Shown here one piece after another: positions 1-64,000 of a stretch of 64,000 bases of DNA. The translations under genes were made by a program, and so were the position numbers. The stretch spans positions 5,794 through 69,793 of the forward strand of contig PAPD01000018.1 in assembly GCA_002708765.1 (NCBI GenBank). The letters run 5' to 3'. How positions within the stretch are numbered: position 1 is the stretch's first letter; each line of letters starts with the position of its first letter. This DNA comes from Gammaproteobacteria bacterium (lineage in GTDB: Bacteria; Pseudomonadota; Gammaproteobacteria; Pseudomonadales; Azotimanducaceae). Under the pieces are notes generated by a model. The model saw only the letters and a program-made list of their open reading frames with translations. It ran no database searches and was not told where the DNA came from.

Positions 1-160
1 GGTATCCCCCATAATCCAGTTCGGCATCTTCCCAGCAAGCTGATTTAAGTAGATGTTCATCTGCGCGATCTATTCCCCTTGCATAGGCATGGATAACCTC
101 GATAATCGCCAATCTGTCAGCCACTTCTGCCACACTAGGCACCTTCCCTATCTCATTCAT
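1..160 (-). CDS. SnoaL/NTF2-like protein, N-terminal part only
   Basis: The reverse strand reads from an ATG at 160 to the window edge without a stop, giving about 53 residues. The stretch DRLAIIEVIHAYARGIDRAD followed by a Trp-Asp pair is the typical first helix of SnoaL_4/NTF2-like proteins, small cone-shaped domains that act as hydratases, isomerases or accessory subunits in catabolic clusters. The gene lies 2 bp downstream in order from nothing visible, but its start sits only 2 bp beyond the stop of the SDR gene at 163-990, so the two share one transcript. The C-terminal half is outside the window, so the substrate is unknown. Confidence 0.7.
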   Translation of the reverse strand, partial: MNEIGKVPSVAEVADRLAIIEVIHAYARGIDRADEHLLKSACWEDAELDYGGY

Positions 161-162
161 AC

Positions 163-990
163 TTAAACTCCCGTTCTATCTGCTTCCTGAACCGTAATCG
201 AATCCATATCAGCAAAACGACCATTTCGATCTGCAATAACCTCTCCTGCCCCATCTACTACAAAAACAGCACCGTTAACAAAAGAGGCCTCGTCACTCGC
301 AAGAAAACAGACTGCATTTGCGATATCTTCAACCCTGCCTCCTCGTCCCATAGGGTTAGCGTTACCAATAACCTTTGTCGCACCTTCAAGATTTCTGTGA
401 TCACCTACCGCCAACCGAGCGGTAAGACCCGTAACCGTTCCTCCGGGGCAAATAACATTGCAGCGAATACCTTTGGGGCCCAATTCCGGAGCAACCGACT
501 GCGATAATCCGATGACACCATGTTTGGCTGCGGTATAGATGTGAGGGCCCAGACCTGCTCTCACTCCGGCCGTCGAAGCTGTATTTATAATCACACCCCC
601 ATTCCCTTCCATCACTCGTGTTGCATGCTTTATCCCGTAAAAAACACTTGAAAGCAGGACATCCATTGTCCTATGCCATCCTTCCGAACTAATCTCTTTA
701 ATCGGCCCAACACTTCCCAGAATCCCTGCATTATTAAAGACGATATCCAGGCTTCCAAAGCGCTCCATCGTAAAATCAATTGCTCCCGAAACACCTTCCT
801 CCGTGGCTACGTCTGCAGCATATGAAAGACAGGCTTCTCCTAGCTCTCTAGCCACCTCCTCAGCACGCTCGGCCTGAAGATCAACAATCACACAACGAGC
901 CCCTTCGGACAGAAACTTTCTAGCAGTTCCCTCTCCAATACCACTTGCCCCACCAGTAACCAACGCTACCTTGCCTTCCAACCTATTCAC
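163..990 (-). CDS. SDR-family NAD(P)-dependent oxidoreductase
   Basis: A 275-residue classical short-chain dehydrogenase/reductase. The dinucleotide-binding TGGASGIG lies near residues 12-19, NNAG near 87, the catalytic Ser in NTAST and the catalytic Tyr-Lys in YTAAK. The C terminus carries about 20 residues beyond the usual VDGA end. The start is GTG at 990, preceded by a strong AAAGGAGG at 7 nt. It is the first gene of a minus-strand unit with the SnoaL-like gene and faces the EthD gene divergently. Such SDRs interconvert alcohols and ketones; the substrate cannot be read from the sequence. Confidence 0.93.
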   Translation of the reverse strand: MNRLEGKVALVTGGASGIGEGTARKFLSEGARCVIVDLQAERAEEVARELGEACLSYAADVATEEGVSGAIDFTMERFGSLDIVFNNAGILGSVGPIKEISSEGWHRTMDVLLSSVFYGIKHATRVMEGNGGVIINTASTAGVRAGLGPHIYTAAKHGVIGLSQSVAPELGPKGIRCNVICPGGTVTGLTARLAVGDHRNLEGATKVIGNANPMGRGGRVEDIANAVCFLASDEASFVNGAVFVVDGAGEVIADRNGRFADMDSITVQEADRTGV

Positions 991-1125
991 CCAACTGCCT
1001 CCTTTGTTGACTTTAAAAAGCGAAACACAGATAAGAGATTATTTCTTCTCGTCGCCTTTTCTGAAACCCCAAGTGGAGTATCATTCCACACTATCCATAA
1101 AAAATTCTAATCCGAAGACCATAAC

Positions 1126-1893
1126 ATGATAAGACTAGTATTCGCACTACGACGAAGCCCTTCCTTAACCCGGGAAGATTTTCAGGCATACTGGAAAAAC
1201 ACTCACGCCCCGCTGGTCGCAGAACTGAGCAAAGACCTCGATATTTTGCGTTATGTCCAAACCCATACCGTGGACGAGGCAAAAGAGGCACGAAAAGCTC
1301 GTGGAGAAATGGAACCTCCTTATGACGGAGTCGCCGAACTCTGGTGGTCGGACGAAACCAAACTCGAAGAGATTTTTGGAACCAAAGCTGGTCAGCTAGC
1401 CGGAAAACTGCTTCTGGAAGATGAAACCAGATTCATAGATCTTGCCAACTCACCTATATGGTTCGCCCATGAATATCCCCAGATTAATCCGTCACCAGAA
1501 GAAATTCTGGCCGAACCAGACAACGGGATCATCAAAGTTTTCTTTCCCCTTCGCCAGAAATCTCTACTCGCCGAATCAGAAGCACGTCATTACTGGTTGA
1601 CACATCACGGACCTATCGTAAGAGCGAAGGGTAATGAAGCAGGAATATTATGTTATCGGCAGATTCATCGTGCCAACTCAAAAACTGACATAATGTTACA
1701 AAAATCTAGGGGCACACGGGTCTCATCATATCTTGGACATGCAGAAGCATGGGTAGACCGAAACGGAATAACTTCAGCAGAAGCAGCAGAAGCAGCTAAC
1801 AAGGCATTTATTAGTGACGAAATGAATTTCATTGATATGAAACGCTCTACAATCTTTTATGGTAATGAGTATTCGGTTATTGATAACAGGTAG
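1126..1893 (+). CDS. tandem EthD-domain protein
   Basis: A 255-residue protein with two copies of the EthD / dimeric alpha-beta barrel domain. Copy 1 (about 1-115) begins MIRLVFALRRSPSLTREDFQ with YWKNTHAPLV; copy 2 (about 135-250) repeats this as IIKVFFPLRQKS and YWLTHHGPIV. EthD proteins occur beside cytochrome P450 and degradation enzymes and their exact job is poorly known. Each copy keeps the conserved W-x-x-x-H-x-P/G motif, so the gene product probably forms an internal pseudo-dimer. An SDR gene follows 36 bp downstream and probably belongs to the same operon. Confidence 0.85.
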   Translation: MIRLVFALRRSPSLTREDFQAYWKNTHAPLVAELSKDLDILRYVQTHTVDEAKEARKARGEMEPPYDGVAELWWSDETKLEEIFGTKAGQLAGKLLLEDETRFIDLANSPIWFAHEYPQINPSPEEILAEPDNGIIKVFFPLRQKSLLAESEARHYWLTHHGPIVRAKGNEAGILCYRQIHRANSKTDIMLQKSRGTRVSSYLGHAEAWVDRNGITSAEAAEAANKAFISDEMNFIDMKRSTIFYGNEYSVIDNR

Positions 1894-1929
1894 AATAGAG
1901 AACAGAGAAATATAGAGGCACTGAAAGAT

Positions 1930-2691
1930 ATGGATCTTGGGTTAAAAAACAAAAAAGTTATCCTGACTGGCGGAAGTAAGGGGATCGGGTTCTATACCAC
2001 CAAGTTATTGATATCAGAAGGCTGCCGGGTAGCTTTCTGCGCAAGAAACGGACAAAACATAAAAAACGCCCTTCAATTACTAGGTGATGATAACGGAGCG
2101 GCATTAGGATTCACAGCGAACCTAGAAAACGAAACAGAAACAAGGCGGTTCGCAGAAGAGGCTATCGAACAACTCGAAGGGGTAGATCTCCTAATCCACA
2201 ACGCTAGTGGTTTCGATCACCAAGGGGATGAAGAAGGCTGGATGCGAAGTTTTCAAGTGGATATGATGGCAGGGGTCAGATTAGTCGAGACTGCGATAGA
2301 ATCGTTAAAGACTAGCTCCGCAGCGAGCATCACCTTCGTTGGCTCAATGGCAAGTAAATTTCATTTCGGAAATAGACCAAATGCTTACGGCCCATCTAAG
2401 GCAGCAATGCGTGTTTACGCCAATGACCTTGCTCAACAATACGGGAAAAAAGGTATACGTTCTAACGTGGTCTCACCCGGGGCAGTCTGGTTTGAAGGGG
2501 GATCCTGGGACCAACGCAAAAAAGAAAACCCGAAATTTTATTCTGCAGTGGAGAGAAAAATACCTTTGGGCCGTTTGGGCTCCGCTGATGAAATTGCAAG
2601 GATTATTGCATTCGTTGCAAGCCCGGCGGGCATATGGATAAACGCCGAACATATCGCTGCCGATGGGGGCCAGGTGGCCGCGGTCTATTAA
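1930..2691 (+). CDS. SDR-family oxidoreductase
   Basis: A 253-residue SDR with GGSKGIG near residues 15-21, the NAS variant of NNAG, catalytic Ser in VGSMAS and YGPSK as the Tyr-Lys pair. The end INAEHIAADGGQ is the standard SDR C terminus. It resembles 3-oxoacyl-ACP reductase-like SDRs used in catabolic clusters. It follows the EthD gene and precedes a lipoprotein protease; the next gene begins 17 bp after its stop. Confidence 0.92.
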   Translation: MDLGLKNKKVILTGGSKGIGFYTTKLLISEGCRVAFCARNGQNIKNALQLLGDDNGAALGFTANLENETETRRFAEEAIEQLEGVDLLIHNASGFDHQGDEEGWMRSFQVDMMAGVRLVETAIESLKTSSAASITFVGSMASKFHFGNRPNAYGPSKAAMRVYANDLAQQYGKKGIRSNVVSPGAVWFEGGSWDQRKKENPKFYSAVERKIPLGRLGSADEIARIIAFVASPAGIWINAEHIAADGGQVAAVY

Positions 2692-2708
2692 ACCAAAGGA
2701 TATTACTC

Positions 2709-4316
2709 ATGATGCTGCCAAAACTCCCTTTTACCTCTATATTTGCGATCTCCATCATACTATGTGCCGGATGTGGTGGTGGATCGAACAATAATGGCTC
2801 AGCTCCCATTTCTCCATCTACCCCACCACAGCAGAAAGAACCAAAATCAGATTTCGAATCAGGAACTTTCCAGAACTTCAATCGTTTTGAACAACTTTGC
2901 GAAAACCCCAGGCAGGGAAGTGATTCACAAGGCAGGCCATTTCCTGACTCTCAGGGTTCGACTCAAGACGAAAACAACTGGCTCAGATCCTGGAGCCATG
3001 ATCTCTACTTATGGTATGACGAAATCACTGATGTTGACCCAGAAAGCTTATCTACCCCTGAATATTTCGAGAAAATGAAAACGTTCGAGTTAACAGAGTC
3101 TGGCAACCCCAAAGATAAATTTCATTTCGCTATTCCGACAGATGAGTGGATCGCTCTTTCCCAGGGGGGGGTTCAAGGAGGTTACGGAGCAGAATTCAAG
3201 ATATTGAATGGCGCTCCTCCTAGGAAAGTACTTGTTGCCTATACCGAACCAGACACACCTGCCACGGCAGAGGCCATCAATTTAAAAAGAGGAGCAGAAA
3301 TTCTTGAGATTGATGGAGTTGACGTAATTAACGGAGATGATATCGATACCCTTAACAATGGACTTTTCCCTGACGCCGGAGAATCACATACCTTTTTAAT
3401 AAAAAACGTGGAAGAAGATTCTTCCAGATCAATTACGATGACTTCAACAGAAATCGTTTCCACTCCGGTTCAAAATTTATCATTCCTGGAAACAGCTAAC
3501 GGAGTGGTAGGATATTTCACATTTAACAGCCACATAGCACCAGCAGAAAAACAATTAATTGAAGCAGTGACGCAACTCAGAGAATCCAATATTTCCGATC
3601 TGGTTGTCGACCTAAGATACAACGGAGGCGGGTTTCTTGATATCGCGAATGAGCTTTCAGCGATGATTGCCGGAGATTCAGCAGTAGGCCAGGTTTTCGA
3701 AGCCATCGAATTCAACGAGAAACACCCTGACCTCAATCCGGTCACTGGCGAACGACTGACACCCAAAGACTTTCTAACCACCAGCCAGGGGTTTTCTGCT
3801 CCGGAAGGCGTCCCCTTGCCTGTCTTGGGACTTGATCGGGTTTTCATTATCACCGGCTCCGGAACTTGCTCCGCGAGCGAGTCAATTATAAATGGGTTAC
3901 GTGGTATAGATATGGAAGTAATAGTGATCGGAAACACGACTTGCGGAAAGCCTTACGGATTTTATGCCTTCGATAATTGCGGAACTACCTATTTCTCCAT
4001 TCAATTCAGGGGTGTTAATCAGAAAGGCTTCGGAGATTATGCGGACGGGTTCTCTCCCTCGAATCTTACTTCTCCGGAAGGAGTCCCCATTTCAGGGTGC
4101 CTAGTATCGGATGACTTTAATCATAAACTGGGAGATCCTCAGGAAGGCCGGTTGAAAGCGGCCCTGGCATATAGAAATAATGGCACGTGCCCCACGCTTG
4201 TGAATCAGGCAAGCACTGGAAAAACCGTAAAAATGCTAATAAATGAAAACGGAGACACAGCTATACAAAACAGAATGATCTGGAATCAGAACAGAATCCT
4301 AAGCAGATCACGATAA
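2709..4316 (+). CDS. PDZ/S41-family lipoprotein peptidase
   Basis: A 535-residue secreted serine protease of the carboxyl-terminal processing (S41) family. The ATG at 2709 with AAAGGA before it is preferred over an upstream in-frame start inside the previous gene, because it gives a clean signal peptide ending in CAGC (Cys22), a near-lipobox. A PDZ-like region lies around residues 165-260 (GAEILEIDGVD). The S41 core follows: VVDLRYNGGG, then the nucleophile region GSGTCSASES and the general-base Lys in TCGKPYG. It probably sits in the outer membrane or periplasm. The Gly/Asn/Ser-rich linker after the lipid Cys is usual for lipoproteins. Confidence 0.88.
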   Translation: MMLPKLPFTSIFAISIILCAGCGGGSNNNGSAPISPSTPPQQKEPKSDFESGTFQNFNRFEQLCENPRQGSDSQGRPFPDSQGSTQDENNWLRSWSHDLYLWYDEITDVDPESLSTPEYFEKMKTFELTESGNPKDKFHFAIPTDEWIALSQGGVQGGYGAEFKILNGAPPRKVLVAYTEPDTPATAEAINLKRGAEILEIDGVDVINGDDIDTLNNGLFPDAGESHTFLIKNVEEDSSRSITMTSTEIVSTPVQNLSFLETANGVVGYFTFNSHIAPAEKQLIEAVTQLRESNISDLVVDLRYNGGGFLDIANELSAMIAGDSAVGQVFEAIEFNEKHPDLNPVTGERLTPKDFLTTSQGFSAPEGVPLPVLGLDRVFIITGSGTCSASESIINGLRGIDMEVIVIGNTTCGKPYGFYAFDNCGTTYFSIQFRGVNQKGFGDYADGFSPSNLTSPEGVPISGCLVSDDFNHKLGDPQEGRLKAALAYRNNGTCPTLVNQASTGKTVKMLINENGDTAIQNRMIWNQNRILSRSR

Positions 4317-4345
4317 ACCAGACATTTTTCAATCCGGCACAAATT

Positions 4346-5536
4346 ATGAATGGAAAAAAAACCGCTTACCCATTGTCCGATTTGAAAGTTCTCGATTTTT
4401 CGAGAGTTCTCGCAGGCCCTTTTGCGGGCCGGATGCTATCCGACCTTGGCGCAGATGTAATAAAAGTTGAACCGCCTGAGGGTGACGTCACCAGATTCTG
4501 GGGCAAGGAAATAGCCAACGTCCAGGGCTATTATCACCAGCAAAATATAGGTAAGAGAAATATCTGCATTGACTTGAGAGCAAAAGGATCATCGGACTTG
4601 ATCAAAAGACTCGTTCAGGTTGCAGATATCGTAATAGAAAACTACAGGCCGGAGGTAATGAGTCGTCTCGGCTTAGGTTATCAGAATCTAAATGAAACAA
4701 ACCCCGCAATCATCATGCTCTCTATTTCAGGATTTGGCCGGGATGGACCGGAATCACACCGCCCGGCTTACGCGCCTGTTATCCACGCGGAGGCCGGACT
4801 GATCCACCGGAACTGGACGAGAAATGGAGGGACACTTCATGATCTGCCCATCTCCTTAGCAGACACAAATGCAGCACTCCATGGTCTAGTGGCAACCCTC
4901 GCAGCAATACACATGAGGAACAAAACAGGTTCAGGACAGCACATTGATATTGCAATGATTGACGCTACCGCAGCAACGGATGATCAGCTCCAATACGACC
5001 TTGAAGATTCTTTTGTTACCGCTCCCCTGCCAAACGAAGTTTGGGAAACGGGCTTCGGACATGTCCTTATCTCGTCGGATTTCAGATTGTTCTTCCGGCT
5101 CCTGGTAGACCATTCGGGTTTGACTGATCCCTCAACATCCGGCATGGAACTAGAAGAAAAAATCTCTTCCAGGAGAAAAGCGGTCGGAGACTTGCTTCGC
5201 ACCATAACCGAAAAAAAGGAATTCGTTTCGATCATGACAGAAATTAACGTTGCCTGGGGAGAAGTTCGGGACCCCAAAACCCTGGCTAAACAGAAAACCA
5301 TTGTTCACCGAAACGCTATCATCGATACTGACGACCGGAATGGTGGAATGCGTCCCACCACTCAGTCACCTTATCGGTTCTCAAATGCTAAAAGCGGCGT
5401 GGGAGAAAAAACCTCTCATCGAGGAGAAGACTACGAAACTGTCCTAAATGAATGGCTTGGCCTAAATTCTGATGAAGTGACAGAATTATTCGATCAGAAA
5501 ATTGTTCTGCACGATCCGGACTGGATCGCAAAATAG
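4346..5536 (+). CDS. CaiB/BaiF family III CoA-transferase
   Basis: A 396-residue class III CoA-transferase. The N terminus LKVLDFSRVLAGPFAGRML, then LGADVIKVEPP and the catalytic Asp in LADTNAALHG (about residue 172) define the family. These enzymes move CoA from a donor thioester to a free acid through an aspartyl-CoA intermediate. The length is normal for the family. It lies between a secreted protease and a sulfatase on the same strand, 29 bp after the former. The acid substrate is unknown. Confidence 0.93.
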   Translation: MNGKKTAYPLSDLKVLDFSRVLAGPFAGRMLSDLGADVIKVEPPEGDVTRFWGKEIANVQGYYHQQNIGKRNICIDLRAKGSSDLIKRLVQVADIVIENYRPEVMSRLGLGYQNLNETNPAIIMLSISGFGRDGPESHRPAYAPVIHAEAGLIHRNWTRNGGTLHDLPISLADTNAALHGLVATLAAIHMRNKTGSGQHIDIAMIDATAATDDQLQYDLEDSFVTAPLPNEVWETGFGHVLISSDFRLFFRLLVDHSGLTDPSTSGMELEEKISSRRKAVGDLLRTITEKKEFVSIMTEINVAWGEVRDPKTLAKQKTIVHRNAIIDTDDRNGGMRPTTQSPYRFSNAKSGVGEKTSHRGEDYETVLNEWLGLNSDEVTELFDQKIVLHDPDWIAK

Positions 5537-5616
5537 AAAGCCCCTTTTTCTATAACAATGAAATAGCTTTATGGAGGCAGAAAAGCTAACCTGACTTTTT
5601 TACTCAAATTCAAGGC

Positions 5617-7266
5617 TTGCTAACATTGGTAAAACCTATTGCAATAATTGGAATCCTTGCCGGAGTCTTTCTCGCTGCCTATAGCTATCGTTTTGAACTA
5701 CTTCTCACCGCTGTAAATCTAGCGATTGGCTCTAAATCCGTTAACCCACATGAAGAGATTCTCTGGAACTCACCGGAAAAGGAAGAAAAAAGAGACGGTC
5801 GCCCCAATGTTGTCATGATCGTTGCAGATGACCTAGGATGGAACGACCTTACTTTTAATGGAGGGGGAGTAGCCGGGGGACTGGTTCCGACTCCTAATAT
5901 AGATTCGATTGCGAAGGAAGGAATCTTGTTCAAGAATGGTTACTCCGCGAGCGGGACTTGTGCTCCTTCCCGAGCAGCCCTAATGACCGGGCTCTATCCT
6001 ACCAGGGTGGGTTTCGAATTCACTCCTACGCCACCGTTCATGAGCCGTTATCTGGATATAAGTAACAAAGCCTTCGGTCCGGGGCTTCCCGGCAAGAATT
6101 ATTTCGACAGATACGATGACGAAGTGGTGCCTAATTTTCGGGAAATGGGGCTACCAACGGAGGAGGTAACGCTAGCGGAAAGATTTAAAGAAGCGGGATA
6201 CTACACCGCTCACATAGGAAAATGGCACCTGGGTCGAGAAAATGGGATGTCGCCAAACCAGCAGGGGTTCGTTGACAGTCTCCGTATGGAGAGCGGCCTC
6301 TATCTGCCAAAAGATGATCCAGAAGTTGTGAACTCGATACAGCCCTGGGATCCAATCGATAAATTCCTTTGGGCAGCCCTGCAACATTCAGCCGTATTTA
6401 ACGACGGCGAAGCATTTGAACCCGGCGGATATCTAACCGATTACTGGACAAAAGAGGCAATCAAAGTAATAGAGAACAACAGGAATAGACCTTTTTTTCT
6501 GTATTTCGCGCACTGGGCAGTTCATAACCCCTTGCAGGCGCTTAAAGAAGATTACGATTCGTTAGAGGAAATTGCAGATCATCGGCTCAGAGTTTATGCG
6601 GCGATGGTAAAATCACTTGACCGAAGCGTGGGTAAAGTCCTTGAGGCTCTGAAGAAGAATGGCCTGGAAGAAAACACTCTGGTAATGTTTACCTCCGACA
6701 ACGGTGGCCCGGGATACATAGGCCTCCCGGAGATCAACGACCCTTTCAGGGGGTGGAAGATCAGTTTTTTTGAAGGAGGGATACATGTACCTTTTTTTAT
6801 CAAGTGGCCCAAAGAGATAGCCGAAGCAAGAATATACAAAAATCCTGTCCATCATATGGATCTTGCGGCTACAGCACTAGCTGCGGCAGGGATTCAGGCA
6901 GAAGGGCTTGACGGAGTGGACCTGCTTCCGCATGTCGCCAACGAGGATAACTCCAGCCCACACGAAACACTTTTCTGGAGAGGAGGGCATTATGAAGTAG
7001 TTCTTAAAGATGGATGGAAACTTCAACGAATGAGTGACCCCGAAAAAACATGGCTTTTCAATCTAAATGAAGATCCCACAGAACAAAACAATCTGGTCCA
7101 GGAAAACCCAGAACTAGTTGATCAATTGATCGGGTTACTCGAAACTCACAACGCTAGCCAAAAACAATCTATCTGGCCAGCAATGATCAATGCTCCTATT
7201 TTAATCGACAAGACCTCGGACATCTCCTTTGAAGAAGGAGATGAATATGTCTACTGGATGAACTGA
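5617..7266 (+). CDS. membrane-anchored type I sulfatase (arylsulfatase-like)
   Basis: A 549-residue alkaline-phosphatase-superfamily sulfatase. The metal-binding ADDLGWND is near residues 70-77, and the formylglycine motif C-A-P-S-R with Cys115 is intact, followed by AALMTGLYPTR. GKWHLG and TSDNGG are the further family motifs. The start is a TTG that gives an N-terminal hydrophobic anchor (residues 5-22), so the enzyme faces the periplasm. Activity needs Cys-to-formylglycine conversion by a maturase that is not in this window. Sulfatases release sulfate from aryl, alkyl or carbohydrate esters. The following gene begins 2 bp after its stop, which indicates co-transcription. Confidence 0.92.
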   Translation: MLTLVKPIAIIGILAGVFLAAYSYRFELLLTAVNLAIGSKSVNPHEEILWNSPEKEEKRDGRPNVVMIVADDLGWNDLTFNGGGVAGGLVPTPNIDSIAKEGILFKNGYSASGTCAPSRAALMTGLYPTRVGFEFTPTPPFMSRYLDISNKAFGPGLPGKNYFDRYDDEVVPNFREMGLPTEEVTLAERFKEAGYYTAHIGKWHLGRENGMSPNQQGFVDSLRMESGLYLPKDDPEVVNSIQPWDPIDKFLWAALQHSAVFNDGEAFEPGGYLTDYWTKEAIKVIENNRNRPFFLYFAHWAVHNPLQALKEDYDSLEEIADHRLRVYAAMVKSLDRSVGKVLEALKKNGLEENTLVMFTSDNGGPGYIGLPEINDPFRGWKISFFEGGIHVPFFIKWPKEIAEARIYKNPVHHMDLAATALAAAGIQAEGLDGVDLLPHVANEDNSSPHETLFWRGGHYEVVLKDGWKLQRMSDPEKTWLFNLNEDPTEQNNLVQENPELVDQLIGLLETHNASQKQSIWPAMINAPILIDKTSDISFEEGDEYVYWMN

Positions 7267-7267
7267 T

Positions 7268-8569
7268 TTGGAACCAAAAGTGTTGCTAAAAAAGTTCTTT
7301 ATGAGCGCTTTGATCAGTAATACGAGGCTCAATTTTTCCCGTTTAAAACACAGAATAAAAAGAAAAGATATTCCCATTGTCCACTATTTTCATCAGGTTG
7401 ATGATCCATATAGTCATCTGGCTGTTCAGAAAATTTCGATGCTTAAGGAAAATTATGACATCAGTTTTAAATTCCACCTATGCGGACCACCTTCAAAGGA
7501 TGAGCAGGGAGATAGTTCACGTTTTCATTCATGGGCGTTGGCCGACGCCAGAAATATATCCGAACACTACAAGACAAAACTTCCCAGAGGAATCAACAAA
7601 ATTTCCGAAAACCAGAAAATAGTAGCGGAAGAGAAGTTATCCCGAGAACTGAATGGACACCATTTCACTGAAACAGCTATCGAGCTAGGAGAAAAACTGT
7701 GGTCTGGGCAAACACTTCCTTTGACCGGTTCTAAAACAATTGAGCCGACCCGAGGATCCAATCTTCGAAAGAAACTTGGGCACTGGTTAAGTGGCACTTT
7801 CTACTATGAGGGAGAGTGGTATTGGGGGGTCGACAGATTGCTCCACCTGGAATCTCGGCTTGTCGAGGCAGGCCTTGGTTCAGCCAATGCCCCACCTTGT
7901 GTTCCCAGGCCACATGAGTCACCCGGGGAACCTTTTGAGGAAAAGGATTTAACATTGGAATTCTTTCCTTCACTTAGAAGCCCCTACAGCGCAATCTGCT
8001 TCGACCGGGTTGTAGCATTAGCAAACGAGACAGGAGTAAAACTGAAAACGCTCCCTGTAATGCCCATGATGATGCGCGGTGTAAAAGCTTCTCGATCGAA
8101 ACAGTTCTATATTCTGACTGATGCAAAAAGAGAAGCTGTCTATTATGGCCAGGCTTTTGGCCCGATAGTGGATCCGATCGGAGAACCCGTCATAGAAGCC
8201 TTCAAGCTGCTTACTGCGATGATCAAGATGGATAAAGAGACTGAATATTGTGGCAATTATCTCAAGGCTGCCTGGTCGGAGGGAATCGATATAACCAGAC
8301 CTGAAGGCCTGAAGAAGGTAGTTGAGAGAACAGGAGTGAGCTGGAACAAGGTAACCGAAGAGAAGGAAGCATCCGGTTGGGAGGCTATTCTAGATAAAAA
8401 TCTGTCCCGAATGCTAGAATTCGGCTTCTGGGGAGTGCCCAGCTTCAATCTCACAGGTGGGGATGCTGAAGATTTCAGCTGCTGGGGACAAGACAGATTA
8501 TGGCTATTAAGACACGAAATTGAAAAAAGAACGATAAAGAAAAAACCGAATGAGAGAGTATGGAAATGA
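7268..8569 (+). CDS. duplicated DsbA/2-hydroxychromene-2-carboxylate isomerase-like protein
   Basis: A 433-residue protein with two DsbA-like thioredoxin folds in tandem. Domain 1 (about 35-205) opens with VHYFHQVDDPYSHLAV, domain 2 (about 235-425) with LEFFPSLRSPYSAICF; both keep the S-P-Y-S or D-P-Y-S substitution for CxxC that marks HCCA-isomerase and kappa-GST relatives. Domain 2 ends with FWGVPSFNL, the usual cis-Pro loop. It is therefore probably a glutathione-using isomerase or transferase rather than a disulfide oxidase. The start may be TTG at 7268 or ATG at 7301; neither has a strong ribosome site. It overlaps the next gene by 10 bp and follows the sulfatase directly. Confidence 0.8.
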   Translation: MEPKVLLKKFFMSALISNTRLNFSRLKHRIKRKDIPIVHYFHQVDDPYSHLAVQKISMLKENYDISFKFHLCGPPSKDEQGDSSRFHSWALADARNISEHYKTKLPRGINKISENQKIVAEEKLSRELNGHHFTETAIELGEKLWSGQTLPLTGSKTIEPTRGSNLRKKLGHWLSGTFYYEGEWYWGVDRLLHLESRLVEAGLGSANAPPCVPRPHESPGEPFEEKDLTLEFFPSLRSPYSAICFDRVVALANETGVKLKTLPVMPMMMRGVKASRSKQFYILTDAKREAVYYGQAFGPIVDPIGEPVIEAFKLLTAMIKMDKETEYCGNYLKAAWSEGIDITRPEGLKKVVERTGVSWNKVTEEKEASGWEAILDKNLSRMLEFGFWGVPSFNLTGGDAEDFSCWGQDRLWLLRHEIEKRTIKKKPNERVWK

Positions 8570-9612
8570 AAAAATTCCTTTTGTATGGGTTTCTAATCAC
8601 TACCACTCTAGGCCTCGCATTAAGAGGTTCCCTCGAATTCGAGAAACCCCGGGGAGTCGCACTGAAATTTTTTACAAAAACTCAGACAGAAAATGGGTCA
8701 AGAAGTGTGCCGACTCCGGATGCGCTCCAGGTTTTCCTATGCGGCACCGCATCACCCATTAATAATTCTGGCCGTGCTCAGGCTTGCGTTGCAGTTCTCA
8801 CGCCTCAACATTTTTATCTAGTAGATGTCGGAGCTGGCTCAACCTCCAACCTGCAAAGTTCTGGATTACCTTTTGATCGATTGCAAGGAATTTTGATTAC
8901 GCATTTCCATTCCGATCATATTGCTGAAATATACGAGGCAAACCTCTTATCATGGGTAACTGGAAGACCAGAACAACTAAAAGTATATGGTCCGGAAGGC
9001 ATAAAAAATCTGGTCAGGAACATTAACGATACCTACGCTCCCGATCGAAGCTATCGAACCGAACATCATAGTGAAAAGCTATTGCCACCAATATTAGGCC
9101 TTATGTCTCACGAAAGAGTGGAACCGGGCGGAATAATAGTAGATGGTGACTTGGTAATCACGCCTTATCTATCTGATCACCATCCGGCAAGCCCAGCTGT
9201 CGGTTACCGTTTCGATTATCGCGGAAGGAGCGTAGTGGTATCGGGAGATAGCAACATCACTGAAGAGACTCGGATAATAACGGATTCAGTAGACATTCTT
9301 ATTCACGACGCACGTTCAGAGAGAATTATCAAGGAAATGGTTAATGCATCCAAGGATCTCGGCCTTAATCGAAGAGCCAAAATTTTTGAGGACATACAGG
9401 ACTATCACGCATCTACCGAATCTATCCTGAAATTAACGGACACATCTCAGATCAAAACGGTTGTCTTCTATCACCTGGTACCGACCTCGGATAGTTTTAT
9501 CGTGGAGCTAGAATTCAAAAGAGGCATGCCGGAGAATTTCCTGGTCGGAACCGACCGACAGTGGTTCGTATTGCCTTCTTACTCCAGTGAAATAAAAATC
9601 ATAGAACAATGA
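8560..9612 (+). CDS. exported metallo-beta-lactamase-fold hydrolase
   Basis: A 350-residue MBL-fold enzyme with an N-terminal signal or anchor (about residues 4-22). The metal motif HFHSDH, then a His in SDHHPA, Asp in VVSGDSN and a late His in FYHL give the full set of zinc ligands. The arrangement is close to ribonuclease Z/arylsulfatase-type MBL proteins, but the export signal argues against an RNA substrate. It overlaps the preceding DsbA-like gene and belongs to the sulfatase operon. A second start at 8566 is equally possible. Confidence 0.88.
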   Translation: MEMKKFLLYGFLITTTLGLALRGSLEFEKPRGVALKFFTKTQTENGSRSVPTPDALQVFLCGTASPINNSGRAQACVAVLTPQHFYLVDVGAGSTSNLQSSGLPFDRLQGILITHFHSDHIAEIYEANLLSWVTGRPEQLKVYGPEGIKNLVRNINDTYAPDRSYRTEHHSEKLLPPILGLMSHERVEPGGIIVDGDLVITPYLSDHHPASPAVGYRFDYRGRSVVVSGDSNITEETRIITDSVDILIHDARSERIIKEMVNASKDLGLNRRAKIFEDIQDYHASTESILKLTDTSQIKTVVFYHLVPTSDSFIVELEFKRGMPENFLVGTDRQWFVLPSYSSEIKIIEQ

Positions 9613-9614
9613 AA

Positions 9615-10025
9615 TCAGAGAATCTGGTCCGCGCCTACCGTTGCATTACCTTCTAGAAGCCGCACGCCATCACGTTCCAACCAGATGTCACACTCTATAC
9701 TGGATCCTTTTACTTCGGTTACAAGGCCCTTCGCCACGACACGATCTTCACTCAGCACAATATGGGGGAAGGTCATAAATATCCGCTTCACACAACCAGG
9801 ACCCGCCCATTCGTGCAACATATTCACCATATAACTAAGACCAAGCGGCCCCTGATTAATAGTCTTTTTCCCGACCTCAAATGGCAGACTATCAACAAGA
9901 TCAGCGTCCCAATGAACCGGGTTAGGGTCTCTTAATATCGCCGCCATCGTTCGCATTCGTGAACGCTCTACCGAAGGCATCTCCCAGGAAGGAATTTCGA
10001 AACCGGCCTCAACTTTCATCGGCAC
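9615..10025 (-). CDS. MaoC-like hot-dog dehydratase subunit (second half)
   Basis: A 136-residue single hot-dog domain protein with the MaoC-like D-x-N-P-x-H signature (RDPNPVHWDADL, about residues 33-44). This Asp-His pair is the catalytic dyad of (R)-enoyl-CoA hydratases. The GTG at 10025 is possible, but ATG at 10019, inside the end of the upstream gene, is the likelier coupled start. It works with the 149-residue protein encoded immediately upstream, probably as a heterodimer. It converges with the MBL gene at 9612. Confidence 0.82.
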   Translation of the reverse strand: MPMKVEAGFEIPSWEMPSVERSRMRTMAAILRDPNPVHWDADLVDSLPFEVGKKTINQGPLGLSYMVNMLHEWAGPGCVKRIFMTFPHIVLSEDRVVAKGLVTEVKGSSIECDIWLERDGVRLLEGNATVGADQIL

Positions 10026-10458
10026 GCCCTCGATTGTAATGCCAGATAATTGTCGAGCTCGCTACTTCCACTGAACCATGGGTTAGCTGAAACCGGAACT
10101 GGATTCGATCAAACAAGCGCCCAGCTTCCGATTTTCGTTCAACCCCCTCTATCTTTCCGAAAACCTTGTAGAGAGTTTCTTCAAGTAAAGGCTGATGAAT
10201 TTCCCATTCATAGCTTTCTATACCAATCGAAAAAGGAGAGTTAGCTTTCCCAAGCTCGAACATTTCTCCGATAGAAGTACTCGCCCCCAGTATGGGAACA
10301 TGAAAGAGCGCTACCGGATGAGCAAGTCCATCGGGTAAAAGCTCGCTGCCCGTGCATTCGGTCAACAAAAAGTTTTCCCAGTGAGCAATCAGGTACTCCC
10401 CCCCAGGGAACTCGTGTCCAATAATTTCTTTTACCGATTCTTCTGATGGGGTTTGCAT
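10009..10458 (-). CDS. FAS1-like/MaoC N-terminal hot-dog subunit
   Basis: A 149-residue protein resembling the N-terminal dehydratase domain found in MaoC fusion proteins (catalytically silent hot-dog). The region with HPVALFHVPILG and the VFGKIEGVERK strand fit this fold. It overlaps its partner gene at 9615-10025, so the two halves are translated together. It probably forms a heteromeric enoyl-CoA hydratase, as known for the ChsH1/H2-type and related systems. Confidence in fold is moderate, and the acyl-CoA substrate is unknown. Confidence 0.7.
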   Translation of the reverse strand: MQTPSEESVKEIIGHEFPGGEYLIAHWENFLLTECTGSELLPDGLAHPVALFHVPILGASTSIGEMFELGKANSPFSIGIESYEWEIHQPLLEETLYKVFGKIEGVERKSEAGRLFDRIQFRFQLTHGSVEVASSTIIWHYNRGRADES

Positions 10459-10576
10459 GGGTGAAGTCTAACGTTTTTTAATAAAAAACGCGAAACCGAT
10501 AAGCGAGCATACTTCTATCTTTTTTTACACCAGCACGAAAAATAGATACATTGTGTATAAAAAAGAGCGCCCAAAA

Positions 10577-11623
10577 ATGACTGACTCTCCTGAAGGGTAT
10601 GATGTAGAGAAAGTAGAGGAATGGATCAGAACTAACATATCCGAGTTGTCACCACCTCTAACGTGGATCCGGCTCGAGGGCGGTCATTCCAATCTCACCT
10701 ATAGAATAGAAGATAGCTACGGGAAGGCGGCTGTCATCACGCGCCCTCCTCAAGGCGAACTGCTGCCTAAAGCTCACGACATGAGCAGAGAATGGTCGCT
10801 AATCTCTGCCCTAGGACCTACGCCGGTCCCCGTTCCAATAGCGATGGGTTTTTGCGAAAGTCCGGAGATCACGGGCGCCTGGTTTTATGTCATGGGTCTG
10901 GTGGATGGGCGACCCTTATACAATAACGAGGAAACTCTGGACTGGGTGCCGGAATCCAAGAGAAAGACACTTGCTTATTCCTTTGTAGACGTGCTGGCTG
11001 ATCTCCACGCCGTTGACCCGGGAAAGGTCGGGCTAAGTGATCTTGGGAAAGCCGATAGCTACGTAGGTCGCCAGCTCAAAACATGGTATAGATCCTGGAC
11101 ATCATCTATAGAATCCGCCCATTATGACGACCCTCGGGCGCACGAGCTACAGGAATTCTTCATCAAAAATCTTCCCGAACAAAAGGGGCTTAGAATAGTC
11201 CACGGCGACTATGGACTGCATAACTGCTTGACGGGACCGGATTCAAAGATTGCAGCAGTGGTAGACTGGGAAATATCGACCCTGGGAGATCCGTTAGCCG
11301 ATCTAGCCTATGCACTGAATTTTTTTCCTGATCCATCTGATGCGATTCCGATTTCCCCAGAAGCCGCGACTGCTGTTCCAGGGTTCCCCGCTAGGTCTGA
11401 ACTAGCGAAACGATATGGCAAAAGAGCAAAAGCAGATCTATCTAACCTTGACTATTATACTGGTTTCAATCGCTGGAAATCTGCGTGCATCGTCCACGGC
11501 GTCTACGCAAGATATATGGCAGGACAGAAAAGCTCTGAAGGTGTAGACCTCGAGCACATGCGTGAGCGAATTGGAATAGCTCTTTCCCTATCCGAACAGG
11601 CAGTGAATCGACTTACCCAATGA
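10577..11623 (+). CDS. APH-family phosphotransferase (ACAD10/11-like kinase)
   Basis: A 348-residue aminoglycoside-phosphotransferase-fold kinase. The nucleotide-loop EGGHSNLTYRI, Brenner motif VHGDYGLHNCL (catalytic Asp) and metal-binding VVDWEISTLGDPLADLA are all intact. This is the subgroup fused to, or found beside, acyl-CoA dehydrogenases, where it phosphorylates hydroxyacyl groups. I prefer the ATG at 10577 over an in-frame GTG at 10553. Its stop overlaps the next start in ATGA, so it is translationally coupled to the TPR lipoprotein. It is divergent from the MaoC-like pair. Confidence 0.88.
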   Translation: MTDSPEGYDVEKVEEWIRTNISELSPPLTWIRLEGGHSNLTYRIEDSYGKAAVITRPPQGELLPKAHDMSREWSLISALGPTPVPVPIAMGFCESPEITGAWFYVMGLVDGRPLYNNEETLDWVPESKRKTLAYSFVDVLADLHAVDPGKVGLSDLGKADSYVGRQLKTWYRSWTSSIESAHYDDPRAHELQEFFIKNLPEQKGLRIVHGDYGLHNCLTGPDSKIAAVVDWEISTLGDPLADLAYALNFFPDPSDAIPISPEAATAVPGFPARSELAKRYGKRAKADLSNLDYYTGFNRWKSACIVHGVYARYMAGQKSSEGVDLEHMRERIGIALSLSEQAVNRLTQ

Positions 11624-12756
11624 AATGGCTTTTCCTCTTTATTCCGTTATTGATCTGGGCGTCCATGAGTTGCAACGCTTCCATTATTGACGAGCTGGAA
11701 AAGAAAGGCATTGAGCTTCAGCTTGAGGGAAAATACAAAGAAGCAAAGATTATTGAAACGCAACTTATCTCGGCTGCAGATAACCCCGTAGGCCATGTAT
11801 TCGCGCTTAACTCCATAATTACGCAACTCACCTGGAATGAAACCAAAACCGAATACGATAACCTGCTTTTATACCATTCTCGAAAAGCACTTGACTGGTG
11901 CGAACCTATACTGGAAAAAAATCGAAAACATATCCTCGCGAATTTTTACTGCGGACAAACCAACTTCGCCCTTAGCTATCATCACGGGCTGAAGGGTAAT
12001 TATTACAAGGCCGGGAAATATGGAACCAATGGAATCGATCAAATGGAAACGGCCCTAAAATACGACCCGGAATTGCACGACGCAAAAATGCAGCTGGGTC
12101 TAGCCTACTACGTTGCAGACAACCTTCCCCCTTTTTTAAAAATATTTAGTCGCTTCCTATGGTTCATCCCCACAGGGAATTCCGAAAAAAGCATCCCGTA
12201 CCTTCTCGAGGCAATCCAAAAGGGGGATCGATACCGAGACGTAGCACGATATACTTTCGGTTCTCTGATGCTAGAAAAAAAAGCGACTCACGGTGAGGCC
12301 GAAAAACAATTCAGGAAGCTGGTTTCAAAGTACCCGGGAAATCCGAGATTCCAGGTACAACTAATATTCATCTTGCTGATACAGGAAAAGTTTGAAGAAG
12401 TCATCTCTGTGGCCAAGACATTTATTCGAACAGGAGACCCGGACACTCCAGAATTTAATCTGGCAAAAGTGTCCCTTATTCGCGCACAAATGGGAATCCA
12501 GAATATCCAAGAAGCAGAAAACACCTATGTCGAAATAAAGGCCTATTTTAATTCTGATGAATCGAGTCTACCCGGCTGGGCTTTTGCCTGGTTTAAACTG
12601 ACCTCCGCGCAACTCCATGACTTGAAGCAAGACCGAGCCAAAGCTCTTAAGAATTATAAAGAAATTCTGGAAATCTCGAAAAAAACCTATGTTTTCGAAG
12701 ACATAAAATCGGCAGCCAAAAAGGGGCTCGAAACCCCATTCCAGGCCCTACCCTGA
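11620..12756 (+). CDS. exported TPR-repeat protein
   Basis: A 378-residue protein with a signal peptide ending near Cys18 (weak lipobox SMSC), followed by helical repeats. YKEAKII, NYYKAGKYG, HGEAEKQFRKLV and AKALKNYKEIL are recognisable TPR helices. No catalytic motif is visible, so it is probably a scaffold in the periplasm. It overlaps the kinase gene by 4 bp and the glycosyltransferase starts 2 bp after its stop, so the three are one operon. Confidence 0.75.
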   Translation: MKWLFLFIPLLIWASMSCNASIIDELEKKGIELQLEGKYKEAKIIETQLISAADNPVGHVFALNSIITQLTWNETKTEYDNLLLYHSRKALDWCEPILEKNRKHILANFYCGQTNFALSYHHGLKGNYYKAGKYGTNGIDQMETALKYDPELHDAKMQLGLAYYVADNLPPFLKIFSRFLWFIPTGNSEKSIPYLLEAIQKGDRYRDVARYTFGSLMLEKKATHGEAEKQFRKLVSKYPGNPRFQVQLIFILLIQEKFEEVISVAKTFIRTGDPDTPEFNLAKVSLIRAQMGIQNIQEAENTYVEIKAYFNSDESSLPGWAFAWFKLTSAQLHDLKQDRAKALKNYKEILEISKKTYVFEDIKSAAKKGLETPFQALP

Positions 12757-12757
12757 A

Positions 12758-13771
12758 ATGCTCAGTATCATCATCCCCACGCTCAATGAAGCAAGGAACA
12801 TAGAAACCCTCATTCTCCAGTTAAAGTCTCAGAAGAAAATCAGTCTCGAAATTATTATCAGTGATGGAGGATCAGAAGATGGCACTATTGAGATTGGCAA
12901 AGCACTTGGCGCCAAAATTGTTTCAGGCCCGAAAGGAAGAGGACAACAACTAAACAGAGGCGCAAGATCAGCAATCGGAGAAGACTATCTTTTTCTCCAT
13001 GGTGACAGCGAATTAAGAGATCCGGATCAGCTCAAAAAATCTCTTGATTTTGTGAGGGAACAAAAAGGACCAGTGGCAGGTCATTATCAGATAGACTTCG
13101 CTTGCGACGATCCGACAGTTAAAAAATTTTTACGCTTCTTTGAAATTAAATCAATTTTCAACAGGGAAGGTACCTTCGCCGGGGATCAGGGACTATTAAT
13201 ATCGAGAAAAACGTTTGAAGAGATGGAAGGGTTTTCGGAGGAACTTACGTTTCTCGAAGACAAGGAATTCGGTGAACGTTTTTTCCGTAAGGGCAAGTTC
13301 GTAACCTTGCCCGGAAGAATCAGAAGTAGCGCTAGACGATTCGAGGTTGAAGGCATGAAGGAGCGAGCTATTTTAAACCTCCTAATTATGTCTATGCACC
13401 ATTTGAGGCTAGATAATTTCTTCGAATCCGCATCTTATATCTACAGGGAATCATCTGAAGCGGGGAAATTAGATCTGCTCCCTTTTTTTATTCAAGCCCT
13501 TCATGAACTAATGAGAGATGGCTCCATAGAAAGCTTCAGAAAATTTAGCCGATTAGGACGTTGGGCGAATTCCAATATATGGCAGAGCTTCCTGTGGTTG
13601 GGATTGAAAACAAAAAGGGAACATAGGTTGGTAAAGATATACGATAATTATTTTGCAAAGCATACTAGGAATTTTTTCGGGGACGCCCTATCCACTTTAG
13701 CAATCATCATCTGGTTCTTTGCCAAACTTCTTTCTCAATGGACAAGAAATAAACTGGGGAAATTCTTCTAG
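12758..13771 (+). CDS. family 2 glycosyltransferase (TIGR04283-like)
   Basis: A 337-residue GT-A fold glycosyltransferase. MLSIIIPTLNEARNIE opens the nucleotide-binding domain, SDGGSEDGT is the first Asp motif, GRGQQLNRGA and FLHGDSE (DxD-like) follow. This order matches the family 2 group described as radical-SAM/selenodomain-associated (TIGR04283) from memory, but here about 110 additional residues extend the C terminus, ending in a hydrophobic stretch (about 305-325) that may bind membrane. It ends in a 4 bp overlap with the convergent aldo/keto reductase gene. Confidence 0.85.
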   Translation: MLSIIIPTLNEARNIETLILQLKSQKKISLEIIISDGGSEDGTIEIGKALGAKIVSGPKGRGQQLNRGARSAIGEDYLFLHGDSELRDPDQLKKSLDFVREQKGPVAGHYQIDFACDDPTVKKFLRFFEIKSIFNREGTFAGDQGLLISRKTFEEMEGFSEELTFLEDKEFGERFFRKGKFVTLPGRIRSSARRFEVEGMKERAILNLLIMSMHHLRLDNFFESASYIYRESSEAGKLDLLPFFIQALHELMRDGSIESFRKFSRLGRWANSNIWQSFLWLGLKTKREHRLVKIYDNYFAKHTRNFFGDALSTLAIIIWFFAKLLSQWTRNKLGKFF

Positions 13772-14799
13772 GACACTCCCAACGACAACAAATTCTCTAA
13801 AGGGCGATAAAGCTCTTCAAGGTAATCATTATCTTCTTCTTCAAGTTTTATTGAAGGAGACTCTACCAACTCGAGAAGTTGTTTTGAACTGGACACACCT
13901 ACAATTGGGGCCGTAATTTCGGGTTTGTTGCACAACCAAGCTAGTGCTATCTGCGCTGATGTTTTATCGTAACGTTTTGCAAGATCGGCAACCCGAGCCG
14001 CTATCTTAAAATCGACTTCTCCTTTGTATAAGCTTTCTGTTCTAGCCTGATCCTTTCCCTTTGAACGATTGGTTGTGCCCTTCTTTAACGAACCCCCATA
14101 AGCTCCCGTTAAAATACCTCTAGCCAAAGGCGACCAGGGTGTTATCGCTATTCCATTTTCCTGGCAATAAGGAATCATTTCCCGTTCTTCTTCCCGATAG
14201 ACAAGATTATAGTGATTCTGCATGGAAACGAACTGTGTCCATCCTGCCGATTGCGCGGTCATCTGTAGCTCGGAAAATTGCCAGGCAAACATACTTGAAG
14301 CTCCAAGATACATGGCTTTACCAGATTTAACGACATCGTGAAGGGCCTCCATAGTTTCTTCGATAGGAGTCTCAACATGAAAAGGTATTCCATGAGGGTG
14401 CCTGTGAATGACGAGGTGATCGATATAATCTATTCCCAATCTCTTGAGAGATGCATCAACACCTTCAATTATATGCTTGCGAGATAGCCCTCCTGAATTC
14501 GGACTCTTAGACAGAGGCATCGCTACCTTTGTCGCGAGCACGTAATCTTCCCGCGGGAGCATCTCACGAAGAATTTTTCCTATAACCTCCTCGCTAGCTC
14601 CCAGACCATAGACATCTGCGCAATCGAAATAAAACAGTCCTTTTTCGAATGCGACCTTAAAAATCTTTTTTGTCTCTTCATAATCAAGAGTCCAGTCCCC
14701 CTGGTGCCCCCGACCGGGGATACCGAAATTCATTGTGCCAAGGCAGATCTCTGAAACTCTCAACCCTGATTGAAAGCCAAGCTGGACTGCTTCTAACAT
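13768..14799 (-). CDS. aldo/keto reductase
   Basis: A 343-residue NADPH-dependent aldo/keto reductase of the YajO/Gpr type. LGTMNFG near the N terminus, catalytic Asp-Tyr in FDCADVYG, the catalytic His in HLVIHRH and the cofactor region ITPWSPLARGIL are clear. It reduces aldehydes or ketones in the cytoplasm. It is divergent from the crotonase gene, with 60 bp between the starts that must hold both promoters. Confidence 0.93.
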   Translation of the reverse strand: MLEAVQLGFQSGLRVSEICLGTMNFGIPGRGHQGDWTLDYEETKKIFKVAFEKGLFYFDCADVYGLGASEEVIGKILREMLPREDYVLATKVAMPLSKSPNSGGLSRKHIIEGVDASLKRLGIDYIDHLVIHRHPHGIPFHVETPIEETMEALHDVVKSGKAMYLGASSMFAWQFSELQMTAQSAGWTQFVSMQNHYNLVYREEEREMIPYCQENGIAITPWSPLARGILTGAYGGSLKKGTTNRSKGKDQARTESLYKGEVDFKIAARVADLAKRYDKTSAQIALAWLCNKPEITAPIVGVSSSKQLLELVESPSIKLEEEDNDYLEELYRPLENLLSLGVS

Positions 14800-14859
14800 C
14801 TCTATTCCTTTTTATATAAAAACTCTGGAAATATTACATTACAATTCCTTTTTTATCTT

Positions 14860-15660
14860 ATGGGAACACCTATGAATTTAGAGACACTTCTCTTTGATAT
14901 TTCAAACAATATTGCCACGATCACTTTAAACAGACCGGATAATGCGAACGCGCTGGATCCTACAATGGCCAGGGAATTAAGTGAAGCTGCGATCGAATGT
15001 GATGAAAACTCTAGCGTTAGAGCAGTAATAGTCCAAGGCACCGGCAAGATCTTCTGTGCCGGAGGCGACTTAAAAGCCTTCGCCAATGCAGGAAAAGCTG
15101 CCCCAGCACTGATAAAAAAAATGGCTGGCGATCTTCACCTGGCCATATCCAGATTCAGCAGAATGAATTCACCGGTTATCGCAGCCGTAAATGGGACAGC
15201 TGCGGGAGCCGGATTCAGTATAGCTGTCTCGGCTGATCTTGTCGTTTCGACTAATTCCACGAAATTTCTACTTGCCTACACAAATGCCGGACTTTCTCCG
15301 GATGGAAGTTCTTCCTACTTTCTGCCGCGCCGCATTGGAGATAGAAGAGCAAGAGAGTTAATGTTAACCAACCGTGTTTTATCATCAGCAGAAGCTCTCG
15401 ACTGGGGACTCATAAACGAGGTGGTCGAAGAGGCAATTCTTGATCAAAGAGCCAGGGAACTGGCAACAAACCTCGCGAAAGGGCCAACTCTAGCTTTCGG
15501 GCAAGTAAAAAGCCTTCTCAATGCCTCGTTCGATAATGGCCTCGAAACACAGATGGAGCTCGAATCTCGAGGAATCGCTGACATGGCTAGATCACATGAT
15601 GGTCAAGAGGGGATAGATGCTTTCCTGAACAAAAGAAAACCAAGTTTTTCCGGGAGATAG
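14860..15660 (+). CDS. enoyl-CoA hydratase/isomerase family protein
   Basis: A 266-residue crotonase. ITLNRPDNANALD and the oxyanion-hole CAGGDLKAF (about 66-74) are typical. At the two positions where hydratases carry Glu, this protein has Ser (GAGFSIAV) and, in the second loop, an Asp in LSPDGSS, as in isomerase-type crotonases such as PaaG. It is therefore more likely an enoyl-CoA isomerase than a hydratase. Starts at 14860 or 14872 are both possible. Confidence 0.9.
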   Translation: MGTPMNLETLLFDISNNIATITLNRPDNANALDPTMARELSEAAIECDENSSVRAVIVQGTGKIFCAGGDLKAFANAGKAAPALIKKMAGDLHLAISRFSRMNSPVIAAVNGTAAGAGFSIAVSADLVVSTNSTKFLLAYTNAGLSPDGSSSYFLPRRIGDRRARELMLTNRVLSSAEALDWGLINEVVEEAILDQRARELATNLAKGPTLAFGQVKSLLNASFDNGLETQMELESRGIADMARSHDGQEGIDAFLNKRKPSFSGR

Positions 15661-15828
15661 ATTATCTTTTCCGCAAATGAGCAAGCGCTATTTCGTTGAA
15701 GAAAATGCGTACCAGCGCGTATTGCTTTATACTGGACCTACAATATTCAAGTATTAACAAGTCCTAACCTGGACTAACACGAAAGAAACGTATCCAAAAG
15801 ATACCAAGATAAAAGGCACCTAGATTTT

Positions 15829-18057
15829 ATGTCAGACTTACCCAAAATTATCTATACGGACACCGATGAAGCGCCTAGGCTAGCTACCTATTCGCTTCTC
15901 CCGATAATCAAGACCTTCACAAAAGCGGCAAAAATTGAAGTTGAATTACGAGATATATCGTTAGCAGGAAGAATTCTTTCCGCTTTCCCTGAAAGACTAT
16001 CCGAAGCACAAAGAGTTACAGATGATTTGCATTACCTGGGCGAGCTAGCCAAACAACCAGAGGCCAACATAATAAAGCTACCCAATATTAGTGCTTCAAC
16101 TCCGCAGATGCAGGAAGCAATAAAGGAACTAAAGAATAAGGGATACGACCTTCCCGACTACCCCGAGGAACCAGGAAATAGCGAAGAGGAAAATATAAAG
16201 GTTCGCTACGACAAAATAAAAGGAAGCGCCGTTAATCCAGTGCTTAGAGAAGGGAACTCCGACAGAAGAGCGGCGGCGGCAGTAAAGGAGTTTGCAAAGA
16301 AGTTTCCGCATAGGATGGGGAGCTGGGAAAATTCATCAAAAAGTCATGTCGCACACATGAACCAAGGTGATTTTTATGACAGTGAACTATCCACCATTGC
16401 GCAAGAAGATGGACATATTTCAATCGTCTTTGATTCAGGGAACGAACAAAAGATATGGGCTGAACGTATCCCTGTCAACAAAGGCGAGATAATAGATGCA
16501 GCTTTTTTGAGCAAAAAAGCCTTATGTGATTTTTTCGAAGAGCAGATCTCCTCAACAGAGGAAGGCGTGCTTTTTTCTCTTCATTTAAAGGCAACCATGA
16601 TGAAAGTCTCGGACCCCAAAATGTTCGGGCATTGTGTCCGAGCTTATTATGGGGCAGCTTTGGATAAGCATGAAGAAACCTTGATGAAGCTAGGAGTAGA
16701 TCCGAATAACGGCATCGGGGATGCCTACGACAAAATTAGTGAGCTACCCGAGGAAGAAGCAAAACAAATTAGAGAGGACCTGGACTCATGCCTGCGCAAC
16801 GGCCCTGATCTCGCAATGGTAAACTCTGACAAAGGCATTACCAATCTGCATGTTCCTTCAGATATCATTATCGATGCTTCGATGCCAGCAGCTATCAGAG
16901 AATCGGGGAAAATGTGGGGCCCGGATGGGGAACTGCATGACATGAAAGCTGTCATTCCCGACAGATGCTATGCCAGCTTATATGACGAAACCATAAAGCA
17001 TTGTATCCAATACGGCGCTTTTGATCCTAAGACTATGGGGTCTGTTCCCAATGTGGGATTAATGGCACAGAAAGCAGAAGAGTATGGATCTCATGACACC
17101 ACATTCGAAGCACCTGACGACGGAGAAATTCGTGTAGTAGATAGCGGAGGCAATAACCTTCTCCGGCACTTGGTTGAAAAAGGTGATATCTGGCGGTTAT
17201 GCCGAGTAAAAAACGGACCTATCGAAGACTGGATAAAACTGGCGGTAAAGCGAGCCAAATTAACCGGGTGGCCTGTGGTTTTCTGGCTTGACGAAAACAG
17301 GGCACATGATGCCAATCTCATTGGGAAAGTAAATTCAATATTATCGGATAGCGATCAGAACGACTATGAGTTTTATATCAAATCTGTGCCTGACGCCGCT
17401 CGTTTCACATTAGAAAGAGCACGAAACGGTGAAAATACGATTTCAGCGACAGGTAATGTCCTAAGAGATTATCTAACCGATCTATTTCCGATTCTGGAAT
17501 TGGGGACAAGCGCTAAAATGTTGTCCATTGTTCCTCTAATAAATGGTGGCGGTCTTTTCGAGACCGGCGCCGGAGGATCTGCTCCGAAACACGTACAGCA
17601 GTTTGAGGAAGAGGGACACCTGAGATGGGATTCTCTAGGTGAATTTCTCGCTCTGGGAGCATCACTTGAACACCTGGCTGTAGCGTTTGACAACAAACAA
17701 GCGCAGGTTCTTGCCGATACGCTTAATCAAGCAATCGCAAAGTTCCTGGAAAGCAATAAATCGCCTTCCCGAAAGGTCAACGAAATCGACAACAGAGGAA
17801 GCCACTTCTTCCTTGCCATGTATTGGGCAGAGGCCCTTGTTTCTCAAACAGCAGATGTTTTCTTAAAAGAACTATTCCAGACTTTAGCAGCGACCTTGAG
17901 AGAAAATGAAGAAAAAATATGTGGAGAACTCCTAGCTTCACAAGGAAACTCGGTAAACCTTAGTGGCTACTATTCACCAGACACAAATCTAGCCGAAAAA
18001 GCCATGAGGCCCTCCGAAACCTTAAATCTGGCGTTAAGCCAGGTATTCAGCAAATGA
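15829..18057 (+). CDS. icd: monomeric NADP-dependent isocitrate dehydrogenase
   Basis: A 742-residue protein matching the monomeric isocitrate dehydrogenase (IDH-II) along its whole length. The N terminus [20 protein letters not shown] and [20 protein letters not shown] are family hallmarks, and the usual length is about 740. It oxidatively decarboxylates isocitrate to 2-oxoglutarate in the TCA cycle, making NADPH, and acts as a single chain rather than a dimer. A 168 bp leader before it contains possible promoter elements but no clear operator. A phosphatase gene follows 18 bp later. Confidence 0.97.
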
Positions 18058-18075
18058 CTTTTACCAAGCGCTAAA

Positions 18076-18690
18076 TTGAAAAACATTTTTTTTGTCAGAC
18101 ACGGCCAGACGGAATGGAACTCGATAAAGCGAGTCCAGGGGCAATGGAATTCCAGCCTTAACCATTTAGGGGAAAAACAAGCGAACAAAAACGGAGAATT
18201 TCTTCGAGATAGAAATATAGATTATATGTTCTGTTCTCCGCTTGATAGAACCCGACAGACTGCGGAAATTCTATGTGCACATTTGCCTCTTCAGGCAAAA
18301 TTTGATGAAAGGCTTATGGAGTGGGATACGGGAAAATGGAGTGGATTCATGTGGGAAGAAATTCCTGAAAAATGGCCCGATGGATATTCCCAGTGGGAAA
18401 AGGATCCATTCAACTACCGATGCCCCGGGGGGGAAAATTATCCGGACATGATCGATCGTGTAACTCCATTCATCGAGAGTTTAAAAAAGCTTAAAGAAAC
18501 CAACATCGTGATCGTTTCTCACGGGATAATTGGCAGAGTGATGATCGGACTGATACTAAAACATTCACCTGAACAGATGCTGTCATATCACCAGTCAAAC
18601 GATACGGTCATAAAACTTACCCAATCTCCGGAATCTGTCAACGCCGAGCATTTTATTTCGGGAGTAGGCCCCTACATCGGCCTTCCTTAA
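18076..18690 (+). CDS. histidine phosphatase family protein
   Basis: A 204-residue phosphoglycerate-mutase-like phosphatase. The catalytic RHG lies in FVRHGQTEWN (residues 5-14), a second Arg in CSPLDRTRQT, Glu in RLMEWDTGKW and the second His in VSHG. The start is a TTG at 18076 just before the conserved core; no ATG fits. Members dephosphorylate small metabolites or phosphoproteins. It converges on the PabB-PabC gene with a single-base gap. Confidence 0.9.
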   Translation: MKNIFFVRHGQTEWNSIKRVQGQWNSSLNHLGEKQANKNGEFLRDRNIDYMFCSPLDRTRQTAEILCAHLPLQAKFDERLMEWDTGKWSGFMWEEIPEKWPDGYSQWEKDPFNYRCPGGENYPDMIDRVTPFIESLKKLKETNIVIVSHGIIGRVMIGLILKHSPEQMLSYHQSNDTVIKLTQSPESVNAEHFISGVGPYIGLP

Positions 18691-18691
18691 T

Positions 18692-20395
18692 CTAATCGAC
18701 AAGGATAGCTTCTTGAAGACCCCGGACACTGTTTCCCACATAAATCTTCTCTGCGATCTTGATACTTTCTCTCGATAAAACTCGTTCTGTAGCCTTTTCT
18801 TGAGCAAGCATATGGGCCCTGAATGTTCCGGGAAGCAGTCCACATTCGACAGATGGGGTAACTAAATCGCCCTCGATCTCTAAAAATATATTAGAAATAG
18901 TAGTTTCTGTTATCTCATCTTTTTCGTTAAAAAGAATCACATCATCACACATCTTTATATTTTGCTTCGCAAGCTCATAGATTTTTCGATTGGTGGTTTT
19001 ATGAAAGAGAAAAATATTTCTACTGTTAATCGGGGTTAATGACAATTTGAGACGAACCTTGTCTTGTTCAAGCTTTATCGGCACTGTCTCGATTCTTGTT
19101 TCGCCATTCTCTTTTATTAACAGTCTAATTCTTAGCAGCTCTTCGGAATCGATCGAAGCCAGAAAATTCCTGACACCAGCTTCATCGAAAGTACGGTCGA
19201 AGTATTCGGCCGAAGATTTGATTCTCGCAATATGTTCCTCAAGCAAGTAGATTTTCTCTCCGGGTACAAATTTCATCGTTTCAAACAGCTCGAACGATGG
19301 ATTAGAGAAGTTCAGAATAGCTGCCTTGGAAAGGCTTTCTGCTAGCTCTTCATCGGGATCAGAATCCCAGACTATGCCGCTCCCAATGCCATAGCTCGTC
19401 CGCCGCTTTTTTTTATCGATAAACATCGTCCGGATCGCTACATTAAAAAGTGCGCTTCCGCCTGGTTTAAGATAACCAACAGCACCAGTGTAGACTCCTC
19501 TCGGAGTCTCTTCTAATCGAGATATTATCTCCATCGCTTTTACCTTCGGAGCCCCTGTCACAGACGCACATGGAAACAGCGCGGCGAAAATCTCACTCAG
19601 ACTAGCATCTGTTATTCCGGACACAGAAGAGGTTTGCTGCCAGACAGTGGGCAAGCGATGAAGTTCAAATAATCTCGATGCCTTCAATGATCCCGGAACA
19701 CATATTCGTCCAAGATCATTGCGAACCATATCGAGGATCATTAGGTTCTCCGCTCTATCTTTTTCAGAGGTCTGCAGATCGATCTTATTTTTTTTATCCT
19801 CTTCATAGAATCTGCCGCGAGGCCTCGTGCCCTTCATAGGTTGCATTTTTATCTTTTTCCCCTCTAAGGAAAAAAACAGTTCGGGTGAGACGCTACATAT
19901 TGAAAAATCTTCGTTTTCAATTAAAACCCCATAACGAGTAGGCTGGGCTCGGATCAATCTGGAGAAAATATTCCGAGGTTCCTGTATTTTCTGTCCATTC
20001 AATTGACTAGTTAAATTGACTTGATAGACGTCCCCCTCTTCCAGATGCGTTTTTATACTTCCTATTGACTCAATATAACTCTCACCATCTATTTTCGTTT
20101 CTAGCTCTATTGGATTATCATCCTCTATGAGAGAAACAGGTTCGACAGAATCAAACGCTGCAAAAAAGGCCAAAGGCTGATCGTTTCTCAAAGAATGTTT
20201 TAACGCAATGTCGAAGGCACTTGCTGCTTCATACGAAACGAATCCCGCCAAGTAACAACCCTCCGATGCCGATTTCTCCGCTTGATCTAGAATCTGAACT
20301 ACCTCGTTTTTTTCTTGTGCCTGAAAAACTCGGATAAGGTTTCGCATTTCCATCCACTCGTTCCAATCTGGATCAAAATATATAGCACGAAACAT
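18692..20395 (-). CDS. pabB: aminodeoxychorismate synthase I / 4-amino-4-deoxychorismate lyase fusion
   Basis: A 567-residue fusion of two folate enzymes. Residues about 1-345 are the chorismate-binding PabB part: PMKGTRPRG holds the PabB Lys nucleophile, ENLMILDMVRNDLGR and GAVGYLKPGG follow. Residues about 355-567 are the class IV aminotransferase-like PabC part (FELFETMKF, then a Lys in FLFHKTT and NEKDEITETTISN). Together they turn chorismate and ammonia into 4-aminobenzoate. The glutamine amidotransferase PabA is not in the window. Confidence 0.93.
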   Translation of the reverse strand: MFRAIYFDPDWNEWMEMRNLIRVFQAQEKNEVVQILDQAEKSASEGCYLAGFVSYEAASAFDIALKHSLRNDQPLAFFAAFDSVEPVSLIEDDNPIELETKIDGESYIESIGSIKTHLEEGDVYQVNLTSQLNGQKIQEPRNIFSRLIRAQPTRYGVLIENEDFSICSVSPELFFSLEGKKIKMQPMKGTRPRGRFYEEDKKNKIDLQTSEKDRAENLMILDMVRNDLGRICVPGSLKASRLFELHRLPTVWQQTSSVSGITDASLSEIFAALFPCASVTGAPKVKAMEIISRLEETPRGVYTGAVGYLKPGGSALFNVAIRTMFIDKKKRRTSYGIGSGIVWDSDPDEELAESLSKAAILNFSNPSFELFETMKFVPGEKIYLLEEHIARIKSSAEYFDRTFDEAGVRNFLASIDSEELLRIRLLIKENGETRIETVPIKLEQDKVRLKLSLTPINSRNIFLFHKTTNRKIYELAKQNIKMCDDVILFNEKDEITETTISNIFLEIEGDLVTPSVECGLLPGTFRAHMLAQEKATERVLSRESIKIAEKIYVGNSVRGLQEAILVD

Positions 20396-20454
20396 TATGA
20401 GTAGACTCGCTTTTAAGATAATGAAAAAGTAGCCCAGCTTTCAGAGGGAAGATA

Positions 20455-21819
20455 TTATTGCTGACCGGCTTCTTTGAACCAGAGTTTAATCTGTTCCGAA
20501 GTCTCTCTCAAATCCACAATTTTTTCTAGATAGATATCATTCGTTTTTTCCAGAGAATGGATATCCTTTGCTGAGCAAGTTGCTAACTCATGGACCCATC
20601 TCTTTATATAAACGCACTCAGGATCAAACTTTTTTTGCTGGCGCCATGGATTAAAGACGCGGAAATAGGGCTGAGGGTCGCAGCCGGTGGACGCAACCCA
20701 TTGCCAGTTACCATTGTTCACGGCAGGATCATAATCAATCAACTTTTCTGCGAAATACCTTAAACCAATTCTCCAATCTACATGCAAATTCTTGACTAGA
20801 AACGAGGCCGTAACCATTCGAACCCGGCCGTGCATAAATCCCGTGTGATTCAACTCACGCATTCCAGCATCCACTATCGGGAATCCAGTCCTCCCCGCCT
20901 TCCACAAATCAATAAAATCTTCATTATTTTCCCACCTTATCGATTCAAATTTCTGGCGAAAACATTTCCGATAGACATTGGGATAATGCCATCCTATTTG
21001 AGCGTAGAAATCTCGCCAGAAGAGCTGACGACGAATGAGATGGGTAAATTCTGATTTTTCGTCGCCCAAGGCATAATAAACCTGTCGAGGTGAAACTACT
21101 CCAAACCTCAGATAAGGTGAAATTTTTGTCGTAGAATCTATCGCTGGCATATCTCGCAACTCGGCGTATTGATATAGCTTTTCTGCTTTCGCCATCAGAA
21201 CTTTGGCGCCAGAAAAGCCCGGCTCAAAACCGGGTAATCCAACTCCCTGATATCGGGCTAACTGAGGAATTTCAAGCACAGAACGAGAGGGAATCGCTTC
21301 AAAGAAATGAGCTTGAACAGGAAGGGGTGACGTGACCTTACACTTGGAAGCTTTCTTATGGTAAGGCGTAAAAACGGTATAAGGCGAACCATCGTCCTTG
21401 GTCACAGAACCAGGGGGGTTGAGGTAGCTATCCTGACAGAAAACCACCTCTACCCCCTCTCTCTCACAAACTCGTTTGATTTTTTTATCTCTACTCCGGC
21501 CAAATGGCGTATGTTCAGAGTTCAAGAACACTTTCACAATAGAGTAACTGGACAACAACTTACCAATTTCTTCTACAGGATCACCCAACCTAATGATCAA
21601 GCTTGCTCCAATCTTTCTAAGTTCAGAGTCCAGGCTAATCAACGACTGAAAGTAAAACCCTAATCGTTTTTCAGATTTAGCCCAAAGAGCACATAGATAA
21701 GGATCTAATATGAAGAGAGGCAATACTTTGCGCCCCGATTTTCGAGCCGCCTCTAATGCTGTATTGTCCTCAATACGAAGATCTCTCCTAAAAACAAAAA
21801 GGTTTAGTTCAGAAGTAAT
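20455..21819 (-). CDS. phrB: class I deoxyribodipyrimidine photolyase, probable AUU start
   Basis: A light-driven repair enzyme for cyclobutane pyrimidine dimers. The C-terminal FAD domain is intact: QLFWRDFYAQIGWHYPN, MHGRVRMVTASF, DYDPAVNNGNWQW. The first ordinary start (TTG at 21723) would delete the conserved first strand. Reading upstream in the same frame gives a complete N terminus, LNLFVFRRDLRIEDN TALEAARKSG, running back to an ATT at 21817-21819 directly after the MerR stop codon. AAGGAG lies 9 nt before that ATT and nothing else in frame can start. With ATT the protein is 454 residues, normal for the family. It is co-transcribed with the MerR gene. Confidence 0.9.
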   Translation of the reverse strand: MTSELNLFVFRRDLRIEDNTALEAARKSGRKVLPLFILDPYLCALWAKSEKRLGFYFQSLISLDSELRKIGASLIIRLGDPVEEIGKLLSSYSIVKVFLNSEHTPFGRSRDKKIKRVCEREGVEVVFCQDSYLNPPGSVTKDDGSPYTVFTPYHKKASKCKVTSPLPVQAHFFEAIPSRSVLEIPQLARYQGVGLPGFEPGFSGAKVLMAKAEKLYQYAELRDMPAIDSTTKISPYLRFGVVSPRQVYYALGDEKSEFTHLIRRQLFWRDFYAQIGWHYPNVYRKCFRQKFESIRWENNEDFIDLWKAGRTGFPIVDAGMRELNHTGFMHGRVRMVTASFLVKNLHVDWRIGLRYFAEKLIDYDPAVNNGNWQWVASTGCDPQPYFRVFNPWRQQKKFDPECVYIKRWVHELATCSAKDIHSLEKTNDIYLEKIVDLRETSEQIKLWFKEAGQQ

Positions 21820-22710
21820 CTACATTATCTCCTTGCCTTCGATTTCTGCGACATCGGCCAGAGCATCTTCCATCATGGCTCTGGCTCGACTAGTATAATC
21901 GAAGAGCCTTTCATGCAACGCTGCATCCTCTCCACCTTGTGTGAGACAATCTCGGGAATAATCTTCGAACTGATTCAGGGAAGCTATCAACTCCGACAAA
22001 TGTTTTGGGCACTCGCATTGCAGAGAACCGGAAAGCTCTCCAAGTTTCGCTAACTGATTATCTGTATAACGTCGTGATGCGGAAGAAATGTCCAGCCTCG
22101 CCTGCTTTCCCAGAAGATTAACCAGAGCATAAGGCTCAAGAGGTCCTTTCAGTAATCTAAAGCCCATCGCCGTCAAGGAACGAAGCTGGTTCCTGGAGGC
22201 AAATCTATATACTACCAGGCATCTTGATGCTTCCAGGGTCGGGATATTCCGTACGATCTCTCTTTCATTGGTCTCGGAAAGACTTGGCATGTCAATAACA
22301 AAAAAATCGAATTTCTCCAAATTGATATCTGAAAAATCTGCAAACCAGGAAACTTCGCCACGAGATTGCTCTGTAACACAGTCCTTCAACCATTTAGGTC
22401 TCTGGACACTGAACACTGCCCAACGTTCGGAAGAGGAGTTTAAACACTGACTAATACCCAGCAAACCCGTTGTGCGATCTCGCAGTTCCTTATCTGAAAG
22501 ACTACAAATAGTTCCTATCGCTTGGCCAGCATCCACTAAACGCTTCACACTCAACAACTTGCTAACATCGATATCGCTATAATAGCGATTATTGTTTTCT
22601 CCTCGATGTGGCTCTACTACACGATATCTTCTCTCCCAGGCCCTAATTGTATCAGTAGAGATACCTGTTAATTTTGCTACGGCACCTATTCTGTATCCGG
22701 TATTCATCAT
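21820..22710 (-). CDS. MerR-family regulator with degenerate cobalamin-domain-like sensor
   Basis: A 296-residue regulator. The N-terminal winged helix (YRIGAVAKLTGISTDTIRAW, then RRYRVVEPHR and NNRYYSDIDV) matches the CarH/LitR group of light regulators. The C-terminal part (about 95-295) keeps Rossmann-like strands (WAVFSVQ, FFVIDMP, CLVVYRF) like the B12-binding domain, but I see no DxHxxG cobalamin-binding motif. It is directly upstream of the photolyase, as in light-response operons. Its ligand, if any, is unknown. SD GGAGGAAG precedes the ATG. Confidence 0.87.
   Translation of the reverse strand: MMNTGYRIGAVAKLTGISTDTIRAWERRYRVVEPHRGENNNRYYSDIDVSKLLSVKRLVDAGQAIGTICSLSDKELRDRTTGLLGISQCLNSSSERWAVFSVQRPKWLKDCVTEQSRGEVSWFADFSDINLEKFDFFVIDMPSLSETNEREIVRNIPTLEASRCLVVYRFASRNQLRSLTAMGFRLLKGPLEPYALVNLLGKQARLDISSASRRYTDNQLAKLGELSGSLQCECPKHLSELIASLNQFEDYSRDCLTQGGEDAALHERLFDYTSRARAMMEDALADVAEIEGKEIM
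21829..21834 (-). promoter_or_regulatory. Shine-Dalgarno site for the photolyase AUU start
   Basis: On the minus strand AAGGAG lies inside the last codons of the MerR gene, followed by nine bases and then the ATT at 21819. The intervening ATG is immediately followed by the MerR stop codon TAG, so it cannot start the photolyase. The site decides the start choice. Confidence 0.7.
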
Positions 22711-22877
22711 TCTTCCTCCAAAACTTCCTATCGATCACCATTATCCGATGGATAACACATGAACAGATTTACGTTCGCTAAACTCTTTTGTCTCACTTTT
22801 ATTTAGTTTTTTAAGGACTTTCTTTAACAGATGAAGAATTCTTCGCTTTTAAAAAGAATTTGAAAAACAACTCGGAG

Positions 22878-24551
22878 CTATGGACAATGGAAATTTACCG
22901 CTTCCTCTCTGATTCTCCTTTTGTCAATCTTTCCAGAAGCAATCCTAGGTAAAGATTTATCTGTTAAAATCATTAGCTCAGGAATTTTGAATTTGGCCAA
23001 TTTGCTCTCAAGAAAATTTCGTAGTTCTCCTTCTGAAAACGGCTGGGTGATAGATAGTGTCGCCCCAACAATCTCTCCGAGACGGTCATCAGGAATGGCA
23101 TAAACAGAAGCCTCTTTAACACCCGAGCAGGAAAGTAAGACCGCCTCAACCTCAGCACACCCGATATTTTCGCCTCCTCTTATTATGAGGTCTTTTATCC
23201 TATCAACTATAAAAAGGTAGCCCTCATCATCAATATAAGCGACATCGCCCGTTTTGAGCCAACCATCATTAAAGGTCTGGGCGTTTTGTTCAGGGCGATT
23301 CCAATACCCCTCAATAACTGAAACACCTGATACTTCAAGCTCACCTACTTCATTCCTGTCCTGGACCACTCCATCAGGATCTACAATTCTCAGGTCAAGT
23401 AACGCTGAAGCTCTGCCTGAGCTGCCCGGATGAGCCAAGTAATCTCTGCCAGCTATTCCTGTGCCAATCGCATTGGTTTCGGTCATTCCCCACCCGGTGC
23501 TCGGAAGTGCTGCAGAAAAGCTGTCTTTTATCCGTTTAACCTGCTCGGGGGCGCGCGGAGAACCACCTCCTCCAACAGCGATCATCGTGCCTAAATCAAA
23601 TTTCGAGCTTCGAGCATAGCGTTCTAGATCACCGGTCATTGCCGCCGGTCCAAGAAAAGCGGAAATTTTTTCACGTTCGATTAATGCGGCAGCGGCCTCA
23701 ACATCCCACTTCCTCATAGATACAAGTTTCCGTTGAGACCTGTAAGACGCAAGCATAACTGCGTGAGACCCACTCGCGTGAAACAAAGGAACCCCCAGCA
23801 AAATTGCAGGCTGATATGAAGATAAAGCCTGGTCAGTGTACCCCAGCTCCAAGTTGATCTGTGCATCCAGCTCCCATGAAAACAGGGCATTCAAAATGTT
23901 TCGATGACATGAAATAACGCCTTTGGGGTGCCCAGTTGATCCAGAGGTATAGAGAATAGTAGCCATATCATCAGGGTCAATAGCGATATCAGGCAGAACA
24001 TTAGCCTGTTCTTCTAACATGCTTTCCAAGGATTCAATTTCTCTCACCGAACCAGATAACGCTCTCACCCCAACAACATCAACATTTGTCTTTGAACGGA
24101 TTTCGAAAAATCTGTCAATTCTTTCATCATCAGCAATCAGAAGTCTGGAACCACTATCATTTAAAGCGAATGCCATCTCTTCGGACTGCCAGAGAGAATT
24201 CATGGCCACTGCCACACAGCCTATAGAAGTAATCGCATTGAACGCGAATACCCATTCAGGGTAATTACGCATCGATATAGCTATCCTGTCTCCCTTCGAC
24301 ACCCCATATCGGGCTAGAAGACAATTCCCCAACTGCGCACTTATATCTGCAGTTTCATTAAAGCTATATCGATCATTTCCGTACACCAGAAAAGTGGCCT
24401 CACTCCGTGAAGTTTCAAAAAGCTCTCTCAGAGTCAACGGAGCATTTTTAAACATCCTGCATGGGCGGCCCAAGACTTTCCCTTCTATTATTTCGTAGTC
24501 CATGCCTGAAGAAGTAAGTTTCGCTATAACCTGATCCCGACTAATTTCCAT
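22878..24551 (-). CDS. AMP-dependent acyl-CoA ligase
   Basis: A 557-residue class I adenylate-forming enzyme. The phosphate loop is TILYTSGSTGHPKG (about residue 190), the second motif STGWGMTE, the hinge and ATP region GWLKTGDVAYID, and the catalytic Lys in RIASGKIDKR. It activates a carboxylic acid to acyl-AMP and then acyl-CoA. It is divergent from the SDR gene at 24685. The acyl substrate is unknown. Confidence 0.93.
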   Translation of the reverse strand: MEISRDQVIAKLTSSGMDYEIIEGKVLGRPCRMFKNAPLTLRELFETSRSEATFLVYGNDRYSFNETADISAQLGNCLLARYGVSKGDRIAISMRNYPEWVFAFNAITSIGCVAVAMNSLWQSEEMAFALNDSGSRLLIADDERIDRFFEIRSKTNVDVVGVRALSGSVREIESLESMLEEQANVLPDIAIDPDDMATILYTSGSTGHPKGVISCHRNILNALFSWELDAQINLELGYTDQALSSYQPAILLGVPLFHASGSHAVMLASYRSQRKLVSMRKWDVEAAAALIEREKISAFLGPAAMTGDLERYARSSKFDLGTMIAVGGGGSPRAPEQVKRIKDSFSAALPSTGWGMTETNAIGTGIAGRDYLAHPGSSGRASALLDLRIVDPDGVVQDRNEVGELEVSGVSVIEGYWNRPEQNAQTFNDGWLKTGDVAYIDDEGYLFIVDRIKDLIIRGGENIGCAEVEAVLLSCSGVKEASVYAIPDDRLGEIVGATLSITQPFSEGELRNFLESKLAKFKIPELMILTDKSLPRIASGKIDKRRIREEAVNFHCP

Positions 24552-24593
24552 GCTCGAATACCTTTTTTCTTATTAGGTCCTGTTGAACAAAAA

Positions 24594-24623
24594 TTGGACT
24601 TACCCAACCCCCGAAATTATTCT
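24594..24623 (+). promoter_or_regulatory. possible sigma70 promoter for the SDR gene
   Basis: TTGGAC (24594-24599) and TATTCT (24618-24623) are separated by 18 bases, about 60 bases before the ATG at 24685. The match to -35 and -10 consensus is moderate, and transcription data are absent. Confidence 0.3.
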
Positions 24624-24684
24624 AGTAGGTTGTATACATAAATGTCATAGATCGTTGTATCTTTTTAAAAAGGACAAGTTCAAC

Positions 24685-25536
24685 ATGAAACTCGGAAAAA
24701 AAATAGCTATTGTTTCTGCCGCCGGGAGGGGCATTGGCAAGGGTATAGCAAAAGCTCTCGGCGAAGAAGGAGCGACCGTAATCGTTAACTCCTTCAGTGA
24801 AGAAACCACAAACCAGTGCGCCTCAGAAATAGAAGCGCTGGGAGGACATGCTATACCAAGGCCGGGAGACATCACGAATCCGGTTACCATCATAGCGGTT
24901 GTGAAAGAAACCATCGACCAATTCGGGAAAATCGATATTCTGGTTAACAATGTAGGTGCGGGGCCAAAAGAATTCTCCAAACCACCGGAGCACCCTTTAG
25001 GGAGAATCGAGAACATCTGGAACGCAATGTATGGGCAGAATCTTCTTCCCGCGGTTCTTATGACAGAAGCAGTTGCAACCCAAATGAAAAAACAGGAAGG
25101 AGGAAAAATAGTAAATATCTCATCAATTGCAGGAATAGACTCATTTTCTCCCAAGATGCTTAACGATTTCGTTCACCCAAGCTATAGCGCGATGAAGGCA
25201 GCTCTGATTAGCTATACAAAGACCTGCGCAGACCTTCTAGGACCTAGTAATATAAACGTAAACGCGGTTTGTCCGGGAATTGTATATACAGATGCCTGGA
25301 AACAGAATGCGGAAAGGGCCACCGAGAAGATTCCTGAGTTCCAGGGAAGAGATCCCCGAAAATGGTTCGAAGGAATTTTCTCCGATGAATATCCCCAATA
25401 CTTTGATCGCACGCCACTCAGGAGAGAGCAGTCCACAGAAGACATGGGCAACGCAGTTTTGTTCCTCGTATCTGAGAGAAGCATGAACATTACTGGACAA
25501 ACCCTTATTGTTGATGGAGGAATGTTCAAAATCTAG
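24685..25536 (+). CDS. SDR-family oxidoreductase
   Basis: A 283-residue SDR starting at an ATG with AAAAAGGAC before it; an upstream in-frame ATG would add 34 residues of non-homologous sequence. The cofactor motif is the variant SAAGRGIGKG, followed by NNVGAG, catalytic Ser in NISSIAG and YSAMK. The loop before the active-site Tyr and the substrate loop (EKIPEFQGRDPRKWFEG) are longer than usual. It starts a plus-strand unit that continues with MBL and phosphorylase genes. Confidence 0.92.
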   Translation: MKLGKKIAIVSAAGRGIGKGIAKALGEEGATVIVNSFSEETTNQCASEIEALGGHAIPRPGDITNPVTIIAVVKETIDQFGKIDILVNNVGAGPKEFSKPPEHPLGRIENIWNAMYGQNLLPAVLMTEAVATQMKKQEGGKIVNISSIAGIDSFSPKMLNDFVHPSYSAMKAALISYTKTCADLLGPSNINVNAVCPGIVYTDAWKQNAERATEKIPEFQGRDPRKWFEGIFSDEYPQYFDRTPLRREQSTEDMGNAVLFLVSERSMNITGQTLIVDGGMFKI

Positions 25537-25629
25537 TTAGAGCAGCGAGAAGATGCCAGATGGAAACTAAAACATGCGGCTCCGAAGACCTTCTGTTAAG
25601 GTCTCTTCCTATATTTTCTGGATAATGCA

Positions 25630-26592
25630 ATGACCAATTCCAATTACCTCCGAGGACTAACGGAAACCGGGAACGGAATATACAGCTACCTCCAGCCTGA
25701 TGGAAGCTGGGGATGGTCCAATAGCGGCCTGGTTTTTGACTCAGGCGAGTCCTTGCTCATTGATACCTTGTTCGATGCACCGCTAACCCGGGAGATGTTA
25801 AAACAAATAAAAAAGGCTGTCGGAATTAACGGCTCCGACATTAACAGTGTTGTTAATACGCACGCTAACGGAGACCACACTCATGGTAACGGGCTCTGCC
25901 CTAACGCCGAAATTATAGCGAGCGACGCGAGCTCCAAGGAAATGAATGCTTTTGGTCCCGAGCAACTGCGTATTCTTATGCAAAATACGGATCAGCTCGG
26001 AGAAACGGGTAACTATCTCAAACAAATTTTTGGCTCTTTTGATTTTGGCGATGTAGCCGAACGACTTCCAACCAGAACCTTTACAGGGGAATACAACCTG
26101 GAAGTCGGCCGGAAAAAAGTGACTTTGAAGGAAGTCGGCCCCGCCCACACCCGGGGAGACGTGCTAGTCTTCGTAGATGGAAATGAAGCAGTTTATACTG
26201 GCGATATACTTTTCATTGAGGGAACCCCGATCATGTGGGCCGGACCGGTAAGCAACTGGATCAGGGCCTGCGACATGATCATAGACACCTCGCCGCAGGT
26301 AATTGTGCCCGGGCACGGACCCATGACAGACACCCAGGGAGTAAAGCGAGTAAGATCATACCTGGAATACATCCACACAGAGGCCAGAACAAGATTCGAT
26401 GCAGGGATGACCGTGAAAGAAACCGCCAACGATATAGCATTATCGGATTTTTCATCGTGGACTGATGCCGAAAGAATAATTGTCAATGTAGATACTCTAT
26501 TCAAAGAATATAGTGGTTCCAGTGCCACGACCGACACATTAGAGCTCTTCTCTCTTATGGCTGAGTTTAAAAAAAACCATGGCAAGAAATAG
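25630..26592 (+). CDS. metallo-beta-lactamase-fold hydrolase (SoxH-like)
   Basis: A 320-residue MBL protein without a signal peptide. The metal motif is the variant HANGDHTHGN (about residues 77-86), where N replaces the usual first-shell His or S. Later ligands are His in GPAHTRGD, Asp in YTGDIL and His in VPGHGP. This form is found in quinoprotein-relay-associated and lactonase-like MBL proteins. The phosphorylase gene follows after 11 bp. Confidence 0.88.
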   Translation: MTNSNYLRGLTETGNGIYSYLQPDGSWGWSNSGLVFDSGESLLIDTLFDAPLTREMLKQIKKAVGINGSDINSVVNTHANGDHTHGNGLCPNAEIIASDASSKEMNAFGPEQLRILMQNTDQLGETGNYLKQIFGSFDFGDVAERLPTRTFTGEYNLEVGRKKVTLKEVGPAHTRGDVLVFVDGNEAVYTGDILFIEGTPIMWAGPVSNWIRACDMIIDTSPQVIVPGHGPMTDTQGVKRVRSYLEYIHTEARTRFDAGMTVKETANDIALSDFSSWTDAERIIVNVDTLFKEYSGSSATTDTLELFSLMAEFKKNHGKK

Positions 26593-26603
26593 GAGAACCA
26601 ATC

Positions 26604-27332
26604 ATGGCGTTTCTTCCAATACTTAAAGTAGATGAGAGCCAGATTCCGGAAAGAGTGCTGGTTGTTGGAGATCCCGGGCGACTGGAGCTTGCAGCAAAAG
26701 AATTAAAAGATACAGAAGTAATAGGGGAAAACCGGGAATACAAAACCATGACGGGAACCTTCGAAGGTGTTGATGTTGCGATAATTTCTCATGGCGTTGG
26801 TTCAGCCGGAGCAGGTGTCTGTTTCGAAGAAATATGTCGATCAAATGTAAAAAGAATAATAAGAGCGGGGACCGCTGGCGGGATGCAAAAAGAAATCAAA
26901 GCAGGCGAACTGGTTATAGCGAAAGGTGCCGTAAGAGAAGACGGCCTATCCGGGAATCTGGTTCCTTCAAGCTTCCCTGCATTGGCCTCTCCCAAAATAG
27001 CTGCTTTGATGAGCCAAGAAGCGAAAAAGAAAGACCGCGCTATCACAGAAGGGATTGTTCTTACTTCGGATATGTTCTACCCCCATGAGATTCTTGGCAG
27101 TAACCTCCCATTGTGGCAAAGAGCTGGCGTTAAGGCGGTCGAAATGGAGGTAGCAACACTATTTGTAATATGTGAACTGCGCGGTGTGGAATCGGGCGCA
27201 ATTCTGGCCATTGATGGCAACCCCTTGGAGCAAGATGAAGGTAACATGGTTACCTATGACCCGCATACCGATATAGTAGGGGAAGCAATGAGAGATGGGG
27301 TAAATATCGCTCTCAAGGTACTTATTTCCTGA
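26604..27332 (+). CDS. nucleoside phosphorylase family protein (uridine phosphorylase-like)
   Basis: A 242-residue PNP/UDP-family phosphorylase. VVGDPGRLE holds the phosphate-binding Gly-Asp-Pro, RAGTAGGM the second phosphate site, and AVEMEVATLF the ribose-binding Glu-Met-Glu. It is a likely purine or uridine phosphorylase, splitting a nucleoside with phosphate. SD AGGAG precedes the ATG. It ends 1 bp from the convergent thioesterase. Gene name not assigned because uridine and purine types are not separable here. Confidence 0.88.
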   Translation: MAFLPILKVDESQIPERVLVVGDPGRLELAAKELKDTEVIGENREYKTMTGTFEGVDVAIISHGVGSAGAGVCFEEICRSNVKRIIRAGTAGGMQKEIKAGELVIAKGAVREDGLSGNLVPSSFPALASPKIAALMSQEAKKKDRAITEGIVLTSDMFYPHEILGSNLPLWQRAGVKAVEMEVATLFVICELRGVESGAILAIDGNPLEQDEGNMVTYDPHTDIVGEAMRDGVNIALKVLIS

Positions 27333-27333
27333 A

Positions 27334-28134
27334 TTAGCGATTCATCTTCATGATAAGACCGAGCTGCCTGCTTTCCGCTACCTGCTGTCCCGAGCTATCC
27401 CAGAGACTGCCGCTTTCGATCATCCGGCCGTTGGAAAGACTCTCCGTGCGGAACCGACCAAGAATCCACCCCGGGGCCGGCTTTTTTATCAGGTGAATAG
27501 TCATCTCAACCGTAGGAACCCAACCGAGGACGCCGTACTTTTTGAAAGGAGATGGAGGGAAAACATCACAAAACAGAATCAAAGCCCTTACATCAGGTGA
27601 CCTGCCATCAGCGAATCGAACCCACCCCGAACTTTCAGCACACGCTGATGAGTCGGATGAAAAAAATTCAGGGTGCAAGCGGACATCAACAGTCTCCGAT
27701 AGGGAGAGTTCAATTCCCTGGAGCTCTCCGGTTCTAGGAACACAATTTCCAGGATCAGGAATTTCAGGAGGACCCTGTGCGATTTGTTGCTCGATCCCGA
27801 GAGACTGATCTAGATCTCCATAAGCCGCCGTCACTCTTATACGATCTTCCCCTCTCTGGGATAAAGTCGAAACAACGGTCTCTGTCGATCGACCAGCCTT
27901 GAGCACCTCAACCTCTACATCACAAACTTCATCGGCTATTCCCGATCTCATAAAATGCGCGGTGAGCGAGAAAGGATCTGGATGTGTGACAGTTTCTTTC
28001 AGGGCATTCGTCACTATAGATATCAGGTAACCACCATTTGGATTCCCGCCAATATTCCAGTTAGAAGAAACTTTCCCCGAAAAAATCTTCTGGGTTTCTT
28101 CTACAACTTTTGTATCAAGGTCAAATTTTTTCAA
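27334..28134 (-). CDS. acyl-CoA thioesterase (TesB-like double hot-dog)
   Basis: A 266-residue double hot-dog thioesterase. NPNGGYLISIVTNAL, then SLTAHFMRSG, are typical of the acyl-CoA thioesterase family. I take the TTG at 28134, one base after the deaminase stop, because the sequence from there (KKFDLDTKVVEE) aligns with the family start; an upstream GTG at 28185 would overlap the deaminase by 50 bp. It cleaves acyl-CoA to free acid and CoA. Confidence 0.85.
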   Translation of the reverse strand: MKKFDLDTKVVEETQKIFSGKVSSNWNIGGNPNGGYLISIVTNALKETVTHPDPFSLTAHFMRSGIADEVCDVEVEVLKAGRSTETVVSTLSQRGEDRIRVTAAYGDLDQSLGIEQQIAQGPPEIPDPGNCVPRTGELQGIELSLSETVDVRLHPEFFSSDSSACAESSGWVRFADGRSPDVRALILFCDVFPPSPFKKYGVLGWVPTVEMTIHLIKKPAPGWILGRFRTESLSNGRMIESGSLWDSSGQQVAESRQLGLIMKMNR

Positions 28135-28135
28135 A

Positions 28136-28729
28136 CTAGAGATTCTCTCTACTCCTTTCTCTGGCGTTATAGACTGGAGCGCCACTGTCCCGGTATCTCC
28201 GGAAAACGGCTAGAGCCTTTTCTCTCATGACTCCTTCACGAACTATTATGCCTCTAGCGTGAAGCTGTTCTCTCCATTCCGGGTGCAAGGGGCCTTCATC
28301 AAACCCGGTTATTTCTTCCATTTCAGGGCCGGAGTTAGTTACTAGAGAGGTAATGCCTGACCATATTGCGGCGCCGTAACACATAACGCATGGAGCCCAA
28401 TTGACCACCAACTGATGCGCCGGGGTATCTCTCGCACCCAGATCAAAATTACCTAGCCGTCTTTGGGCAAGAGAGAGAGCACATACTTCAGCATGAGCAA
28501 AAGAAAGTTTTGAGGATATCACCTGGTTAACACCAACAGAAACAAGTCGCCCAGTCTCGCTTTCAAAAACGGCGGCGGCGAAGGGCCCCCCTGTTTCGAA
28601 TCTGACATTCAGCTCAGAAAATCTAATTACCAGGGCCATTCTCTCTTCGGTCGTCGCATAAATTTCTGAACAAGATTTCTCTTCAACGGGAAGCCATTCA
28701 GGCTGATCAACATGGAAACTGTATTCCAT
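28136..28729 (-). CDS. CMP/dCMP-type zinc deaminase
   Basis: A 197-residue deaminase of the cytidine/guanine family. The zinc motif is HAEVCAL (His-Ala-Glu) and APCVMCYGA (P-C-x-x-C). GGPFAAAVFE is the usual upstream strand. It probably removes an amino group from a base or a modified pyrimidine or pterin. SD AAGGAGG precedes the ATG. It lies between a cupin gene and the thioesterase, all on the minus strand, so a short operon is likely. Confidence 0.88.
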   Translation of the reverse strand: MEYSFHVDQPEWLPVEEKSCSEIYATTEERMALVIRFSELNVRFETGGPFAAAVFESETGRLVSVGVNQVISSKLSFAHAEVCALSLAQRRLGNFDLGARDTPAHQLVVNWAPCVMCYGAAIWSGITSLVTNSGPEMEEITGFDEGPLHPEWREQLHARGIIVREGVMREKALAVFRRYRDSGAPVYNARERSRENL

Positions 28730-28775
28730 ACAAGGTTCCTCCTTTTTATTTTAGTAAACCCCCTTTGGATTTCTG

Positions 28776-29153
28776 TTAGTTACTGACCATTTCCAGGTTA
28801 ATATATGTCTCAGGAACGAAACGCGGTGTGCATAGGCAGTAAAATCGCAGATCCACCGCCCCAATTGAAGTCACTCGTTGCGGAGTGCCCGAGGGGATCA
28901 CTACTTGATCTCCTTCGGCGATCAAAAAAGAATTTCCGTCAACTTCTACTTTGCCCTCCCCCTCAATAACAATATAAGTCTCGTCAATTCCGTCAAGAGA
29001 ATGTAACTGGGTGGTCGTGCCTATGGAAACCCGGGCTATAGCTAGTGAACCTTCCGGAGCGACCGGTGTGTTACATAATTCCGTAATAAAACAACGTTCG
29101 TCTGTATAATATTCATTTTTTCTTTCGGCGGGCTGGAAGAATTTAGGAGCCAT
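28776..29153 (-). CDS. cupin-domain protein
   Basis: A 125-residue single cupin. GTTTQLHSLDGIDETYIVIEG has the first cupin motif (one His plus Glu), followed by VIPSGTPQRV where the last His ligand is missing, so metal binding may be weak. The ATG at 29153 with AAGGAA before it is better than the upstream ATG at 29168. It is divergent from the SDR at 29204. No function can be stated. Confidence 0.78.
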   Translation of the reverse strand: MAPKFFQPAERKNEYYTDERCFITELCNTPVAPEGSLAIARVSIGTTTQLHSLDGIDETYIVIEGEGKVEVDGNSFLIAEGDQVVIPSGTPQRVTSIGAVDLRFYCLCTPRFVPETYINLEMVSN

Positions 29154-29203
29154 AAATTTCCTTAGCATGTTAGTCTGTAGGTAACTACCTGAGGGGACCT
29201 ATT

Positions 29204-29968
29204 ATGAAGGGCTTAGATCTTAACTTGAAGGGGGAAAAGGCTCTTATCACTGGAGGCAGCCATGGCCTTGGAAGCTTCATAAGCCAGGCTTTCGGCAAGG
29301 CAGGCGCCGACCTAGCGATTCACTACAACACGAACGAGACAAGCGCCAAAGAGCTAGCAAAATCTCTTGAGGGGTCCGTCAAAGTAGAAACTTTCAGAGC
29401 AGATCTCAGTGACCCGGATAATGTGAGAACATTAATGCGAAATGTGATCGATTCACTAGGAGGAGTTTCAATTCTGGTTAATTGTGCTGCGTCAGAAACA
29501 CAGAACACCTGCGCACTCGGCGATCTTACTGACGAAAAATGGGAATTTACCCAGCGAGTAAACCTTCAGGCACCAATGATACTAACCCAGGAATTCGCCA
29601 AACAGAAAAAGGATGGCTCGGTCATCAACATTTTGTCAATAGAGGGACAACAGCCAGCCCCCGGGCACGCGCACTATTCAATATCCAAATCTGCCCTAGA
29701 AATGCTTACCAAAGCATCAGCCCTAGAATTTGGGTATCTAGGAATAAGAGTGAACGGAATTGCGCCCGGGCTTATTTATAGAGAAGGTATTGATTCGGCT
29801 TGGCCAGAAGGTGTCGAGCTCTGGAAAAAAAATGCCCCTCTGGAAAAGCTGGTCGATCCAGAAGACATCGCTAACGCTGCCATTTTTCTGGCCAGCGATA
29901 AAGCAAGCTCTATTTCCGGTTCGGTGCTAACTATTGATTGTGGTGTGAGCGCCACGCCGAGATGGTAA
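29204..29968 (+). CDS. SDR-family oxidoreductase (FabG-like)
   Basis: A 254-residue SDR with TGGSHGLG, catalytic Ser in NILSIEG and YSISK. The LTIDCGVS end is standard. It begins a two-gene unit; the 3-hydroxyacyl-CoA dehydrogenase starts 4 bp after its stop. The pair suggests handling of a hydroxyacyl-CoA or related keto-compound. Confidence 0.92.
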   Translation: MKGLDLNLKGEKALITGGSHGLGSFISQAFGKAGADLAIHYNTNETSAKELAKSLEGSVKVETFRADLSDPDNVRTLMRNVIDSLGGVSILVNCAASETQNTCALGDLTDEKWEFTQRVNLQAPMILTQEFAKQKKDGSVINILSIEGQQPAPGHAHYSISKSALEMLTKASALEFGYLGIRVNGIAPGLIYREGIDSAWPEGVELWKKNAPLEKLVDPEDIANAAIFLASDKASSISGSVLTIDCGVSATPRW

Positions 29969-29972
29969 GGTA

Positions 29973-30953
29973 ATGAATGGCATTGAGTCTCCGGCGGTTA
30001 TTGGAGCGGGGTTAATGGGAAAAGCGATTGCAAAGCACCAGGCAGAACACGGATACCAGGTACTTCTGATAGAGATTGATCCGGGACAACGAGAGACTGC
30101 TCGAAGAGAGCTAAAAGAATTCAACGTTACAGTTTCGAGCGCTTACCCGGAACTTGAGACCCGAGATTTTATCATCGAAGCTGTTTTTGAAGATCTAAAT
30201 CTCAAGAAAGAAGTTCTGCGAAAGGCTTCCAGTGTTGCCAGAAACGAAACCATTATTGCGACCAACACAAGCTCTCTGCAAGTTAAGGACATGATTGATG
30301 AAATAGCCAACCCCTCCAGATTTTTAGGTGTTCACTATAATAATCCGGCGGACTTTAATCCCATCGTTGAGATAATCGAGACTAAATATACTGATAAAGC
30401 ATTAGCTTCGAGAACAGAAAAATGGATAGCAAGCACTGGGAAACACACAGTTAGATGTGCCGACACACCCTGTTTTGTGCTGAACAGACAATCTCTGCCC
30501 TTCATCAATGAAGCAGCTAGATGTCTTGATATAGCCACAGCCGGACAAATAGATTTCGTCGCAAAGAAAAAAGTTGGTGTGGCTCTTGGACCATTCGAAG
30601 TTATGAATATGGTCGGGCTTAACGTTATTAAGGCAGCGAGCAGAAATCTCGAAGTCCTAGGCAGAGGCTACGCCTCTTCGAGACATCTTCAGGAAATGAA
30701 TGACGACAACTGGGAAATTGAAGAAGTCAAACAGGTAGACAAAGAGATTACTATGCTGATCACAAGGAGACTGAGAGGAGCAATGATTTTTTCTGGAAAG
30801 GATATTATCGACCGCAAGCTGTGCAACAGAAATGATCTTGACATGATATGCAAATCAGCTCTCGGTTACGAAAAATCATCCCCCGAATGGTTAGAAATTC
30901 TTGAGCCATCAGTTATAAAAAAACTGGTAGACCAGTTCATCACCTCGCAATAG
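29973..30953 (+). CDS. 3-hydroxyacyl-CoA dehydrogenase family protein
   Basis: A 326-residue NAD-dependent dehydrogenase. The N-terminal Rossmann motif is VIGAGLMGKAIAKHQ, the NAD-specific acidic residue follows in LLIEID, the catalytic His lies in LGVHYNNPAD and the second conserved segment is CFVLNRQSLPFINEA. Notable is the replacement of the usual HFFNPVxxM by HYNNPADFNP. It oxidises (S)-3-hydroxyacyl-CoA or a hydroxy-acid. A closely spaced SDR upstream suggests a shared pathway. Confidence 0.88.
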   Translation: MNGIESPAVIGAGLMGKAIAKHQAEHGYQVLLIEIDPGQRETARRELKEFNVTVSSAYPELETRDFIIEAVFEDLNLKKEVLRKASSVARNETIIATNTSSLQVKDMIDEIANPSRFLGVHYNNPADFNPIVEIIETKYTDKALASRTEKWIASTGKHTVRCADTPCFVLNRQSLPFINEAARCLDIATAGQIDFVAKKKVGVALGPFEVMNMVGLNVIKAASRNLEVLGRGYASSRHLQEMNDDNWEIEEVKQVDKEITMLITRRLRGAMIFSGKDIIDRKLCNRNDLDMICKSALGYEKSSPEWLEILEPSVIKKLVDQFITSQ

Positions 30954-30965
30954 ACTTGAGAGGTT

Positions 30966-31916
30966 CTATAGTTCGACCCTGTATTTAGCTATCTGGATAT
31001 CGTCTTCGTCCAGATCAGAAAAATTATCTTCGACCCGTCCACGAATATACTCTTTCCATGTAAAGCTTCTATACAAGGCGGGCGTATTGGAAAAAGACTG
31101 GAGCGGCTCAAGAAGAGCGTCGCGGGATGGATTAAAAAAATACGGTGTACTATATCTGGCAGAACCTCCCATGGGCAAAACTCTGTGAATTGCCGCTCGA
31201 TAATTGTCATTGGTCCAGACCTGCAAGGAATCCCCCAGATTTACGACTATAGTATCCTTTGATGGTGGCACATCTATCCAGCCTCGTGATTTTGATAATG
31301 TCTGTAAGCCACCTACCATATCCTGAACCAGCAGAGTCAGAATTCCTGGATCTGTATGATGATGCAAAGCCAGATTACCTAAATGCGGGGTTGCCTCGAT
31401 CTCCCCAGGATCCAAGGGATCCGCCATCGGATAAAAATTGTACCTCACAGTGCTGGTTTTTCTATCCCCAACAGGGAGGTCAGATCCGGTAAAACTGCCT
31501 TTAAAAAAAGCGAGATACAACAAATCAAGAGTTCTTTTTGCGACCTTTGACGCAGATCCGAAAAATTTTGTAGAAATCTCTCTGAATTTATCCTGGTACT
31601 GTGGCCATTGATTAAAGTCTTTAGAGTCCGTTCTTGGTTCCATAAAATCATAGACTTCTTTCAGATCTCTTTTTCTCTTGGTAAGCTCCTTGTCGAAATA
31701 TCCGAGAGGATTATCTTCACTTCGATACACTAGCCTTTTATCTTTTTTTGACTGAGAAAAGAAGGCTACCGAAACTTCCCACATCTCTTCAATAACTTTA
31801 TCCATCCCATGATTCATCAAAAGGAAAAATCCATGGTCACGGCAAGCCTCGTCCAAGGCAACAAGCTGCTTCGAACTGTTTTCTGCAGTACCAAGATCAA
31901 TAATTGGAACGGCCAT
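30966..31916 (-). CDS. 2-oxoglutarate/Fe(II) oxygenase, isopenicillin N synthase-like
   Basis: A 316-residue dioxygenase of the IPNS/DIOX group. The N-terminal DIOX_N part is PIIDLGTAE and HGFFLLMNHGMD. The iron ligands are His-x-Asp in HHHTDPGILTLL and a distal His in IHRVLP, and the 2-oxoglutarate-binding R-x-S is RYS. It hydroxylates or oxidises a small organic molecule with 2-oxoglutarate and oxygen. It faces the luciferase-like gene divergently. Confidence 0.9.
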   Translation of the reverse strand: MAVPIIDLGTAENSSKQLVALDEACRDHGFFLLMNHGMDKVIEEMWEVSVAFFSQSKKDKRLVYRSEDNPLGYFDKELTKRKRDLKEVYDFMEPRTDSKDFNQWPQYQDKFREISTKFFGSASKVAKRTLDLLYLAFFKGSFTGSDLPVGDRKTSTVRYNFYPMADPLDPGEIEATPHLGNLALHHHTDPGILTLLVQDMVGGLQTLSKSRGWIDVPPSKDTIVVNLGDSLQVWTNDNYRAAIHRVLPMGGSARYSTPYFFNPSRDALLEPLQSFSNTPALYRSFTWKEYIRGRVEDNFSDLDEDDIQIAKYRVEL

Positions 31917-31974
31917 TTTGGCTCTCCAATGGCAAATGTGACATGATTATGCATATAGCGCTAGGGAGCAACCC

Positions 31975-32880
31975 TTGGAATATTTCGTTAATCTGCCGAA
32001 CAATCGTTTTCAAGACCCGGGCAACTGGGCCAAAGAAATGCAAGAATCGGGGTGGCACGGCGTTTGCGCATCAGATCATTTCTGGGTTAATCATGCCTAT
32101 CCGCATGTCTTTGTTGCAGCAACGGAAATGGCGTGCGCTACGGACAGAATAAAATTAACAACTTCTTTTTGTAATAATCTATTCCGATCGCCAGTAGAGT
32201 TCTCCCAGGCAGCTATTTCTCTTCAACAAAGTTCAGGAGGACGTTTCGAGGCTGGGCTGGGTGCTGGCTGGCTGGAAGAGGAACTCGCTGCCAGCGGGAT
32301 GAGCTACCCTCCTCCCGGGGAAAGGGTTAGTCGCTATGTAGAGGCACTAATTATTGCGGGCCAGCTCATAAGGAACAATCAGTGTCACTTTAAGGGCGAT
32401 TTCTATAACATAGACATTGCCAATAAAAATCAGATTGGTTTGTTGGACTATACGGCACCACCTCTTCTAGGCTCCGCTGGTGGGCCAAGAGCCATTAAAG
32501 AAATCACTCCTCTTGTTGATAGAATAGAGATAAATTCAAGCGCCAGAGCTACAAGGGGCGGCAAAATCGACCTAGGTATTATGGCTACTATTAGCGAAGA
32601 TGAAGTAAAAGCTCAAATAGAGTTGGTGAAAACTGTTCGGGAAGACATTCCTATAAGTATTTTCCTTCTAGTGGCAGTTGGCGAAAATCGAGGAGTTAGA
32701 GAAATGAAAAGCAATCTTGGAAAAGGATACCTAGCGAACTTCATGGGATCCCCTGATGAAGTAAAAGAAGCTCTTGGTAGACTCGAATCCTTAGGAATCG
32801 ACAGGGTCCAGCTAACAGAATTTTACCCCGACTCGCACAAATCTCTTACCCCAGATCTCTTCAGCCAAGAGACCCGATAA
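31975..32880 (+). CDS. luciferase-like monooxygenase family oxidoreductase
   Basis: A 301-residue bacterial luciferase-like (LLM) flavin enzyme. SDHFWVNH is the typical first core strand, followed by FEAGLGAGWLEEE. The TTG at 31975 is the only start between an upstream stop and the conserved core, with AGGGAG before it. Members use F420 or FMN; no F420 synthesis genes are visible here, so FMN is possible. The substrate is unknown. The RND adaptor gene begins 3 bp later. Confidence 0.87.
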   Translation: MEYFVNLPNNRFQDPGNWAKEMQESGWHGVCASDHFWVNHAYPHVFVAATEMACATDRIKLTTSFCNNLFRSPVEFSQAAISLQQSSGGRFEAGLGAGWLEEELAASGMSYPPPGERVSRYVEALIIAGQLIRNNQCHFKGDFYNIDIANKNQIGLLDYTAPPLLGSAGGPRAIKEITPLVDRIEINSSARATRGGKIDLGIMATISEDEVKAQIELVKTVREDIPISIFLLVAVGENRGVREMKSNLGKGYLANFMGSPDEVKEALGRLESLGIDRVQLTEFYPDSHKSLTPDLFSQETR

Positions 32881-32883
32881 AAA

Positions 32884-34038
32884 ATGAAAGAGCGGTATTA
32901 TCCTATTTTCATATTTTTGGCCGGGCTTCTTTTGGGTGGACTGATATTGGCTACCGGTCCTGAAATCGAACAAAGAGCACCATCAGAAAAAATCCCTCTT
33001 GTCAGGACAGTATCGATCAACCCGGAAACGATTAGATTGTCCTCAAGCGCTTTCGGGATCGTTCTTCCCAGAACCGAAAGTGAACTGATACCCGAGGTAT
33101 CAGGCAGAATAATTGACATGTCCTCGTCCCTTGTTTCAGGAGGGTTTTTCAAAAAGGGACAAATTCTATTAACGCTTGAACCCCTCGACTACGAGGTAGC
33201 CCTGGAGCAGTCCAGCGCGGCCCTGGAATCCGCGAAAAGCGAGTTAGATAACGCCAAAAAAAACCACGATCGCCAGATAAATCTTGCCAAGAAACAGTCC
33301 ATCAGTGTCTCGAGAAAAGAAGAGGCAATTAATCGGCTGCGCTTTGCCGAAGCAGCTTTCCGGGAAGCAAAAGCCCGGGTCTCTTTATCAAAGAAAAATC
33401 TTGAACGAACTCAGATAAGAGCACCCTACGATGGCAGAGTTCGTACTGAAAAGGTTGATGTTGGCCAATTTGTGAACAGGGGGCAGTCTGTCGCCAGCCT
33501 ATACGCCATAGATTCGGCGGAGATAAAACTTCCGGTCCATGATCAGGAACTGGCCTATCTTGATCTGCCTCTATATGGAACCGGGGAAAGCGACGAGGAA
33601 ACGGTAATTTTAAAAGCAACATTTGCAGGAGAGGAACACACCTGGAAAGCTCGGGTAGCAAGAACCGAAGGCGAATTAGATTCGAAAACCCGGATGATAA
33701 ATGTAATAGCAGAAGTGGATTCTCCCTATGCAGCAAAAGATTCCAAACCCCCACTAACCATAGGACTTTTTGTTGAAGCTGAGATTCTTGGGCAGATAAT
33801 TCAAAATGCCGTGGTGATACCGCGATCAGCGATTCAGGAAAACAACCTGGTCTATGTCGTCGATAAAGAAAACCGGTTGAAATTTCAGGAAGTATCAATA
33901 CTAAGGATGCTCAACGACGAAGCAGTGATCACTAACGGACTCAATAAAGGCGATATCGTTTGCATTTCGTCACTCAGGAACGCCGAACCAGGCATTAAGG
34001 TAAGGACATCAGTCGAACCCGGCGAAGGATCCTCATGA
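32884..34038 (+). CDS. RND efflux periplasmic adaptor subunit (HlyD/MFP family)
   Basis: A 384-residue membrane-fusion protein with an N-terminal hydrophobic anchor (about 8-24). The lipoyl-like hairpin (SELIPEVSGRIIDM, later IRAPYDGRVRTEKVDVGQFV) flanks a long coiled coil (about 100-175). It joins the pump to an outer-membrane channel, which is not encoded nearby. Its stop overlaps the pump start in ATGA. Confidence 0.92.
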   Translation: MKERYYPIFIFLAGLLLGGLILATGPEIEQRAPSEKIPLVRTVSINPETIRLSSSAFGIVLPRTESELIPEVSGRIIDMSSSLVSGGFFKKGQILLTLEPLDYEVALEQSSAALESAKSELDNAKKNHDRQINLAKKQSISVSRKEEAINRLRFAEAAFREAKARVSLSKKNLERTQIRAPYDGRVRTEKVDVGQFVNRGQSVASLYAIDSAEIKLPVHDQELAYLDLPLYGTGESDEETVILKATFAGEEHTWKARVARTEGELDSKTRMINVIAEVDSPYAAKDSKPPLTIGLFVEAEILGQIIQNAVVIPRSAIQENNLVYVVDKENRLKFQEVSILRMLNDEAVITNGLNKGDIVCISSLRNAEPGIKVRTSVEPGEGSS

Positions 34039-37000
34039 AACCAGTAATCGCCTGGTTCGCAAAAAATCATGTGGCAGCTAATTTACTGATGGCTCTTATT
34101 ATCGTTAGCGGGCTACTAAGTATCCCTCAGATACCAAAGAAATTCTTCCCGGATATAGAAATCCCTTTCGTCACTATAACAGTGCCTTACCTGGGCGCTG
34201 CTCCAGAAGAGGTAGAAAGAGGTGTCTGTATGCGAATCGAAGAAAGGCTGGAAGGCATCGAGGGGATAGATACAATCGGCAGTTACTCAGCTGAAACTGT
34301 CTGTACGGTAGTCGCGGAGCTTTTCGAATCTGCTGATCCATCGAAAGCTCTCGACGAGATAAAAAATCAGGTCGACTCCATCACCACTTTCCCTAACGAA
34401 ACAGAGAAACCGATAACTACCTTGGTCAATCCAAAGCGCAAGGTGCTCGATTTAAGCATCATGGGGCCGACAGAGGAAAGAGAACTAAAAGAACTCGCAG
34501 AAAAAATCCGATATGACCTGACCCAGCTGAAGGGACTCAGCCAAGCAGAAATTGCTGCGGTTAGACCTTATGAAATCTCGATCGAAGTCTCAGAAGAATC
34601 TCTAAGAAGGCACGATCTATCTTTTCAGGAAGTCGCTATCGCGGTCAGAAAAAGTTCGCTGGATGTCCCCGGAGGAAACATCAAAACCAGTTCGGGTGAT
34701 ATTCTCCTAAGGACCACAGGACAAGCGTACTCGGGAATGGAATTCGAAAATCTTATAGTAAGAACAAGAGCAGACGGGACAAGGATATACCTGAGAGATA
34801 TTGCAAAGGTAGTAGATGGTTTCGCAGACACCGACCTTTCTTTTCGTTTCAACAATAAACCCGCGGCATTGATTACGGTGAGCCGGGTTGGAGACGAAGA
34901 CATTCAGGAAATATCCCAGGCGGTTAAAGACTATGTCTCTTCGGTTTCGGTGACTCTACCAAAAAATTGGGAGTTGGCTATATGGAATGACGACTCCAAG
35001 ATTCTGCAAGACCGGCTCGACACACTCATCGGCGCGGCGCTTCAAGGTTTTCTGATGGTCCTTATACTGTTAGCACTATTTCTGAGGCCTCGGCTGGCTT
35101 TCTGGGTCAGTCTGGGAGTACCAGTCGCCTTCCTCGGAGCACTTACCCTGGCCAACCTGGTCGGGCTTTCTATAGACGCTATTTCACTGTTCGGATTTAT
35201 TCTTGTTCTGGGAATACTGGTGGATGACGCCATAGTAATTGGAGAAAGCATACACTCACGCCACCAAAGAGGAGAACCACTCCTTGAAGGATCAATTAGA
35301 GGCGCTCAGGAGGTCGCTGTACCAGTAATTTTTGGGGTCCTAACAACCGTAACGGCGTTTATGCCGATAATGTTTGCCTCAGGATTTATGGGGCAGATCG
35401 GATACGTAATAGCCGCAACAGTATTATGTTGCCTGCTATTTTCTATTGTTGAGTCCCAGCTTATTCTTCCGGCGCACCTTGGACACAGCAACATAAAAAA
35501 ACCGGAAAAAGAAGTTGCGCTAATGCTGGTTCCTGTTCTCCTGATTCTAATTATTGCTATCTCAGCGAGTCTTAGACAGGTTATCGGATTCGGCATATTT
35601 GCCAGCAGCGTAATACTAGCGCTCCACTACAGCGGGCACCTTGCAAAGCTGGCTAATTACCTAATCGAAAAACAGTCAGGATTCTCAGCAGGCTTCGAAA
35701 AACTGGTTAATACAAGATTCAAGGACCTATCAGAGAGAACTCTCAAAAAGCGATATCAAACCATTGCCTGGGCGATATTTGCCTTTGTTATAGCCATCGC
35801 CTTGCTAGGAAGTGGTCGCCTCCCTTTTTCTTTTTTTCCGCCCCTGGCATCTGATCAAGTAATAGCCAAACTGACCATGCCGCTCGGCACCAATGCTGAA
35901 ATTACCAAGGCGGGGATAGATCAGCTCGAAGAGTCTGCAAGCAGATTGGCTGAAGAACTAAAAACACAATACCCCGAAGCAAACCCTGTAATCCACTTGG
36001 CATCTGCTTTGGGAAGTACTTCTGGTGAAAACAGCCGAAATGAAGGGAGCCATTTGGGCGAGGTTATTCTCGCGTTAACTCCTAGTCAGACAAGGGACAT
36101 AAAAACAATCGAAGTTGCGAATAGATGGAGAGAACTAACTGGGCCTGTTTCCGATGCGCTAGAACTAAAATTCAATTCTTCGCTCTTTTCATCAGGTGAG
36201 GACATAGACATTCAACTGGAAGGGAATGACGTTGATGCACTAGCTCTGGTAGCTAAAGAGGTAAGAGAAAAGCTGGCAGAGTACCCAGGAGTCATCGACA
36301 TAACAGACTCTTTCAGGTCTGGAAAAAGGGAAATGAAACTATCAATCCTGCCCTCCGGCGAAGCTTTAGGGCTAACATTAAGCGATCTGGCGAGACAGGT
36401 GAGACAGGCCTTTTATGGGGAGGAAGCCCAAAGAGTCCAGCGTGGTCGAGAAGATATTCGGGTGATGATTAGATACCCGGAGAACGAAAGAGGTTCTCTT
36501 GATGCACTTAGTTCGATGAGAATCAGAACACCAGACGGGAATGAGGTTCCGTTCGCGACAGTAGCGACGGCCGAACACGGCATTGGGTTCTCAACCATTA
36601 GGCGGAGCGAAGGGAAACGTATTGTCAATGTCATCGCCAGCGTTGACCGCAGCCAGGTAACAGCAAACGAAGTTATCGCCGATCTTCGCTCTGGACCAAT
36701 CCAGAAAATCCTAGCTCCCCACCCCAGCGTATCTTTCGCGTTAGAGGGAGAACAAAAGGAACAGGCTGAATCGATGGCTAGTTTGATTCCACTTTTTATC
36801 TTTGCGATGGTTGTCATATACGCGCTACTCGCTATCCCTTTGAATTCCTATTTTCAACCACTGATTATCATGAGCGTGATCCCCTTTGCTTTTGTAGGCG
36901 CAATCTTTGGTCACTGGATAATGATGAAGCTGGGATTGGTTGCGGGGATCGCCATGATGTCAATACAGGGATTTGTGGCAGCAGCCGGGGTCGTTGTAAA

Positions 37001-37331
37001 TTCCAGCCTGATTTTAGTCCACTCGATAAATTTCCGACGTAAAGAAGGAGAAGAAATCAGAGAAGCGGTAACCAACTCTGCGTTGTCCAGATGCCGTCCA
37101 ATAATGCTTACATCAATTACCACTTTCGTAGGGCTCTTGCCTTTGATGTTAAATACCAGTGTCCAGGCTCAATTTCTTGTGCCTATGGCTGCCTCTCTTG
37201 CGTTCGGAGTTTTATTCTCTAGCCTCGTCACCCTAGTAGTCGTCCCTTCGGGGTACCTAATACTAGATGACATCGGAGCATGGTTAGCAAGAAAAATTCA
37301 ATCGGAAAGATCGCCCACCTCTTTCCAGTAG
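34035..37331 (+). CDS. RND efflux pump permease with an extra hydrophobic hairpin
   Basis: A 1098-residue HAE1-type RND transporter. The proton-relay Asp pair lies in ILVDDAIVIGE (TM4), and the two periplasmic porter halves are recognisable. TM10 has GVVVNSSLILV in place of the Lys-bearing form known in AcrB. About residues 495-540 hold two additional hydrophobic segments that standard pumps lack, in the cytosolic loop between the halves. It exports lipophilic or toxic compounds with the adaptor encoded just upstream. It overlaps the convergent LLM gene by 34 bp at its end. Confidence 0.93.
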   Translation: MKPVIAWFAKNHVAANLLMALIIVSGLLSIPQIPKKFFPDIEIPFVTITVPYLGAAPEEVERGVCMRIEERLEGIEGIDTIGSYSAETVCTVVAELFESADPSKALDEIKNQVDSITTFPNETEKPITTLVNPKRKVLDLSIMGPTEERELKELAEKIRYDLTQLKGLSQAEIAAVRPYEISIEVSEESLRRHDLSFQEVAIAVRKSSLDVPGGNIKTSSGDILLRTTGQAYSGMEFENLIVRTRADGTRIYLRDIAKVVDGFADTDLSFRFNNKPAALITVSRVGDEDIQEISQAVKDYVSSVSVTLPKNWELAIWNDDSKILQDRLDTLIGAALQGFLMVLILLALFLRPRLAFWVSLGVPVAFLGALTLANLVGLSIDAISLFGFILVLGILVDDAIVIGESIHSRHQRGEPLLEGSIRGAQEVAVPVIFGVLTTVTAFMPIMFASGFMGQIGYVIAATVLCCLLFSIVESQLILPAHLGHSNIKKPEKEVALMLVPVLLILIIAISASLRQVIGFGIFASSVILALHYSGHLAKLANYLIEKQSGFSAGFEKLVNTRFKDLSERTLKKRYQTIAWAIFAFVIAIALLGSGRLPFSFFPPLASDQVIAKLTMPLGTNAEITKAGIDQLEESASRLAEELKTQYPEANPVIHLASALGSTSGENSRNEGSHLGEVILALTPSQTRDIKTIEVANRWRELTGPVSDALELKFNSSLFSSGEDIDIQLEGNDVDALALVAKEVREKLAEYPGVIDITDSFRSGKREMKLSILPSGEALGLTLSDLARQVRQAFYGEEAQRVQRGREDIRVMIRYPENERGSLDALSSMRIRTPDGNEVPFATVATAEHGIGFSTIRRSEGKRIVNVIASVDRSQVTANEVIADLRSGPIQKILAPHPSVSFALEGEQKEQAESMASLIPLFIFAMVVIYALLAIPLNSYFQPLIIMSVIPFAFVGAIFGHWIMMKLGLVAGIAMMSIQGFVAAAGVVVNSSLILVHSINFRRKEGEEIREAVTNSALSRCRPIMLTSITTFVGLLPLMLNTSVQAQFLVPMAASLAFGVLFSSLVTLVVVPSGYLILDDIGAWLARKIQSERSPTSFQ

Positions 37332-38182
37332 GTCTCTAGTATTTCGATATGCTTCCTCGGAGAAGCCAGTCCAGAGCCCTGCCCACGCAATGCCATACCT
37401 CTCATGGCAACATGAGACGCACCAGCCTCCACCCAATCCTCTACTTCCGCTCTCCATTGTTCCGGTCCGGACTGAAAATTCAGTAGAGCCTCCACACCGA
37501 AGCCCTCTGTACCTCTACCGAATTCATCAAGAAACTTTTTCAGGCGAATCATTCCGGCAAGATTTTCTTTTTGTCCACTTCCGAAAATAAAACCATCTCC
37601 GATTTCCGCGGCCCTTCTGAATACGACATCTTTAAATCCACCTAACCAGATAGGAATCTCTCGCCCAGGAAGCGGGTTCAAGCCAGCACGGTCTATTCGA
37701 TGGCAGGAAGTATCAAAATCTATTACATCTTCACTCCAGAGCTTTCGAAGCAACCCGATTTGTTCTACCTGTCTCTGACCACGGTTAGAAAAATCTTCAT
37801 TCAGGCTCTCGTACTCAACATAATTCCAGCCAGTCCCTACCCCCAGCCGCAGCCTTCCGTCCGAAAGAATATCAACTTCAGTTGCCTGCTTTGCTACAAG
37901 AGCGGTTTGCCTTTGCGGCAGAATCAGGACCCCGCTAGCAAGTCCGACGCGCTCGGTACAGGCGGAAAAAAATCCCAGGAGAACGAAAAGCTCATGGAAC
38001 GCCGATTCCTGTGTGTATGGCCCCCATAGAGGCGGATTCCTTCCCTCATGCACAGCGCCAAGAACATGGTCATAGATTAGCAAATGTGAATACCCCAAAC
38101 CTTCAGCTGTTTGGGCCCAGTCCTTTATAACTGCAGGATCAACCCCTATTTCGAGATGAGGGAAAACTGCACCAATTTTCAT
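37298..38182 (-). CDS. luciferase-like monooxygenase family oxidoreductase
   Basis: A 294-residue LLM flavoprotein. GYSHLLIYDHVLG and LGVGTGWNYVEYE are the family's core motifs; PIWLGGFKDVVFRRAAEIGDGFI is typical of the F420-type subgroup. Cofactor may be F420 or FMN. Its 3' end overlaps the RND pump gene in a convergent arrangement. It is divergent from the Lin0512 gene. Confidence 0.9.
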   Translation of the reverse strand: MKIGAVFPHLEIGVDPAVIKDWAQTAEGLGYSHLLIYDHVLGAVHEGRNPPLWGPYTQESAFHELFVLLGFFSACTERVGLASGVLILPQRQTALVAKQATEVDILSDGRLRLGVGTGWNYVEYESLNEDFSNRGQRQVEQIGLLRKLWSEDVIDFDTSCHRIDRAGLNPLPGREIPIWLGGFKDVVFRRAAEIGDGFIFGSGQKENLAGMIRLKKFLDEFGRGTEGFGVEALLNFQSGPEQWRAEVEDWVEAGASHVAMRGMALRGQGSGLASPRKHIEILETYWKEVGDLSD

Positions 38183-38244
38183 TCTTCACTCCCACATGAT
38201 AGATAGATAAAAGTAATAGATATTTCACTTACAGGAAACAGATT

Positions 38245-38580
38245 ATGCACAAAAGATACGTAACCGAAATGGGCATGGGTACAGACGTACATGGTCGAGA
38301 TTATACCCTAGCAGCGGAAAGAGCCATATTCGATGCAATTCATCATTCAAGCCTTAATTTTTTTCAACACCTCGATAAAAATCCCGAAGACATGATCATA
38401 GAGCTGATGATCGGTGTTCCTGAGCCGGATCAGGTCAACAAGAATAAACTGGTCGAAGCTCTGCCTTATGGGACAGTGCAGGTTAAAGTTATCCGAGGAG
38501 GGCTTGAAATTCCATCAGACGAAGGAGATGATTCCATAGTGATCGCAAACGCCGGCATTATCGTTCGACTAGATGACTGA
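38245..38580 (+). CDS. Lin0512 family protein
   Basis: A 111-residue protein with the family's conserved GMGTDVHGRDYTLAA start and IANAGIIVRLDD end. The fold is small alpha-beta; the function of Lin0512 proteins is not established. SD AGGA lies 9 nt before the ATG. Mannonate dehydratase follows 39 bp downstream, which suggests that the two are co-expressed. Confidence 0.88.
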   Translation: MHKRYVTEMGMGTDVHGRDYTLAAERAIFDAIHHSSLNFFQHLDKNPEDMIIELMIGVPEPDQVNKNKLVEALPYGTVQVKVIRGGLEIPSDEGDDSIVIANAGIIVRLDD

Positions 38581-38619
38581 CCTTTCAAAAAATGAACCGC
38601 CCACAGGAGAAACAGTTGC

Positions 38620-39795
38620 ATGATTGAGTCATGGAGATGGTTTGGTCCGGAAGACCCGGTTACGCTGGAGCAAATCGTTGAAGCGGGAGCAAAAGGAATA
38701 GTCACTGCTCTGGATCATATTCCCACGGGAGAGATATGGCCCTTAACTGATATTGAAGAGCGTAAGAGAAAAATCGAATCTTATGGGCTTACCTGGAAGG
38801 TAGTCGAAAGTGTTCCGGTTCACACTGAAATCAAATCAGGGTCTGGCCATTTTAAGCACTACATCAGCAACTACCAACAAACAATAACTAACCTGGGGGA
38901 AAACGGTATCGAATGCATATGCTACAACTTTATGCCTGTCCTTGACTGGACCAGAACCAATCTCAAACTGGATCTCCCCAACTTCTCTCAGGCCTTAAGC
39001 TTCGATATTTCAGAATTCGCTGCATACGACATCTTCATTCTCGAGAGAGCTAACGCCTCCGAAAGCTATCCCCAGGAAATTCAGGAAAAAGCCCAGCTTA
39101 AATACGTTAATATGACAGAAGTTGACAAAGAGAAACTAGAAAAAAATATCATTGCAGGGCTCCCTGGCGGAGAAGGATCTCATACTCGAGAAAGCCTCAG
39201 AAAAGCAATCAATTTGTTCAAGAACCTAGGCGAGAACAAATTACGAGAACACCTATACGATTTTCTAAAAAGAATAATACCAGTGGCAGAAAAACACAGT
39301 ATTAATATGGCGATTCATCCCGATGATCCGCCGTTTGGGCTCTTCGGATTGCCTAGGGTAGTCTCCACTGCTGATGATGCCGAAAAAATCATGCGGGAAG
39401 TCCCAAGCCTATGCAACGGATTAACGCTTTGTGCAGGCTCGTTTGGAGCACGCTCCGATAACGATCTGATTTCCATGGTCGAAAACTTCGGAGAAAAAAT
39501 TCATTTTACTCATCTTAGGAATATTCGACGAAAAACGGATGGTTCCTTTACCGAATCCGAACATCTTGCCGGAGACAATGATATGGTGGGTATTATCAAG
39601 GCAATTCTTGAAGTCGAGGAAAAATCGGGTCGCGAAATGCCGATGCGGCCAGATCACGGCCACACCATGGGTGAAGAGCGGCACAGAGAAGACGTAAGGC
39701 CGGGGTATTCTTATTCCGGAAGAATGAAGGGACTGGCCGAGCTAAGGGGGGTTATCCATGCGGTGAAAACACTTAGCAAAACTAGCCAGGCATAA
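38620..39795 (+). CDS. uxuA: mannonate dehydratase
   Basis: A 391-residue enzyme matching UxuA along its whole length. RWFGPEDPVTLEQIVEAGA opens the protein, and metal ligands are visible in AIHPDDPP, LCAGSFGAR, HFTHLRNI and RPDHGH. It dehydrates D-mannonate to 2-keto-3-deoxygluconate in hexuronate breakdown. The other hexuronate genes (uxaC, uxuB, kdgK) are not in the window. It overlaps the convergent kinase gene by 14 bp. Confidence 0.94.
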   Translation: MIESWRWFGPEDPVTLEQIVEAGAKGIVTALDHIPTGEIWPLTDIEERKRKIESYGLTWKVVESVPVHTEIKSGSGHFKHYISNYQQTITNLGENGIECICYNFMPVLDWTRTNLKLDLPNFSQALSFDISEFAAYDIFILERANASESYPQEIQEKAQLKYVNMTEVDKEKLEKNIIAGLPGGEGSHTRESLRKAINLFKNLGENKLREHLYDFLKRIIPVAEKHSINMAIHPDDPPFGLFGLPRVVSTADDAEKIMREVPSLCNGLTLCAGSFGARSDNDLISMVENFGEKIHFTHLRNIRRKTDGSFTESEHLAGDNDMVGIIKAILEVEEKSGREMPMRPDHGHTMGEERHREDVRPGYSYSGRMKGLAELRGVIHAVKTLSKTSQA

Positions 39796-40864
39796 GATCG
39801 AAGACCTCCAGATCTTCGGAAGCAGCGCTTTGTCGGGCGACCATTTTCTGCATCCAGGCCATCCCAGCTTCATTAGTCGGATCCAGTGTCCCAGCAATCA
39901 CCGCGGTGTAGACCCAGTCATATAGCATACATCGCCGGTAATCGGACCATACGTCTTCAAAAGTCAGGCTCTCAACACCGAACCGAGCTAGTCCTTCAAG
40001 GTATCTCTGGAGAAGTTCTTTTTCGTTTTTTTGCCTTACTCCGGTTTTGGTATTCTGTCCAAGAAGAACCGCTACATCAAACATTCCTTTGGCAATCAGC
40101 GGACCCTGCCAATCCAGAATGGCTATGGGGTGATGATGCGACTCGACCCCGAAGAGCAAATTAGGCATCCTGAAATCACCATGACAAAGTGTATTAGGAC
40201 CACTCATTCTTTCTTCTTGTAGCAGAGGTATTATCTCAAGAAATTTATTCCGATGGACACGAACACTCTCGGGAACATAATCGCCGAAGACTTCAATCAT
40301 CGTATCCCAGCCACTTCTCGCCCAGTCCCTCATGTTGTCAGCGTGATAGCTGTTTACTATTCCGGGCACCCAACCCAATCCATCTGTTTTATTCCAAAAA
40401 GCAGCGTGGAGTTTGGATAACTCGTCAATTGCTAATTCAGCCTGGACCAGAGTGGCGCCTACTTCCTGATCGCCTACCTCATAAGCGGTCAGGTCTTCCA
40501 TAAGTATCAGGAAATTACTGTCTTCCAGGTCACAAAAATAAAAACTCGGGCATCTTGCCTCGGTAAGAGGATCTAATTCCTTAGCGAATCTGGTCTCCCG
40601 TTCATAAAGATTCATATTCATTGCGACTTCGCGATTGGTTGGATTTTCAGACGCGTACTTAGCGATAATTGATGCAGGGGCATCAGAGACATCATTGTCA
40701 TAGATCAACGTCAGCTTCGCTATATCTGCCATCATACCCGTGCCTTCCGCCAAAGGCTGAATATGCACATCCGTAACAATAACTCCTTCAGGTAAGACCT
40801 TGCCAGTTAGGCACTTACTTAGATATTCGGGAGTAAGCCCTTTTGGGAAATCTGGTAAACTCAT
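39782..40864 (-). CDS. APH-family phosphotransferase
   Basis: A 360-residue kinase of the aminoglycoside-phosphotransferase fold. TLCHGDFRMPNLLF is the Brenner motif and ILDWQGPLIAKGMFDVA the metal-binding segment. It resembles DUF1679/EcKinase-like APH proteins and is distinct from the kinase at 10577. I choose the ATG at 40864 with GAGGA before it over an ATG six bases upstream and a longer upstream reading. The phosphate acceptor is unknown. Confidence 0.87.
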   Translation of the reverse strand: MSLPDFPKGLTPEYLSKCLTGKVLPEGVIVTDVHIQPLAEGTGMMADIAKLTLIYDNDVSDAPASIIAKYASENPTNREVAMNMNLYERETRFAKELDPLTEARCPSFYFCDLEDSNFLILMEDLTAYEVGDQEVGATLVQAELAIDELSKLHAAFWNKTDGLGWVPGIVNSYHADNMRDWARSGWDTMIEVFGDYVPESVRVHRNKFLEIIPLLQEERMSGPNTLCHGDFRMPNLLFGVESHHHPIAILDWQGPLIAKGMFDVAVLLGQNTKTGVRQKNEKELLQRYLEGLARFGVESLTFEDVWSDYRRCMLYDWVYTAVIAGTLDPTNEAGMAWMQKMVARQSAASEDLEVFDLMPG

Positions 40865-41115
40865 GGTCATGTCCTCTGCACATTTCTTGTTATAAGAGAA
40901 AGGTTTCCCCGTTCTCAGTCTCGTGCTTTTCTGACGCCTCGCGTCCTGGAAAGGCAAGCAATATCCCCTAGTTATTCTTAACCCAATCCATTGAAAAAGT
41001 TAAGTAAAAACTTCCTTGTCACAGCAGGTCTTAACTAAACCTCTTATGATCAAACCGTTTTCAGCTCATTCGTAAGCAAACGATGACACAAATTGAGGAT
41101 TCAGGATAACTTCTT
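40865..41115. other. intergenic region
   Basis: This gap separates the kinase and the NTF2-like gene, both on the minus strand. I see no convincing coding region, no strong terminator and no clear promoter. A weak AAGTT/AACTT pair is present at about 40998-41015. Confidence 0.5.
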
Positions 41116-41598
41116 CTACTTTACCAGTGCGCGCTGGGCGTTTCTAAACGAAGTTAATTCGAATTCCGGATTGGGTTCTCCAGGTTGCTGTTCATAGCAG
41201 ATGACGTCATAAAAATCTCTGAAATAGAGAATTTTCCCATCAACGACCTTCGACACTCCACAGATATGAGGGGTCATAAGATCTCTTCCGGAGGCATCCC
41301 AATGATGATCAATCCGCTCAGTAAAGACAATGTCACCGTTGGTAGCCAGATTCAGAATATCAGCGCTGAAATGGGTCATGTTTTTAAGTATGGACACCTG
41401 TTTGCCAAAACCACCGCTTGCTAAATGCCTGAACAGATGTTCTTTCCCATAAATAGTGTCCAGCCCGCTGTTAGCCCATACGAACTCCGGACTGCAGAGC
41501 TCGGCAGCCGCTTGCTCCAAGGTTCCGGCTTCCATCGCACGAATTAGCTTTAAAACCGTTCGTTCGTTATCATTTCTACCAAGGGATACATTAACCAT
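41116..41598 (-). CDS. NTF2/SnoaL-like protein
   Basis: A 160-residue cone-shaped domain protein. VLKLIRAMEAGTLEQAAAEL and CSPEFVWANSGLDTIYGKEHL match the limonene-1,2-epoxide hydrolase/SnoaL group. DRSG-like ring Asp pairs of epoxide hydrolases are not obvious. The ATG at 41598, with AAAGGA, is preferred over TTG at 41601. It is divergent from the crotonase gene. Confidence 0.8.
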   Translation of the reverse strand: MVNVSLGRNDNERTVLKLIRAMEAGTLEQAAAELCSPEFVWANSGLDTIYGKEHLFRHLASGGFGKQVSILKNMTHFSADILNLATNGDIVFTERIDHHWDASGRDLMTPHICGVSKVVDGKILYFRDFYDVICYEQQPGEPNPEFELTSFRNAQRALVK

Positions 41599-41695
41599 CA
41601 ATTGGTCCTTTCTATGGTGTTGTTAAGAAATTACCAGTTTTTGGCCTATCGGACCAAATATCATTAGACTCGAATCACCAGAACCAGGACAGATC

Positions 41696-42550
41696 ATGAC
41701 CCAAAACTTTAAATTTATACGCTACGAAGGAGTTTCCGAAGGAGTAGCCAGAATAGTGCTCAACCGGCCGGAAAAGCGAAACGCCCAAAATAAGGGAATG
41801 CTATACGAACTGAATAGCGCCCTTGATGAAGCGTCGCAAGATAACAACTGCAAAGTCATCGTACTCGCAGCCGAAGGGCCTGATTTTTCATCGGGTCATG
41901 ATATGAAAGATAGAGAGCCCTTGACACAAAAACCAGTGGGAACCTGGGGTGGATTTACACAGCCAGGCATCGAAGGGCACTGGGCATTCGAAGAGGAACT
42001 ATATCTTGGATTTTGTTGGCGATGGAGAAATATACCCAAACCAACAATGGTAGAAGTACAAGGCAGAGTGATAGCAGGAGGGCTTATGCTTGTCTGGCCA
42101 TTTGATATTATCGTGGCCAGCGACGATGCGCGTTTTTCCGATCCGGTAGTCGCCTTCGGAGTCAACGGAGTCGAGTATTTTGCTCATCCATGGGAAGTGG
42201 GCGTGAGAAAAGCGAAGGAGATGCTTTTTACGGGTGAAGCAATTACTGCCGATGAAGCGAAAACCCTAGGCATGGTAAACCATGTAGTTTCTAGAGCTGA
42301 GCTGACTGATTTTACGATGAATATGGCCAAGCACATTGCTAGGCAACCGCTCCTTGCTCTGAAACTTGCAAAACAATCAGTTAATCAGATGCAGGATGGG
42401 CAGGGAATCTGGACATCCCTTCAGGCCGCAATGTCGCTGCAACACATGGGGCATGCCCATGAAAGACTCATTAACCAGATGGCAGTAGAACCTGAAGGCG
42501 AAGAAAAGATAAAAAAACAAGCAAAAAAAGACAAATCAAACGAATTCTAG
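41696..42550 (+). CDS. crotonase-family protein lacking hydratase Glu residues
   Basis: A 284-residue crotonase with LNRPEKRNAQN and the oxyanion motif SSGHDMKD. The two catalytic Glu residues of enoyl-CoA hydratase are absent: the first loop reads IAGGLMLVWP and the second FSDPVVAFG. This argues against simple hydration and for another crotonase reaction. It is followed 79 bp later by a DUF35 protein and a thiolase, so a CoA-thioester pathway is likely. The C terminus is Lys-rich. Confidence 0.88.
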   Translation: MTQNFKFIRYEGVSEGVARIVLNRPEKRNAQNKGMLYELNSALDEASQDNNCKVIVLAAEGPDFSSGHDMKDREPLTQKPVGTWGGFTQPGIEGHWAFEEELYLGFCWRWRNIPKPTMVEVQGRVIAGGLMLVWPFDIIVASDDARFSDPVVAFGVNGVEYFAHPWEVGVRKAKEMLFTGEAITADEAKTLGMVNHVVSRAELTDFTMNMAKHIARQPLLALKLAKQSVNQMQDGQGIWTSLQAAMSLQHMGHAHERLINQMAVEPEGEEKIKKQAKKDKSNEF

Positions 42551-42629
42551 TCTCTCCCTATTTGCTGGATTAGATCAAAAAAAGCTGATAACTTTCTGAA
42601 CGATAGAGCAGATTATAAAAGAGGTGGTA

Positions 42630-43055
42630 ATGGGTCAGGTTTCAATTAACGAAAATGTCATGGATTTGACGCCGGACGGCCCCCGATTAAAGGGAATGCG
42701 TTGCAAGGAATGCAACAATCACGTCTTTCCAATGCAATCAGGATGCCCGAAATGTACCTCGGACAACGTAGAAGAGGTGCAGCTTGGAAACAAAGGAACG
42801 CTTTGGGCATGGACAATCCAGGGGTTTCCACCTAAAGCGCCGCCTTATCTAGGCGAAGCAAACCCCGAAAAATTTAAAGCCTACGGAGTCGGCTATATTG
42901 AGCTCCCGGGCCAATTGAAAGTGGAATCCAGATTAACTATCTCTGACCCAACCCAGTTGAAAAGCGGTATGATGATGGAAATAGTGGGTGAAGCTATCGG
43001 TGAGGATGAAAACGGGAATGAGCTAGTAACATTCGCTTTTGCACCTACCGATTAA
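42630..43055 (+). CDS. Zn-ribbon/OB-fold DUF35 protein (thiolase partner)
   Basis: A 141-residue DUF35 protein. The zinc ribbon is CKECNNHVFP and CPKC (two CxxC), followed by an OB fold. GTLWAWTIQGFPPKAPPY is the usual link. Such proteins bind acyl-CoA and pair with thiolase-like enzymes. The thiolase begins 15 bp after its stop. The ATG at 42630 is better than the GTG two codons upstream because GAGGTG lies before it. Confidence 0.92.
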   Translation: MGQVSINENVMDLTPDGPRLKGMRCKECNNHVFPMQSGCPKCTSDNVEEVQLGNKGTLWAWTIQGFPPKAPPYLGEANPEKFKAYGVGYIELPGQLKVESRLTISDPTQLKSGMMMEIVGEAIGEDENGNELVTFAFAPTD

Positions 43056-43070
43056 TAAAGGAGAAATTTT

Positions 43071-44219
43071 ATGAGTGACGACGTAGCAATTGTTGGTATA
43101 GGAATACATCCTTTCGGGCGTCATGAGGGGGTTAGCGGCATGGAACAAGGAGCCATCGCCATAAGGAAGGCCTGCGAAGATGCGGGGATCAGCTGGAACG
43201 ATCTTCAGTTCGCTTTTGGAGGAAGCGTCGCTGCAGGATCTCCTGACCACATGGTTTCGCAAATGGGTCTGACGGGACTTCAATTCATTAATGTCGTAAA
43301 TGGTTGTGCCACAGGCGGTTCGGCACTGATTTCCACCTTTAATACTATAAAGTCGGGAGCTTATGATCTCGGGGTTGCTGTCGGATTTGATAAACACGAG
43401 CGCGGTGCCTTCAGAGTTCAAACCGGGAAGCAGGGAGAGCGAGACTGGTATGGGGGTAGTGGCATGGCTTTAACCACACAATTTTTCGGAATGAAGATAA
43501 ATAAATACATGGAAGACTATGGGATTACCCAGAGCTCACTAGCGAAGGTAGCTTCCAAGGCTTTTCGAAATGGTTCGAAGAACGAAAATGCCTGGCGAAG
43601 GCAGGCCTTTGGAGAAGAAGAAGTTCTTCAGTCACAAATGCTATCCTACCCGCTGACACAGTACATGTTCTGCTCTCCGGGAGAAGGAGGTGTTGCACTG
43701 GTTCTGGCTAGGGCAGACAAGGCTCACCAATATACCGATAAGCCGATTTTTCTTAAATCAGCGGTCGTCAGATCCAGAAAGTATGGAAGCTTCGAAGTTC
43801 TGGCGCCTTCTCTAGCTCTCGATTATGCAGATGGACCAACAGTGGATGCTTCAAAGGCAGCGTTTGAAGCCGCGGGAATAGGCCCTGAGGACATAGACAT
43901 TGCTCAACTTCAAGACACGGAATCAGGAGCAGAGATAATGCATATGGCCGAAAACGGTTTTTGTGAACACGGCGAACAGGAAAAAATGCTGGCAGATGGA
44001 GAAACCGAGATCACTGGCCGCCTTCCGGTTAATACCGATGGAGGTTGCCTAGCAAACGGTGAGCCGGTCGGAGCATCGGGGCTGCGTCAGGTTTATGAAA
44101 ACGTCCTGCAATTAAGGGGGCAGGCAGGGAAAAGGCAAGTGCCTGATAGCCCTAAGGTAGCCTATACCCACGTGTATGGTGCGCCGGGCATATCTGGCGT
44201 AACTATCCTTAGCGCCTGA
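43071..44219 (+). CDS. thiolase-like protein (SCP-x/Ltp2-type), DUF35 partner
   Basis: A 382-residue thiolase-fold enzyme. The nucleophilic Cys79 is kept in VVNGCATGGSAL, but the general-base His in GHP is replaced by Glu331 (NGEPVGASG), and the last-loop Cys/Gly pattern by Tyr369 (HVYGAPGISG). This matches thiolase-like proteins that work with DUF35 subunits, some of which are aldolases. It is therefore not a standard acetyl-CoA acetyltransferase. SD AAAGGAG precedes the ATG. A strong hairpin follows the stop. Confidence 0.9.
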   Translation: MSDDVAIVGIGIHPFGRHEGVSGMEQGAIAIRKACEDAGISWNDLQFAFGGSVAAGSPDHMVSQMGLTGLQFINVVNGCATGGSALISTFNTIKSGAYDLGVAVGFDKHERGAFRVQTGKQGERDWYGGSGMALTTQFFGMKINKYMEDYGITQSSLAKVASKAFRNGSKNENAWRRQAFGEEEVLQSQMLSYPLTQYMFCSPGEGGVALVLARADKAHQYTDKPIFLKSAVVRSRKYGSFEVLAPSLALDYADGPTVDASKAAFEAAGIGPEDIDIAQLQDTESGAEIMHMAENGFCEHGEQEKMLADGETEITGRLPVNTDGGCLANGEPVGASGLRQVYENVLQLRGQAGKRQVPDSPKVAYTHVYGAPGISGVTILSA

Positions 44220-44231
44220 TAGGAAGTTCGC

Positions 44232-44262
44232 GTATATGCCTCATCCAAAATGAGGCATATAC
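44232..44262 (+). terminator. perfect 13-bp hairpin after the thiolase gene
   Basis: GTATATGCCTCAT at 44232-44244 is the exact reverse complement of 44250-44262, with a 5-base loop CCAAA. It lies 12 bases after the thiolase stop, so a transcript-ending or RNA-stabilising role fits. There is no T-run afterwards, so intrinsic termination is not certain. Confidence 0.6.
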
Positions 44263-44303
44263 AGGACATACAATTAAACTTATCCTAATATCGGTACTAC
44301 AAT

Positions 44304-45149
44304 TTGAATCTAGAGATTAAAAAGCTTGATTCGCCCTGCGGTGCCATAATAGAAGAAATTGATCTGACACAAACACTTGAGTTTTCCGAGATCAATCTGA
44401 TCCGGAAGGCCTGGCTGGATAACCATATCCTGATTTTCCCCAACCAGAAAATAAATGATGACGAGCTTGAGAGATTCTCTCTCTGCTTCGGTGAGTTCGG
44501 AGAAGATCCATACATTGAACCCATAGAGGGACGAAAACACATCTGCGCGATTCAAAGGCTTGCAACCGAGAAAGCACCTATCTTTGCAGAATCATGGCAC
44601 AGTGACTGGAGCTTTATGGAAGTACCACCGGCTGGGACCTGTCTTTATGGGATAAAAATTCCTCCGCAAGGTGGGGCGACGAGTTTCGCTAATCAGCACC
44701 TGGCATACCAAAAATTGCCCGAGCATCTAAAAACCGAGGTAAACGGGAAGTACGCTGTGCATTCGGCGGCGGCAGGCTACGCCCCTGAAGGCCTTTTCGG
44801 TATGGATGAATTGGAAAAAGACAGGAGCATGCGAATAATAGTCTCGGACAATGCAAGACAAATCCAGATTCACCCCCTGGTACGACGTCATCCCGAAACA
44901 GGGGAAAAAGGGTTTTTTAGTTGTTTCGGCTATATCACCGGAATAAAAGACATGCCAGCAGACGAATCCAAAGACCTGCTACTTGAGCTATACCAATGGC
45001 AAACCAGACCAGAATTCACTTATCAGCATGACTGGAAAAAGGACATGTTGGTTCTATGGGATAACAGAAGCCTTTTGCACAGAGCGCATGGAGGGTATGA
45101 GGGATTCGACAGATTACTTCACCGAACAACAATAGCGGAACGCAAATAA
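44304..45149 (+). CDS. TauD/TfdA-family 2-oxoglutarate dioxygenase
   Basis: A 281-residue 2OG/Fe(II) enzyme. The iron-binding HxD is WHSDWSF, the distal His lies in LLHRAHGG and the 2OG Arg in RLLHRTTI. It resembles 2,4-D/alpha-ketoglutarate and taurine dioxygenases, which hydroxylate next to a heteroatom. The TTG at 44304 is the only start between an upstream in-frame stop and the conserved core, and its ribosome site is weak. A hydratase gene follows 2 bp later. Confidence 0.9.
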   Translation: MNLEIKKLDSPCGAIIEEIDLTQTLEFSEINLIRKAWLDNHILIFPNQKINDDELERFSLCFGEFGEDPYIEPIEGRKHICAIQRLATEKAPIFAESWHSDWSFMEVPPAGTCLYGIKIPPQGGATSFANQHLAYQKLPEHLKTEVNGKYAVHSAAAGYAPEGLFGMDELEKDRSMRIIVSDNARQIQIHPLVRRHPETGEKGFFSCFGYITGIKDMPADESKDLLLELYQWQTRPEFTYQHDWKKDMLVLWDNRSLLHRAHGGYEGFDRLLHRTTIAERK

Positions 45150-45151
45150 AA

Positions 45152-45856
45152 TTGAAGAGTCTGGTAGAGAATTTAACCTTGGCACTTAAAAAAGAAGAGC
45201 CTCTTCCACCTTTCGAGACAAATTTCGATATGCGGACCGCCTACCAAATTCAGCAGGAAGTTACGAGCAGGGTTTATCCATCAGAGTTGATCGGTCTAAA
45301 AGCAGGCGTAACGAGCAATGATATGCAGACATCATTAGGAATAACGAAGCCTCTGATAGGAAGTCTTTTTGAAGCCAACAAACTTCCGCCCCGACCTAGG
45401 ATTCCTTATCGTGAAGGAAGGTTGATCGAGTGCGAACTTGCCGTTATATCGGATCACAAGGGAAACGTTCACGCCATTGCAGCAGCTATAGAATTCGCGG
45501 TGATCGGGTTTCAAAGAAAAAACGACCTAAACGGACCAAACCTCGTAGCAGGCAATGTTGCGGTAGAAAAGTTTCTCCTGGGAACCCGGTATTCTGATAT
45601 CAATCTATTACAGGAACAGAGGGTCGAACTATTTCATGAAGAAAATCTCGTGAATAGTTCAGACCTAAACATCTCTCTAGGAGGAGCTACCAATGCTGCG
45701 TCCTTTATTGCGGATGAGGCTTCCCGCCGGAATTACGTTATTCCTGATCGATGTATTTTTCTTACGGGCGCCTGCGGAAAGGTATTTCCTGGGGCCCACG
45801 GAAAATATCTGGCGACCTTTGGTGCCCTCGGCGAGTTACATTTCGAGATCGTTTAG
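45152..45856 (+). CDS. 2-keto-4-pentenoate hydratase-like (FAH superfamily) protein
   Basis: A 234-residue protein with the MhpD/FAH fold. AYQIQQEVTSRV, LIGLKAGVTS and the metal-binding ECELAVI region followed by FAVIGFQ are visible. It probably hydrates or isomerises a dienoate or keto-acid in ring-fission-type catabolism. The TTG at 45152 begins 2 bases after the dioxygenase stop, so the two are one transcript. Confidence 0.85.
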   Translation: MKSLVENLTLALKKEEPLPPFETNFDMRTAYQIQQEVTSRVYPSELIGLKAGVTSNDMQTSLGITKPLIGSLFEANKLPPRPRIPYREGRLIECELAVISDHKGNVHAIAAAIEFAVIGFQRKNDLNGPNLVAGNVAVEKFLLGTRYSDINLLQEQRVELFHEENLVNSSDLNISLGGATNAASFIADEASRRNYVIPDRCIFLTGACGKVFPGAHGKYLATFGALGELHFEIV

Positions 45857-45887
45857 ATCTGTCTCAAAATTAAATCAGAATAAAGGC

Positions 45888-46763
45888 TCAAGCATTATCC
45901 AATAAACGCTCATACATAACCTTAAGAGCCTCACCCATGCTGTCAGGATGCTCTGAATCCGAAAATGATACTATCTCCTCCCAGGATTTGGCGATCTTAT
46001 CTATAGTTATCTCCTCTTGGCGCGGATCAAGATTAAGACCCCGGCTTCTTTCCCAGCGAACTTTTTTAAAAGATCCGGCAGAAGCCTCAAACATACTCCC
46101 CGATTCGGAGCAATTCTTATGCACAAGATAAGCAACCAGAGGAGCAACATACTCCGCCTTAATGGCTTTCTTTAGATCATCCGGGAAATTTGCACTGTTC
46201 ATTCCAGTAGCACCAAAAGGAGCCACACAATTGCAAGTTATATCAGATTTAGCGCCTTCTATAGCGATAGTCTTGGCGAGACCAAGCATGCCCAATTTAG
46301 CGGATGCATAATTAGCCTGCCCGAAATTACCATAGAGTCCAGTCGCCGAAGACAAAAAAACAATGCGCCCCCCTCCAGCTTCTTCAAAATGGGGCCAGGC
46401 AGCTCTAGTTAATTTGAAGGCACTGGTTAAGTGGACTCCCATAACATCAGACCATTGAGAATCACTCATTTTTTTCAGGGTCTTATCCATGATAAACCCC
46501 GCGTTATGGACAAGGCTATCCAGTCTTCCATTTTGATCCATTACACGATCTATCAGCTCCTGACTTTCTTCCACTGGTCCCTTAATAAAACTCACTTTTA
46601 ATCCCTCATTTTTCATAAATTCCAGGGAATGGCCGGGATAAGGAGTTCTACTATTTAATACCACATGGGCGCCGGCTTCTGCCAAACATCGAGCAAAAGA
46701 TAGACCCAAGCCTTTTGTTGCGCCTGTAACAAGCACGACTCTATCTTCAAAATCAATGCCCAT
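45888..46763 (-). CDS. MFE-2-like SDR (hydroxyacyl-CoA dehydrogenase type)
   Basis: A 291-residue SDR with VTGATKGLG, NAGF, catalytic Ser in LSSATG and YASAK. The C-terminal segment (GSMFEASAGSFKKVRWERSR) is that of the dehydrogenase unit of peroxisomal multifunctional enzyme type 2, which oxidises (R)-3-hydroxyacyl-CoA. The VOC gene upstream overlaps its start by 11 bp. It belongs to a minus-strand operon with the VOC gene and an acyl-CoA ligase. Confidence 0.92.
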   Translation of the reverse strand: MGIDFEDRVVLVTGATKGLGLSFARCLAEAGAHVVLNSRTPYPGHSLEFMKNEGLKVSFIKGPVEESQELIDRVMDQNGRLDSLVHNAGFIMDKTLKKMSDSQWSDVMGVHLTSAFKLTRAAWPHFEEAGGGRIVFLSSATGLYGNFGQANYASAKLGMLGLAKTIAIEGAKSDITCNCVAPFGATGMNSANFPDDLKKAIKAEYVAPLVAYLVHKNCSESGSMFEASAGSFKKVRWERSRGLNLDPRQEEITIDKIAKSWEEIVSFSDSEHPDSMGEALKVMYERLLDNA

Positions 46764-47226
46764 GCTTGAGGCTAGCCCTATCTAACTGAGGAACATCGGC
46801 ATCTTTTATCTCATAAATCTCGATAAGATTTCCGCATGGATCTCTGCCATAAATTGCTGAAGAGGTTTGGTCGAAATGGACAATATCCCCGACGAATTTC
46901 ATACCGTGCTTTTTTAAACGATCATACTCGGCAGCAATATCATCAACCTGCAATGCAAAATGCGGATACCCAAAGTCACATGGCCTGGATCTATGATCCC
47001 TAGGCTCGGGGTTAGAGTAATGCCAGAGTTCCAGGAAAATATTTCCTGCACTCAACATCGCTGTCCTGGCTTTCGCATTCTGCAGGCCAATCGCCTGGTC
47101 AACCTTTTCTACGTTATCGAACTCCGCTTCACGCTCGACAGAAAAACCCAGGGCTTCAGTGTAGAAGGTTATCGCTTTATCAAAATCGCTCACTCCTACC
47201 GCAATATGGTGAACACCAACAATCAT
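46753..47226 (-). CDS. VOC family protein (glyoxalase-like)
   Basis: A 157-residue vicinal-oxygen-chelate protein. The metal ligands are His in VGVHHIAVGV, Glu in FLELWHY, His in PHFALQVDD and Glu in NLIEIYE. This matches lactoylglutathione lyase, extradiol-type and methylmalonyl-CoA-epimerase-like folds. Its overlap with the MFE-2-like SDR and closeness to an acyl-CoA ligase favour an acyl-CoA-linked role such as epimerase. Confidence 0.85.
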   Translation of the reverse strand: MIVGVHHIAVGVSDFDKAITFYTEALGFSVEREAEFDNVEKVDQAIGLQNAKARTAMLSAGNIFLELWHYSNPEPRDHRSRPCDFGYPHFALQVDDIAAEYDRLKKHGMKFVGDIVHFDQTSSAIYGRDPCGNLIEIYEIKDADVPQLDRASLKHGH

Positions 47227-47276
47227 CGCCCAACCCCTCCATACTTGAATTTGAATTCGGTTTTTCTATTTCTTAT

Positions 47277-48818
47277 TCAGTTTTCTGATTCCCAGTAAGG
47301 AGCTTTGAGCTTTCTTTTGTTGATCTTACCCATGGTATTTCTTCCGAGATCATCTACGAATTCCAGGGTTCTAGGACACTTGTAGTGAGATAATTTATCT
47401 CTACACCAGGCAATTATGGTTTCTTCCTGAGGCCTTTCGACATCTTCTTTCAGAATAACCAGAGCTTTCAGCTCTTCCCCCATTTCCTTGTGTGGCACTC
47501 CGATACAGGCGACATCCAGAACAACAGGATGCTCTATAAGTACTTGCTCTGCTTCCGCAGGATAGATATTTACCCCTCCGGAAACCACCATATCGCTGAA
47601 TCGATCCGTGATAAAGACATAGCCTTCCTCATTCATATAAGCAATTTCTCCCAAGGTAAACACACCAGGCGCGATATGAGCCTCAGCAGATTTTTCCGGG
47701 TCATTGTAGTAAATCACCCCCCGTCCCGTCGTATCTTCAAAAAAAAGACGCCCTTCTGTGTTGGCGGGTAACTCCTTCCCATCGTCATCCATAATTTTTG
47801 CTATGAAAGGAGGTAATGCCTTACCCACAGAACCGGGATACTTTAACCACTCTTCAGAAGTAATCATGCAAGTCGATCCGACTTCACTCGCACCATAGGC
47901 TTCAAGAAAAACCGGCCCGAACCACTGAATCATTGCTTGCTTGACGTCAACCGGGCACTTTGATCCTGTATGACTTATAGCCGTTATCGACGAAATATCG
48001 TAGTTTGCCTTTACATCCTCTGGAAGAGCGAGTAGCCGGACAAAATGTGTCGGAACCATCAAACAGGACGTAATCTTATGTTCTTCTATTGCGGCAAGAG
48101 TTCGCTCAGCATTAAAACGACCTAAAACAACGGATGGAGTGCCGGCAATAAGATTGCGAGTCGCAGAAAGCGGCCCCGTGTGGTACATAGGACCGACTAC
48201 TAACTGCTTACCCACAAGACCACCCGAGCGTTCTAGAAAACCCATCTTGTAATTAAAAACATGCTCTTCAACGGTCTCTCCTCCAGCAAACATGGTGGGC
48301 GGAAGATCAGTTCCTTTTGGCCTGCCCGTGGTTCCCGACGTATATAAGAGGTTCGGACGAGGAGGAACCGATTGATCAAGATTCCCGGGCACCGCCTTGG
48401 AGAGCCAGTCTAACCAGTCAATCATTTCTGGATTTGAAGGCACCTTCCATGATACCAGGGTATGCACATCCGACCCCTTGATCGCTTCAAGTCCTCTCTC
48501 CCAGGTCTCGGGCCCGACAAAAAGTACCCGGGCCCCGGAATCCTTAAGTATGTAATTCACTTCTTCCCCGGTTAAATGGAAATTCACTGGAACAACCGAA
48601 GCACCAGCAATAAGCCCCCCCAAATTAGCGAGCGCCGTTTCTACCGAATTTTCCGCGAACACAGCTACTCTCGAATCAGGGCCCAGGTCAAGCGATTGCA
48701 AACCACTCCCACACCTACTTAGAACATCGTCTACTTCTGCCCATGTTAATAATTGACTGGAATCCTGAATCGCTACCTCGGTTGGGTTTTTTTCAGCATA
48801 TTCTTTTGCAAAACTCAT
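47277..48818 (-). CDS. AMP-dependent acyl-CoA ligase
   Basis: A 513-residue adenylate-forming ligase. The phosphate loop NLLYTSGTTGRPKGTD, the adenine motif YGASEVG and the Lys in NTMGKINKRKLK are present. The fatty-acid/aromatic class cannot be decided. It shares the strand with the VOC and MFE-2-like genes downstream and lies 17 bp after the dihydrolipoyl dehydrogenase start, so it may belong to the long minus-strand operon. Confidence 0.92.
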   Translation of the reverse strand: MSFAKEYAEKNPTEVAIQDSSQLLTWAEVDDVLSRCGSGLQSLDLGPDSRVAVFAENSVETALANLGGLIAGASVVPVNFHLTGEEVNYILKDSGARVLFVGPETWERGLEAIKGSDVHTLVSWKVPSNPEMIDWLDWLSKAVPGNLDQSVPPRPNLLYTSGTTGRPKGTDLPPTMFAGGETVEEHVFNYKMGFLERSGGLVGKQLVVGPMYHTGPLSATRNLIAGTPSVVLGRFNAERTLAAIEEHKITSCLMVPTHFVRLLALPEDVKANYDISSITAISHTGSKCPVDVKQAMIQWFGPVFLEAYGASEVGSTCMITSEEWLKYPGSVGKALPPFIAKIMDDDGKELPANTEGRLFFEDTTGRGVIYYNDPEKSAEAHIAPGVFTLGEIAYMNEEGYVFITDRFSDMVVSGGVNIYPAEAEQVLIEHPVVLDVACIGVPHKEMGEELKALVILKEDVERPQEETIIAWCRDKLSHYKCPRTLEFVDDLGRNTMGKINKRKLKAPYWESEN

Positions 48819-48835
48819 GGTCGCCTTTAGCTCCT

Positions 48836-50203
48836 TTAAAAATTTATGGTCCGCCCAAACGCAGACAACACTGATTCATGCATTGCTTCCGATAAAGTAG
48901 GATGCGGGAAGACCGTCGCCATAAGATCTGCTTCGGTAGTCTCGAGACTCATAGCAACGACAAACCCCTGAATCATCTCGGTAACTCCGGGTCCAATCAT
49001 GTGAGCTCCCAACAATTCACCGGTTTTCTCATCAAAAATCGTTTTAATCATTCCTTCCGTATCGTTAACAGCAACTGCCTTCCCATTCGCTAGCAAGGGG
49101 AATCGGCCAACTTTAATAGAACCGCGCCCGCTGGCTTCTCTTTCCGTGAGGCCAACACTTGCAATTTGTGGGTAGCTGTAGGTACACCCCGGAATACGAT
49201 TCTTGTTGATCGGTAAGGGAAGCTCTCCCGCAATCGCCTCTGCACAAATAATGCCTTCGTGACTCGCTTTATGGGCGAGACAAGGAACCCCAGAAACGTC
49301 TCCTATTGCATAAACCCCTTCAACGCTGGTCTGCTGATGCTCATCAACCAGGACAAAACCTCCCTCCAGTTCAACCCCCAAACCCTCTAAACCCATACCT
49401 TTTGTATTTCCTTCGACCCCTACAGAGAGAATAGCTGCATCAAATTTTTCTTCGGCACCCGCTATCGAAGCTAAAAGACCATTTTTCTTTATCTCTAAAG
49501 ACTCGATTCCCGTTCCTGTTAATACTCTTATACCTTGGCTAGAAAAGGATTCTTTTGCCTTTTCAGCTACCTCGCTATCCTCGGCTGGAAGAATCTGATC
49601 CATCATCTCGATCAGGGTGACCTCCGACCCCATGGATTTGTAGAAGCTCGCGAACTCAACTCCTATTGCTCCGGCACCAATAATCAGCAACTTGCCAGGC
49701 AGAAAGGCCGGCGTCATCGCTGATCTGGCATCCCAAACACGATCCCCATCCACCACTACATGGGGTAAATTCTTCGGGCTCGCTCCAGTTGCGAGGACAA
49801 TACTGGCAGCCGAAATCTGATCTTCGCCAACAAAAACCGTATTCTTGTCTTTCAAGGTAGCTTCCCCGCGGATCACTTCTATTTTATTTTTTTTCATCAG
49901 GTGGGATATCCCCCCGGAAAGCTGTCCCGCCACATCTCTAGAGCGCCCAACTATTTTCTCCAGGTCGATCTTGGGCTTCCCCACGTCGATACCAAGGGAA
50001 GAGGCTGATTCAATTTCTCTCATGACATCAGCCGCGTGGAGTAGCGACTTCGTAGGGATGCACCCCCAGTTCAAACATACACCTCCGAGCTGTTCTCTTT
50101 CTACCAAACCAACTTTCAATCCCAACTGGGATGCTCTTATCGCAGCTGTGTAACCTCCGGGTCCACCACCTATAACTAACAGGTCAAAACTTTGTTCCTT
50201 CAC
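48836..50203 (-). CDS. lpdA: dihydrolipoyl dehydrogenase (E3)
   Basis: A 455-residue FAD disulfide oxidoreductase. GGGPGGYTAAIRASQ binds FAD, and the redox disulfide is GGVCLNWGCIPTK (about residues 40-52). The C-terminal catalytic His-Glu lies in FPHPTLSE. It reoxidises the E2 lipoyl group and reduces NAD. It has no extra lipoyl domain. The GTG at 50203 has AGGAGAGGAA before it. It is the last member of the E1-E2-E3 unit. Confidence 0.96.
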   Translation of the reverse strand: MKEQSFDLLVIGGGPGGYTAAIRASQLGLKVGLVEREQLGGVCLNWGCIPTKSLLHAADVMREIESASSLGIDVGKPKIDLEKIVGRSRDVAGQLSGGISHLMKKNKIEVIRGEATLKDKNTVFVGEDQISAASIVLATGASPKNLPHVVVDGDRVWDARSAMTPAFLPGKLLIIGAGAIGVEFASFYKSMGSEVTLIEMMDQILPAEDSEVAEKAKESFSSQGIRVLTGTGIESLEIKKNGLLASIAGAEEKFDAAILSVGVEGNTKGMGLEGLGVELEGGFVLVDEHQQTSVEGVYAIGDVSGVPCLAHKASHEGIICAEAIAGELPLPINKNRIPGCTYSYPQIASVGLTEREASGRGSIKVGRFPLLANGKAVAVNDTEGMIKTIFDEKTGELLGAHMIGPGVTEMIQGFVVAMSLETTEADLMATVFPHPTLSEAMHESVLSAFGRTINF

Positions 50204-50211
50204 TTCCTCTC

Positions 50212-51630
50212 CTAAATTAAAAGCCGATAAGGCGCTTCCAGTAATTTTTTTACTTCAACCAGGTACTCTGCCGCAGGCGCGCCATCTAGAGCTCGATGAT
50301 CCCAGGTCAGAGAAAGGTTCATTTTTTTTGATTTCACTATTCTTTCGTCTTCCCATTCCATCCCGTCATAGAGCCTGTTGATCCCCATAATCCCGCTCTG
50401 AGGATGGTTAATAATAGGCGTAAAAGAATCCACTCCATACATTCCCAAGGCTGAAACAGTAAAGGTTCCACCCGCATAATCATCCAGGCTAAGGCTGCCT
50501 TCCCTGGCTGCTTTTGCTAATCGCGAAGTTTCCTTTGCCAATTCTTTAATGGATAACCTGTCAGCATTCCTAACGACTGGAACAACAAGCCCCTCGGGCA
50601 GAGCAACTGCCATCCCGACGTGCACTTCTTCAAGGAGCAGAATCTCTTCGAAAGAAAAACGACTATTCATCATGGGGTGAGATTTCAAAGCCTTTGCGCA
50701 GGCCTTGATAACGAAGTCGGTATAAGTAGGTTTGACCCCTTCCGACGCCCACTCTTCAACCAATCCGTTTCTCATCTTTACCGCATCATTCATTATGACT
50801 TCCATATCCATGGAAAGCTGAGCACTTTCCATAAGGCTCTGGTGCATTCTGGTAGCAATCGTCTTCCGCATCCCTTTCACCGGGACAGTGTCTCCGGGGT
50901 GAGGGCCTGGGGTAAGTTCAGCGGTCAAACCCGTGGGCGAAGATACCGAATTTCTATCAAGCGGCGCCTGTTCTACATCGCTCTGGACAATCCTGCCTCC
51001 AGGCCCTGTCCCTTTTATAGATGCAAGATCAATTCCTCTCTCCTCCGCAATCTTTCGAGCCAGAGGACTCGCCTTAAGATTTGGCTGCTGAACTGAGATT
51101 TCAGTGCGTCCGGATTCACGCCCTCCAGCATCGGCAAGGGCCCGGACATCAATTTCCACAATTCTTCCCCCGGGGCCAGTTCCTCGTGCGGCTCTATAAT
51201 CGACCCCTAACTCCTGGGCCAGTCGTCGGGCAGCGGGAGAGGATTTTACTCGGCCGCTTTCCTCAATATTCGACGCTCCCTCTCTAACTAGTTCAGGAAC
51301 TGATGCTTCGGATTGAACAACTGGCTCCGGCTCTTTCTGCTCGGAAGGGATGGTCTGAGAATCTGCCTGATCGAGGTTGTCGGGCACATCTTCGCCAGAC
51401 TCGAAAATATATCCGACCACATCACCGGGTTTAAGTGTTATCCCGACTTCAACCAGATGCTTGACCACTCCATCATATTCAGCATCGACATCAAGATTGA
51501 CTTTTTCTGTCTCAAGAGAATAGACGAGTTCTCCTTTTTTAACTGTGCCACCGTCTGGAATGAACCACTCTGACACCATCCCCTCGGTCATTGACATCCC
51601 TACCTTAACTAGGTAAATCTCTTTAGGCAT
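50212..51630 (-). CDS. 2-oxoacid dehydrogenase dihydrolipoyl acyltransferase (E2) with two subunit-binding domains
   Basis: A 472-residue E2. Residues 1-78 are one lipoyl domain with lipoyl Lys43 in SLETEKVNL. Two E1/E3-binding domains follow, about 129-165 (SSPAARRLAQELGVD) and 186-221 (ASPLARKIAEERGID), each ending in a GTGPGGRIV motif; most E2s carry one. The catalytic domain ends with the H445-x-x-x-D449 motif DHRALDG. The start is ATG at 51630 with GGGAG; a longer reading overlaps the AcoX gene and has low-complexity Arg. It transfers the acyl group to CoA. Confidence 0.95.
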   Translation of the reverse strand: MPKEIYLVKVGMSMTEGMVSEWFIPDGGTVKKGELVYSLETEKVNLDVDAEYDGVVKHLVEVGITLKPGDVVGYIFESGEDVPDNLDQADSQTIPSEQKEPEPVVQSEASVPELVREGASNIEESGRVKSSPAARRLAQELGVDYRAARGTGPGGRIVEIDVRALADAGGRESGRTEISVQQPNLKASPLARKIAEERGIDLASIKGTGPGGRIVQSDVEQAPLDRNSVSSPTGLTAELTPGPHPGDTVPVKGMRKTIATRMHQSLMESAQLSMDMEVIMNDAVKMRNGLVEEWASEGVKPTYTDFVIKACAKALKSHPMMNSRFSFEEILLLEEVHVGMAVALPEGLVVPVVRNADRLSIKELAKETSRLAKAAREGSLSLDDYAGGTFTVSALGMYGVDSFTPIINHPQSGIMGINRLYDGMEWEDERIVKSKKMNLSLTWDHRALDGAPAAEYLVEVKKLLEAPYRLLI

Positions 51631-51647
51631 CTTTTCTCCCAATTGCT

Positions 51648-52631
51648 CTATGTGAAAAACCCGCGGCTCGCCGCGAGTTCCATGGTTTTTTCTACATCGA
51701 GGACCCCGGGGCCTTCTCGTCCAACCCGTATTTTTACTTTCTGATCCCGCTGAATTTCCCTTTCTCTTTCTCCATCCAGGGCCAGGACACAAGGTCCTTT
51801 GAATTCGATAGTTTCATTGAATTTAACCCTTTCAACCGATTTTATTGAAAGCTTGTCATATAATCCCGGGGCTATCGGCGCCGTGACATTAATACTACCG
51901 GTATTGTCGAGAATTAAATACAAACCAGCGTCTTCTTCCTCGGAAAGAGGGGCAACCAATCCCCCAACAGAAGTCATGCCCACTGATATGGGTTCTGCCC
52001 GAGTCAGAAAAATCTTTTTTATTGCCCCAGCATTTAATAACGCCCGACTACCGATAAACTGATCATTAGTAACAACCGCATCGATAAGCGCTATATCTCC
52101 CTCTTCCTCTTCGATTTCAATGTCGATGATTTTTACAGACCGAACTACTTCTTCTTTATTCACTCCGTCTGCAGCCAGAACTCCCAATGCAGACCCGGCG
52201 ATGGTCGCTTCGGCTAGAACCGGAAAGACGTTATTTGTTCCAGTAGACAGGGGGAGAAGCACTGCATCTCGCCACCCCTTGACAAAAGCTCTGCTAGTGC
52301 CATCGCCACCAAGAATAAGATTCGCAACAGGCTGGTGTTCTCGCATATTTCTTGCGCCATGAATAGTATCAAGAGCTGAAGATGTTTTCAGGCACGGGAC
52401 GACTACCACCTCGCAATCCTTGCCAATCTCCTTGAAAGCCCCTCCGGCTATATTATGCGAATCATCAAGATACGCAAAACTTCTTGCTCCGGCATTAACT
52501 GCTCCCACTAAAGCTCTTCGGATAATGGCGCATTTCTCACGATTATCAAAAACAGACGCTCTAGCAACAAGCCGCCGAACATCCTTCCCGGAAGCAGGAT
52601 TAGCGACTATGCCTATCGTTCTAGCATCCAA
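51648..52631 (-). CDS. acoX: AcoX-like NAD kinase-fold protein
   Basis: A 327-residue protein of the ATP-NAD kinase superfamily. TIGIVANPASGKDVRRL opens it, then NLILGGDGTSRA holds the GGDG kinase motif. AcoX occurs only in acetoin-dehydrogenase clusters and its role is not settled. The TTG at 52631 is the only start, with no good ribosome site, so coupling to the E1beta gene upstream is likely (15 bp). It sits inside the complex operon between E1beta and E2. Confidence 0.9.
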   Translation of the reverse strand: MDARTIGIVANPASGKDVRRLVARASVFDNREKCAIIRRALVGAVNAGARSFAYLDDSHNIAGGAFKEIGKDCEVVVVPCLKTSSALDTIHGARNMREHQPVANLILGGDGTSRAFVKGWRDAVLLPLSTGTNNVFPVLAEATIAGSALGVLAADGVNKEEVVRSVKIIDIEIEEEEGDIALIDAVVTNDQFIGSRALLNAGAIKKIFLTRAEPISVGMTSVGGLVAPLSEEEDAGLYLILDNTGSINVTAPIAPGLYDKLSIKSVERVKFNETIEFKGPCVLALDGEREREIQRDQKVKIRVGREGPGVLDVEKTMELAASRGFFT

Positions 52632-52645
52632 AAATTTAGTCCAGT

Positions 52646-53647
52646 CTACATCGCTAGGGTTTCTTTAACCTTAGTCAGAATAGAATCCGCGTTTGGAATA
52701 TAAATCTGCTCCAAGGCTGGACTAAAAGGCACTGGAGAAAATGGAGCTGCAACCCGCATGACGGGCGCGTCCAGATAATCGAACGCTTCTTCCTGAATTT
52801 GGGCAGCAATCTCCCCGCCTATTCCGCCAAACTTCACGGCTTCATGAATAACTAGAGCTCTGTGAGTTTTCCTTATGGAATTCACAACCGTTTCGGTATC
52901 AAAAGGCTGTACGCTTCTTGCATCAATAACTTCCGCGTCTATTCCGATCTCTTTTAATCTATCTACCGAAGCCATTGCTTCATGCACCATCCTGCCAAAG
53001 GCAACGATCGTAAGATCCTTACCCTGCCTTCTGACACAAGCTTCTCCCAGGGGAACCTCATAGCTGCCTTCCGGGACTTCCATAGACATGGCTAGAGAAG
53101 CTTTATTTAACACCACAAAAACCGGATTATTATCCCTGGTCGCCGAAATAATCATCCCTTTTGCATCATAGGAATCAGAAGGCATCACCACTTTCATTCC
53201 TGGCAAATGAGCCAGCCAGGCCTCCAGGCTCTGGGAATGCTGAGCGGCAAGGCTTCCCCCTGCTCCTCCCATAGTCAAGACCGTAACCGGGAGAGTTGCC
53301 TTCCCTCCAAACATAAAACGCATCTTGGCCATTTGATTTGCTATCTCATCCATGCATTCACCAACAAAATCCATGAACATCAGATCAATTATAGGCCGGC
53401 ACCCAGTGGCAGAAGCACCTACACCCAGCCCCATAATTCCTTTTTCAGATATCGGTGTATCAATAACTCTCTCTTCACCAAACTCATCCAGAAGCCCGGC
53501 GCAATAACCATATACACTTCCAGCTATAGCAACGTCTTCTCCAGCGATAAATGCGTTCTTCTGTTCCCGAAGAACTTCCCTAATTCCTTCATTTATCGCC
53601 ATTACATAAGGTAATTCCCGAACCGTGTTACTCTCAGCTTCTGACAT
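52646..53647 (-). CDS. acoB: 2-oxoacid/acetoin dehydrogenase E1 beta subunit
   Basis: A 333-residue E1 beta subunit. EDVAIAGSVYG, RVIDTPISEKGIMGLGVGA and the C-terminal HEAVKFGGIGGEIAAQI segment are characteristic. It pairs with E1 alpha to form the thiamine-diphosphate enzyme. The acoB name rests on the presence of AcoX and is an inference; acetoin or another 2-oxo-compound could be the substrate. Confidence 0.94.
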   Translation of the reverse strand: MSEAESNTVRELPYVMAINEGIREVLREQKNAFIAGEDVAIAGSVYGYCAGLLDEFGEERVIDTPISEKGIMGLGVGASATGCRPIIDLMFMDFVGECMDEIANQMAKMRFMFGGKATLPVTVLTMGGAGGSLAAQHSQSLEAWLAHLPGMKVVMPSDSYDAKGMIISATRDNNPVFVVLNKASLAMSMEVPEGSYEVPLGEACVRRQGKDLTIVAFGRMVHEAMASVDRLKEIGIDAEVIDARSVQPFDTETVVNSIRKTHRALVIHEAVKFGGIGGEIAAQIQEEAFDYLDAPVMRVAAPFSPVPFSPALEQIYIPNADSILTKVKETLAM

Positions 53648-53652
53648 TTCTA

Positions 53653-54657
53653 CTATGCCTCCTCGTTATATACGTTATCCAGCAATTCTTCCGGCAACGG
53701 ATAGGGAGAATCATTCGCGAAGGCAATGGCTTCCTCTATATCCTGGTTGACTGATGAATGGACTTTCTCGATTTTCTTCTTGGTCATCACACCGAGCTGA
53801 AGAAGGCGTTTCTCGAAGGCTTCTATAGCATCCTTGTTCTTCCATTCCTCTACCTCTTCATCGCTACGATAATTCAGTCCCATTCCCCTTACACCAACGT
53901 GATCGTAATACCGGTAAGTTTTGCATTCCAGTAGAGTGGGGCCTTCGCCGTTTCTGGCTCTTTCGATCGCTTCTCCGGCCGCTTCATATACGGCCATCAC
54001 ATCCATTCCATCGCACACTACTCCTGGCATGCCATAACCTGCGGCACGATCTGCAACGTCAACAATTGCCTGATGCCTAGCTTGAGGTGTGTATTCTCCG
54101 TATCCGTTATTTTCGCAAACAAACACACAGGGCAACTGATAGAGTGCAGCCATGTTCGCCGCTTCATGAACACTTCCCTCGTTAGAAGCACCATCCCCAA
54201 AAAATGCGACTGATACATTCTTGTTTTTCTTGAATTTGTTAGAGAAGGCTGCTCCCATTGCAATCGGTGGGCCTCCACCAACAATACCATTTGCACCTAA
54301 CATGCCCAGATCCATATTAGAAATGTGCATGCTACCCCCCTTCCCACGACAATACCCCGTCGATCTGCCAAAGAGTTCTGCAAACATGGGTTTGAACTCG
54401 CCTCCCTTCGCCACCAAATGTCCATGACCCCGATGCGTGGAGGTGATCCAATCCTCGTTGGAAAGATGCTGCATAACACCAGAGGCAACGGCTTCCTGAC
54501 CCACGTATAGATGCAAAGCACCAGGGATCTTTCCATCTTCCATCATTTTACCCGCGCTTTCTTCAAACTTACGGATACGAACCATTTTTCTGTGCAGTTC
54601 CTGCAGAATCTTCTGCGACGGGCCATTTGAATTTTCAGTTTTTTTCTTTGCTACCAA
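53653..54657 (-). CDS. acoA: 2-oxoacid/acetoin dehydrogenase E1 alpha subunit
   Basis: A 334-residue E1 alpha. THRGHGHLVAKGG, GRSTGYCRGKGGSMH and the ThDP/Mg-binding FFGDGASNEGSVHEAANMA ending in NNGYGEY are all intact. The order E1alpha-E1beta-AcoX-E2-E3 on one strand, with gaps of 5-17 bp, marks one operon. It is divergent from the Rieske gene. Confidence 0.94.
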   Translation of the reverse strand: MVAKKKTENSNGPSQKILQELHRKMVRIRKFEESAGKMMEDGKIPGALHLYVGQEAVASGVMQHLSNEDWITSTHRGHGHLVAKGGEFKPMFAELFGRSTGYCRGKGGSMHISNMDLGMLGANGIVGGGPPIAMGAAFSNKFKKNKNVSVAFFGDGASNEGSVHEAANMAALYQLPCVFVCENNGYGEYTPQARHQAIVDVADRAAGYGMPGVVCDGMDVMAVYEAAGEAIERARNGEGPTLLECKTYRYYDHVGVRGMGLNYRSDEEVEEWKNKDAIEAFEKRLLQLGVMTKKKIEKVHSSVNQDIEEAIAFANDSPYPLPEELLDNVYNEEA

Positions 54658-54871
54658 GGAGAACCTCCTAGACCTTAATTTTTGAAAGTAGCCAATCCTT
54701 GACTATACCTGATTCTTCTCGTTAAGACATGTCCATCGACGTTTCCGACGAAGATCAATCGGTTCTTCTACCAGAAGGCTGAAATGACCAGAGCCGGCGT
54801 TTTTAACACGTTGCAAATTCCATATCCACCCGATAGTCTTTAGGGATAAGGGAAAAAAAAGGAGGGTGATG
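54658..54871. other. divergent control region of the Aco-type and Rieske operons
   Basis: About 210 bases lie between the two divergent starts. On the plus strand a TTGACT at about 54698 could be a -35 element, but no matching -10 is clear. GGAGGG at 54861-54866 is the Rieske ribosome site. No operator is evident. Confidence 0.4.
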
Positions 54872-56131
54872 ATGGGAATGAACAATGACCAAATAGCAAC
54901 TCTTAAGCGATTAATGGAATATGAGGCCTCGAGGAAAGAACCGCCACAAGGGTTTCCATCTTTACCGGATATTCCTGCGGGGAGATATATCGATTCTCGG
55001 TTCTACGAACTAGAAAAGGAACATATCTGGAAAAAATCTTGGCTTTTTGCTGCTCATATTGACGAAATCCCTGAACCGGGATGCTATATGTTGTGGGAAA
55101 ATGCTGGGCAACCCGTCCTAATCGTTCACGGAGATGACGGGCAAGTTTACGCGCACTACAACACCTGTAGGCACCGAGGTGCTCCAATTGTCACAGACAC
55201 TGCCGGGAAAAAAATCAGGTTAACCTGCAAATATCATGGCTGGGTTTATTCGCACCAAGGCGATCTCCTATCGGTCCGCGACCCGGAGGATTTCCGGGAT
55301 CTGGATTTTTCATGCAGGAGTCTTATATCAATCAGATGCGAAAGATTCGGTAATCTGATTTTCGTAAATTTTGATGATAACTGCGTAAGCCTGAAAGAAT
55401 ACCTAGGCCCGATAGCAGATGAATGGGAAGAATTCCAGTTTGACAAAGTGCGTCTCGCGGCGCGTCATTCTTTTGTGCTCGACTGCAATTGGAAAATCGC
55501 AATGGAAGCCAATACCGAAGTTTACCATGTAAAAAGCATTCACGCCCACACGGTCGCCCCTGCGCTAGACTGCCGGAGAAACGTTAACACTTTTTATCCT
55601 CGCGGACATGGCCGGATGGTTGCACCTCGACCTGCAGGAGCTAATTCCGCAATTGCACTTCCTCAGGAAGAACTGCTCCCGGAGATAAGCACTGTTGGAG
55701 AGATAGCTAGGACTTGTACTCAATCCTATGGAATCTTTCCCAATTGGGTATCGCCACTCGGAGAAAGAGCGATACCACCGCTCCTGTTCTGGCCAATCAG
55801 TATTAACAAGACACTATTTGAGGTCTGGACCATGGCTCCGGATTGGGGGGATGCCCCCGCCCCCGACTACTGGACTGAAAATAACGGAGAAACTCTTAAT
55901 TTAGTTCTTCGCGAAGATACTGAATTCGGAGTCTGGATTCAGAAATCGATGGAATCTCACGGATTTCGAGGGGTTCCGCTCTCATATCAGGAAGCAAGAA
56001 TCTATCACTGGAATCAGGAAGCAGATAGGATAATCGGATCTGAAAACATTCCGGAAGAATTAAGAGTCCAGCAAGTCATGGGAGACGAATGGGTGTACCC
56101 TAATGACCCTAGAATTGCCCTAGCACAATAG
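54872..56131 (+). CDS. Rieske non-heme iron oxygenase with bridging Glu
   Basis: A 419-residue ring-hydroxylating-type oxygenase alpha subunit. The Rieske cluster is CRHRGAPIV and CKYHGWVYS. The mononuclear-iron motif reads NTEVYHVKSIH: a Glu stands where naphthalene-dioxygenase-type enzymes have a bridging Asp. Glu here is known in quaternary-ammonium enzymes such as CntA and GbcA, whose length is similar. I use ATG 54872, 5 nt after GGAGGG; GTG at 54866 is also in frame. No reductase is nearby. Confidence 0.9.
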   Translation: MGMNNDQIATLKRLMEYEASRKEPPQGFPSLPDIPAGRYIDSRFYELEKEHIWKKSWLFAAHIDEIPEPGCYMLWENAGQPVLIVHGDDGQVYAHYNTCRHRGAPIVTDTAGKKIRLTCKYHGWVYSHQGDLLSVRDPEDFRDLDFSCRSLISIRCERFGNLIFVNFDDNCVSLKEYLGPIADEWEEFQFDKVRLAARHSFVLDCNWKIAMEANTEVYHVKSIHAHTVAPALDCRRNVNTFYPRGHGRMVAPRPAGANSAIALPQEELLPEISTVGEIARTCTQSYGIFPNWVSPLGERAIPPLLFWPISINKTLFEVWTMAPDWGDAPAPDYWTENNGETLNLVLREDTEFGVWIQKSMESHGFRGVPLSYQEARIYHWNQEADRIIGSENIPEELRVQQVMGDEWVYPNDPRIALAQ

Positions 56132-56133
56132 TT

Positions 56134-57318
56134 GTGGGACCACTGGAAGGTATAAGGGTGGTAGAACTAGGGGTAATGATCGCTGTCCCCGCCGCCACTG
56201 AAAGCCTGGCCGGGCTAGGCGCCTCAGTGATCAAGATAGAAGACACGGGCTCTGGGGACGAGCTCAGAAAGTATGGTAGTTCCAGAAATGGCATGAGCAC
56301 ATGGTTTGCAAATGCAAACTCCGGAAAACGTTCTTTGTCCACCGATCTAACCCAAAAAGAAGGGAAAGAAATTCTGTGGAAATTGCTCGAAGAAGCAGAC
56401 ATTTTCGTACAGGGATTCAGGACAGGAGTTACTGAAAAACTGGGGTTTGGGTATGCTCAGACTTCGCAAAGAAATCCATCCCTGATTTACTGTTCCTCGA
56501 CAGGATTCGGAGAGACGGGACCATATCGATCACTTCCGGCTTACGATCCTATTATTCAAGGTCTATCCGGCTGGGCTGGAATTCAGAAAACTGAGAGCGG
56601 ACCAACTTTGCACAAGACAATGGTGTCAGACAAAACCGCTGCCATGTACAACACTCAGGCTATTCTGGCTGCACTTGTTCAAAGAGCCCGAACAGGAGAA
56701 GGATGCTTCATTGAAGCTTCAATGCTCGACTCCAACATAATGTTCAATTGGCCCGATGTAATGATGCAGTGCTCCCTGCTCGAAGACGATGGCCACCACC
56801 TTCCCAATGTCCTAGAAGGCTATCGCCTCTACAAATGTAAAGATGGTTACGTCACCGTGTCTCCGGGAACCGACAAACAATGGGAAGCGTTTTGCAACTC
56901 CTTGGGTGCGAGCTCTGAGCTCAAAGATAAAAAACTAAGGACCAGCAAGGACCGAGCGGAAAACATCGAATATTTTTTCGGTAAAATTGCCAGCCTTGTA
57001 AACCAGTTCGAAAGAGAATGGATCGTGGAGAAACTCAGAGAAGCCGGGGTACCCGCCGGACCAGTTTATTCTCCGGAGCAGGTAAAGGAAGATCCGCACG
57101 TAAAAGCGAGAGGAGTGGTGGTGGAGAAATTACACAATAAAATTGGAAAGTTTCTTGGGCCGAGCCCGCCGGCGAAAATGTTTGGAGTAAATCTGGATCT
57201 TTCTGACGCGCCGGAGCAAGGCCAACACACTTTCGAAATTTTAAGAGAATTAGGTTACGACGAAACCAGTCAGGCGAAAATGCTAAAGCAGGGCATCATT
57301 AAGAGTAATCGCCACTAA
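56134..57318 (+). CDS. CaiB/BaiF family III CoA-transferase
   Basis: A 394-residue CoA-transferase. GIRVVELG, LGASVIKIED and the catalytic Asp in VSDKTAAMYNTQ are clear. The start is a GTG 2 bp after the Rieske gene, so both are one transcript. The same family includes L-carnitine CoA-transferase, which fits a quaternary-ammonium link, but the substrate is not shown by the sequence. Confidence 0.92.
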   Translation: MGPLEGIRVVELGVMIAVPAATESLAGLGASVIKIEDTGSGDELRKYGSSRNGMSTWFANANSGKRSLSTDLTQKEGKEILWKLLEEADIFVQGFRTGVTEKLGFGYAQTSQRNPSLIYCSSTGFGETGPYRSLPAYDPIIQGLSGWAGIQKTESGPTLHKTMVSDKTAAMYNTQAILAALVQRARTGEGCFIEASMLDSNIMFNWPDVMMQCSLLEDDGHHLPNVLEGYRLYKCKDGYVTVSPGTDKQWEAFCNSLGASSELKDKKLRTSKDRAENIEYFFGKIASLVNQFEREWIVEKLREAGVPAGPVYSPEQVKEDPHVKARGVVVEKLHNKIGKFLGPSPPAKMFGVNLDLSDAPEQGQHTFEILRELGYDETSQAKMLKQGIIKSNRH

Positions 57319-57415
57319 ACTGCCAAGGAAACAAAGAAATAAACGAGAACGGGAGTTGGACCTAACAGAGAGGGCTGATATCCTCTGACCAGCACTAAAT
57401 TCGATAGGAGAACCG

Positions 57416-58006
57416 ATGACGCGCGTTAGCAAGTTAGATATTGAAGACTGGGACCCCGAGTTAAGAGAACTTTCAAGGGCAGATTCAGCTACCCCTCTGG
57501 AGCAGGGCTTAACGAGAATGTTCGCGCACACACCAGAAGTAACCAAAGGATTGATGGCTTTCGCCGGCGGACTTAAGGTCCATAGAGACCTGCCGGAACG
57601 TCTAATAGAACTCGTCAGGCTAAGAGTGGCCTTCCATAACCAATGCCGAAGCTGCATGGCAATCAGGTACAAAGATGCGATTGATGATGGTCTTACGGAG
57701 GAACTTGTGTGCTCCCTCGAAAAACCAATGGAAGCAGAGAATCTGTCGGATGCAGAAAAAGCGGCAATAAAATATGGGGAATTAATGGCTACCAATCACC
57801 TGTCTGCTGACGACAAAGTCTACGATGAATTAAAAAAGCACTTTTCAGAGAAACAGATAGTGGAGCTCGGGATGACAGTGGCATTTTTTGTGGGCTTTGG
57901 AAGGCTTGCAGCAACCTGGCACATGACCGAAGAACTCCCCGATGCTTTTAAGAGTGACAGTATTGAGATTGCTCCCTGGGGAGAGGACTCGATTGAAGTT
58001 AGATAA
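57416..58006 (+). CDS. carboxymuconolactone decarboxylase/AhpD family protein
   Basis: A 196-residue AhpD-like helical protein. The redox CxxC and His-like region is NQCRSCMAIRYKDA (Cys-x-x-Cys). ELVRLRVAF is the family's first helix. Members are peroxidase-system or decarboxylase proteins. An SD AGGAG lies 5 nt before the ATG. It is between the CoA-transferase and an SDR on the same strand. Confidence 0.88.
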   Translation: MTRVSKLDIEDWDPELRELSRADSATPLEQGLTRMFAHTPEVTKGLMAFAGGLKVHRDLPERLIELVRLRVAFHNQCRSCMAIRYKDAIDDGLTEELVCSLEKPMEAENLSDAEKAAIKYGELMATNHLSADDKVYDELKKHFSEKQIVELGMTVAFFVGFGRLAATWHMTEELPDAFKSDSIEIAPWGEDSIEVR

Positions 58007-58088
58007 CTTCGTTTGCATACCATCAAAATGAAATCGGAAAATCAAGAAAAATTAATACAACCATGAATCAGAATTACAGGGATCAGAC

Positions 58089-58868
58089 ATGCAACTAGAA
58101 AACAGAGTAGCCGCCGTAACTGGCGGAACCGCCGGGATAGGAAAAGGAATTGTCGAAATATTTCTCGAGAACGGCGCAAAAGTCGCAATGATGGCAAGAA
58201 ATACCGAGAAAGCGGAGAAAGTAATTCAGGAAATTGGTGCTGAAGATAGACTAATTTTTATCCAAGGTGATGCGACCAACCAGGATGATGTTGAAGGATT
58301 TATAGATAAGACTATCCAAGCGTTTGGTACTCTTGATATTCTCGTTAACAATGCAGGGGGAGCGGGTGCTGATTTACAACCTACGGTTAACCTTTCCGAT
58401 GAGGAGTTTGATCTCTGCATCAAGTGGAATCTTTATTCTACCTTCTGGGGCACCCGTCGAGCTCTTAGAACAATGCTGGAAAACAAATGGGGAAGAATCA
58501 TCAATATTTCTTCAATGGAAGGGAAACACGGGAAACCCGTTGTAACAGCCTATACGGCAGCCAAACACGCCATTAACGGAATGACTAAATCGGTAGCAAG
58601 AGAGGTAGGGACCGAGGGAATCACAGTAAACGCAATATGTCCCGGAATAATCATTACAGACATCCTAAAAGAAAACGGTCCAAAAACGGCAGAAGCTATG
58701 GGTATGACCTTAGACGAAATGATAGATTATTTTACCTCTGAATCCGCCATAAAAAGACCAAACACCGTCGAAGAAGTAGCGGCGGCCGCTTTATTGCTAG
58801 CAAGTGAGGCTGGAGCCGGAATTACTGGAACCCAATTGAGTGTAGATGGAGGTACTGCCCAGTATTGA
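58089..58868 (+). CDS. SDR-family oxidoreductase
   Basis: A 259-residue SDR with TGGTAGIG, NNAGG, catalytic Ser in NISSMEG and YTAAK. It closes the Rieske/CoA-transferase/AhpD group and would reduce or oxidise the product. A weak AT-rich hairpin follows the stop, before the convergent peptidase. Confidence 0.92.
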   Translation: MQLENRVAAVTGGTAGIGKGIVEIFLENGAKVAMMARNTEKAEKVIQEIGAEDRLIFIQGDATNQDDVEGFIDKTIQAFGTLDILVNNAGGAGADLQPTVNLSDEEFDLCIKWNLYSTFWGTRRALRTMLENKWGRIINISSMEGKHGKPVVTAYTAAKHAINGMTKSVAREVGTEGITVNAICPGIIITDILKENGPKTAEAMGMTLDEMIDYFTSESAIKRPNTVEEVAAAALLLASEAGAGITGTQLSVDGGTAQY

Positions 58869-58893
58869 GGATCAACAATTATTAGGCTCTGCT

Positions 58894-58911
58894 AATTTTT
58901 CGGAAAAAATT
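58894..58911. terminator. possible bidirectional terminator
   Basis: AATTTTT at 58894-58900 pairs with AAAAATT at 58905-58911 around a short CGGA loop, between the convergent SDR and peptidase genes. It is A/T-only, so stem stability is low. Confidence 0.3.
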
Positions 58912-58921
58912 CAAACAAGGG

Positions 58922-61684
58922 TCAGAATCTAGCGAACCTCCCCCCACTTGATATAACCATATATTGCTTTTCCAGATTTCTGGTCATTTTTTCTAGGAAC
59001 GAGATCAATTCACCTTGTGTAAGCTTCGATACCTCTAGTGCCAACTGCTCACGCCCATCAAAAGAGACTATATCAAGCTCAAAGTCAGACCAGTACCTGG
59101 AGGCCCTTTGTCGCAGGTTTTTATCTCGCAGCAGCAATTTCTTTGTTAGCCCTTTCTTATTTGTATTAAACTCTTCGGCTCCCATCGCACGTAAACGACT
59201 TTTCTGACCTTTAACATAATCAAGTACTCGGGAACGCAAAACATCGGGCCCAGCTACTGGAGACTGAACAATAAAACCTAGTCCACTGCGTTTTCTTATA
59301 GTGCTATTCAAGGCAGCAACCACATACCCTAACTGCTGATCGGTACGAAGATCAGAGAAAAACCCCGGAGCTATTAAATGATGGAGCAACGCTGTCTTGC
59401 TCCTGTCCTCCAGACTCTCCGAACCCGCTTGAACGTATAATAGTATAGCAGCATCATCATGCTCCAGATGAAGGTCTATGTCCCGTGCATTTTTGACCTG
59501 AAGCACCTCGGGAGGAGATATATCTGTCTCGGTCAATGTGAAGAAGGAACCAAACAGGTCGCGGATTTCTTGGGGCACGCCCTCATCAAAATTACCTACC
59601 AGCAAGGCCTGGACGGAGACATTCTCTAGTTGACTAGATCGCCACCGGACAAGCTTCCCCACCGTAGCATTTTCAAGTTCATCAATTATCTTTTCAATCG
59701 GCCAAATGGATTCGATCAATTCCTCTCGAAGTTTTCGCAAAGCCTGCTGATAAGGTTTATCAAATGACTTGTTTTTGAGATCTTTAAGCAATTCGTTTTT
59801 AAGCGCTATAAAACGACTCTGCTTGACAGCCAAGCCTGTTAATTCCTCTAGGACTTCTTCAAGCAAGACTAACTGTTTTTCATTGTATCCTCTAACCGTG
59901 ATTTTAAAACCTTCCGAGCCAGGTTCGATTTCATAGCTCAACCCTGCAAGGTAAGCTGGGTATGACAACGAATTGAGAGAATCTTCTACAATTGCTGCAT
60001 AGAGACTTGCGAAGGCCTGATCTCGCGGGGATCGCCACCCTGAAACGGGACTTACCCTGACCTGAGTTACCGCTCTTGGAACCCCGAAATCCGTATCGCT
60101 GTCCAGATAGATTTCAACTCCTTCGTCTTCCAGCGCCAATCGAGGCGCGCTTGGGCTTGCCTCAACTAGCTCAAGCGAGGAAGGGAGAAAGAGATTTTTT
60201 TCCGGAAGCCTTAATTCGCTAGAATCAATCTCAGGCAATTCCAATGGGCCAAGATCCAGATCGTAAGACACCCCGAAATATTTCTCCGTCTTTCTCCCAA
60301 GGTATCCCGGGGAGGAAATGGAAACCAATACATTGTCCGGTTTAAGCTTTGCAAGATAATCACGGATAAGATCCTCATCAAATTTTTCCATAAGGTAAGC
60401 TGAAGAAAGTATTGATTCCCAAGGATATCTATTCAGTCTCGATGAAATCATCTGGACCGCAGAGATAGCGGGTACTTTTTCCGCAAAACGGAATCCGATA
60501 TCAGCCATTTTTGCCTGTTCCTGATAACGCCATTCGTGCACGGGTTCTGACCGCGCCAAATCAAGGTAATCGAAAAGATACCGGCTTATTTTAGGAATGA
60601 CAGCGTATCCTTCTTCGGTCATATCCATGGAGACGACAACAAAAGAGTTGGTTTCGTCATAATCAATCGCGCCCGCAACTAATGATTCTATCCATCCCTT
60701 TTTTATCAGTACATTGTGAAGGCTGCCTTCTCCTTCATGCCCAACCAGATTCGAAATATAATCGAGCGGCCTACTATCGAAGTGCTTCCGGGCCGAGGCA
60801 ACCGGAAACCCGAATGAAATTCTGTATGTCTCTTTAACATTGTCGTGCCTGAGTGTGGCTGGTATACCACTTTTTTTTACTAACGGAACAATGATTGCGG
60901 CCTCCTCAAGGTCTCCACTTTTTAAGTTTGAGAAAATATTCCTTACCCAGTTTTCCATCTCACCCAAAGGTTCATTCGTTAAAACTACGAGCCCCATCTG
61001 ATTGGCTGAGTATTTTCCCCGGAAGAAAGCCAAAAGATCAGCGTGGACCTCTCCAGAAAGAGTTTCAAGATTCCCGATATTGAATTTCGCTTCAGGATGT
61101 TCCGGGTTGATAGCTATCTTGTTAACTGCATCAGCTCGCCATCTGTCGTCCTGATACTGCATTTTATATTCGGCATTTACCGCATTTTTTTCACGTTCTA
61201 CGTACTCCTTAGACAAGAGGGGGGAAATAAAAAACTGTGCGAAACGATCAAGCCCCTCTCTAAAAGCACCCGGGTTAATATCGAAAAAATAATTGGTGTG
61301 ATCCGAGGCAGTATAAGCATTCGAGCTGCCGCCATTAGCCCGAACAAACTTCAAGTATCCATCCGGTTCAGGATATTTTTCCGTCCCTATAAAAAGCATA
61401 TGTTCAAGAAAGTGAGCAAGCCCTTGTCGATCAGCTGGATCATCGTAACTTCCTCTGAATACACTCATGGAGGCAGCCGACCTGTCGGCGGCCTTATCGG
61501 AGATAAGAACCAGCTTCAGTCCGTTTTCCAGAACAAGATACCGATAAGCCCGATCGTCATTTGGGCTCGTCCGGAGTTTATCGGTTCCTTTGTTATATGA
61601 ACCTTGTCCTTCTATTTCTCCTCCACATGAGACCAGAAGATTTAAAAAGAGAAGGAATGAAATGGTGATACAACTTTTTCTCAA
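58922..61684 (-). CDS. pitrilysin-like M16 lipoprotein metalloprotease
   Basis: A 920-residue insulinase-family protease. The inverted zinc motif HFLEH lies at residues 91-95 and the distal Glu in the EREKNAVNAEYKMQ region. The TTG at 61684 with GGGAG 5 nt before it gives a signal peptide ending in lipobox LVSC (Cys20). Two M16 halves and an inactive-domain repeat are visible; E. coli pitrilysin is of similar length (about 960). It probably degrades peptides in the periplasm. Confidence 0.93.
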   Translation of the reverse strand: MRKSCITISFLLFLNLLVSCGGEIEGQGSYNKGTDKLRTSPNDDRAYRYLVLENGLKLVLISDKAADRSAASMSVFRGSYDDPADRQGLAHFLEHMLFIGTEKYPEPDGYLKFVRANGGSSNAYTASDHTNYFFDINPGAFREGLDRFAQFFISPLLSKEYVEREKNAVNAEYKMQYQDDRWRADAVNKIAINPEHPEAKFNIGNLETLSGEVHADLLAFFRGKYSANQMGLVVLTNEPLGEMENWVRNIFSNLKSGDLEEAAIIVPLVKKSGIPATLRHDNVKETYRISFGFPVASARKHFDSRPLDYISNLVGHEGEGSLHNVLIKKGWIESLVAGAIDYDETNSFVVVSMDMTEEGYAVIPKISRYLFDYLDLARSEPVHEWRYQEQAKMADIGFRFAEKVPAISAVQMISSRLNRYPWESILSSAYLMEKFDEDLIRDYLAKLKPDNVLVSISSPGYLGRKTEKYFGVSYDLDLGPLELPEIDSSELRLPEKNLFLPSSLELVEASPSAPRLALEDEGVEIYLDSDTDFGVPRAVTQVRVSPVSGWRSPRDQAFASLYAAIVEDSLNSLSYPAYLAGLSYEIEPGSEGFKITVRGYNEKQLVLLEEVLEELTGLAVKQSRFIALKNELLKDLKNKSFDKPYQQALRKLREELIESIWPIEKIIDELENATVGKLVRWRSSQLENVSVQALLVGNFDEGVPQEIRDLFGSFFTLTETDISPPEVLQVKNARDIDLHLEHDDAAILLYVQAGSESLEDRSKTALLHHLIAPGFFSDLRTDQQLGYVVAALNSTIRKRSGLGFIVQSPVAGPDVLRSRVLDYVKGQKSRLRAMGAEEFNTNKKGLTKKLLLRDKNLRQRASRYWSDFELDIVSFDGREQLALEVSKLTQGELISFLEKMTRNLEKQYMVISSGGRFARF

Positions 61685-61956
61685 TTGAACTCCCAAAATC
61701 CTTTAAGCCGTTCTAGGAAACCGCTTTTCGTGTGCACTCGAATCTACCCGAATTTAGCTAGCGAGCCCAAATGTTTCGGTGATACTAACGAATACACCTT
61801 TAAAAGAAAATAACAGATCTCAGCAAAGTAATTCAGCAGGACACTCCTCTTGACGTAAAACTCTGAACAGTTAAAACTGAGAATCCTAGATACATAGGTT
61901 ACATATCAAATATTGAATTTTTTCAAAAAAGCTGAATTTCGCACTGGGAGACCACG
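61685..61956. other. upstream region of the selenoprotein gene
   Basis: A 272-base non-coding stretch between the divergent M16 and selenoprotein genes. TTGACG at 61850-61855 is a possible -35, but the downstream -10 is weak. Short inverted repeats are present (CAGTT-AA-AACTG near 61868 and TTGAA-TTTT-TTCAA near 61914). Confidence 0.4.
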
Positions 61957-62298
61957 ATGGCAAAGAAAGTAGAATGGTATTACTTCCGTAAAGGATGAAC
62001 TACTTGCACCAAAGCATCCAAGTTTTTGGAAGCCAGTAAAATTGACATAATTGAAACGGTGATGGCCAGCAAAAAACTGCAGGCAAAAGATGCCGCCTTA
62101 TTGCTTAAAAACGCCTCTAAGGTTATAGCTATGAAAGGCAAAAAGGTATCAGAATTTGATATAGAAAAAACAGCCAGTACTGATGCAATTGAATCAATGC
62201 TTGGACCGACGGGAAATATGAGAGCACCAACGATAAAGGTAGGAGAAACCTACCTGGTCGGATTTAATGAGGAGATCTTTTCTCGAGAATTCGGATGA
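61957..62298 (+). CDS. ArsC-family selenoprotein with UxxC active site
   Basis: A 113-residue thioredoxin-fold protein. The frame from the ATG at 61957 (GGGAG 7 nt before) reads KKVEWYYFRKG, then an in-frame TGA at 61996-61998, then TTCTKASKFLEASKIDI and onward to a second TGA at 62296. The TGA replaces the first Cys of the redox CxxC, giving Sec14-x-x-Cys17. The C-terminal half (TGNMRAPTIKVGETYLVGF) is that of ArsC-like proteins, with the cis-Pro loop in RAPTI. A SECIS-like hairpin follows. It is probably a redox enzyme or reductant. Needs the Sec machinery, not in this window. A plain stop or sequencing error would leave 13 residues only. Confidence 0.85.
62009..62029 (+). promoter_or_regulatory. 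candidate SECIS element
   Basis: CCAAA (62009-62013) pairs with TTTGG (62025-62029) around an 11-base loop starting with G. The loop begins 16 nt after the UGA. From memory, this matches the bacterial SECIS rule (G among the first loop bases, loop 16-37 nt after the UGA). A competing ACTTG/CAAGT stem overlaps it. Confidence 0.45.
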
Positions 62299-62339
62299 AA
62301 AAGGACTATTATTAAAGTAAGAGCTGGATTTATGAAGTT

Positions 62340-62365
62340 ATCAGACGCACTCTATTTCGTCTGAT
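62340..62365 (+). terminator. possible terminator hairpin after the selenoprotein gene
   Basis: ATCAGACG at 62340-62347 pairs perfectly with CGTCTGAT at 62358-62365 over a 10-base loop. No long T-run follows, so termination is likely but not proved. Confidence 0.4.
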
Positions 62366-62406
62366 TACTCTATGCATAGAAGCCCTTAACAGAGGAACTT
62401 TAAGCG

Positions 62407-64000
62407 ATTAAACTAAAAACACTTGGAATTGTTGCAAGTTTTAATCTCTCCTTGCTAGGGTGCGGCGGCGGCGGAGAAGAGCTGGCCAATCCAAGAATAG
62501 ATCTTCCCGATTCATCGGTAGATTCGCAGCCACTAACAATTATAGAGACTATTCCCAGATCAGATGTCATCAACGCTGACCCCGACAGGACCACTCTCGC
62601 GATAGCGCACCTTTCCAGAAACAATCCTACCAGCGACTTTTCAACGAACTGCTCGAATATTAAATCTATAAAGATATCAAGAAGAATTACCGACCCCGGG
62701 CCGGAGAATTTCTCCGAAATCACCCAGCACATCATTGATTGCGATTTAGAAGAGAACACCGAGCACACAATTACTCTAACTGACCAAGGCCCGGACGGAG
62801 AAAATCTGGAAGGAGACCACAAATTTTCTACCGGCGTATCAACTGAGAATGAAATAATAGTTAAAGAGAGTATCGCTCTATCCAGAGATCAAGTTAGAAA
62901 CCTTTTCGCCAGTTATGTTTCAGGCGCTCTATTATCCGACCTCGAAGCACCGGCAGCAGTCATAGATCTGATCTTGGAGCCTTTTCTAGGTATAGCAGAC
63001 CAATACTGGAAAACTCTGCTTGATCCCAGGCCATTATATGATGTGATTTCTGAAAGAGTATCTTATCAATCGCAAGATCCATTCGGTAACCCAATCACAG
63101 ATCTTACGGGACTGGTCAGCTATCCAGATATTCAGGGGATGTCGGAGTTTTCCAAGCGATCGACAATGATTCTGCTTTCCCATGCAACTGGCTCTAGTCC
63201 CGGAGATCTCAACCCCGAAGATGCGTGGTTCATTATTGCCAATCAGTTATCCTCGAGAGGTTATCTTGTTTTGGCTCCGGACAACTACGGTCGCGGGAAA
63301 GACAATAATAATGAAGAAACTTATCTTCTTGCCGCACAAACTGCATTCAATGGACTTGATCTGGTGCTATCGATCAACAATAACAAATCTTATGATCCGA
63401 TCTACGAAGGGAAAAAGATAACCTTGATTGGATATTCTCAGGGGGGGCATAGTGCAACAAATCTCCTATCCTTATCAGACATTAAGTTGCATGAACACAA
63501 AGTAGTCGAATCATTTCTGGGGGGAGCGCCCTTTAATCTTTATAAAACGTTTAAAGGAGTCCTGGAGTTCCTGAACGGTTCTTGCTCCAATAGGGAATAC
63601 TGCGAGTTTGTAGATAGCAGAACTAGCGTTCCCTTTGCTACAAACAGGATTTTGCCCGCTCTTGTAAATTATTCAGAGACCGGATTAGATATTAACGATC
63701 TGGTGATCGAAAATACTCTGTCTGATGATTTCGTGAACGGGTTTCTTGCTTCAGATCCACTTTACGAAAAACTGAAACTATTGCTTGAGCTCAATAGCCT
63801 GACAAATGTCAAGAATCCGGAAAGCTTTTTTCCCAAAGACACCCTGATCAACCTCTATCACTCACCCTTTGATCGACTTGTTCCCATTGCAAACTCCCAG
63901 GATTTCATGAGTAATTTTTCTTCTGAATTTGAAATCAACTTTGATCAATCTGAGTGCAATGCTAACGCCTTCGAAGTCATATTTGAAACCATTGATAAGG
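62407..64000 (+). CDS. lipoprotein alpha/beta hydrolase, probable AUU start, C terminus outside the window
   Basis: At least 531 residues, open to the window end. The nucleophile elbow is GYSQGGHS, with an upstream strand GYLVLAPDNYGRG and oxyanion HATGSSPGD. The frame begins after TAA with GCG then ATT at 62407; translation from ATT gives KLKTLGIVASFNLSLLGC, a complete lipoprotein signal ending at Cys19. AGAGGAA lies 9 nt before it. No ATG or GTG exists here; the TTG at 62452 would delete the signal. It is an esterase- or peptidase-like secreted lipoprotein. Confidence 0.85.
   Translation, partial: MKLKTLGIVASFNLSLLGCGGGGEELANPRIDLPDSSVDSQPLTIIETIPRSDVINADPDRTTLAIAHLSRNNPTSDFSTNCSNIKSIKISRRITDPGPENFSEITQHIIDCDLEENTEHTITLTDQGPDGENLEGDHKFSTGVSTENEIIVKESIALSRDQVRNLFASYVSGALLSDLEAPAAVIDLILEPFLGIADQYWKTLLDPRPLYDVISERVSYQSQDPFGNPITDLTGLVSYPDIQGMSEFSKRSTMILLSHATGSSPGDLNPEDAWFIIANQLSSRGYLVLAPDNYGRGKDNNNEETYLLAAQTAFNGLDLVLSINNNKSYDPIYEGKKITLIGYSQGGHSATNLLSLSDIKLHEHKVVESFLGGAPFNLYKTFKGVLEFLNGSCSNREYCEFVDSRTSVPFATNRILPALVNYSETGLDINDLVIENTLSDDFVNGFLASDPLYEKLKLLLELNSLTNVKNPESFFPKDTLINLYHSPFDRLVPIANSQDFMSNFSSEFEINFDQSECNANAFEVIFETIDK

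Follow-up and report, generated by a model that had tools for sequence, protein, structure and literature searches.

The window, i.e., the whole stretch of 64,000 nucleotides analyzed here, raises the question whether a TGA codon within a short reading frame terminates translation or is read as selenocysteine (Sec). The gene concerned lies on the plus strand at 61957–62298, with an ATG at 61957 and a terminal TGA at 62296–62298, and would encode a protein of 113 amino acids when the internal TGA at 61996–61998 is translated as Sec, which then becomes residue 14. With this TGA written as U the N-terminal part reads MAKKVEWYYFRKGUTTCTKASKFLEA... The in-frame Sec codon is the opening position of a UTTC (UxxC) motif whose last position is Cys17, presumably the resolving cysteine (codon at 62005–62007, plus strand). 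The initial annotation of this DNA had proposed a selenoprotein hidden behind an in-frame TGA at the first position of a CxxC-type pair. Both details hold: the frame continues unbroken across the TGA to its own stop, with exact coordinates, and the codon sits where stated relative to the cysteine.

Standard gene calling truncates or splits genes of this type, and the standard-code list of open reading frames has in the frame of this gene only a 90-amino-acid fragment starting from a TTG past the internal TGA. Reading the sequence by eye, we recognize a Shine–Dalgarno-like GGGAG at 61946–61950 of the plus strand, 6 nt ahead of the ATG. Upstream of the gene, a promoter scan (61600–62500) detected nothing resembling a promoter. 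A scan of the window for UxxC-type motifs yielded no further candidate and tested little, because open reading frames of at least 150 amino acids on either strand masked 95% of the window.

Conservation of the internal TGA codon

With U given as C, the protein scores 115.7 bits with the NCBIfam model NF041106 (ArsC_rel_Se_1, "ArsC family (seleno)protein"; cut-off 85) and is thus a member of this family. Three other models stay below their cut-offs, with 17.9 bits for Pfam ArsC (PF03960, gathering score 24), 21.1 for PF00462 (cut-off 22.9) and 33.5 for the Spx model TIGR01617 (cut-off 75.05). The ArsC-like C terminus noticed initially is real, being weak in Pfam and clear in NCBIfam.

That the frame is no product of chance is shown by a scan of GTDB contigs, which identified 29 loci encoding relatives with 43–78% identity over nearly the full length, except for the partial locus L051, and among their record titles are Gammaproteobacteria, Myxococcota, Polyangiaceae, KSB1, and Phycisphaerae. 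Viral contigs yielded no relatives of the selenoprotein. The copy from the own genome (L080) is identical to the window and was left out, and the copy of genome G001 is likewise not in the locus set. L051 covers residues 65–112 only, with unrelated sequence upstream, and stands outside the TGA count. This truncated piece (L051:212-355) is a second copy of the C-terminal part of the family; it lies close to where its contig begins, and its MAG is also the one that contains L044. An alignment of homologues had been named initially as the way to see whether the TGA column is Cys or Sec. In 27 of the 28 loci covering the site the TGA is found in frame at the same column, and the one exception, L050 from a Pseudomonadales MAG, has TGT and hence Cys.

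The same picture emerges from whole genomes. In a set of 38 related genomes that contains the own one, 21 have a match above the NF041106 cut-off, all of them belonging to one family (21 of the 25 genomes there), and each of these members has exactly one internal TGA. Seven weaker matches occur in other families of the order, all free of internal stops. An even sampling of the class (369 genomes) has no member above the cut-off apart from the own genome, and none of its 108 weaker matches has an internal stop. We infer that the weaker matches are Cys-containing relatives of the Spx/YffB/ArsC type. Over the 66 bases compared, several of the relatives have the same gene sequence as MAG loci of the contig scan, so that the 28-locus and the 21-genome counts overlap.

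For finer comparisons we used two alignments. The first, A2, comprises 25 of the 29 loci and the window (L027, L037, L041, and L051 were left out). Its invariant positions include Trp7, Tyr9, Arg11, Gly13, U/C14, Cys17, Gly61, Lys62, GxTGN at 83–87, Arg89, Pro91, and Asn104. Cys17 is invariant in all 26 rows, the Cys-form L050 among them. The codons at 62203–62229 (plus strand) encode a conserved GPTGN-[ML]-R-A-P loop, in which Pro91 is presumably the cis-proline. The second is a gapless set that starts at the TGA and comprises 39 distinct rows, each 66 bases long, derived from 46 sequences. Its search motif required UxxC, so that neither the TGA nor Cys17 is put to the test by its statistics; L082, which also has the TGA, did not match the motif and does not enter any 39-row count. 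The terminal stops of these 39 homologues vary (TAG 15, TGA 13, TAA 11), as genuine stops would, so that the internal TGA is not merely a preferred stop codon.

A conserved hairpin downstream of the TGA

Downstream of the codon we find a candidate SECIS hairpin, GCAUCCAA-GUUU-UUGGAAGC, at 62014–62033 of the plus strand. Its stem contains an A.A mismatch and its apical loop occupies 62022–62025. The hairpin begins 15 nt and the loop GUUU 23 nt past the UGA. Published criteria for bacterial SECIS elements ask for a loop of 3–9 nt with a G within its first two positions, located 16–37 nt after the UGA, and for a minimum free energy not above −7.5 kcal/mol. Folding just these 20 nt places all 39 homologues within the limits for loop and spacing, with loops of 3–6 nt, a G in the first two positions and a distance of 22 or 23 nt.

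The pairing is conserved as well. There are eight pair positions, and at the one that is A.A in the window 33 of the 39 rows lack a pair. Over the alignment 84.9% of the cells are paired compared to 79.8% (sd 0.4) in shuffled alignments, and none of 500 shuffles reached this value. Cells changed on both sides number 11 versus 1.6 in the shuffles (0/500 as high), and four pairs show such double changes (1/500 as high). The shuffles ignore relatedness, and the pair counts are therefore no proof on their own. Structures with slid partners pair at most 48.7% of the cells. With partners slid by −1, which gives this 48.7%, the covariation score is 0.097 versus 0.107 and the number of further pair types (7) is equal. 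Individual exchanges illustrate the covariation: AAG-TTT-TTG is replaced by AGG-TTT-CTG in L032 and L046 and by AGG-TTC-CTG in L085 and L095, the change in the Leu codon being synonymous and restoring the pair. In L042, L043, and L048 the A.A mismatch has become G-C.

Synonymous sites point to the same stretch. In codons 19–25 the synonymous diversity is 0.34 of expectation, compared to 0.95 outside codons 16–27, and the lowest value of 106 eight-codon windows falls on codons 17–24. Ser21 is always TCC (34/34) and Lys22 always AAG (33/33).

The energetics are less uniform. The minimum-energy fold of 45 nt of the window has −8.4 kcal/mol at a frequency of 0.14 and differs from the proposed hairpin, which alone reaches −5.8 kcal/mol, weaker than the published limit. 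Relative to controls with synonymous codons the energy is only mildly lower, with a mean z score of −0.51 and 29 of 36 sequences below 0 in a set from which the minus-strand loci are missing. RNAalifold retains four of the eight pairs and adds three others. Rfam gave no matches on the window at gathering thresholds, and its SECIS_1 model was silent everywhere including the controls, hence uninformative. As judged from the aligned sequences, the element at 62014–62033 is a conserved and covarying hairpin of SECIS-like geometry, which would direct Sec insertion at codon 14.

The Cys-form L050 also bears on the possibility that the true codon is TGC or TGT and that a sequencing or assembly error has produced the TGA. 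Room for such an error is left by the draft state of the genome (61 contigs) and by the existence of a Cys form in the family; yet the codon is the same in 27 of 28 other loci, and the hairpin is intact in the window whereas the equivalent 20 nt of L050 do not fold, though this is a single case. With the same TGA in many other genomes, an error of this kind, which the initial annotation had named as a possible refutation by resequencing, is very unlikely, and we regard it as the least probable of all explanations. Hardly more credible is a pseudogene, in which a nonsense mutation in a CxxC protein left a decaying downstream remnant. The downstream piece could start at the TTG, and selC and selD were not seen in the draft (see below). 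Against decay, the TGA recurs in 27 of the 28 covering loci, whose record titles span several phyla, as well as in 21 of 21 members, the downstream protein is conserved, and synonymous sites are constrained right past the TGA.

Selenocysteine machinery of the genome

The reading as a selenoprotein had been taken to imply that the genome carries selA, selB, selC, and selD. This expectation was borne out for the first two genes only: in the own genome (93.6% complete) selA (571.3 bits) and selB (426.9 bits) are both over their cut-offs and adjacent to each other where contig C15 begins, and searches of the draft detected neither selC nor selD. A genome without sel genes, the other outcome named as a refutation, is thus not what we observe. 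The tetranucleotide profile of the first 12 kb of C15, which hold selA and selB, correlates with that of the window with r = 0.93; positions 11000–20223 fit more poorly (r = 0.73), and same-genus contigs gave values of 0.27 and 0.31. Since only 17 of the 369 class genomes, the own one included, have selA over the cut-off, its presence here is informative.

The sole, low-scoring selD match of the own genome is ThiL. Of its 13 tRNA-Sec matches (150 of 214 candidates scored), the 8 scanned with ARAGORN are ordinary tRNAs. A covariance model built from the tRNA-Sec of 12 relatives gave at most 42.1 bits in the own genome (150 of 768 candidates scored), compared to 106–107 bits for two of its own training copies. 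Because relatives show such linkage, we also looked for selC beside selB and the mevalonate genes on C15 and did not find it there. Misses of this kind are common in drafts of the genus: among 16 same-genus genomes, mostly drafts, tRNA-Sec is over the cut-off in 9 and selD in 13, so that seven are without a detectable selC. ARAGORN calls tRNA-SeC in three same-genus loci and then in two more. We infer that the absence of selC and selD reflects a gap in the draft of 61 contigs; a real loss in this genome is conceivable.

The missing selC could also be taken to mean that the UGA is read as another amino acid, by a recoded genome or a suppressor. We consider this very improbable in view of selA and selB, the tRNA-Sec of the same-genus genomes and the SECIS-like hairpin that follows the codon. 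Moreover, TGA still stops translation, because 13 of the 39 homologues, the window gene among them, have TGA as the terminal codon where the rest have TAG or TAA.

The reading as a UxxC selenoprotein of the ArsC family is supported by the conservation of the TGA, the NF041106 match, the covariation of the hairpin, the synonymous constraint and the Cys-form L050. The TGA is conserved, the hairpin is conserved and covaries, selA and selB are present in the genome and the protein belongs to the family; from these sequence comparisons it is almost certain that the gene is a genuine Sec-decoded member of NF041106. The UGA at codon 14 would be decoded as Sec by SelA and SelB together with tRNA-Sec.

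Several observations on the sel genes were made in passing. The related genomes G018 and G008 (L067, L068) have selD genes that themselves contain one in-frame TGA, i.e., they encode a Sec-containing SelD, and in 16 of the 25 family genomes the SelD match lies inside an open reading frame of 720–776 amino acids, apparently fused to another domain. The SelB on C15 (L019:384-3661) is about 30% identical, comparing the C-terminal parts, to the SelB of L054, L055, L056, and L059. The first three of these represent three other genera of the same family and the last one another family, and selC follows directly behind selB in all four. No selC follows selB in L019. In G007 (L097) the tRNA-Sec is near mevalonate-pathway genes, as read from the open reading frames, and homologues of these genes follow selA-selB on C15 (L019).

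Fold, probable function and comparison with known systems

The AlphaFold2 (AF2) model of the protein has a pLDDT of 89.4 and a pTM of 0.81. In VIA-align seven rows reach Z scores of 8.0–8.8, all being Spx, YffB, or ArsC-related chains (2m46 among those named). The best is Spx 3ihq (Z 8.8, rmsd 2.6, 87 aligned residues), and YffB 1rw1 follows with Z 8.0 (rmsd 4.3, 89 aligned). The ranking by Z is a near tie, since glutathione transferases come next at 7.9. Foldseek places Spx first (E 5.4e-5), and the nearest solved sequences are Spx chains (7f75_G, E 1.1e-7). This modest fold evidence is consistent with a thioredoxin fold of the ArsC/Spx/YffB type.

Selenoproteins of this kind have been described before. 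A 2006 survey reported ArsC-like selenoproteins in two Deltaproteobacteria (PMC1794560), the GOS study of 2008 had an "Arsenate reductase 2" group (cd03032, UxxC; PMC2398784), and a 2026 selenoproteome review lists NF041106 as "arsenate reductase-like protein" with UxxC (PMC13188914). By its family id NF041106 was found in the literature only in this review, according to which such predicted selenoproteins are, nearly without exception, largely uncharacterized in function (PMC13188914). Neither "arsc" nor "arsenate reductase" occurs in the main text of deep-Sep, and OM182 and K189A are not mentioned in the selenoprotein literature among the matches listed. The family is already catalogued and functionally uncharacterized, and the present gene adds one more member to it, well supported and ordinary. 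The locus is also an example of an isolated in-frame TGA, noticed in raw sequence, for which comparative evidence by itself provides the backing. Given the strong retention of Sec in 27 of 28 loci, the invariant residues and the small size, the family is a good target for learning what selenium buys these bacteria.

The genomic context offers little guidance. Upstream the selenoprotein gene is flanked by an M16 peptidase gene of opposite strand and downstream by a lipase-like gene, and both recur beside it in 9 of 29 sources, the window counted. Among these sources no neighbor recurs beyond near relatives, and we take the arrangement as synteny of near relatives without a clue to function. The downstream gene (window 62452–63999) is a secretory lipase or alpha/beta hydrolase by weak Pfam matches.

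We consider it fairly likely that the protein, presumably cytosolic, is a Sec-dependent thiol/disulfide oxidoreductase, which is a likelier role than that of an arsenate reductase. A glutathione- or thioredoxin-coupled enzyme is favored because the Arg triad of ArsC is incomplete here and YffB, likewise without the full triad, binds glutathione. Sec14 would act as the attacking nucleophile of the UxxC pair and reduce a disulfide, an S-glutathionylated thiol or a similar oxidized substrate; a selenenylsulfide would form between Sec14 and Cys17, with Cys17 as the resolving residue, and glutathione or thioredoxin would reset the protein.

The family name and the weak PF03960 match would fit a selenium-dependent arsenate reductase. 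E. coli ArsC resembles the window protein in its overall fold via YffB and Spx and is itself absent from the listed fold matches. ArsC uses one catalytic Cys, and its Arg94 presumably corresponds to R92 of Spx. The glutathione/glutaredoxin-dependent E. coli enzyme has the Arg triad (Arg60, Arg94, and Arg106/107 are needed; PMC3169414), whereas the window protein has UxxC and no Arg before the cis-proline. This residue 90, aligned with Spx R92, is Ala in 37 and Ser in 2 of 39 homologues, and residue 60, at the position of ArsC Arg60 and Spx R60, is Lys in 38 of 39. A brief look at the recurring neighbors, with annotation of the window's own genes, showed nothing ars-like. With no Arg at the cis-proline the label "arsenate reductase" is doubtful; arsenate is an improbable substrate, and we give little credence to a selenium-dependent arsenate reductase. 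With respect to YffB (P. aeruginosa 1rw1, B. melitensis 2kok) the fold is shared and the full Arg triad of ArsC is absent in both, and YffB of B. melitensis, lacking the full triad, binds glutathione (PMC3169414). The window protein differs from YffB by its UxxC with two redox residues and by the Ala or Ser before the cis-proline.

Another reading, in which the protein is likewise a selenoprotein, makes it a redox-sensing regulator of the Spx kind in contact with RNA polymerase and not an enzyme. Spx is the nearest solved sequence and among the best fold matches, B. subtilis Spx has its CxxC at the place of the UxxC, and by alignment K60 and K62 correspond to Spx R60 and K62. On the other hand, Spx has 131–132 residues compared to 113, its G52, which is required for the alpha-subunit contact (PMC2801614), falls into an insertion absent from the window's family, the R92 position is occupied by the Ala or Ser mentioned above, and the score with the Spx model is less than half of the cut-off. 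Such a regulator is accordingly unlikely. We attach equally little weight to the related idea that the family is a redox switch in which Sec is nearly obligate. It would be the selenium-based equivalent of Spx in Gram-negative bacteria, sensing oxidants via the selenenylsulfide and acting on a partner protein, possibly RNA polymerase, and not on a small-molecule substrate.

The window protein has its closest counterparts within the catalogued selenoproteins. With the members of NF041106 it shares the UxxC, and we found no feature that sets it apart from them. The "Arsenate reductase 2" group of the marine GOS set has the same motif and belongs to the same fold family, with 238 Cys versus 42 Sec forms (PMC2398784) compared to one Cys form among the 28 homologues of the window; the rarity of Cys forms here is perhaps due to the search with this subfamily. 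Comparing motif and family description, the GOS group and the family of the window protein are probably the same.
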